Positions 1 through 31,019 of a stretch of 31,019 nt of DNA are shown here, one piece after another. The notes below the pieces were generated by a model, which made no database searches, had not been told where the DNA came from, and saw nothing but the letters and a program-made list of their open reading frames with translations. The stretch is from IMG/VR virus record IMGVR_UViG_3300042521_002020, positions 1 to 31,019 of that record; one strand, given 5' to 3'. A program made the position numbers and the translations under genes. Within the stretch, counting starts at the first letter, position 1; each line of letters begins with the position of its first letter. This stretch comes from a virus.

Positions 1-2
1 CA

Positions 3-1229
3 CCTAATGGTCCATGGATGCCAATGTCTGGCTCCCAAGAAGTCATTCAAGATGTTATCGGTTCATCAGTTCTTGGCGGAACAGCATTAACTGCTACATA
101 TAACGATACAGCAGGAACAACAACTCTTAAACTTAATGATACTACAGTAACACCAGGATCATATGGATCACAAACACAGATTCCTACTTTTACAGTAGAT
201 GCACAAGGTCGCTTAACAGCAGCAGGAACAGTAGATGTTGCAACAACACTTACAGTTTCAGGCGATGGAGCAGATTCAACATCAATCAATTTATTGACAG
301 AAACACTAGAGGTTAACGGCGGAGAAGGAATTGATGTTCTTGTAACAGATAACACAATTACAATATCAGCAGAAGATGCAACCTCATCAAATAAGGGTGT
401 TGCAAGCTTTGACGCAACAGACTTTACAGTAACATCAGGCGCAGTAACATTAAATGCTGAGCGTGTACAAGATATTGTTGGCGGACAAATTGTTGCAGGC
501 GAAGGCATCGATGTAACATACGATGATGCAGCAGGAACCCTAACAGTAGATGCAGAAATTGCAACAACTACAAACCGTGGTGTTGCTTCTTTTGCTACAG
601 CAGATTTTACCGTAACAGATGGCGCAGTATCTGTTAAGAACGTAAACCTTGGAACACAAACCACTGGTGATTACGTTGCAAATATCACAGGAACAGCTAA
701 CGAAGTAACAGTTAGCCCTACATCTGGAGAAGGAACCACAGTAACAATTGGTTTACCAGATGATGTAACAATTACCAACAACTTAAATGTTGGCGGAAAC
801 CTTAATGTAACTGGAACAATTAACTCAGTAAATACCACTCAGGTAAATATTGTTGATAATAAGATTAACCTTAATACTGACTTTACTGGAACTCCAACAG
901 CAGATGCTGGAATTCGTGTAGAGCGTGGCGAAGGTGCAGATGTAGAAATTCTATGGAACGAGTCTGATGATCGCTGGACCCTTACAAATAATGGTACAAA
1001 TTATCACGCAATTACAAGAAAGTTTTCAGGAACAATTGGAAACGGTGTTTTAACACAGATACCTGTAACCCACAACCTTGGAGCAAGAGATGTCTCTGTT
1101 CAAGTTTATGATTCTAATACATACGAAACCGTAGAGTGCGATGTAGTTAGAACTTCTACAAGTGTTGTAACACTAGGATTCACAGTAGCACCAGCCGCTG
1201 GAGCATATACGGTAGTAATCGTAGGATAA
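3..1229 (+). CDS. Tail fibre / virion structural protein, 5' end missing
   Basis: The reading frame is open to the left edge (codons from base 3 read P-N-G-P-W before the first ATG at 18), so the true start lies outside the window and the ATG at 18 is internal. The visible 400 or so residues are low-complexity Thr/Ala/Val beta structure with repeated fibre motifs: GVASFDATDFTVTSGAVTL and GVASFATADFTVTDGAVSV, and short EGIDVTYDDAAGTLTV-type units. A segment starting SQTQIPTFTVDAQGRLT is common in marine phage fibres. The C-terminus (about residues 335-403) forms a compact beta domain with VTHNLGARDVSVQVYD. Arg is mostly CGT/CGC here, unlike the following fibre genes. It is probably a trimeric shaft with a C-terminal tip. 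Its receptor is unknown. Confidence 0.75.
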   Translation, partial: PNGPWMPMSGSQEVIQDVIGSSVLGGTALTATYNDTAGTTTLKLNDTTVTPGSYGSQTQIPTFTVDAQGRLTAAGTVDVATTLTVSGDGADSTSINLLTETLEVNGGEGIDVLVTDNTITISAEDATSSNKGVASFDATDFTVTSGAVTLNAERVQDIVGGQIVAGEGIDVTYDDAAGTLTVDAEIATTTNRGVASFATADFTVTDGAVSVKNVNLGTQTTGDYVANITGTANEVTVSPTSGEGTTVTIGLPDDVTITNNLNVGGNLNVTGTINSVNTTQVNIVDNKINLNTDFTGTPTADAGIRVERGEGADVEILWNESDDRWTLTNNGTNYHAITRKFSGTIGNGVLTQIPVTHNLGARDVSVQVYDSNTYETVECDVVRTSTSVVTLGFTVAPAAGAYTVVIVG

Positions 1230-1240
1230 GGGGGCATTAA

Positions 1241-1543
1241 GTGTCTGTAAAAAGATTAGTCCCTTTACATGCAGTAGCATTAGAATCAGATCCAGTTGTA
1301 GGTAGAATTGGTGATCTTTATTATAATGTAACAGAATCAGAGCTAAGATACTATGATGGTACCACCTGGAATCCAATCGGTGGCGGAGCAATTACTGGCT
1401 TATTAGACCATGTTCATACTTACGACGGAAATGTTTTTTCTGTTTCGGAATCTACAGTTGCATCAACTGGAACCTTAGATGGAGGAAATCCATTTTCAGA
1501 GTTTGGAAACTTACCAGGAAATCTTGATGCAGGTGAAGCGTAA
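1241..1543 (+). CDS. Small fibre-associated protein with a fibre-tip-like motif
   Basis: This is a 100-residue protein starting at GTG 1241, with AAGGGGG 7-13 bases upstream as ribosome binding site. The segment around residues 20-48 ([20 protein letters not shown], then TTWNPIG) matches a short repeat common in phage fibres, in which a G-D-L-Y-Y-N turn is followed by a Y-D-G-T-x-W hairpin. The rest is Gly/Ser rich with no recognisable domain. It sits 11 bases after the upstream fibre and its stop codon overlaps the start of the collagen-like fibre (TAATG), so translation is probably coupled. It is likely a small fibre subunit or linker. A specific function cannot be assigned. Confidence 0.6.
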
Positions 1544-2499
1544 TGGCTATTGTACAAATAAGACGTGGCACTACATCTCAATGGTCTCAATCTACTAAAA
1601 TATTAAAAGTAGGCGAGCTTGGAATAGATACAACTCTTAATAGATTAAAAATTGGTAACGGTACAAGTCTTTGGAGTAACCTTCCTTTTATTATAGGAGA
1701 TAGAGGTGCAGATAGTACAGTTCCAGGTCCAAAGGGCGATACTGGAGATCAGGGCCCAGTTGGCCCAACAGGTGCAGCAAGTACTGTGCCTGGACCACAA
1801 GGTCCAGCAGGGCCGCAAGGGCCACAAGGACTAAAAGGCGATACAGGATTAACAGGACCAAAAGGCGATACAGGATTAACTGGCGCAGCAGGTGCACAAG
1901 GAATTCAAGGTTTAACAGGTCCACAAGGTTTAAGAGGAGAAACAGGTTTAACAGGTGCAGCAGGTGCAGCAAGCACCGTACCTGGGCCACAGGGTTTAAA
2001 GGGAGATACTGGTGACACAGGACCACAAGGTCCACAAGGATTAAAGGGCGATACTGGAGATCAGGGCCCAGCAGGCGCAGCAACTTTTAATGGACAAACA
2101 GATGTAACAAACGCTGGTCTTACAATTGATAAAATTGCTTATCCTGCAATTACTAGGTTAGATGTAACAAATAGTGGATCTTCAGCATATCTATTTATGA
2201 ATCAATATGGCGGAAGCAATCCAACAATATATGCAATTTCAGGTACAACCATAGCATTTAATTTAAATGTTTCTGGACACCCATTTTTGATTAGATTTTC
2301 TGGAGCAAATTACAACACAGGGCTGATTCACGTTTCAACAACAGGAGTCATATCTACTGGTACCGATGCTCAAGGCAAAACTAGCGGAACCCTATATTGG
2401 CAAATTCCTCAAGGTATAAACGGAAATTACGGATACCTTTGCTCGTTTCATAGTGGAATGACTGGTACCATAACTATTAAGGATATAGCAACAATATGA
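1543..2499 (+). CDS. Collagen-like tail fibre with C-terminal cupredoxin-like domain
   Basis: 318 residues in three parts. Residues 1-52 ([28 protein letters not shown]-type) match the N-terminal attachment domain of Mtd-like phage fibres. Residues about 55-180 are Gly-X-Y triplets broken by STVPGP segments, which should form a collagen-like triple helix. Residues about 185-318 contain H246 in GHPF and C300-x2-H303-x2-M306 in the last strands, the ligand pattern of type-1 copper proteins, with amicyanin-like Cys-x2-His-x2-Met spacing. The known family role of these parts is virion attachment, shaft and exposed tip. Copper binding is inferred from ligands only. Almost all prolines in the triplets are in the X position. 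The start overlaps the previous stop and the end overlaps the next ATG (ATGA). Confidence 0.85.
1705..2082 (+). repeat. Collagen-like Gly-X-Y coding repeat
   Basis: This stretch encodes about 38 Gly-X-Y triplets ([18 protein letters not shown]) within the 1543 fibre. STVPGP interruptions occur three times and give Val-Pro-Gly sites. At DNA level it is a degenerate repeat of phrases such as ggaccacaaggtccacaagg. It is protein-coding low complexity, not a mobile or regulatory repeat. Confidence 0.9.
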
Positions 2500-2726
2500 C
2501 AATAGAGACCGTAGGTAATTGGGAATGGGAAGTAGAGGAAAGCGATACAGCGCCTCTGCTTAATTTGACTATCAAAAATATTTCTGAAAATAAAACAGTA
2601 AAACTACTTAATATTAATTGGGCTACTGGAAGAGAAGACTTTTTAGAGCACTCTTACAATATGGCAATTGAAACTCTGAGCGGAGGAGACAACTGCTGTC
2701 TTGAAGGAAAGGTTGTGATGATATAA
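2496..2726 (+). CDS. Small hypothetical protein between two fibres
   Basis: This 76-residue protein has an ATG that overlaps the stop of the collagen-like fibre (ATGA), so it is probably translated by re-initiation. It starts [17 protein letters not shown] and is predicted mixed beta. A Cys-Cys pair lies near the C-terminus (DNCCLEG). There is no signal peptide, membrane segment or motif I recognise. Its position between two Mtd-N/cupredoxin fibres suggests an accessory or chaperone role for one of them, but that is inference from position only. Confidence 0.55.
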
Positions 2727-4199
2727 ATGGCATCTAGAATAAGAATAAGAAGAGGCACAACAACTCAATGGAACTCTTCTACCAAAATTTTGGAGTCTGG
2801 CGAACTTGGTATTGACACAACTTTAAACAAGGTAAAAGCAGGAAACGGAATTAATATCTGGTCAGCCTTGCCTTATCTAACACCACCAGTTGCAGAAGTA
2901 CAAGAAATGGCACAAGATGGAGTAGCCGCAGCTTTATCTGCTGGAACGCATTCAAATATAGTTGTATCTTACAGTGATGAGAATAACAGCATAAGTCTTT
3001 CAACTGGTCCAGATGTAGTAACAACAACTAGTCTTTCAACAACTTTAACAGATTCAACAACTGGATATGTTCCATACGGAGATATTGGTCAGCCAGATGG
3101 AGTGGCTTCACTAGATTCAAGTGGTAAGATTCCAGACTCAGAAATTCCAGCCACTATTGCTAGAGATACAGAAATTCCATCATCAACATCTTCTCTATCA
3201 GAAGGAACAAATCTTTATTTTACAGATGAGAGAGCACAAGATGCGGTAGGTAACAGCCTTGGATCTGGATTATCATACAATGATACAACTGGTGCAATAT
3301 CTGTAGATACTTCAATTATATCTACTAAGACATATGCTGAGACAACAGCTACTACAGCAGCTACTACAGTATTTAATAATATATTGGATTCTGCTCCGAC
3401 AGCTTTAAATACTTTAAATGAACTTGCAGCAGCAATAAATGATGATCAAAACTTTGCAACCACTATTACAACAGCATTAGGAACAAAATTAAATACAGCA
3501 ACGGCAGCTTCTGACTATTTAAAGATAACTGATGCTGCTTCTACATATTTATCACAAACAGCAGCTACAACAACCTACCTAGCTAAAACTCAGCCAGCTT
3601 TAGACTATCAGATTTTTAATAGTGGAACAGGTGGATACGTAGTAAATGGAACTATAAATGGACCAATTACTTTAATTCCTGGAAAGCCTGCCAGAATTTC
3701 TATACAAGCACCAGGACATCCGTTTTGGTTTCAAACTTCATATGGAGCATACAATCAAGCAAATGTTTATGAGACTGGTATAGCAGGATCTGGAACAGCT
3801 ACTGGACAAATAGAAATTTTACTTCCACTAGATGCTCCACAGCTTTACTATGCATGTCAATTCCATGAGCCAATGAAGGGTGTTGTTTTATTTGAAAAAG
3901 ATAGCAGCCTTCAAACATTTGCCGCCAAGACTGGGTCTTATACTGCAGTTTTAATGGATATGGGAAAGATTATTGAAATGTCAGGTGGCGGAACCTTTAC
4001 AATAACAGATTCAACATCATTCCCAGTAGGAACAACATTTGAAGTTCTTCAAACTGGATCTTCTCAGGTAACAATAGCTGGAGATGGTTTTACTATTAAT
4101 GCTACACCAGGTTTAAAGCTCAGAACACAGTGGTCTGCCGCAACTATAATCAAAAGAGGCACGAATAGCTGGGTCGCTTTTGGAGACTTGGTAGCTTGA
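2727..4199 (+). CDS. Modular tail fibre with internal cupredoxin-like domain
   Basis: 490 residues. Residues 1-50 repeat the Mtd-like N-terminal domain of the 1543 fibre ([28 protein letters not shown]). A shaft follows with modules also seen in the 7633 fibre: SLSEGTNLYFTDERAQDAVG (about 156-175) and DSAPTALNTLNELAAAINDD (221-240). Residues about 300-390 form a second cupredoxin-like domain with H331 in GHPF and C377-x2-H380-x2-M383 in LYYACQFHEPMKG. A C-terminal beta domain (about 395-490, IIEMSGGGTFTITDSTSFPVG) looks like a common fibre head. Sharing an N-terminus with the 1543 gene suggests both proteins attach to the same virion site. The gene begins directly after the 2496 stop with only a weak ribosome binding site. 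Confidence 0.85.
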   Translation: MASRIRIRRGTTTQWNSSTKILESGELGIDTTLNKVKAGNGINIWSALPYLTPPVAEVQEMAQDGVAAALSAGTHSNIVVSYSDENNSISLSTGPDVVTTTSLSTTLTDSTTGYVPYGDIGQPDGVASLDSSGKIPDSEIPATIARDTEIPSSTSSLSEGTNLYFTDERAQDAVGNSLGSGLSYNDTTGAISVDTSIISTKTYAETTATTAATTVFNNILDSAPTALNTLNELAAAINDDQNFATTITTALGTKLNTATAASDYLKITDAASTYLSQTAATTTYLAKTQPALDYQIFNSGTGGYVVNGTINGPITLIPGKPARISIQAPGHPFWFQTSYGAYNQANVYETGIAGSGTATGQIEILLPLDAPQLYYACQFHEPMKGVVLFEKDSSLQTFAAKTGSYTAVLMDMGKIIEMSGGGTFTITDSTSFPVGTTFEVLQTGSSQVTIAGDGFTINATPGLKLRTQWSAATIIKRGTNSWVAFGDLVA

Positions 4200-4202
4200 T
4201 AA

Positions 4203-5285
4203 ATGTCAAGACTCAATAAAAAATTTTTTAGCCGATTAGGTATCAGAAAAGTAGATGTACCCAACCTATCTGGATTAAATAGAGACCAGGCAATAGCTGT
4301 ATTAAATGCCGTTGGCTTAGTGCCAGTAGATACTCCAACAAATACAGAAAATATTAATTTAAATCTAGGAATTGTTTCTCAATCGCAAGCTGCAGGATCT
4401 ACGGTTTTAATTGGTTCACAAGTTTCTTTTAATTATTATAATTATGTAGCTCCACCAAACTTTAACCCAGGATTTAACCCAGGATTCAACCCAGGATTTG
4501 CTAACCCAGGATTTAACCCAGGATTTGGTGTTGTTTGTGATTATGTTGATGCACCAACTTACTGTACTGGTGTAGACTCTCAAGGCTACGGAGATGCTTA
4601 TCAGCGGTCATGGACAGCTGGATGTCCAGATGTTTATTTAGGAAGAAGTTTCTGTGGTGTTCCTAACCCAGGATTTAACCCAGGATTCAACGAACCAGCA
4701 TTCAACGAACCAGCATTCAACGAACCAGCATTTGACACACCGCTCTTTGGAGGATCTGGAGATCTGACTAATCTTGATCTTAGCGCACTATTTAGTTTTG
4801 GTGGCAAAAGCGTTGGCATTACAACTTTAGTTAGAACTACCGATGGTCTTGTTAAAGCAGGAGATTTACGAGTCGGAGACACTCTTTTATCTGCAAATAT
4901 TGAAGGATTCCCTTATGAAGGAGATGAAGGAATAACTGCTCAAGCGATTGCTTGGTCAGATAATAATCCTAGCATAATCCCAGAAGTTACAACTATAGCT
5001 AATATCTATAAAACACAATCTGCATATGCGGTTGTAATTAATGAAGATATATTTTCTCAATACCACTATATTTTAATTAAAAGAAATGGCGTATCTAAGT
5101 TTGAAACTTCAGTAAATATAGTTAAAGAAACTGATTTGGTTTATTCATATGACACTAGCAGCTGGGAGCCTATTTATCTTTATGAAATAGTTCAGGCTCC
5201 ACACGATATTATTTCTATCAACTGTGAGCCATACGATATGTTTTTTACAGAAAGGATGTTAACTCATGATTCAAGCGCAATATAA
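4203..5285 (+). CDS. PASTA-domain adhesin with NPGF repeats and C-terminal Hint domain
   Basis: 360 residues. Residues about 16-77 read as one PASTA domain (VDVPNLSGLNRDQAIAVLNA, then GIVSQSQAAGSTVLIGSQVSF), a family that binds peptidoglycan stem peptides and muropeptides. Residues 88-108 and 155-162 carry seven NPGF repeats, followed by three NEPAF units. Between them lies a four-Cys segment (about 112-152). Residues 203-356 resemble a minimal Hint (hedgehog/intein) fold: block A TTLVRTTDGLVKAGDLRVGD, a His in YHYIL, and a last block IISINCEPYDMFFTERMLTHD. The usual first Cys is Ser203 and the terminal His-Asn is His355-Asp356. Only four residues follow, so normal splicing is unlikely, but self-cleavage or ester-mediated attachment is possible. 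The end overlaps the next gene by 20 bases. Confidence 0.75.
   Translation: MSRLNKKFFSRLGIRKVDVPNLSGLNRDQAIAVLNAVGLVPVDTPTNTENINLNLGIVSQSQAAGSTVLIGSQVSFNYYNYVAPPNFNPGFNPGFNPGFANPGFNPGFGVVCDYVDAPTYCTGVDSQGYGDAYQRSWTAGCPDVYLGRSFCGVPNPGFNPGFNEPAFNEPAFNEPAFDTPLFGGSGDLTNLDLSALFSFGGKSVGITTLVRTTDGLVKAGDLRVGDTLLSANIEGFPYEGDEGITAQAIAWSDNNPSIIPEVTTIANIYKTQSAYAVVINEDIFSQYHYILIKRNGVSKFETSVNIVKETDLVYSYDTSSWEPIYLYEIVQAPHDIISINCEPYDMFFTERMLTHDSSAI
4464..4526 (+). repeat. NPGF coding repeat, first block
   Basis: Five 12-base units of the type aacccaggattt encode Asn-Pro-Gly-Phe within the PASTA/Hint protein. A gct insertion separates units three and four. The near-identical units suggest slippage or recent expansion. 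They form an exposed flexible linker containing X-Pro-Gly sites. Confidence 0.9.
4665..4733 (+). repeat. NPGF/NEPAF coding repeat, second block
   Basis: Two aacccaggattt-type units are followed by three tandem 15-base units (aacgaaccagcattc), which encode NPGF twice and then NEPAF three times. The third unit differs only by a silent change in the last codon. This is the linker immediately before the Hint-like domain of the 4203 protein. Confidence 0.9.
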
Positions 5286-5811
5286 TATTATAGAGATGAA
5301 AATGGTCGGAGAAAACCTTGTGCCCGTATTTTCTGCAATGCCTAATGAACTAAAGGGCTCCTGGATACATGTTACAAAATTAAACCATTCATCTATAAAA
5401 TATGTAAGCGCAATTTATTTTAATGATGTGCATCCCGAAAACACTGTCGTTATTTCAGATTATTTTCCTACAGAATACCCAGACTTGTATTGCACCGTTA
5501 ATAAAAATGGAAGAAATGAAAGAGTTTATGTAAATCCAAAATATAGAAAAATGGGGTTGCTGGGAGTTTCTGGATTAGTTGCTAGAGCAATATTTAATGA
5601 TTATTTAAATATAATTATGGATGTGCCTTTAGATAGAAGCGAAAAAACTGAAAAAGCTACTAAATTAGTTAAAGATGTATGGCAAGAAAAAATAGAAAGC
5701 ATTCCTCTAGAACAAAAATCATCAATATCAGTATTTGATATTGACCCGCCAAGAGATCCAGCTTATCCAGATGTTTGGCATGGCCACAGACCAGGAGGAA
5801 AAAATGGTTAA
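5266..5811 (+). CDS. Hypothetical protein, weak GNAT-acetyltransferase resemblance
   Basis: 181 residues, starting at an ATG inside the end of the Hint gene with AAAGGA upstream. The middle part has alternating strands (YVSAIYFNDV, NTVVISDYF, YCTVNKNGRNE). A segment then reads RVYVNPKYRKMGLLGVSGLV, followed by a helix. This resembles GNAT strand 4 and the acetyl-CoA loop (V-x-P-x-Y-R-x-x-G-x-G), but the last Gly/Ala of that loop is Leu, so activity is doubtful. The C-terminal 25 residues (DIDPPRDPAYPDVWHGHRPG) are Pro/His/Gly rich and look unstructured. The codons are very AT-rich. It precedes the oxygenase-fold cluster, and a role in modifying virion proteins would be inference only. Confidence 0.6.
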   Translation: MIQAQYNIIEMKMVGENLVPVFSAMPNELKGSWIHVTKLNHSSIKYVSAIYFNDVHPENTVVISDYFPTEYPDLYCTVNKNGRNERVYVNPKYRKMGLLGVSGLVARAIFNDYLNIIMDVPLDRSEKTEKATKLVKDVWQEKIESIPLEQKSSISVFDIDPPRDPAYPDVWHGHRPGGKNG

Positions 5812-6334
5812 TAAAATATTTTCAGAACAGGATATAAGTGTTTACAGTTTTTCATATATAAGAGACACAGAGCTTCAAGTTATGCTTTCAAGCTTTGAAG
5901 AGATTTCATGGATAGAAAGAGTAAATGGTTTTAAAGAAGGAATAATTAAAACAACAAACTTTAAAAATTTAAATTTAGAAAATAGGAGGCTATATATTAG
6001 CTATATTTCTGAAATAAATTCTTATCTTCATGACAGATCCCTTGCATTTGTTTATCCAATAGAGAATGTGTTTTTAAAAATAATTCCAGAAACATCATAC
6101 ATGCAAGAGTTTTTAAACCCAGGACTAATAGATACCATATCAATTATTTATATAGTAAATAGCAATCACACGGGATCTAATATTACATTCTTAAACAAAG
6201 ATATTTCTATACCACTATCAAAAGGTAATTTAATAATTTTCCCATCTTCAGAAGAATATAGGTATAAGATTTCTGAAGTTTCTTCTGGAGAAATGATTGT
6301 TGGAGTTTCTTACGTAGAGGTTAAGAATGATTAA
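5804..6334 (+). CDS. Degenerate 2-oxoglutarate-oxygenase-fold protein (likely non-catalytic)
   Basis: 176 residues. The start is ATG 5804, which has AGGAGG at 5793-5798. An upstream in-frame ATG at 5735 lies within the previous gene and lacks such a site. Residues about 88-173 align without gaps to the C-terminal half of the 6934 oxygenase: SIIYIVNSNHTGSNITFLNK against STVMYLNSDYEGGELYFPHF, and GNLIIFPSSE against GDIVLFPSSY. The metal and 2-oxoglutarate ligands are replaced: His125, Asp127, His178 and Lys188 of that enzyme correspond to Gln101, Phe103, Tyr154 and Met164 here. It is therefore probably a structural or partner version of the fold, perhaps a virion protein or a regulator of the neighbouring enzyme. 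It overlaps both neighbours by eight bases. Confidence 0.7.
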   Translation: MVNKIFSEQDISVYSFSYIRDTELQVMLSSFEEISWIERVNGFKEGIIKTTNFKNLNLENRRLYISYISEINSYLHDRSLAFVYPIENVFLKIIPETSYMQEFLNPGLIDTISIIYIVNSNHTGSNITFLNKDISIPLSKGNLIIFPSSEEYRYKISEVSSGEMIVGVSYVEVKND

Positions 6335-6917
6335 TACAGAAAGTCAAAATAAAAACGAAAACGTTATATACAGAGAAAAAAGAAAAACAATCTCAGTTAA
6401 AGATAAATTTGATACACTGGGCCTATATGAAAAAATAATAAATGAATTAGATAAATCTGAAAAATTCTATGATTTCCCACATTCTAATGAAAAAGATATC
6501 AAGGTATACGATAAAAATAATTACAATCCATTTTTTATGCATGACGAACAAATGTATTTTCTTTTTCAAAAAGTATCTCTATTAATAAAAAATGCATGTG
6601 AAAAATATCAATTTAGCTACTTAAAAAATAAATATTTTATTTACTCTTCATTAATTGAAGACCAGGACCCGTCTTTATGGTATGATGCTGGTGGTACATC
6701 AAGACCCTCAATGTTTGGAATAATTTCTCTAGACTCAGAAAAAACAAGATTACTAATTAATGAAGAAGAGTTTGAGATAGAGCCTGGAGAAATTATTGTT
6801 TCGGAAGCGGGCAATAAAATTGTTTATTCTAATAGATTTAAATCAATAGTGTTTTATGTAAGCCCATTATCAGAAATAAAAAATCAGTATTCACAAAAGT
6901 GGATACCTTTAGTCTAA
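6327..6917 (+). CDS. Hypothetical protein, probable second degenerate beta-helix (cupin/oxygenase-like) protein
   Basis: 196 residues, Lys/Asn/Glu-rich, with ATG overlapping the upstream gene by eight bases after AGAGG. Residues about 120-190 read as a double-stranded beta-helix half: SLWYDAGGTSRPSMFGIISL, TRLLINEEEFEIEPGEIIVS, IVYSNRFKSIVFYVSPL. The E-I-E-P-G-E-I-I-V-S turn matches the P-x-x-G-D-x-x-x-F-P turn of prolyl hydroxylases and cupins. No convincing His-x-Asp/His triad is present (the region reads W-Y-D and later N-K-I-V-Y). Together with the 5804 gene it looks like a diverged relative of the downstream oxygenase. The relationship is more tentative here than for 5804. It may instead be a small cupin. 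Confidence 0.55.
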   Translation: MINTESQNKNENVIYREKRKTISVKDKFDTLGLYEKIINELDKSEKFYDFPHSNEKDIKVYDKNNYNPFFMHDEQMYFLFQKVSLLIKNACEKYQFSYLKNKYFIYSSLIEDQDPSLWYDAGGTSRPSMFGIISLDSEKTRLLINEEEFEIEPGEIIVSEAGNKIVYSNRFKSIVFYVSPLSEIKNQYSQKWIPLV

Positions 6918-6933
6918 AATAAAAGGAGATATT

Positions 6934-7584
6934 ATGATAATTGACACCCCAGCAATTGGAATAAAAATATATAGAAACGCTTTGCCAGAAGCAATGAACA
7001 TTCCAGCAAGGCTAGAAAAGGTCTTAAGTTCAGGTAAAAGCTCAATGTTTAAGTGGTCGATTGCCACAGTTGGAGACCACGTACAAAAATTAGATTACAG
7101 AGATTGTGTCGATTTTAAAATCAAAAGAGATTCTTTGAGGCCAGGGAATGAACTATCTGACGAAATAATATCTGTTCATGATCAAATAACAGAAAAGCTT
7201 CAAGAGTGTTTAAAGGATTACATGAGAGCATACAATACGAACACACTGCACTACATGGAAGCTATAAACTTTGTTCGTTATGGAGAAGGACAGCATTTTA
7301 AAACACACCCAGACAGCGGCCCAAGCTATTCATGCGACGTATCTACTGTTATGTATTTAAATAGCGACTATGAGGGTGGAGAGCTGTACTTCCCCCATTT
7401 TGACTATACCTATGTTCCTCAATATGGCGACATTGTGCTATTCCCATCTAGCTATCTTTTTTCACATGCCGCCTTACCAGTAAAGTCTGGAATAAAGTAT
7501 TCTGCAGTAACTATGTTTTCATATAACGATAGAAACCATCAAGATCATGGTAGGTATCAGGGCCAGGTTTCTAAAGTTCTATAG
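6934..7584 (+). CDS. Prolyl 4-hydroxylase-like Fe(II)/2-oxoglutarate-dependent oxygenase
   Basis: 216 residues with a strong ribosome binding site (AAAGGAGA) before ATG 6934. The catalytic half is intact: H125-P-D127 in GQHFKTHPDSG binds Fe(II), the distal His178 lies in LFSHAALPV, and Lys188, exactly ten residues later, binds the 2-oxoglutarate carboxylate. YLNSDYEGGELYFP and YGDIVLFPSSY are classic P4H strands. Members of this family hydroxylate proline in proteins (collagen, collagen-like proteins, EF-Tu), using O2 and 2-oxoglutarate and releasing succinate and CO2. Here the gene sits between two collagen-like fibres and just after the NPGF-repeat adhesin, all of which contain X-Pro-Gly. 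A role in fibre hydroxylation is therefore a reasonable inference, though some phage oxygenases of this fold act on other substrates. Confidence 0.9.
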   Translation: MIIDTPAIGIKIYRNALPEAMNIPARLEKVLSSGKSSMFKWSIATVGDHVQKLDYRDCVDFKIKRDSLRPGNELSDEIISVHDQITEKLQECLKDYMRAYNTNTLHYMEAINFVRYGEGQHFKTHPDSGPSYSCDVSTVMYLNSDYEGGELYFPHFDYTYVPQYGDIVLFPSSYLFSHAALPVKSGIKYSAVTMFSYNDRNHQDHGRYQGQVSKVL

Positions 7585-7606
7585 ATAGGTAAAGAAACAT
7601 TTAAGG

Positions 7607-7612
7607 TATAAT
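7607..7612 (+). promoter_or_regulatory. Candidate -10 box before the 7633 fibre gene
   Basis: A perfect TATAAT lies in the 48-base gap after the oxygenase gene, giving a predicted start near 7619 and a short leader with an AGAGG-like ribosome binding site (7618-7622). No good -35 is visible 16-18 bases upstream. The weakness of the -35 limits confidence. Confidence 0.45.
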
Positions 7613-7632
7613 TAGGGAAGAGGTGTAAGCAA

Positions 7633-9399
7633 ATGGCAACAAATTTCCCAGCGTCTTTAGACGTTCTAGTTAACCCACAGCCGAATGATTCGGTTGAGGA
7701 AGTTTCCCATTCCGCCCAACATGCAAATGCCAACGATGCAATTGAGGCATTGGAGTCTAAGGTCGGTGCCAATAACTCTACCGACCCAAACTCTTTAGAC
7801 TATAAGGTCAAAACACTTGAAACAAATATCCTAGATATTGAAGAGGTGGAAGATCTTGTCGGCGGCTTGCTTACCACTGGAACCCATAACAATATTACAG
7901 TAGCATACGACGATGTTGCTAGAAAAATAAATTTAACTGCTACCTATGACGATGAAGAGGTCATGGATGCAATTGCTACTTCTTTGACAGCAGGCAACGG
8001 AATAACAAAAACTTATGATGATGTTGCAAACACAATAACTTTAGCGGTAGATACCTCAGTTATGGCAGATAAGACCTACGTAAATACCGCAATATCAAAC
8101 CTTGTAGATTCAGCACCAGGACTGCTAGACACTCTAAATGAAATTGCGGCAGCAATAGGAGACGATGCAAATTTTGCAACAACAATAACATCCGCTCTAG
8201 CAACAAAGTTAAATATTACAACAGCAGCAAGCACATACCTTTCAATAGCTGATGCCCCAGAGACAATATCAGATACAACAGGAGCAATGTTTGCACATAA
8301 TGGGCATACAAATGTAGTTGCAACTTATGATGATACAACTAATAGGGTAAACCTTTCAGTAATTGCTCAATTAACACAAGAACAGGCTCAAGACTATATC
8401 GCTCCTCTTTTTGTACATAATTTAAATCCAAACATTACAGCAACCTATGATGATGAAGCAAACAAGCTAATACTAGAAACAATAATCCCTCCGTCTAAAG
8501 CTATTATGTCAGCTTCTGCCCCATCATCTCCGTCAGACGGTCAATTCTGGCTGGACACTGATGAATTTAGAAGTGGCACAACTAGAGCCCTCAAAGTATG
8601 GAATGCTTTAACTTCAACTTGGGAATACATAAGCTCAGACCTATCTCTTTCTACTACAAATACCTGGACCTCAAAGAATACTTATACAAACGGTATTATT
8701 ATTGGTTTAGATGCCGCACCAACTACTCCAGTACACGGACAAATTTACTACAATAAAATTCTTAACAAGCTAAATGTTTGGGACGGCTTATTGTGGAAGG
8801 AAGTATCTGGTTCTGGCGGTGGTGGAGGCGGACTCACATTAATTCCAACAGATGCTTCTGCACCAGCAAGTACATTTTTCGTAGGTCTTATCGAGCCACC
8901 AGCGGGAGCAACAACTCTAGGAGATTTGTGGATAGACGTTGATGATGATGCTGGCGCAACAGAATTTATTTATGCTGGACCAGAAGCCCCAGCAAATTAT
9001 AATACAGATACTCTTTGGATTGACACAGATGAACCGATAACAGAATTAATATATAGTGCAAATGAGCCAGCAACCCCTTCTTACACAGGAGAGCTTTGGA
9101 TAGACTTAGATGATACTTCAGGACAGTCTATTGTCTCCTCTTTGACCCCTCCAACGCCTGCAGAAACAGATCTTTGGATAGACCTAGCAAACGAAGAGGG
9201 ATACTTAGAGTATAAAGATTTATTTAAAAATGGAGCAGCGTCAGTTCAAGCTTTTTCAAATTTGCCTACTGCTTCTCTTTATCCAGGGGCAATGATATAC
9301 GTAGTTTCACAAAAAACAATATATGTATCTGTTGATAATCAATGGAAAAAGATGTACCCAAACTCAGATTCAGAAGTCCTGTCTTGGATAGGATTTTGA
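7633..9399 (+). CDS. Long modular tail fibre / minor tail protein
   Basis: 588 residues. The N-terminus (NFPASLDVLVNPQPNDSVEE, then SHSAQHANANDAIEALESKVG) resembles the start of many actinobacteriophage minor tail proteins, probably the virion anchor. The shaft has repeated G-x-x-x-N-I-T-x-x-Y-D-D units (GTHNNITVAYDD, NGHTNVVATYDD, NLNPNITATYDD) and a LVDSAPGLLDTLNEIAAAIG module shared with the 2727 fibre. A G-S-G-G-G-G-G-G linker (about residues 396-403) leads to repeats of the type A-P-x-x-P-x-x-G-x-L-W-I-D-x-D-D (for example TTLGDLWIDVDDD, NTDTLWIDTDEP, YTGELWIDLDDT, AETDLWIDLANE). A C-terminal beta piece with GAMIYVVSQKTIYVSVDNQW closes the protein. Its likely job is reaching the cell surface, with no receptor indicated. 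Confidence 0.8.
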   Translation: MATNFPASLDVLVNPQPNDSVEEVSHSAQHANANDAIEALESKVGANNSTDPNSLDYKVKTLETNILDIEEVEDLVGGLLTTGTHNNITVAYDDVARKINLTATYDDEEVMDAIATSLTAGNGITKTYDDVANTITLAVDTSVMADKTYVNTAISNLVDSAPGLLDTLNEIAAAIGDDANFATTITSALATKLNITTAASTYLSIADAPETISDTTGAMFAHNGHTNVVATYDDTTNRVNLSVIAQLTQEQAQDYIAPLFVHNLNPNITATYDDEANKLILETIIPPSKAIMSASAPSSPSDGQFWLDTDEFRSGTTRALKVWNALTSTWEYISSDLSLSTTNTWTSKNTYTNGIIIGLDAAPTTPVHGQIYYNKILNKLNVWDGLLWKEVSGSGGGGGGLTLIPTDASAPASTFFVGLIEPPAGATTLGDLWIDVDDDAGATEFIYAGPEAPANYNTDTLWIDTDEPITELIYSANEPATPSYTGELWIDLDDTSGQSIVSSLTPPTPAETDLWIDLANEEGYLEYKDLFKNGAASVQAFSNLPTASLYPGAMIYVVSQKTIYVSVDNQWKKMYPNSDSEVLSWIGF

Positions 9400-9411
9400 A
9401 CAAATTTATAG

Positions 9412-9417
9412 TATAAT
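9412..9417 (+). promoter_or_regulatory. Candidate -10 box before the 9439 collagen-like fibre
   Basis: TATAAT in the 39-base gap, predicted start near 9424, followed by GGAGG at 9425-9429 and ATG 9439. No consensus -35 is seen. A second tataat directly abuts the ATG, too close to act as a promoter for this start. Confidence 0.4.
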
Positions 9418-9438
9418 GACACTTGGAGGAATTATAAT

Positions 9439-10059
9439 ATGTCACTAAAGCGTTGGAATGGAACGGCCTGGGTTGTAGTAGCAGGATCACGACCAGGAGC
9501 ACAAGGTCCTCAAGGTTTACCTGGACAAGCAGCAACAATATCTGTAGGCGCAGTAAACACATTACCTTCAGGATCAGCACCGACTGTTACAAATAGCGGA
9601 ACATCTTCAGCGGCAATATTAAATTTTAGTCTTCCTACTGGAACGCAGGGCCCAGCGGGTGCTGCAGGTGCAGCGGGACCTCAAGGAACAGCTGGACAAA
9701 GAGGTTCATATAATTTCACTGGAATTGCAGATCCAACAGCACAAAACCCAGCAAACAAATTAGGTTTAGATAATTATTTAAATACAACAACGGGCGATTG
9801 GTTCCAATATAATTCAACTACATCGACATGGACATTACAGGGAAATATTAGAGGCCCACAAGGACAGCAGGGATTAACTGGAGCAACAGGTGCAGTTGGA
9901 CCTTCTGGTAATGAACTAGCTAATGATATACTTAAGGAAACAACGGTAGCTAGGGTAGATGCAATGCTAAACCTAGGTCTATATTATCCAAAGTATACAA
10001 GTACTTTGACTCAAACAGAGTTGAACAGTAAATTTGCAGCAACAAGTTATTTATTTTAG
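9439..10059 (+). CDS. Second collagen-like tail fibre
   Basis: 206 residues. It starts MSLKRWNGTAWVVVAGSRPG, a short attachment hairpin, then has three collagen-like stretches: GAQGPQGLPGQA (about 20-31), GTQGPAGAAGAAGPQGTAGQ (about 68-89) and GPQGQQGLTGATGAVGPSG (about 138-156). Beta segments separate them: one reads PTVTNSGTSSAAILNFSLPTG, the other LDNYLNTTTGDWFQYNSTTS. The first stretch contains Arg-Pro-Gly and Leu-Pro-Gly, the latter with proline in the collagen Y position, the favoured prolyl-4-hydroxylase site. The C-terminal 50 residues look helical (LANDILKETTVARVDAMLNL). It has a GGAGG site and perhaps its own promoter. The next structural gene follows after nine bases. Confidence 0.8.
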   Translation: MSLKRWNGTAWVVVAGSRPGAQGPQGLPGQAATISVGAVNTLPSGSAPTVTNSGTSSAAILNFSLPTGTQGPAGAAGAAGPQGTAGQRGSYNFTGIADPTAQNPANKLGLDNYLNTTTGDWFQYNSTTSTWTLQGNIRGPQGQQGLTGATGAVGPSGNELANDILKETTVARVDAMLNLGLYYPKYTSTLTQTELNSKFAATSYLF

Positions 10060-10068
10060 GAGAATATA

Positions 10069-13000
10069 ATGTCAAGAAGACAAATAGAACACGCATACTA
10101 CGTATTTAAGCCAGAATTAGATCAGATTATTATTCCAAGAATAGTAAGACAAGATCGATTGATGCTTATCACAAATACGACACAAGGTAAGGTCATCTAC
10201 AACTTCTCCGATCCTAATTTAACTGCAATATCTTTTTCAGTAGACAATGAAGTTGGCTATGAGCCAAAGACAATTATTACTCTTAAGTACAACTGTGCAT
10301 CAATGGCTGCTACCGATCAACTTGCAATCATTGTTGACGAGCCAGCAGAAACAGTAACATTTACAGAGCCGCTTATGGATGCGGTAAATAAACTTAGAGT
10401 CGCCCCACCACAATCTTTAATGGATACAGACTTTGAATATGGTATTCAGAGCTCTAAGTGGGAAGCCTTGGTATTAACATCAAATTACCCATCATTCTTT
10501 TCTAGAGCAACAGGCGGAAACTCATTTGACGTAGTAAGCGTAACTGGCGATGGCGCAGCGCCAAGATCTACAGTTACTGTAGTTGTTTCTAGCCCAGCAA
10601 CAGAACTTGTTGCAGGAGATGTTGTTTCACTTCAAGATACAAAAAATCCTTTAGCTGAAGGAACTTTCCCAGTTGAAACAGTAAGCGCAGACGGATTTAC
10701 ATTTACATATTTAGCAAGCGGAATTGTTTCTGGATCAATTTCAGATGGAAGCCTTACATCAGTTACTGGTGGAGGAATCTTCGATAACGCACACATTCCA
10801 GGCGGAAACGATTCTCTCGGACTTCAAGGATGGTCTGCAAACTCAGACGGAGCAGCACAATCTACAATTACAATTACAACAAGCACAGCTCATGGACTTC
10901 TTCCAGGAACACCAATTCTAATCGGAAGCCAGAATGCAAATTGCTCAATCAAGGGATCTTGGAGAATATTTAACGTCTCAAGTCCAAATCAAATGAAGTT
11001 TAAAATGGATTCACAGGTTTCTAACCCAATTGTCACAAATGGCGTAGGACTTTATGCAAAGCCAAATGGTTATGTTCAGCACAGACCACACGATGGAGGA
11101 GTTATTCTTTCAACAACAGACAATGTCTGTGGAGTAAGAGTTATTCGTCAAACACGTCGTCACTTTAGATATCAGTCAGGAAAGTCAATTCAGTTCTCAA
11201 CTGGTGTAAAGTTTACCCCTACGTTTGACGTAGATCAGATATCTGTAGCTGGAGTTTTGATTGGAAATCAGGTTGTAACAGTCCGTACAATTCAAGATCA
11301 CGGAATGCAACCAGGAGCAAAAATTAAGGTAGACGGAGTTCAAACAGCAGGAACTTACAACCCATGGAATGGCAAGTTTACGGTTACAAATGTTTTAGGA
11401 ACAAATGAGTTCCAATATATAATGCCTATTACACAAAATTTAACTGCTACTGATCAGTTCCCAGGAGGAGTTGACGTAACAATTACTGTTTACAAGTGGG
11501 AAGGTGCTGCAACAAGAACTGGTATGTACAATGACCAAAACGGATTCTTCCTTGAATACGATGGCACATACCTATATGCGGTTAGAAGATTCTCTAAGAA
11601 AGATCTTTTTGGTAAAATTGCTGCAACTAAGTTTTCAAACACAATTACTGGTATAAATACAAGATTCAGAAAGCAGTTGCTGGTCGGAGACCAGATTGTT
11701 ATTAAGGGAGCAAACTACACAGTTATTGAAATTGCATCAGACACTAATATGAAGGTTAGCCCTGCATATAAGGGAGATTCTCTAACAAACTCATCTTATG
11801 TTATAACTCAAGAAATTAGAGTTCCTCAGACCGAGTGGAACGTAGACAAGCTAGATGGTAAGGGACCTTCAGGATACACATTGGACCCAGCATTGATGCA
11901 GATGGCCTACATTGACTACACATGGTATGGTGCGGGATTTATTAGATTCGGATTTAGAGGCACAGAAGGAAATATTGTTTATTGCCACAAGATGCCTAAC
12001 AACAATAGAAACACAGAAGCTTACATGCGTTCTGGAAACCTTCCAGCAAGATATGAAGCTATTAACTCACCATTCTTTAGCACAAAGCTAAAGGCGGGAT
12101 CATCAGGAATTGTTGGATCTCCATTATCCCCAACAATGATTGTTATGTATGTTGATAGTGTTAAATTCTGGCCAGACCAAGGATTCTTGGTTATAAAAGA
12201 CGACACCAATTTTGAAATTTGTTCTTATACAATTACTAATAGAGAATATAATGCAATTGCACAAGGATATCCTGTTAATATTAACAGAAGACAGCCAATG
12301 ACCTCTTATCTACAGGGTCAGGCAGTTCAGCTATCAGGATCTTCTAGCAATGCAACATATCTTCCAGATAATACTATTACAAATGGAACTGGAACTGCAC
12401 AAGTTTCTGTTCAAACAATTACAAATACCTGTGCTCCAGTAATTAGCCACTGGGGATCATCTGTTATCATGGACGGTAAGTTTGATGATGATAAGAACTT
12501 TATCTTTACCGCTGGTATGCAGAGATTCGTAAACGTTGCAGGTTCTGGTGAAGTTATTGCAAAGATTGCTTCAAAGTCTGCTACATCAGGTGTTGCAACA
12601 GTAACAACTGCTGCACCGCACCAGTTGCAGGTTGGATATCCAATTAGAATTTCTGACGTAAATACTTCAGCATCAATAACAAGTATTGTAAGAACTTCTG
12701 CATCTACAATAAGAGTTACAACTCAGGGTTCTCACAACTTTGTTCAAGACCAAAACGTAACTATATCAAATTCAGTTCTTTCTAGAAACCTTCAAAATGG
12801 ACAGATTCAAACTACCGCAATAGTTGGTGTCTTGAACGGGATTAGAACAATATCTGCAGTGCCATCGTCAAACCAGTTCGATGTAATCCTTGCAGGTGTA
12901 TATGGATACACTGCTCAGCCTCAAACAAATTCAAGCGCTGTAGAAAGTTCAACATTTAATGGAACATTTACAGTAAGCGCAGTAACAAGCAATACAATTC

Positions 13001-13629
13001 AGTACACGATACCATTTGGAACTACAATTCCAACAAGTATTGTTACCCCTCAAGGATCCGCTTCACAGAGCTTTGGTTCTTCAGCAATTGCAAGACCACT
13101 TCTTTCAATCAGAATTGCTCCTTCAGCAGATAATGGAATTGGAAGAAATTACGGTAAGAGAGAAACTCTTAACACTATGCAGCTAGCACTAAGTTCGCTT
13201 GGTATTCTTGCTCAGGGAGCATTCTTGATTCAGGGTATATATAACCCATCAGCTTTCCCTACTGGAGTAAACCTTCCAGGCGATTGGGAAACTATTAGAA
13301 TCCCTGGTGGATCTCTAGCACAGGTTATCTACCATGATAATACTGGTAGAACAGGTTCTACTGTAACCAACCCTATAACAACAATCAGAGGTGGAGATCA
13401 GGCGTTTGCTTTCTACACCGACGGTACTGGTGGTACAAACTACTCAGCTACAACATTTGATTTGTCAAAGGTTAAGGATCTTGGAACATCAATTCTTTCT
13501 GGTGATGGAAACTTTAAAGCACCAGGATTCCCAAATGGTCCAGATATTTTAACAATCGTCGCAACAAACCTAGGATTAACATCTGGAGATATTTCAGCCC
13601 GTTTATCTTGGACAGAAGCTCAGGCATAA
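10069..13629 (+). CDS. Large virion structural protein (tail/baseplate-associated adhesin)
   Basis: 1186 residues, the largest gene here, with AGGAG before the ATG. It starts MSRRQIEHAYYVFKPELDQI. The DTDFEYGIQSSKWE block (about 119-132), the RRHFRYQSGKSIQFSTGVKF block and WNVDKLDGKGPSGYTLDP, then IDYTWYGAGFIRFGFRG resemble a long structural protein found in marine T4-like phages. At least five short beta modules recur, of the type H-G-L-x-x-G-x-x-V-x-I-x-G with N-G-x-F-x-V-x-x-V-x-x-x-x-F-x-Y, near residues 177, 273, 410, 850 and 888. No enzyme motif is seen. It is probably a trimeric, multi-domain tail or baseplate spike component. The exact virion position is not determined by sequence. 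Confidence 0.8.
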   Translation: MSRRQIEHAYYVFKPELDQIIIPRIVRQDRLMLITNTTQGKVIYNFSDPNLTAISFSVDNEVGYEPKTIITLKYNCASMAATDQLAIIVDEPAETVTFTEPLMDAVNKLRVAPPQSLMDTDFEYGIQSSKWEALVLTSNYPSFFSRATGGNSFDVVSVTGDGAAPRSTVTVVVSSPATELVAGDVVSLQDTKNPLAEGTFPVETVSADGFTFTYLASGIVSGSISDGSLTSVTGGGIFDNAHIPGGNDSLGLQGWSANSDGAAQSTITITTSTAHGLLPGTPILIGSQNANCSIKGSWRIFNVSSPNQMKFKMDSQVSNPIVTNGVGLYAKPNGYVQHRPHDGGVILSTTDNVCGVRVIRQTRRHFRYQSGKSIQFSTGVKFTPTFDVDQISVAGVLIGNQVVTVRTIQDHGMQPGAKIKVDGVQTAGTYNPWNGKFTVTNVLGTNEFQYIMPITQNLTATDQFPGGVDVTITVYKWEGAATRTGMYNDQNGFFLEYDGTYLYAVRRFSKKDLFGKIAATKFSNTITGINTRFRKQLLVGDQIVIKGANYTVIEIASDTNMKVSPAYKGDSLTNSSYVITQEIRVPQTEWNVDKLDGKGPSGYTLDPALMQMAYIDYTWYGAGFIRFGFRGTEGNIVYCHKMPNNNRNTEAYMRSGNLPARYEAINSPFFSTKLKAGSSGIVGSPLSPTMIVMYVDSVKFWPDQGFLVIKDDTNFEICSYTITNREYNAIAQGYPVNINRRQPMTSYLQGQAVQLSGSSSNATYLPDNTITNGTGTAQVSVQTITNTCAPVISHWGSSVIMDGKFDDDKNFIFTAGMQRFVNVAGSGEVIAKIASKSATSGVATVTTAAPHQLQVGYPIRISDVNTSASITSIVRTSASTIRVTTQGSHNFVQDQNVTISNSVLSRNLQNGQIQTTAIVGVLNGIRTISAVPSSNQFDVILAGVYGYTAQPQTNSSAVESSTFNGTFTVSAVTSNTIQYTIPFGTTIPTSIVTPQGSASQSFGSSAIARPLLSIRIAPSADNGIGRNYGKRETLNTMQLALSSLGILAQGAFLIQGIYNPSAFPTGVNLPGDWETIRIPGGSLAQVIYHDNTGRTGSTVTNPITTIRGGDQAFAFYTDGTGGTNYSATTFDLSKVKDLGTSILSGDGNFKAPGFPNGPDILTIVATNLGLTSGDISARLSWTEAQA

Positions 13630-13641
13630 AAGGAGTATAAA

Positions 13642-16293
13642 ATGGCAGTATCAGATGTCCCAATAATTGGCACGGCTACCAAAACTGGATCGACAACAGC
13701 AACAGTAGCATTTGCGGCACCACTTAATGATGGTGGCTCTACAATTACTAACTATACTGCCTTATCAACTCCTGGCAGTATAACTGCATCATCGGCAACA
13801 TCTCCAATTACAGTCACAGGATTAAACCCTGGAACAGAATATACTTTTACTGTAACGGCTACAAATGGAGATGGCGTATCTGGTCCTTCTGCTCCAAGTA
13901 ATAGCATTACAACAGATGCTGTTGTTCCTGATGCTCCAACTGTTGGAACAGCTACAAAAACTGGAACAACAACTGCAACTTTAGCATTTCTCCCACCAAC
14001 TTCTAATGGTGGTAGGCCAGTTACTAGTTATACAGTAACTTCTCTTCCTGGTAGCATTACAGCTACTGGAACATCTTCTCCAGTTTCAATTACGGGACTG
14101 ACTTCAGGAACACAATATACATTTACGGTAACAGCTACAAACTCTATTGGTACCTCTAGCCCCTCACAGGCAAGTAATGCTGTAACTACAGATTACGTAA
14201 ATCCTAACAGCCCAGGTGCACCAACAATTGGAACTGCTGCAAAGACTGGTTCAACAACAGCAAATGTTCCATTCACAGCGCCAGCATCAGATGGCGGATA
14301 TGCAATTACTACATACACTGCCATATCAACTCCTGGTGGTATTACTGGAACACTTTCTCAAGCAGGCAGCGGAACAGTTCCCGTTACTGGACTAACCCCT
14401 GGAACAGATTATACATTCGTAGTATTTGCAACAAACTCACAAGGCGCTGGTAGTAACTCATCTGCAAGTAATACAATTACAACAGATGCAGCAGCACCTA
14501 GCGCCCCTTTAAATCCTGTAGCTACTAAATTAAGCTCAACAACTGCAAGAGTTACGTTTAATGAGCCAGCTACAAGCAATGGAGCAGCAGTAACTACTTA
14601 CACAGTTACATCAACTCCTGGAAATGTCACTGCCACTGGATCAGGATCTCCTATTACAGTTACAGGACTAACTGCTGCAACAGCCTATTCATTTACAGTA
14701 ACAGCTACAAACTCCGCTGGCACATCTGTTGCCTCAGCGCCAAGTAATCAGATTGTTTCAGATGCCACAGTTCCTGGAGTACCAACTGTTGGTACAGCAG
14801 TAAAGCTAACATCAACATCAGCACGGATTCCATTTACGCCACCAGCTTCAAATGGTGGAGCAGCAATTTCTAACTACACAGTTACATCAACTCCTGGCAA
14901 CATCGTTGCCTCATCAACAACATCACCTATTACTATTACAGGATTAACTCCTGCGACATCATACACATTTACCGTAAAGGCAACTAACTTTGTTGGAGAC
15001 GGAAACGCTTCCGCTTCAAGTAACAGCATAACAACAGACGCAGCAGACGTATTTGCACCAGATGCCCCAACAATAGGAACAGCAACAAAAACAGGATCTA
15101 CAACAGCAACTGCTGCGTTTACTGCTCCAGCTTCAAATGGTGGCGCAGCAATCATTGGATACATTGGTACATCAACCCCTGGTGGCATTATTGCTTCATC
15201 AACAACATCGCCAATGACTTTCACAGGATTAACTCCTGCTACACACTATACATTTAAGGTAAGAGCAGTTAACTCTGTTGGCACTGGACCTGAATCAGCT
15301 GCAAGTAATATTGTAAATACAGACAGTGCTCCTCCTGGACCACCAACTGTTGGAATTGCTTCAAAAACTGGAGCAACAACTGCAGTACTTGCATTTACTC
15401 CACCAACCGTAACTAACGGTCAGACAATTACTGGATACACTGTTTCATCAACCCCAATCGGTGGATCAGGTGCAGGAGCCACATCCCCAATACTTGTGAC
15501 AGGTCTTACTCCAGCAACAGCCTACACCTTTAAGGTTAGAGCGATTACAAGCTCTTCTGAGGGTGAGCAATCAAATTCAAGTAATATTATTACAACTGAC
15601 TTTGGAAGCTCAGCTAACTACGCTACATTGTCAAATCAAATTGAGACAATCAAGACAAAAATTAATGCTTTAACATCTACAAACTTAAATGCAGAGCAGA
15701 TTTTGTATGTGTCAAAGTCTTTAGTTACTTTATCTGAGGCACTAGGCGTAGAAGATGTTGTTGAAGCCACCGCAAATGCAATTGAAAGAATTGATGATGC
15801 TGGAGCGGCAGCAATTACGCTTGTTAGCGGAACAGCTAATGGGGCAGCAGTTGCAAATCTAAGCAATAAGTATACTGCACTACAGGCAACATATGACAAT
15901 ATTAATCCTAGAGTAACCTCTCTTGAAGGAGTGATTACAAATCAAGAATCAAATATTGCATCAGCATCAGCCCTAGCAGTAAGCGCTGGATATAATCCAT
16001 GGCAAATTTTAACAGCTAACAAGCTTCTAGTAAATAGAGATAGAGTTTTTGTTAACACACCAGCACTTGGCGGTGGAGTAGGTGGATTAACATTAACACT
16101 TCCAGCAGGACCTGCAATAGGACATGTTGTAGAGATAGTAGATATTTCTGGAAATGCATCAACAAACTTCTTTACTATAGCTAGAAATGGCGAAAGAATT
16201 CAAGGAGTAGAGGAAGACCTTATCTTCAACGTAAACAATAAGGCTATGAAATTAATATATTCAAATACTGCAAAAGGATGGAGAATCGCATAA
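13642..16293 (+). CDS. Seven-FN3-domain tail fibre with coiled coil and fibre-head domain
   Basis: 883 residues with AAGGAG before the ATG. Seven fibronectin type III domains of roughly 90 residues fill about residues 3-653, each with G-T-A-T-K-T-G-S-T-T-A, S-T-P-G-x-I-x-A, V-T-G-L-x-P-x-T-x-Y-T-F-x-V and a closing S-N-x-I-T-T-D. A helical segment (about 657-710, IETIKTKINALTSTNLNAEQ, then LYVSKSLVTLSEALGVEDVV) is shared with the separate 17643 gene. From about 783 a beta head follows (WQILTANKLLVNRDRVFVNT; VVEIVDISGNAS; TIARNGERIQG; MKLIYSNTAKGWRIA), a common fibre C-terminus in marine phages. FN3 arrays on phage virions are thought to bind surface carbohydrate weakly. The stop overlaps the next start (TAATG). 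Confidence 0.88.
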   Translation: MAVSDVPIIGTATKTGSTTATVAFAAPLNDGGSTITNYTALSTPGSITASSATSPITVTGLNPGTEYTFTVTATNGDGVSGPSAPSNSITTDAVVPDAPTVGTATKTGTTTATLAFLPPTSNGGRPVTSYTVTSLPGSITATGTSSPVSITGLTSGTQYTFTVTATNSIGTSSPSQASNAVTTDYVNPNSPGAPTIGTAAKTGSTTANVPFTAPASDGGYAITTYTAISTPGGITGTLSQAGSGTVPVTGLTPGTDYTFVVFATNSQGAGSNSSASNTITTDAAAPSAPLNPVATKLSSTTARVTFNEPATSNGAAVTTYTVTSTPGNVTATGSGSPITVTGLTAATAYSFTVTATNSAGTSVASAPSNQIVSDATVPGVPTVGTAVKLTSTSARIPFTPPASNGGAAISNYTVTSTPGNIVASSTTSPITITGLTPATSYTFTVKATNFVGDGNASASSNSITTDAADVFAPDAPTIGTATKTGSTTATAAFTAPASNGGAAIIGYIGTSTPGGIIASSTTSPMTFTGLTPATHYTFKVRAVNSVGTGPESAASNIVNTDSAPPGPPTVGIASKTGATTAVLAFTPPTVTNGQTITGYTVSSTPIGGSGAGATSPILVTGLTPATAYTFKVRAITSSSEGEQSNSSNIITTDFGSSANYATLSNQIETIKTKINALTSTNLNAEQILYVSKSLVTLSEALGVEDVVEATANAIERIDDAGAAAITLVSGTANGAAVANLSNKYTALQATYDNINPRVTSLEGVITNQESNIASASALAVSAGYNPWQILTANKLLVNRDRVFVNTPALGGGVGGLTLTLPAGPAIGHVVEIVDISGNASTNFFTIARNGERIQGVEEDLIFNVNNKAMKLIYSNTAKGWRIA
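13648..15600 (+). repeat. Seven tandem FN3-coding units
   Basis: Seven in-frame units of about 275-290 bases encode FN3 domains. Recurrent DNA phrases such as acaactcctggcagtataac and acaggattaactcctgc appear in several units, indicating internal duplication. Units five and six are especially alike, which suggests recent exchange or duplication. Confidence 0.8.
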
Positions 16294-17228
16294 TGGCATC
16301 ATTAGACACGCTTTTAACATTATCGTCAGGACTTAAAGCGTCCGAACTAGCAACTCTAGGAGTAACTGGAGCATCGCTAGGAATTACTCCAGCATCTCTT
16401 GGAGTGGTAGATGCAGAATCAAGAATGAATAGAGAAGTAACTGACGGCACACGTCGTCCTTACATGATCCCTACAATTACAACAGTAAATGAAAGAAACC
16501 AGTCATGGTGGCAAATTTGGTCATCTGGAGACCCATGGACAGGCTACTACAATTATTTAACTGGAACAACGCAGGCGGATTGCGAAAGAGCATTCTGGTT
16601 CTCTCTTGGAACAAATACTAGACAGAATACCGTAGGCTATGCTACAAGCTCATTTGACAACAATAGATTAATCTATGCAAAGAACTCTGTAGTAGGAAAT
16701 GACGATGTTCATATTGCTCACGGAAGAAACTCCGCATACTCACCATTTAGACTAAGAACTATGTTCCTTAGAAATCATCATCCAACCCTACAAAAGACAG
16801 TATCGATGTGGGGAAGCTATTCAAATTACTGGGCATCTGGTCATGATGGCTCAGGAGTTTGTATTGGAACACCTAATACAAGCGGTAATTATAATACCGT
16901 TACTGATATTAGCTGGTCAGTTCCAGTAAATAGAACTGGTGGAAACTCATACTACCAGTGGTCATGGAACGTAACAATTCCAGCCAAGACAACTGTAGTT
17001 GTTGTACAAACTAATACAATGTACTACTGGCAGTCAGGGTATGTTCACTGGTACCTAGATCAAAATATGTTCTATGATTTGCATACTACATTTTCTGATT
17101 TCTGGATTCAGCCAGATCTTAAAATGACTCAAGCAGCACTTCAATATAATGATCAATTAAATGAATTTAACGTAAAAAGCTCCTGGCGCATTTGGGCCAG
17201 AACAGCAGAAATGTTTGGTAACCGATAA
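16293..17228 (+). CDS. Candidate receptor-binding protein 1 (aromatic-rich)
   Basis: 311 residues. I prefer ATG 16293, which overlaps the previous stop as TAATG with GGATGGAG upstream. An ATG at 16278 would add five residues and lie inside the previous gene. Residues 1-45 look like a helical anchor (SLDTLLTLSSGLKASELATLG, with LGVTGASLGITPASLGV). The rest is very rich in Trp, Tyr, Asn and Ser (NQSWWQIWSSGDPWTGYYNY, YYQWSWNVTIPAKTTVVVVQ, YYWQSGYVHWYLDQNMFYDL), typical of carbohydrate-contacting beta folds. No named domain is recognised. A gene with a phage tail assembly chaperone signature follows at once, supporting a role as a distal fibre or receptor-binding protein. Direct homology to the 18312/20576 pair is not obvious. 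Confidence 0.65.
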   Translation: MASLDTLLTLSSGLKASELATLGVTGASLGITPASLGVVDAESRMNREVTDGTRRPYMIPTITTVNERNQSWWQIWSSGDPWTGYYNYLTGTTQADCERAFWFSLGTNTRQNTVGYATSSFDNNRLIYAKNSVVGNDDVHIAHGRNSAYSPFRLRTMFLRNHHPTLQKTVSMWGSYSNYWASGHDGSGVCIGTPNTSGNYNTVTDISWSVPVNRTGGNSYYQWSWNVTIPAKTTVVVVQTNTMYYWQSGYVHWYLDQNMFYDLHTTFSDFWIQPDLKMTQAALQYNDQLNEFNVKSSWRIWARTAEMFGNR

Positions 17229-17605
17229 TGTACTACATTAAATTTGACGCAAATAATATTCAAGAGCAGATGATTCTTTCCGAAGAAAATCCAGGTGCTG
17301 GATGGCACGGAGTCGGAGAAGATATTGATGGCAAGATGTTTAAATTAGTATCTGGAGCACCCATTGCTATGACAGACGAAGAGAAAGATGAATATTATCT
17401 TTCACTAAAAACTACATATTCATATGCTGCTCTAAGGGCAGATAGAAATGAAATGCTAATGAGATCAGACTGGACTCAATTACCAAATTCTGGTTTATCA
17501 GAAGCAAAAAGAGCAGAATGGGAAACCTATAGACAAGCGCTTAGGGACCTCCCAGAAACAATGACGGAAGACCTTGAATATACTCTTCCAGAGGTTCCAG
17601 CATAA
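17228..17605 (+). CDS. Tail fibre assembly chaperone (Phage_tail_APC-like)
   Basis: 125 residues, start overlapping the previous stop (TAATG). Residues 70-110 carry the chaperone signature: R73-N74, then RSDWTQLPNSGLSEAKRAEW and YRQALRDLPE with the expected spacing of S-D-W-T-Q, W98, Y101-R102-Q103 and R106-D107. Known members (Pfam Phage_tail_APC) are small, non-virion or minor proteins encoded next to fibre genes and thought to help fibre folding or assembly. N-terminal residues 1-45 (MYYIKFDANNIQEQMILSEE) form a small beta piece. Immediate linkage to the 16293 gene suggests that protein as client. Confidence 0.8.
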   Translation: MYYIKFDANNIQEQMILSEENPGAGWHGVGEDIDGKMFKLVSGAPIAMTDEEKDEYYLSLKTTYSYAALRADRNEMLMRSDWTQLPNSGLSEAKRAEWETYRQALRDLPETMTEDLEYTLPEVPA

Positions 17606-17614
17606 TGAATTTTA

Positions 17615-17623
17615 TGATACAAT
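17615..17623 (+). promoter_or_regulatory. Candidate extended -10 promoter before 17643
   Basis: TGATACAAT matches an extended -10 (TG-n-TACAAT) in the 37-base gap. The predicted start is near 17630, followed by AGAGGAG and ATG 17643. No clear -35 is present, as is usual for extended -10 promoters. Confidence 0.45.
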
Positions 17624-17642
17624 ATTCTAGAGGAGTAACAAA

Positions 17643-17966
17643 ATGACAACACTTACCGCACAAATTGAGCTAGCAAAGACAAAGATCAATGCTTTGTCAG
17701 CAGCTACACTTACATCACAAGACATCGTATTCTTGGCTAAATCCCTTGAGTCCCTTGGATCACTCCTAGGAGTTAATGACATTGTGGCAGTAACAAATAC
17801 AAAAATTTCAGAGATAACAAATGCATCTAGCGGACAGGTTCAAACAATTACTAATGCTGGGTCTTCTCAGGTAAATGCTGTGGTTACTTCTGGAAATCAA
17901 CAAATCGCATTAGTACAATCAGCAGTAGATAACTACAATCTATTCGTAAACATGGGAGTAATATAA
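17643..17966 (+). CDS. Small helical fibre-associated protein, paralogue of the FN3-fibre coil
   Basis: 107 residues with AGAGGAG upstream. Residues 5-55 (IELAKTKINALSAATLTSQD, then FLAKSLESLGSLLGVNDIVA) match residues about 660-710 of the 13642 FN3 fibre (IETIKTKINALTSTNLNAEQ, then LYVSKSLVTLSEALGVEDVV). The rest is an Asn/Ser/Thr/Gln coil with heptad-like hydrophobics (ITNASSGQVQTITNAGSSQV). It probably forms a trimeric coil or a detached fibre segment that can pair with that fibre. A promoter just upstream may give it separate expression. An independent function cannot be read from sequence. Confidence 0.65.
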   Translation: MTTLTAQIELAKTKINALSAATLTSQDIVFLAKSLESLGSLLGVNDIVAVTNTKISEITNASSGQVQTITNAGSSQVNAVVTSGNQQIALVQSAVDNYNLFVNMGVI

Positions 17967-17967
17967 A

Positions 17968-18285
17968 ATGGCACAAATTAGTTTACCAGCAAGAATATTC
18001 GGTGGAACAGTTCCAGTAACTGAATCTCAGGTGTATACAGTTCCAGCGGGAGAGACAGATGTAATTACATCTATTACCCTATGTAACACTACCGATGTTG
18101 CACAACAGTCAAGCGCAAAGTTTGCAGGAATTTTCTTTTACAAGAACATTGACCTAGCACCTCGTCAGATCACAGTTATAGATGTTAAGCAGGTTCTAAA
18201 TGCAGGAGATGCAATTATTCTCAGTGCAGGTTTAGCAAACTCTGTTAACGTCTTTATCTCTGGCGTCAAAATAACAACAATTTAA
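17968..18285 (+). CDS. Small beta-sandwich virion protein
   Basis: 105 residues, starting two bases after the previous stop. The pattern YTVPAGETDVITSITLCNTT, FFYKNIDLAPRQITVIDVKQ, LNAGDAIILSAGLANSVNVF and closing ISGVKITTI matches small beta-sandwich proteins near phage fibres. The same layout recurs in the 23159 gene, which ends LTISGVEVIP. These proteins may decorate fibres or link receptor-binding proteins. There are no catalytic features and no signal peptide. The two copies lie near the ends of the three-cassette receptor-binding block. Confidence 0.6.
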   Translation: MAQISLPARIFGGTVPVTESQVYTVPAGETDVITSITLCNTTDVAQQSSAKFAGIFFYKNIDLAPRQITVIDVKQVLNAGDAIILSAGLANSVNVFISGVKITTI

Positions 18286-18311
18286 TTAAAAATATTTAGG
18301 AGAAATAAAAA

Positions 18312-19823
18312 ATGGCAGTTGCAAATACAGTTACGCAAATTGTTCTACCTGGCATAGACAAGGTAGTTCAAGATCAGACCACGGCAGCACTGGCTTCAAA
18401 CCCAACAGTCGCAGCGATCATATCAAATCTTGCACAGTCTGGAAGCACAGCGCAACTAAATGCAGCAATTGCAAACGCAAATGCCGTAGTTACAGAGCTT
18501 CCTTCTGTAAACGCTCTGCCTACATTTGCAACGTATTCATGCCGAGACAACAGACCGTTTTGGAATATTTACAACAGTAGATTCAGACCAATCGATGCAG
18601 GAAGCCAACACACTGACTCAGAACTTTGGGCACCATGGGCTGGATGGAACTATACAAACTCACTTATTGGCTCAAGCACAGTAACCACATCTTGGAGTCA
18701 AGCAACACCATTTCAGCAGGCAGACGGACACTGGATGATGAGACTTATGGCGGGTAACAGAACTTATACCGCAGTAAATCCTGATGTTATGCAGTCATAC
18801 ATGCCTTACTTTGGAGTTGTTATTGGAAAGCGTGGAATCAGACAGAACTTCTCTTTATTTAGCTCAAACAACACATTAAGAATTATGGAACGTGGAATTG
18901 CTGAAGGATATTACGAAACTATAAATCTTAACCAATCAATATATTCTACATGGACTGGACAGGGAGTAACCTATGGTTCAGCTGGCTACAACGATAGAAC
19001 TAGAACGCTTGTAGTTATTCAAACAATAGATGCAAATAATAACTACAGAATGCACATCTGGAAGAACGAAGGAACAGATAGATCTTTAAATAGCGACAAT
19101 TACTACCCAGGAACACTGGCTGCTTTCTTAAGAGAAGCAAAAACAGGCCTACTTGATGCAGGTCAAGGCGCTGGAGCGGTTAGCTATGCATTTAGAGATT
19201 TCCAGTGGCAAGCAAGCAACTCTCAGAGCTATGATGAATCAAGATATCGTATGCGTGTGGTAGTTGGAGATAATGGAATTATTGGAATGGCAAGAATGGT
19301 TCCTTCAAATCAAAGTCAATATGCAACATATAATCCAGCAACTTCACAACTGGTAACATCTTTTAATGCAATTGGACTTACAACTTCATATGGTATTGAG
19401 CAGGGTCAAAGATACGGAATGAGACATCAAATATCTTGGGACAATAACTGGGTGGCAGCGTATAACTGCTACTACTACTATGGCTCAGGCATGAATGTTT
19501 ATTTCATTGATACAAGAGATCCTAGAAATTACTTTATTGGCCAACATGGAACTACAAGCCACGGATGCCAAATAGTTCCTTACCAAGAAGATAAATTCTT
19601 GTTTAACGATTCTACTCACAACGTTGACAACAACTACGGGCTAAGACTCTTTATTCAGGAGCCGCAAGCGGCGCTAGAAGGAAGAACTACGTCTTCAACT
19701 ATAGCTAATGGTGGTAACTTAGGTTTAGTAAACAATCCACAGTGGGGTCTGTTTGATACAGACTACACAAGCACAAATTACCCAGGGCTCCAATCAATGG
19801 CGCACTGGACAAGAAGAGTATAA
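18312..19823 (+). CDS. Candidate receptor-binding protein 2
   Basis: 503 residues with AGGAG before the ATG. Residues 1-65 look like a helical anchor (TVAAIISNLAQSGSTAQLNA). From about 70 the protein is a large Tyr/Trp/Asn-rich beta domain that is clearly paralogous to the 20576 protein: RDFQWQASNSQSYDESRYRM against NDFQWQASSSQNYDESRRKA, TTSYGIEQGQRYGMR against TTSYGIEQGTYFGMR, SWDNNWVAAYNCYYYYGSG against TWDNNWFAAYAPYYYYQSG. Repeated short W/Y motifs suggest a propeller-like or other repeated beta fold, though I recognise no named family. A small acidic gene follows, as for the other candidate receptor-binding genes. Binding to host glycans is inferred. Confidence 0.7.
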   Translation: MAVANTVTQIVLPGIDKVVQDQTTAALASNPTVAAIISNLAQSGSTAQLNAAIANANAVVTELPSVNALPTFATYSCRDNRPFWNIYNSRFRPIDAGSQHTDSELWAPWAGWNYTNSLIGSSTVTTSWSQATPFQQADGHWMMRLMAGNRTYTAVNPDVMQSYMPYFGVVIGKRGIRQNFSLFSSNNTLRIMERGIAEGYYETINLNQSIYSTWTGQGVTYGSAGYNDRTRTLVVIQTIDANNNYRMHIWKNEGTDRSLNSDNYYPGTLAAFLREAKTGLLDAGQGAGAVSYAFRDFQWQASNSQSYDESRYRMRVVVGDNGIIGMARMVPSNQSQYATYNPATSQLVTSFNAIGLTTSYGIEQGQRYGMRHQISWDNNWVAAYNCYYYYGSGMNVYFIDTRDPRNYFIGQHGTTSHGCQIVPYQEDKFLFNDSTHNVDNNYGLRLFIQEPQAALEGRTTSSTIANGGNLGLVNNPQWGLFDTDYTSTNYPGLQSMAHWTRRV

Positions 19824-19833
19824 GGGGAAAAAA

Positions 19834-20118
19834 ATGAAATTTAATTACTATGATGGAGTCGCATCCTTCAATGAAAACGGCGAATACGAGACAGACATTG
19901 TCACATCTTTGCCACATAGACTATCAGTTGTTGACGGAGTTGTTGTTGACAAATATCCAGGAATGACAGATAATGAAGTAAGGATTGCAGACCACGAAGC
20001 AGCACTTGAGCGTTTAGCACAAGATAGAGCTGAGTGGGATGAGTTGGATGACGAAATTAAAGCAAAAGTAGAGCGCCCAGCAGATTTGCCTGAGCTAGAT
20101 CTACCAGAAGAGGAATAA
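19834..20118 (+). CDS. Small acidic protein, possible fibre chaperone
   Basis: 94 residues. I choose ATG 19834, which has AAGGGG at 19822-19827. The in-frame ATG at 19753 lies inside the upstream gene. It starts MKFNYYDGVASFNENGEYET, a small beta part, then a charged helix (about 45-80, ADHEAALERLAQDRAEWDEL) and an acidic tail (ADLPELDLPEEE). Position and size match the chaperone slots after the 16293 and 20576 genes, but the R-N...S-D-W-T-Q signature is absent. The assignment is positional. Confidence 0.55.
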   Translation: MKFNYYDGVASFNENGEYETDIVTSLPHRLSVVDGVVVDKYPGMTDNEVRIADHEAALERLAQDRAEWDELDDEIKAKVERPADLPELDLPEEE

Positions 20119-20119
20119 A

Positions 20120-20557
20120 ATGCCAATTACACAGACCCCTAATTCAGTAGTACCAGCACTTTGGACTTACACATATCTCCAGGCTCCAATCAATGGACAA
20201 GGAAAGCCATATTTTAATATCCCAGCTCAGTTTGTTGATCTAGGAACCAAGTCAAGCGGAACCCTTACCCTAGACTTAGCGGCTTCAAATGTTTTTAGAG
20301 TAATTGCTGGAGGTAACTTTACAGTAGCCTTTTCAAACATTGCAAATACAGCAAGCGTAGCACAATTCTGGCAGATGGAAATAAAGTCTGGCGGAAGCTA
20401 TACTATCAACTGGCCAGCAGGAATTGTATGGGATGGTGGCGGTGCTTCAAACATTCAGCCAGTACTATCACTAGATACAACAGTTTTAAATTTTTACACT
20501 AGAAATAATGGAACAACAATCTTCGGATCATACGCATTCTCAGATTTGAAAATCTAA
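20120..20557 (+). CDS. Small beta-rich fibre protein
   Basis: 145 residues, beginning right after the previous stop. It is an all-beta protein with a series of phage-fibre motifs: FVDLGTKSSGTLTLDLAASN, GGNFTVAFSNIANTASVAQF, GGSYTINWPAGIVWDGGGAS and a closing NNGTTIFGSYAFSDLKI. The same arrangement (T-L-D-L...V-A-F-S-N...W-P-A-G-I-x-W) is widespread in fibre C-terminal domains of marine phages. It is probably a separate fibre-tip or decoration subunit working with the 18312 protein. No receptor is indicated. Confidence 0.65.
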   Translation: MPITQTPNSVVPALWTYTYLQAPINGQGKPYFNIPAQFVDLGTKSSGTLTLDLAASNVFRVIAGGNFTVAFSNIANTASVAQFWQMEIKSGGSYTINWPAGIVWDGGGASNIQPVLSLDTTVLNFYTRNNGTTIFGSYAFSDLKI

Positions 20558-20575
20558 CATAAATAGGAGAACAAA

Positions 20576-22129
20576 GTGGCAATATCAACAATAGCATCAA
20601 ACAGTACCTCGGTAGCATTACCAGACTTAGACGTATCGGTTTTTAGCAATCTAAATGCTGGATTGAACACAAGCCCTCAGATGCTGTCTATCCTACTGTC
20701 ATCTACAGCAGCAGTTAGCTTAAGCGCTTCTATTGCACAGGTAGACTTAATTGATGATAATATTAAAAATAATGCTGTTACAAAAAACCCACCACTTCCT
20801 ACATGGGCTACCTATACAAATAGATCTAACGAGCCAGCATTTGTTACTTACGGCAGCAACATGCAGCCTATGTTTGGCGGATACTTAAGAGATGATACAG
20901 AAGGTCAAGACTGGCCTGATAGAGGTGCAAGATATACAAATACATCTCAAGGATCTAGAAGCACTGGACACTCTTCAGTAAAAGGAACTAACTTCCAGCA
21001 AGATGAAGGTAACTGGCTTGTACGTCTACCAGGACACGCCCCTGCTTCAGGTTCTGACGGTCAATTCTCACACTCAGTTTGGTACAACATGGTTAATGAG
21101 TACTGGCCATTCTTTGGAACAATGATTCAAAAATCAGGAGTTCGTCCAAGAAATTCAATTTATTACAGAAACAACAACTTAGGAATATATCCTAGAAGCG
21201 GAGTTTCTCCACTAGAGCATGTTCCTATGAGCAGCACATACGCATCATGGACCAACACTAATACTGGATACACAGCTATTTCTTACAACGTTAGAACTAA
21301 TACTCTAGCAGTTTTAGAGCCTAGAGATAACTCAAACAACTACAGACTTCATGTATGGAAAAACGCAAACCCTAATAGAGATTTAGATTCAGAAAACTAT
21401 ACAGCTGGAACTATGCACAGATTTTTGTTAGAAGCAAAAACTGCGGGAACACCAACAGCATTGACACAAACAGCTTATTACTACTACAACGATTTTCAGT
21501 GGCAAGCTAGCTCATCTCAAAACTATGATGAGTCAAGAAGAAAAGCATACATTGTTATGGGAGATAACAACCTTGTTGGAATAGCAAGATTTGTTCCTTC
21601 AAACATAACTCACTATGCAACATTCCAGCCTAACTTTGCTACAACTTCTGGAACCCTAACTACCTTGAATGGTATTGGAAATACAACATCATACGGAATT
21701 GAGCAAGGCACTTACTTCGGTATGCGCTACATGCAGACTTGGGACAATAACTGGTTTGCAGCTTATGCGCCATATTACTACTATCAGTCAGGATTCAACT
21801 GTATTTGGTTTAACTCGCAAGACCCTTCAAAGTATTACATTTCACAATGGGGAAGCACCGACTGGGGAGCACAAATTGTTCCTTTCAAGAAGGATAAATT
21901 CCTTTTCCACGCAGGATCTTCTAACAACGACGGAAACGTAGGTATGAGACTATACGTTGTTGATTTAGGTGGACTTCTAAAATATGGACGGGACTCTGAC
22001 GGAACAGCGCAGGCGAATGGTTCAAACATCAACCTTTTCAAGTCAACCTTCACATACTCATTTGATACAAGATATCAGTCTACAAATTATCCACTGATTG
22101 TTCCAATGGCTGAATGGACACACGGCTAA
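20576..22129 (+). CDS. Candidate receptor-binding protein 3 (paralogue of the 18312 protein)
   Basis: 517 residues, GTG start at 20576 preceded by AGGAGA. Residues 1-75 form a Ser/Ala/Leu-rich anchor (QMLSILLSSTAAVSLSASIA) unlike that of the 18312 protein. From about 80 to 480 it aligns along its length with that protein, for example VGIARFVPSNITHYATFQ against IGMARMVPSNQSQYATYN and AQIVPFKKDKFLFH against CQIVPYQEDKFLFN. Divergence is greatest in the first third (residues about 80-180) and in tip loops, as expected for diversified host-contact surfaces. It is followed two bases after its stop by the 22131 chaperone-like gene. Confidence 0.7.
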   Translation: MAISTIASNSTSVALPDLDVSVFSNLNAGLNTSPQMLSILLSSTAAVSLSASIAQVDLIDDNIKNNAVTKNPPLPTWATYTNRSNEPAFVTYGSNMQPMFGGYLRDDTEGQDWPDRGARYTNTSQGSRSTGHSSVKGTNFQQDEGNWLVRLPGHAPASGSDGQFSHSVWYNMVNEYWPFFGTMIQKSGVRPRNSIYYRNNNLGIYPRSGVSPLEHVPMSSTYASWTNTNTGYTAISYNVRTNTLAVLEPRDNSNNYRLHVWKNANPNRDLDSENYTAGTMHRFLLEAKTAGTPTALTQTAYYYYNDFQWQASSSQNYDESRRKAYIVMGDNNLVGIARFVPSNITHYATFQPNFATTSGTLTTLNGIGNTTSYGIEQGTYFGMRYMQTWDNNWFAAYAPYYYYQSGFNCIWFNSQDPSKYYISQWGSTDWGAQIVPFKKDKFLFHAGSSNNDGNVGMRLYVVDLGGLLKYGRDSDGTAQANGSNINLFKSTFTYSFDTRYQSTNYPLIVPMAEWTHG

Positions 22130-22130
22130 A

Positions 22131-22427
22131 ATGTATTATGCGATACTTGACGGAGAAACTGTAAAGAGATCTGGAACACTAAACACTTTATTTCCAAATT
22201 CCTCTTTTCCACTTTCAGGTCCTAATGACGACTTTAAAGAAGAGAATGATCTAGTTGAGGTTTTAGAATATTTAGAGCATGACTCAGAAACACAGAAAAT
22301 GATATTCTGCGACCCATACTTTTTAGATGGATCTGTTTATAGAGTTGAGCTTGTAGATTTTACTTCAGAAGAGCTAGAATCAAATCTGGCTGGTATTGAA
22401 GAATTTGAATCCTTACAGGGGGAATAA
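22131..22427 (+). CDS. Small protein, probable fibre assembly chaperone
   Basis: 98 residues. I start at ATG 22131, right after the receptor-binding gene. The in-frame ATG at 22098 is inside that gene. The N-terminus (MYYAILDGETVKRSGTLNTL, then FPNSSFPLSGPNDDF) resembles small phage proteins encoded after fibre genes, in which a short V/G-E-x-V hairpin is followed by L-x-x-L-F-P-N-x-S-F-P. Those proteins are usually taken as fibre chaperones. The remainder is acidic. The stop overlaps the next start (TAATG). Confidence 0.6.
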   Translation: MYYAILDGETVKRSGTLNTLFPNSSFPLSGPNDDFKEENDLVEVLEYLEHDSETQKMIFCDPYFLDGSVYRVELVDFTSEELESNLAGIEEFESLQGE

Positions 22428-23149
22428 TGTTAGTAAACCAGAGATCAGTATTTAAGAGATCAAGATACAGCCAGTTTGGCTTACAGCTATGGCTAGACGG
22501 CACAGCTGTTGATAACTTTGAAGTAACTCCTGTTACAAACAAATGCTTCCTAGCAAAAGAAAGATCTCAGTATCTAAGAAATTTTGTGCAGGCAACTCCA
22601 GCAAATCAGCCTACTTACGTAATAGCAGCAATTAACTCATTGCCAGCACTAAGATTTGATGGCGTAAACCAATTCATGACATTCTCAGACCCTACACTAT
22701 CATGGCTTGCAAATACATCTTTTACATTTTTTTATGTTGCAACCAAAACAGCAAAGACTGGCAGCTCATTTGTTATCGGAGGACAAGGAGTGGCAACAAG
22801 ATCTAACCTAGCTTTTGGTTATACTATTCCTACTTCATCCAGAGCTGTTTTTGGAAATGATGATATCAATGCTATTGTTCCAGCGGTAACTCCTGGACAA
22901 CCAGAGCTTTATGCTATAAGATACGATAACACAAATAATAGAAGAGAAGTTAGAAGAAACGGTGTAACTGTAGCCCTTGGAGCCTCAGACGGAGCCCCAT
23001 CTAACATGACAGGGCAGACAATCGGACGATACCTTTCTACATACGGACAGTTTGACCTAGGCGAAATACTTATTTACAACAGAGCAATAAGTGATTATGA
23101 AATGGGTCAGGTTGAAAGAGACCTTATTTCTAAGTGGACAATCGTCTAA
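22427..23149 (+). CDS. LamG/concanavalin-like lectin-fold virion protein
   Basis: 240 residues with GGGGGA before the ATG. After a short start (SVFKRSRYSQFGLQLWLDGT) the strands follow the LamG order: PALRFDGVNQFMTFSDPTL, TSFTFFYVATKTAKTGSSFV, LYAIRYDNTNNRREVRRNGV, and closing FDLGEILIYNRAISDYEMGQ with a final helix VERDLISKW. The phrase G-E-I-L-I-Y-N-R-A-I-S-D-x-E is the usual end of this fold. Members often bind glycans. Catalysis is not expected. It forms part of the third receptor-binding cassette. Confidence 0.75.
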   Translation: MLVNQRSVFKRSRYSQFGLQLWLDGTAVDNFEVTPVTNKCFLAKERSQYLRNFVQATPANQPTYVIAAINSLPALRFDGVNQFMTFSDPTLSWLANTSFTFFYVATKTAKTGSSFVIGGQGVATRSNLAFGYTIPTSSRAVFGNDDINAIVPAVTPGQPELYAIRYDNTNNRREVRRNGVTVALGASDGAPSNMTGQTIGRYLSTYGQFDLGEILIYNRAISDYEMGQVERDLISKWTIV

Positions 23150-23158
23150 GGATAAAAA

Positions 23159-23491
23159 ATGGCATATGAACCCCAAAGATTTGTTGGCCCTTTAATACTA
23201 ACTCAATTAGCAACTACCCCACTAGAGACCTTTGCTAACAAAGCAATTATAAAAAACATTATTGTTTCAAACATTTATAATGGAACATTAAAGTATTCTA
23301 TCTATGTAGCCCCTGCTGGTGAAGACGCTCAAAATTATAACAAGGTTTTCCCAGACATGACAGCCCCAGAAAAATCTATTATCTCTCACGATGTTACAAT
23401 AGTAGTAAATCCAGGAGACAGAATATTTGCTCAGGCTAGCATTCCAGGCGGTATCCTTCTTACCATTTCTGGCGTAGAAGTCATTCCTTAA
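23159..23491 (+). CDS. Small beta-sandwich virion protein, paralogue of 17968
   Basis: 110 residues with AAGGA before the ATG. The strand pattern (AIIKNIIVSNIYNGTLKYSI, VNPGDRIFAQASIPGGILLT, then ISGVEVIP) parallels the 17968 protein in length and layout, including the NPGD/NAGD turn and the ISGV ending. It probably has the same decoration or linker role for a different fibre. It is the last gene before the promoter of the LamG tail protein. Confidence 0.6.
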   Translation: MAYEPQRFVGPLILTQLATTPLETFANKAIIKNIIVSNIYNGTLKYSIYVAPAGEDAQNYNKVFPDMTAPEKSIISHDVTIVVNPGDRIFAQASIPGGILLTISGVEVIP

Positions 23492-23509
23492 ACACTTCTT
23501 TGTAAGTGT
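23492..23509. promoter_or_regulatory. Short inverted repeat next to the 23524 promoter
   Basis: ACACTT, six-base spacer CTTTGT, AAGTGT form perfect six-base arms just after the 23159 stop and two bases before the -10 box. No T-tract follows, so it is more likely a protein-binding site than a terminator. A six-base match can arise by chance. Confidence 0.35.
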
Positions 23510-23511
23510 AG

Positions 23512-23517
23512 TATAAT
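23512..23517 (+). promoter_or_regulatory. -10 box of a leaderless promoter for 23524
   Basis: TATAAT ends six bases before ATG 23524 and no Shine-Dalgarno lies between them, so transcription would start at or next to the A of the ATG. The -35 is weak (TTAAAC at 23488-23493, spacing 18). Confidence 0.55.
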
Positions 23518-23523
23518 ATAATT

Positions 23524-25269
23524 ATGAGTTATGAACTGAAGGTAATCAAAGATTATCCGATTGGCTTTTGGCCTCTGGATGAGTCTTCGGGTACCACTGC
23601 CGCAGATATCTCTGGATGTGGAAATAACGCTACTTATGTAGGGTCTCCTGCATCTAATATGCTGCCAATTATTCCAGGCGGCGGGTCAGGAACAAAGATA
23701 ACCAATACTGCTTATATAACAGTACCAACATCAAAAGACTTCTATGGTTCATCTGTTTCAAATGGGCTAGGCAACAAATATTCTTCAGACAATGACTTTA
23801 CATTAGAGCTATGGGTAAGTCCATCTATTCAGTCATCTAACCTAACAACCTTATTTGCAGACACTACAGATAAAATTGGTTTGTATTGGGAAAAGGGAGA
23901 TGTCGTATTTAAGGTTACCGACACAGAACAAATTAGGTGGGCTACAACTTATACCAAAAAGGCAATGCATATTGTAGGCATATATTCCGTAAGCTCTATT
24001 TCTTTATATATCGACGGAACTCAAGTAGCAAATAAAACCATAGACTCTAATTTTAAATTTACAAATACATCGCTAGATCTACAGATAGGACCAACTTCAG
24101 ATGCGGGAGACTACCTTGTAGTAGATGCTCCAGCAGTTTATCGATATGGACTAAACGAGGCATCTATTAAAAGACATTATAACGATGCTAATTATTACAT
24201 TCAGCCAATACATGTTGTTAACCCAGAAGAAGGAGTTTTATTTTCTTGCTCTGACAGAACAAATAGAATAGATTTTAGTTACACCTATGGGGTCGATACC
24301 GAATGGGATAGCCTTATAGATTCAAATACTTATTATGACGACAAAGGAAAGTATATTGGATTTATCCCAACCTCTACCCCCCAATCAAAATCATATGTAA
24401 TTGATGACTTTATTTTCATTCCAATGGAGTCAGGTTTTGTAAATTCTAAAATTGAATGGCGTAATGAATTAGGTATATCCGTTCAGACTAGCACTGATGG
24501 GGTAAGCTACCTAAACTGTGTAAATGGAGAAGCGGTGCCTCAGTATAGAAAGGGAAACTTTAATACAAGCGGTCTTCTATATATTAAAATAACTATGTCT
24601 ACCACAGACGCCAGCAAGTTCTTGCCAAGATTATCGTTTTTTTCAATTAAGTTTTATAGCCAGTCTAAAATTTATGCTGATAATTTTAATAGTTATATTG
24701 AATCTAGCAATCAATTTGCCATAGGGTCCTTAAACTACTCTCCCCTGATGAGACATTATAATAATGGGATTAGGCCAAATTCAGGATATGGATTTGATAT
24801 AAGTCCTAATTCAATTATAAATACAGTAGAGATGTTTTTTACTCCTAAAACAAATGGAGCCAATACTTTATTCTATGATCCAATAACTGGCACCAAGTAT
24901 GCCTGGAATGGGTCTGGCGTGGTCTCTAAGGCCTCTATAAGCAAAGTTTATATCAATGGGGTAGATAAGACCTCACAGACCAATATAAGCAATTTCCTGG
25001 TCGCTGGAGAGCCTCACCACGTAGTTCTTGTATTTGATGGGGCTGTAAATGGACCCATTCAGTTTAATTATGAAAATACAGGCGGCCCAGATAATTTATA
25101 CAACAACATATCGCTATATAATAGAGAGCTTACTCAGTCAGACGTTACTACCCATTTTGATTTATATTGCGGAAGACCTGCTTCTACAATAATAGATCCA
25201 GTAATGAGCCTGACAGAATTGCCTGCTGAATACTATGACAATGACTGGGTTGTGGTTCAAAGCGTATAA
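23524..25269 (+). CDS. Two-LamG-domain tail protein
   Basis: 581 residues with no ribosome binding site, predicted leaderless. Residues about 8-215 form a first LamG_3-like domain opening YPIGFWPLDESSGTTAADIS, then FTLELWVSPSI, MHIVGIYSVSSISLYIDGTQ and a closing YRYGLNEASIKRHYNDA. Residues about 225-385 form a beta insert (TEWDSLIDSNTYYDDKGKYI; IEWRNELGISVQTSTDGVSY). Residues about 395-560 form a second LamG (INTVEMFFTPKTNGANTLFY, HVVLVFDGAVNGPIQFNYEN, NNISLYNRELTQSDVTTHFD). Such double-lectin proteins occur among actinophage minor tail proteins and probably bind surface glycan. It is the last tail gene before the head module. Confidence 0.8.
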   Translation: MSYELKVIKDYPIGFWPLDESSGTTAADISGCGNNATYVGSPASNMLPIIPGGGSGTKITNTAYITVPTSKDFYGSSVSNGLGNKYSSDNDFTLELWVSPSIQSSNLTTLFADTTDKIGLYWEKGDVVFKVTDTEQIRWATTYTKKAMHIVGIYSVSSISLYIDGTQVANKTIDSNFKFTNTSLDLQIGPTSDAGDYLVVDAPAVYRYGLNEASIKRHYNDANYYIQPIHVVNPEEGVLFSCSDRTNRIDFSYTYGVDTEWDSLIDSNTYYDDKGKYIGFIPTSTPQSKSYVIDDFIFIPMESGFVNSKIEWRNELGISVQTSTDGVSYLNCVNGEAVPQYRKGNFNTSGLLYIKITMSTTDASKFLPRLSFFSIKFYSQSKIYADNFNSYIESSNQFAIGSLNYSPLMRHYNNGIRPNSGYGFDISPNSIINTVEMFFTPKTNGANTLFYDPITGTKYAWNGSGVVSKASISKVYINGVDKTSQTNISNFLVAGEPHHVVLVFDGAVNGPIQFNYENTGGPDNLYNNISLYNRELTQSDVTTHFDLYCGRPASTIIDPVMSLTELPAEYYDNDWVVVQSV

Positions 25270-25270
25270 A

Positions 25271-25291
25271 TTTGTCACATTGAGTGACAAA
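25271..25291. promoter_or_regulatory. Perfect 8-base inverted repeat, candidate operator
   Basis: TTTGTCAC and GTGACAAA are separated by ATTGA, one base after the stop of the LamG tail gene and five bases before the -35 of the next promoter. The arms are too AT-rich and no T-run follows, so an intrinsic terminator is unlikely. A dimeric regulator site or an mRNA 3'-end hairpin fits better. Confidence 0.5.
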
Positions 25292-25295
25292 AAGC

Positions 25296-25324
25296 TGGAC
25301 TTAGACAGTAAATAATGGTAAAAT
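25296..25324 (+). promoter_or_regulatory. Leaderless promoter of the head module
   Basis: TGGACT (25296-25301), a 17-base spacer and TAAAAT (25319-25324) form a plausible promoter. The -10 ends seven bases before ATG 25332 with no Shine-Dalgarno between, predicting a transcript starting at the ATG. It would drive the small 25332 gene and the portal. Confidence 0.55.
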
Positions 25325-25331
25325 AAAACTT

Positions 25332-25670
25332 ATGGAAATGAATAACATACGTCGTCAAGTAATAGAAGAATCACCACTTGGGATATATGTGTGGGAAATG
25401 CCTGATGGCAGATGGATTGGAGATGACGATGGGAACTTTCTTTCAGTCACGGCCAAAAAAGGAAATAGATCCCTCATCGATGCTTTGGCTAGAGAAGTTC
25501 GCTCATATGGCATATATGAAGGCGGGCCTAAGTTTCTTTCCGCTAGGCGCAAAATTAACGACGAAGAATTTGCAGAACAAAAGCAAAGACTTGAATGGGG
25601 ACTAGTTCCAGATCCATTTGATATTGGAAACTATAAAGACGAAATTAAAAAGTTAGGTAAATTGAAATGA
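25332..25670 (+). CDS. Conserved-looking small protein before the portal
   Basis: 112 residues. The ATG at 25332 sits seven bases after a -10 box and lacks a ribosome binding site; a second in-frame ATG is at 25338. The sequence is compact and charged (SPLGIYVWEMPDGRWIGDDD, then GNFLSVTAKKGNRSLIDALA, then GPKFLSARRKINDEEF), with a W-E-M-P-D-G-x-W-I-G-D-D-D-G beta hairpin and a C-terminal helix. There is no terminase motif (no Walker A or nuclease acids). Translation is coupled to the portal by an ATGA overlap. The position suggests a role in packaging or head assembly, but I do not recognise the family. Confidence 0.65.
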   Translation: MEMNNIRRQVIEESPLGIYVWEMPDGRWIGDDDGNFLSVTAKKGNRSLIDALAREVRSYGIYEGGPKFLSARRKINDEEFAEQKQRLEWGLVPDPFDIGNYKDEIKKLGKLK

Positions 25671-27250
25671 CAAAGTATGTAGAAGATGATGACTCTCAGG
25701 ATATTGTAGTTTCAAACGTAGCGGACTGGATGAAGTTTAATACTCCAAGAGAAGAAACAACTACAGATTTATTTAAAGTAAGTGGAGAAGAGCTTACAAA
25801 GATTTCAGGGCTTAGCCCAGCATTTCGTCGCAAGATGAATAGAGACCTTCAAAAAAGATTCCAGGGTATTGATGGAACAGAAACTCAGCAGAACTTATTG
25901 CAGCAAGCAGTTACTGGCTACGCAATGTTTGATCTTGTTGAGCCTCCATACAACCTAGACTACCTATCAACTATTTACGAAATTTCCCCATACAACTATT
26001 CAGCAATTAATGCTAAGGTTTCAAATATTGTGGGTCTTGGACACGACTTTATTGAAACACGTAAGACGCAAGAAGCTTTTGATAATATTACAGATGATAA
26101 GTCATTAGAACGTGCCCGTCGTAAATTAAATCGTCTTCGCCAAGATCTTTATGACTGGCTAGAAGAATGTAATGAAGAAGAAACATTTACTGAAACTTTA
26201 ATTAAGGCTTACACAGATGTTGAAGCAACAGGTAATGGCTACATTGAAATCGGAAGAACGTCAGCAGGTAAGATTGGATATATTGGACATATCCCAGCAA
26301 AGACAATGCGTGTGCGCCGCCTACGTGATGGCTTTATTCAATTGCTTTATGGCAAGGCAGTTTTCTTCCGCACATTTGGAGATCAAGAAACAGAGAATCC
26401 AATTGCAGGCGGGCTAGATAGACCGAATGAAATTATTCACCTAAAGAAGTATACGCCTACAAATAACTATTACGGTATCCCAGACATTGTGGCCTCATCA
26501 AATGCTATGGCAGGAAATGAATTTGCTGGAAAGTATAACCTAGATTACTTTGAAAACAAAGCAGTCCCTCGCTATATTATTACAGTAAAAGGAGCAAAGC
26601 TTTCTACGGAGTCTGAGCGTAAGCTACTTGAGTTTTTCCAGGTTGGGTTAAGAGGAAAGAATCACAGATCCCTTTATATTCCGCTTCCACCAGATTCCCC
26701 AGATTCTAAAACTGAATTTAAGATGGAGCCAATTGAGGCAGGAACTCAAGAGTCTTCATTTAACGTATATCGTAAATCAAATAGAGACGAAATCCTTCTA
26801 TCCCACCGTGTGCCAATTAATAAAATTGGAACCCCAGAAGGAGTTAACTTGGCGGTGGCAAGAGATGCCGATAAGACATTTAGAGAGCAAGTATGTCGTC
26901 CAGCACAAATGAATTTGGAAAAGAAATTAAATAAGATCATTGAAGAGATGACAGATGCCCTTATTCTTAAATTTAATGAGCTTACCCTGACAGATGAAGA
27001 CACTCAATCTAAAATTGATGAGCGTTATTTAAGAATGCAGGTAGTGACTCCTAATGAAATAAGAATTAGAATGGGCATGGTTCCACTTGAGGGTGGAGAT
27101 AAAGTTGTTGAATTAAAGCCACAGGCACAGGCAGAGACCAGAGCACAGGCAGGCAAAACCAGAACTAGAGATTCTGAAAGGTCTGCAAATTCCCCCGATA
27201 TTTCTGGAGAGGGAAGAAATGCTCAAGGAGATGGAAGACAAGTCGACTAA
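25667..27250 (+). CDS. Phage portal protein
   Basis: 527 residues, ATGA overlap with the previous gene. It matches the PBSX/HK97-type portal family: an entry helix region (YLSTIYEISPYNYSAINAKV), the wing strands (GNGYIEIGRTSAGKIGYIGH, RVRRLRDGFIQLLYG), the crossover NEIIHLKKYTPTNNYYGIPD, and clip/stem segments (YFENKAVPRYIITVKG; DEILLSHRVPINKIGTPEGV). The C-terminus (about 480-527) is a disordered Gln/Arg/Ser-rich tail. Portals form the dodecameric vertex through which DNA enters and the tail attaches. The length is normal. The head protease follows after 53 bases rather than a MuF gene. The terminase expected upstream is absent. Confidence 0.93.
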   Translation: MTKYVEDDDSQDIVVSNVADWMKFNTPREETTTDLFKVSGEELTKISGLSPAFRRKMNRDLQKRFQGIDGTETQQNLLQQAVTGYAMFDLVEPPYNLDYLSTIYEISPYNYSAINAKVSNIVGLGHDFIETRKTQEAFDNITDDKSLERARRKLNRLRQDLYDWLEECNEEETFTETLIKAYTDVEATGNGYIEIGRTSAGKIGYIGHIPAKTMRVRRLRDGFIQLLYGKAVFFRTFGDQETENPIAGGLDRPNEIIHLKKYTPTNNYYGIPDIVASSNAMAGNEFAGKYNLDYFENKAVPRYIITVKGAKLSTESERKLLEFFQVGLRGKNHRSLYIPLPPDSPDSKTEFKMEPIEAGTQESSFNVYRKSNRDEILLSHRVPINKIGTPEGVNLAVARDADKTFREQVCRPAQMNLEKKLNKIIEEMTDALILKFNELTLTDEDTQSKIDERYLRMQVVTPNEIRIRMGMVPLEGGDKVVELKPQAQAETRAQAGKTRTRDSERSANSPDISGEGRNAQGDGRQVD

Positions 27251-27281
27251 CCCTGCTCAACCATTATTTGCCTTATATACG

Positions 27282-27296
27282 ATAACGTTATAAAAT
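27282..27296 (+). promoter_or_regulatory. Leaderless promoter with palindromic -10 region before the protease gene
   Basis: ATAACGTTAT (27282-27291) is a perfect palindrome overlapping the -10 candidates TATAAA (27289-27294) and TAAAAT (27291-27296). These end seven to nine bases before ATG 27304 and there is no Shine-Dalgarno. No convincing -35 is seen. Confidence 0.45.
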
Positions 27297-27303
27297 TAAG
27301 CAT

Positions 27304-28602
27304 ATGAACATTGAAAAATCCTTATGGTCTTCCAATGGCGATCAGATAGTTTTATCGGTCCCATTTACAAAAGTCAACCGTGAAAAGCGTACTGTCTCGG
27401 GCTTTGCAACACTAGACAACGTTGATCAGACAGGTGACGTAGTTACCATGGAAGCAAGCATTAAAGCTTTTGAAAATTTCCGTGGAAACATTCGTGAGAT
27501 GCACAGCTCAAACGCAGTAGGCAAAATGATTTCATTTAAGCCAGAAACATACTATGATGCAAAGTCACAAGAATTTTACAACGGAGTTTATGTAGATGCA
27601 TATGTTTCAAAAGGCGCTCAGGATACCTGGGAAAAAGTTCTAGACGGAACACTAACAGGATTTTCAATCGGCGGAAAGATCATTGAATCAGACAACGAAG
27701 TTAACAAGTCAACTGGCAAGACTACAAGATTTATCAAAGATTACTCATTGATGGAACTTTCAATTGTCGACTCTCCAGCAAACGAACTTTGCAACATCTT
27801 GTCTATATCTAAGATGAATGGCGAACTAATATTTAAAGGAATAGCAACTGAGGTTAAAGCAGAAAACATTTTTTATTGTGCAGACTCAGACTCAGTATTT
27901 ATTTCAACAGAAGCATCATACGATTCCCCAGTTACAGGAAAACCTGCAACACTAATTGGATGGGTAGAGTCAAACGATGTTAACAAAGCAAAAGAAATAA
28001 ACAAGATTCTTGATTTACATAAAAAATCAAGATTGTCCACGCCTGAAACACAAATTGCAAAACAGGCAGACATAGAAGGAGGTAATGAAGTGTCAGAGAA
28101 TACAGAAAACACAACAGTCGAAGAGACTGTAGTAGCAGAAGCACCAGTTGTTGCTGAAGAAGCACCAGCAGTTGAAGAAGCACCAGTAGAAGACGCTCCT
28201 GCCGAAACTCTAGAAAAAGCAGCCGATGTATCAGAAGTTATGGTTGATGAACCTGATTTTGCTAAAATGCTTGGCGACCTTAAGGGATTTTTCTCAGAGA
28301 CATTGAATAAAGCTACAGAAGCAAATGCAGTACAGGTTTCAACAATTAAAGATACAGTTGAAGCGTTCAGCAAGAGCGTAGATAGCCGAATTTCAGAGTT
28401 GGCAGAACAACACACAGCACTCTCAACTGCTGTTGAAAATATCAAGAACACGATTGATGGTGTACAGAAGCGTGTCGATGCAGTAGAATCAGAGACTGCA
28501 ATTAAGAAGTCCTCTGACCTTGGCGGGTCTCAGGAAGTAATGATCAAAAAATCAAAGTGGAACGGTTCTTTCCTTGGTTCCGTGAACGAAATTTTTAACT
28601 AA
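27304..28602 (+). CDS. XkdF-like prohead protease fused to scaffold
   Basis: 432 residues. The N-terminal 170 residues match the XkdF/S78 head-maturation protease: VSGFATLDNVDQTGDVV, catalytic His67 in IREMHSSNAVGK, catalytic Ser121 in GFSIGGK, and the closing MELSIVDSPAN. Residues about 180-240 look like a second beta domain, about 255-315 are Glu/Ala/Val/Pro low complexity (VVAEAPVVAEEAPAVEEAPV), and about 320-400 are predicted coiled coil (QVSTIKDTVEAFSKSVDSRI; SELAEQHTALSTAVENIKNT), as in delta/scaffold domains. A basic C-terminus (MIKKSKWNGSFLGS) may contact the capsid protein. The known role of such fusions is to scaffold the prohead, then to cleave themselves and other head proteins. 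Translation appears leaderless. Confidence 0.88.
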   Translation: MNIEKSLWSSNGDQIVLSVPFTKVNREKRTVSGFATLDNVDQTGDVVTMEASIKAFENFRGNIREMHSSNAVGKMISFKPETYYDAKSQEFYNGVYVDAYVSKGAQDTWEKVLDGTLTGFSIGGKIIESDNEVNKSTGKTTRFIKDYSLMELSIVDSPANELCNILSISKMNGELIFKGIATEVKAENIFYCADSDSVFISTEASYDSPVTGKPATLIGWVESNDVNKAKEINKILDLHKKSRLSTPETQIAKQADIEGGNEVSENTENTTVEETVVAEAPVVAEEAPAVEEAPVEDAPAETLEKAADVSEVMVDEPDFAKMLGDLKGFFSETLNKATEANAVQVSTIKDTVEAFSKSVDSRISELAEQHTALSTAVENIKNTIDGVQKRVDAVESETAIKKSSDLGGSQEVMIKKSKWNGSFLGSVNEIFN

Positions 28603-28626
28603 AATAAAGGTAGGTGAAAATATAAA

Positions 28627-29676
28627 ATGAGTAATGAAAACTTAGAAAAAGCTATCGCTGCAGGTACAACTGCAACAGGTACTTTTGCAGGAGTTACAGG
28701 TGTCGGCGGTCAGCATAAAGCTGGCGAGTCAGGCAATGCTGGTCTCCTAAACGCAGAACAATCAGCTCGCTTCCTGGACTACATGTTCGACGCTACCGTA
28801 ATTGGTAAGGTCGCCCGTACAGTTCGTATGAAGGCAGACACATCTGAGATTGATCGTATGTCCGTTGGTGAGAAGCTTATGAAGCTTGCAACCGAAGGTG
28901 ACAATACAGCCGTAAATGGCGCAGTAACTTTCTCAAAAATCTCTTTGACAACAAAGAAACTCCGCATGGATTGGGAGCTTTCAACAGAGTCTCTAGAAGA
29001 TAACATCGAAGGTGCAGATCTTGAAGATCATATTGCACGTTTGATGGCAACACAGGCAGGTAATGACATTGAAGATGTAATCCTCAATGGAGATACTGCA
29101 CTAACAGGCGATGCCCTATACAAGTCATTTGATGGCGTTGTAAAGAAGGCAAAGGCTAATGCACACGTAGTAGATGCTCTTGGAGCAGGCGTAAGCCGTG
29201 AGTTGTTTAACAAGGCACTCAAGGCAATGCCACGTAAGTACAAGCAACGTCGTGCAGACCTTCGCTTCCTAGCAGGATCAAACCTGATTCAGGATTTCCT
29301 ATATGCTAACAGCATTGGAACAAACCAAACAATTCCACAAGATATCGCATCAAGCGTAATCCGTGGTGGAACTGCACCTCTAGGTGGACCAGCAGGATAT
29401 GTGGCACCATTCGCATTCGGTATTCCGATTGTTGAAGTACCACTTCTTAATGAGACACAGACAGGTTCATACACATCTCCATCAGGAGTACACGGCGACG
29501 TCCACTTGACATTCCCAAATAACGTAGTTATTGGTATCAAGCGTGATGTAACAGTTTACCGCTTCTTCGAGCCACGTAAGGACTCAATCGAGTACACATT
29601 GTATACTCGTGTTGGCGTTCAAATCGAGCAGGCAGACGCCTGGGTAGTTGTTCGCAACGTTAAGGTTGCTTCCTAA
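28627..29676 (+). CDS. Major capsid protein, HK97 fold
   Basis: 349 residues, with AGGTAGGTG upstream. The N-terminal arm (about 1-38) is Gly/Thr/Ala rich. The fold follows: LLNAEQSARFLDYMFDATVI, TKKLRMDWELSTESLEDNIE (E-loop/P-domain spine), a spine helix ending GNDIEDVILNGD, RRADLRFLAGSNLIQDFLYA (A-domain), GIPIVEVPLLNE and NVVIGIKRDVTVYRFFEPRK. It is clearly the capsid subunit by family pattern and by position after the protease/scaffold. Every Arg codon I checked is CGT or CGC, whereas neighbouring tail genes use AGA, consistent with selection for high expression. It is followed by a strong intrinsic terminator. Confidence 0.93.
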   Translation: MSNENLEKAIAAGTTATGTFAGVTGVGGQHKAGESGNAGLLNAEQSARFLDYMFDATVIGKVARTVRMKADTSEIDRMSVGEKLMKLATEGDNTAVNGAVTFSKISLTTKKLRMDWELSTESLEDNIEGADLEDHIARLMATQAGNDIEDVILNGDTALTGDALYKSFDGVVKKAKANAHVVDALGAGVSRELFNKALKAMPRKYKQRRADLRFLAGSNLIQDFLYANSIGTNQTIPQDIASSVIRGGTAPLGGPAGYVAPFAFGIPIVEVPLLNETQTGSYTSPSGVHGDVHLTFPNNVVIGIKRDVTVYRFFEPRKDSIEYTLYTRVGVQIEQADAWVVVRNVKVAS

Positions 29677-29700
29677 TTAATTAGGATTTAACCAGCTGGA

Positions 29701-29729
29701 AAGGCCCCCAATTAATTTTGGGGGCTTTT
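29701..29729 (+). terminator. Intrinsic terminator after the capsid gene
   Basis: GCCCCCAA, loop TTAATT, TTGGGGGC form a perfect eight-base stem (29704-29725), extended by a G-T and A-T pairs and followed by TTTT. It lies 28 bases after the capsid stop. It is the only classic rho-independent terminator seen in the window. Confidence 0.93.
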
Positions 29730-29754
29730 CATTTTAATTTAACAATGCTATAAT
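29726..29754 (+). promoter_or_regulatory. Extended -10 promoter before the 29782 gene
   Basis: TGCTATAAT (29746-29754) is a perfect extended -10. TTTTCA at 29726-29731, with a 17-base spacer, is a weak -35. The predicted start near 29761 gives a 20-base leader with AGGAG before ATG 29782. It restarts transcription after the terminator. Confidence 0.6.
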
Positions 29755-29781
29755 TGCTTTAAGTAGAAATAGGAGATTTGC

Positions 29782-30183
29782 ATGTCATTTGAGACATTAA
29801 AGATATCAGAGCTAAAAAAGATTGCAGAAGACTTTGCAGTCGATGCCGACGGCCTAAAGACTAAAGCCGACATTGTTGCCGCTCTTGCAGAAGAGGGCGT
29901 TACTTGGTCTGTATATAACAGCACTATTAAAAAGATAGAAGAAGAGTCAGAAGATATGTCAGTAGAAATATTGCCAAAGTTTGATCCAAAAGCAGCACAG
30001 CCAGAAAACACAGTATTAGTAAGAATGACAAGAGAGAACTTTAGATTTGATATTATGGGAGTCACCTTCACAAAAGAACACCCATTCGTAGCAGTATCTG
30101 AAGATGTAGCACAAGAAATTTTTGATAAGGAGGAGGGCTTTAGATTAGCGTCTCCCAGAGAAGTACAGGAGTACTACAGTTAA
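29782..30183 (+). CDS. SAP/HeH-like domain head protein
   Basis: 133 residues with AGGAG upstream. Residues 4-42 (LKISELKKIAEDFAVDADGL, then KTKADIVAALAEEGV) form a helix-extension-helix of SAP/HeH/Rho-N type, a family that often binds nucleic acid. Residues about 75-130 form a beta/helix unit (VLVRMTRENFRFDIMGVTFT; HPFVAVSEDVAQEIFDKEEG). Small proteins of this layout commonly follow the capsid gene in actinophages and are taken as head-associated or connector proteins. A separate promoter and the upstream terminator set its expression apart from the capsid gene. Confidence 0.7.
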   Translation: MSFETLKISELKKIAEDFAVDADGLKTKADIVAALAEEGVTWSVYNSTIKKIEEESEDMSVEILPKFDPKAAQPENTVLVRMTRENFRFDIMGVTFTKEHPFVAVSEDVAQEIFDKEEGFRLASPREVQEYYS

Positions 30184-30197
30184 TCTAAGCCTATAAA

Positions 30198-31019
30198 ATG
30201 GCAGAGATATTAATTAATTCACAATCACCGATTGTCCATCAGATCTTTTGGAATGGTGACATTGCAGTTGCTGACGCTTTACCTGTTGTAAAAATATATG
30301 ACGTAACGCTAGATGCAAGAGTTAGCCCTGCCGTACTCCCAACAACCGTACTTGCAACAATAACCTCTACACTAGACGAAAATAATCCTGGAACGTATGT
30401 GGTTAACGTGCCCTATGCTCTTACAAATAGAAACAAAACATTAAAGGTAAATTGGGAATACTCCGTAGGAGGGGTGGCGGTAGTAAGATCAGATGATGTA
30501 CAGGTAGTAACTCCATACATAGACTTCAACTATATTCAAGATCTTGGATATAGCACAGATTCTTCAGACCCGTCATATAAGTCTTACAAAGAATTAATTA
30601 GAGCAGAAAGATATGCTCGTAAACAAATAGAAGAATATACAGGTCAGAAGTTTTATCTCTATGACGAGACCTTGACGGTATATGGGTATGAGTATGATAC
30701 TCTTCCATTGCCAGCTAAAATTTATCAACTTCACACATTGTCTGTAAACGACATACTTCTCAGAGACAATATTAATAATATTGATAATTGGAACTTCCCA
30801 GTTCAAATTTCTGAGAGCGGATATTCAATTAGAATCAATAGAGCAGGAATGGTAGACAATACCGTATATACTGCTAACGGAATGGTTCCTCCAAGTATTC
30901 ACGATTATTCAGGAGTGTTTCACTCTGGAGTTCCTTACAAAGTATTTGCAAGATTTGGCTGGGAGAAAGTTCCTGAGAACGTAGAATTAGCAACAGCTGA
31001 ATTGATGAAAGATTATTTT
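30198..31019 (+). CDS. Head-tail connector (gp6/gp15-like), 3' end missing
   Basis: Open from ATG 30198 to the window edge (274 codons visible, no stop). Residues 1-105 form an Ig-like beta domain (IFWNGDIAVADALPVVKIYD; NNPGTYVVNVPYAL). Residues about 125-150 (YKSYKELIRAERYARKQIEE, then YTGQKF) and the last visible helix (FGWEKVPENVELATAELMKD) match the helical core of gp6/gp15-type adaptors that sit under the portal. The extra N-terminal beta domain is an addition to the usual short connector. The ribosome binding site is weak. The gene follows the 29782 gene after 14 bases and is presumably cotranscribed. Confidence 0.75.
   Translation, partial: MAEILINSQSPIVHQIFWNGDIAVADALPVVKIYDVTLDARVSPAVLPTTVLATITSTLDENNPGTYVVNVPYALTNRNKTLKVNWEYSVGGVAVVRSDDVQVVTPYIDFNYIQDLGYSTDSSDPSYKSYKELIRAERYARKQIEEYTGQKFYLYDETLTVYGYEYDTLPLPAKIYQLHTLSVNDILLRDNINNIDNWNFPVQISESGYSIRINRAGMVDNTVYTANGMVPPSIHDYSGVFHSGVPYKVFARFGWEKVPENVELATAELMKDYF

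Follow-up and report, generated by a model that had tools for sequence, protein, structure and literature searches.

The two neighboring tail fibers encoded in the virus record analyzed here, an IMG/VR-classed stretch of 31,019 bases from a lake phage, referred to below as the window, raise the question of why a phage should carry on each of two adjacent fibers a domain that looks equipped to hold a copper ion, and of what such a domain might do. An earlier note on this DNA, made from the sequence alone, had claimed that both fibers contain cupredoxin-like domains with a complete type-1 ligand set. The residues it named, a first histidine and a later Cys-x2-His-x2-Met loop, are indeed present in both proteins (Table 1), and the His-to-Cys spacings are those it gave, i.e., 54 residues in fiber 1 and 46 in fiber 2. 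The profile matches span slightly wider stretches of both proteins than the domain limits it gave (225-318 and 300-390). Each fiber protein has a single cysteine, which is the putative ligand, and the ligand motif is absent from the other main open reading frames (ORFs) of the window that were scanned.

Table 1. Coordinates of the two fiber genes, their domains and their putative copper ligands in the window
Feature	Position	Strand	Description or support
Tail fiber 1, 318 aa	1543..2499	+	Mtd_N-like start, collagen-like shaft, C-terminal cupredoxin domain
Fiber 1 Mtd_N-like N-terminal domain, residues 4-42	1552..1668	+	PF18454 E 4.1e-14
Fiber 1 best collagen triple-helix stretch, residues 84-142; further repeats on either side	1792..1968	+	PF01391 E 3e-17
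Fiber 1 cupredoxin domain (domain 1), residues 203-315	2149..2487	+	Profile match E 2.9e-39; AlphaFold2; Foldseek and VIA-align
Fiber 1 H246, first putative copper ligand, in GHPF (245-248)	2278..2280	+	
Fiber 1 C300-x2-H303-x2-M306, other three putative copper ligands	2440..2460	+	
Small ORF, 76 aa, no family, separating the fiber genes	2496..2726	+	
Tail fiber 2, 490 aa	2727..4199	+	Mtd_N-like start, shaft, cupredoxin domain, C-terminal domain
Fiber 2 Mtd_N-like N-terminal domain, residues 5-41	2739..2849	+	PF18454 E 2.4e-10
Fiber 2 cupredoxin domain (domain 2), residues 290-388	3594..3890	+	Profile match E 4.3e-30; AlphaFold2; AcoP, rusticyanin and nitrite reductase matches
Fiber 2 H331, first putative copper ligand, in GHPF (330-333)	3717..3719	+	
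Fiber 2 C377-x2-H380-x2-M383, other three putative copper ligands	3855..3875	+	
Fiber 2 C-terminal domain past the cupredoxin, residues 388-488	3888..4190	+	phrog_21978 E 7.4e-12

Both proteins open with the N-terminal domain of the Major tropism determinant (Mtd_N), and many of the PHROGs families that they match are annotated as tail proteins; from these family names we infer that fibers 1 and 2 are virion components. A C-terminal domain like that of fiber 2 is also found behind a cupredoxin domain of the fiber 1 type in two related records (L041 and L044), and its occurrence behind another cupredoxin subtype is a sign of module exchange between fibers.

The fold of both domains was predicted with high confidence by AlphaFold2, with mean pLDDT values of 94.9 for domain 1 (33 related sequences) and 93.8 for domain 2 (23 sequences). 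When the model of domain 1 was compared with the PDB by Foldseek, 124 chains matched at E <= 0.001, with rusticyanin at the top (E 1.3e-5) followed by copper nitrite reductase, laccases, plastocyanin and amicyanin, and its superposition on copper nitrite reductase with VIA-align 2 gave a Z of 12.4 and an rmsd of 2.2 over 110 residues. The best matches of domain 2 were AcoP and rusticyanin (E 3.7e-4 to 8.8e-4), the latter superposing with a Z of 9.5 and an rmsd of 3.1 over 97 residues. The strand order of the models is cupredoxin-like, the first histidine lying between two strands and the cysteine, histidine and methionine being arranged around the last loop. Solved cupredoxins are the best matches of both models in this comparison, which the earlier note had proposed as a check, and by their predicted fold, a Greek-key beta sandwich, both domains belong to the cupredoxin superfamily.

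The profile search that had been proposed alongside led in the same direction, matching almost only cupredoxins among PDB sequences: a profile built from 24 diverse members found copper nitrite reductase as its best match (E 2.5e-6), and nearly all of the best 60 matches listed are cupredoxins, many of them amicyanins, plastocyanins and rusticyanins. In the alignments of a separate search the cysteine, histidine and methionine of the loop line up with the amicyanin ligands and the first histidine with that of pseudoazurin. The proline of the fiber domains follows the histidine (GHPF), whereas in plastocyanin and amicyanin it precedes it, and in the alignments of the 24-member profile to the latter two proteins it is the prolines that are paired, not the histidines; the exact register of the first histidine is therefore taken from pseudoazurin and the fold, together with an apparent likeness between GHPF and the GHSF motif of rusticyanin. 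Alignments and fold matches together uphold the claim of a complete type-1 ligand set with a short Cys-x2-His-x2-Met loop of the kind that the fiber domains have in common with amicyanin.

The named families score low. Pfam PF00127 (Copper-bind) gives 12.5 bits for the whole of fiber 1 and 15.1 for domain 1, below the gathering threshold of 21.2, and does not match fiber 2, and the plastocyanin equivalog TIGR02656 reaches 14.1 bits on domain 1, far under its cut-off of 87.85, thereby marking these as cupredoxin-fold domains that lie outside both families. Hence, the fiber domains share the predicted fold and the His/Cys/His/Met set with the type-1 cupredoxins (rusticyanin, amicyanin, pseudoazurin, plastocyanin and the domains of copper nitrite reductase), but they differ in scoring below the Pfam and NCBIfam cut-offs and in sitting in phage tail proteins without a known redox partner.

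A further argument for a metal site comes from conservation. Domains 1 and 2 are only about 28% identical, yet they agree in all four ligand positions (His, Cys, His and Met). Among 150 near-full-length distinct domains obtained from about 250 loci, every one keeps all four ligands, and just six of the 105 columns are invariant, namely the four ligands, the proline after the first histidine and the tyrosine two residues before the cysteine; the same six are invariant among 64 representatives with a median pairwise identity of 36%. Part of these relatives had been retrieved with patterns that include the ligands, for which reason two ligand-independent control sets were assembled. In the first, relatives of domain 2 were collected by N-terminal patterns only, and the four ligands were found in 32 of 32 distinct complete domains, the sole exception being a domain cut by a contig end. 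In the second, cyanophage gp9 proteins were collected by their N-terminal 300 residues, and all 50 distinct complete proteins retain the four ligands; many other columns are invariant in this set too, so that it indicates the absence of ligand loss rather than selective conservation. The earlier note had held the ligands to be specifically conserved amid a diverged domain and had looked to their loss in homologues as evidence to the contrary; the first point agrees with the pattern of invariant columns, and no such loss was seen in the 150 domains or in either control set. As judged from these alignments, the conservation of the ligands exceeds chance, and the invariance of the axial methionine argues for a selected metal site. 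Because the four type-1 ligands, including this usually variable methionine, are kept without exception, we think it likely that the predicted sites of both domains bind copper.

Two other readings of the same residues have to be weighed here. The cupredoxin fold can work metal-free, and members that do so usually lose their ligands. That the four residues are kept in the phage domains for folding or as a binding surface, on a virion that holds no metal, would be in keeping with the very low level of free copper in the cytoplasm, where phage proteins fold, as well as with the equal invariance of the proline and the tyrosine; we nonetheless regard this as decidedly improbable, given that the type-1 ligands are four of the six invariant columns and include the only cysteine of each window protein, and that folding alone would not require His, Cys, His and Met together. 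A purely structural clamp formed by another metal (zinc, iron or silver) has, in our estimation, a very slight probability: for a Bacillus cupredoxin among the structural matches there are both zinc and copper structures (4hcg, 4hcf) and iron sites on fibers are known (PMC11705849), but the invariant axial methionine and the cysteine favor copper over zinc or iron, and the HxH iron motif is missing from both fibers, whose only histidines are at 246, 263 and 303 (fiber 1) and at 75, 331 and 380 (fiber 2).

The module is by no means confined to the window. With domain 1 as the query, matches at E 0.001 were obtained in at least 231 of the 50,697 phage records searched, nearly all of them cyanophages, under the names of Synechococcus, Cyanophage, Prochlorococcus, Marine and Actinomycetia phages, which bears out the earlier note's mention of similar motifs in marine phage proteins. 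In T4-like cyanophages (Kyanoviridae) the module is the C-terminal domain of gp9 and lies behind a T4 gp9/10 N-terminal domain; the corresponding family phrog_677 (baseplate wedge tail fiber protein connector) matches domain 1 with E 4e-24 at positions 303-411 of its 412, i.e., in its C-terminal region, and this is the same module with all of its ligands. The proteins differ at the other end: gp9 starts with the T4 gp9/10 N-terminal domain (T4_gp9_10_N, PF07880), which is present in Syn33 gp9 and in neither window fiber, whereas the window fibers start with Mtd_N and fiber 1 has collagen-like repeats in addition. The gene after gp9 in Syn33, syn9, P-RSM4, S-RIM8, S-RIM2 and S-RIM50 yields a second, weaker cupredoxin-like match, located in a large protein with GHPM or GHPI followed by Cys-x2-His-x2-Met (records L150, L159, L161, L162, L163 and L168), and a neighboring pair of cupredoxins is thus not unique to the window. 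Only broken partial matches were obtained in S-CAM1 (L164).

Other phages place the module in further surroundings. It is carried by the T7-like podovirus P-SCSP2, it follows a subtilase domain in ACG-2014i, and in S-H9-1 the protein that holds it bears the annotation subtilisin-like protease. The lake actinophage DSL-LC01 (Actinomycetia phage; L252:13038-14408, WJZ48554.1) has a fiber that keeps all the ligands and lies beside collagen-like fiber genes, as in the window; it differs in that the module is joined to a YHYH domain in one protein and that there is one such protein in the stretch, not two. The domain partners of the module hence comprise collagen repeats, T4 gp9/10 N-terminal domains, subtilase and YHYH, and the same partners recur among the predicted viral structures of BFVD. 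Of 185 cases in which its position was recorded, 122 have the module at the C-terminus, 62 have it internally and one has it close to the N-terminus. Plasmids gave no match and cellular genomes only three partial ones, which makes the module look like a viral one and not like a recent acquisition from a host. On these comparisons the arrangement is far more general than two fibers of one phage, and takes the form of a mobile module of aquatic phage tails.

Several smaller observations belong here. Two cyanophage proteins with a subtilase (peptidase S8) domain or annotation have the module as their end (L154:1186-3258 and L155:1240-3246), two BFVD phage proteins named YHYH match it, and a diverged type with HPLNF and YYWC-x2-H-x2-MG occurs as a second ORF or domain in six records (L029, L064, L066, L069, L075 and L076).

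As for the window phage, its portal protein (25667-27250) and major capsid protein (28627-29676) are 58% and 60% identical, respectively, to those of Streptomyces phages, e.g. Yaboi and BoomerJR, the latter a member of the Stanwilliamsviridae, and on account of these matches it is probably an aquatic actinophage. The occurrence of the actinobacterial marker WhiB in one of nine related records lends this link weak support. A cyanophage origin was considered and dropped, in view of the same portal and capsid matches and of the lack of a psbA-type gene in eight related records. No soil Streptomyces phage of this kind (Stanwilliamsviridae) is among the matches to the module, and the 41 kb of BoomerJR that were scanned, which include the portal, the capsid, the tape measure and several minor tail proteins, contain no copy above noise. 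Among 39 related records, nine have a capsid protein of the window type and four one of the T4 type, indicating that the module crosses lineages. These distributions, obtained by a search that reaches just moderately diverged members, suggest that it is tied to water and not to one host or lineage.

What, then, could the domain do? The earlier note had conjectured a more rigid fiber tip, redox sensing or the binding of a copper protein or surface ligand. The best overall explanation, which we hold with slightly more confidence than doubt, is that of a genuine copper-binding cupredoxin domain employed as a metal-clamped fiber module. In each domain His, Cys, His and Met would coordinate a single copper ion in the manner of a type-1 copper protein, and the domain would form a compact unit, placed at the distal tip of the fiber or close to it, that holds a host or virion partner and transfers no electrons. 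The Mtd_N start and the collagen-like, probably trimeric, shaft of fiber 1 would present three copies of the domain per fiber. Owing to the scarcity of free copper in the cytoplasm, the sites would be filled after lysis: the domains would assemble metal-free and take up copper from the lysate or the water once released, and this uptake would lock the loop that bears three of the four ligands. The shuffling of the module among shafts, proteases and baseplate connectors, together with its usual terminal position, speaks for a portable binding module over one with a fixed redox partner. A role in binding or connection, as read from nothing else than the position and the company of the domain, is nevertheless a tentative proposal that we would put at somewhat below an even chance.

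A redox role, whereby the copper site passes electrons or senses the redox state, for instance triggering a change in the fiber or handling reactive oxygen in sunlit water, would be the natural expectation for a complete type-1 ligand set, which normally constitutes an electron-transfer site. However, no redox partner or reductase was recognized among the window genes searched, the position and company of the module vary widely, and a lone one-electron site without a fixed partner has no obvious chemistry, all of which leaves this role with a slim chance.

We also consider it unlikely that the metal-loaded domain acts as a copper Trojan horse, serving as bait for a protein on the host surface that captures copper or the proteins carrying it, and in this way selecting the host. 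The strict conservation of the ligands is compatible with such a function, and there are precedents in the interaction of azurin, a secreted cupredoxin, with the TonB-dependent copper transporter OprC of Pseudomonas aeruginosa (PMC6907878) and in the iron sites on tail fibers that have been proposed to act likewise (PMC11705849). Nonetheless, the window phage has a capsid and portal of the actinophage type, and the lake actinophage bears the domain too. Since actinobacterial hosts have no outer membrane with TonB receptors, the bait would fit them poorly, while being conceivable for Gram-negative hosts. Moreover, in Kyanoviridae the domain is on gp9, which is annotated as a baseplate-fiber connector and is not a proven tip, and one and the same module serves very different hosts. 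We infer that binding or connection by a metal-clamped module that is loaded after lysis is to be favored over both redox chemistry and the Trojan horse. The widest version of this proposal appears rather doubtful to us: that unrelated aquatic tailed phages (T4-like, T7-like and Stanwilliamsviridae-like) share a mobile copper-carrying virion module, metallated after release and needed for adsorption or tail function, which would make virions both copper-dependent particles and copper ligands in water.

No paper naming these phage tail domains cupredoxins was found in the open-access literature, outside of which much else is published. Taken singly, the fold, the ligand set and the gp9 family are all known; what appears to be undescribed is that they come together on virion tails, with the ligands strictly conserved across lineages. 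The nearest published idea is that of iron bound by HxH motifs in tail fibers, with a proposed role in adsorption (PMC11705849). The T4 gp37-type long tail fibers of that proposal (the Trojan or Ferrojan Horse idea) likewise place a metal on a fiber, but the window domains differ from them in fold, in ligands and probably in the metal. Our findings suggest that the tails of aquatic phages carrying the module make use of a metal ion. Should copper be bound, many abundant aquatic phages, foremost the T4-like cyanophages, would bear on the tail a copper site overlooked by current annotation, in which the families are named gp9 connector, tail fiber or unknown; the iron proposals would gain a copper counterpart, the cupredoxin fold a new use outside electron transfer, and the supply of copper a testable link to infection.

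Finally, some neighbors of the fiber genes may be recorded. In the adjoining ORF (4203-5285), NPGF-type repeats come after a PASTA domain (E 6e-8), a kind of domain that often binds cell-wall peptides. A 2OG-Fe(II) oxygenase gene lies near the fibers at 6934-7584, and P-SSM2 (L151) has a gene annotated as piuC three genes past its cupredoxin fiber. A large protein encoded at 13642-16293 comprises seven fibronectin type III stretches.
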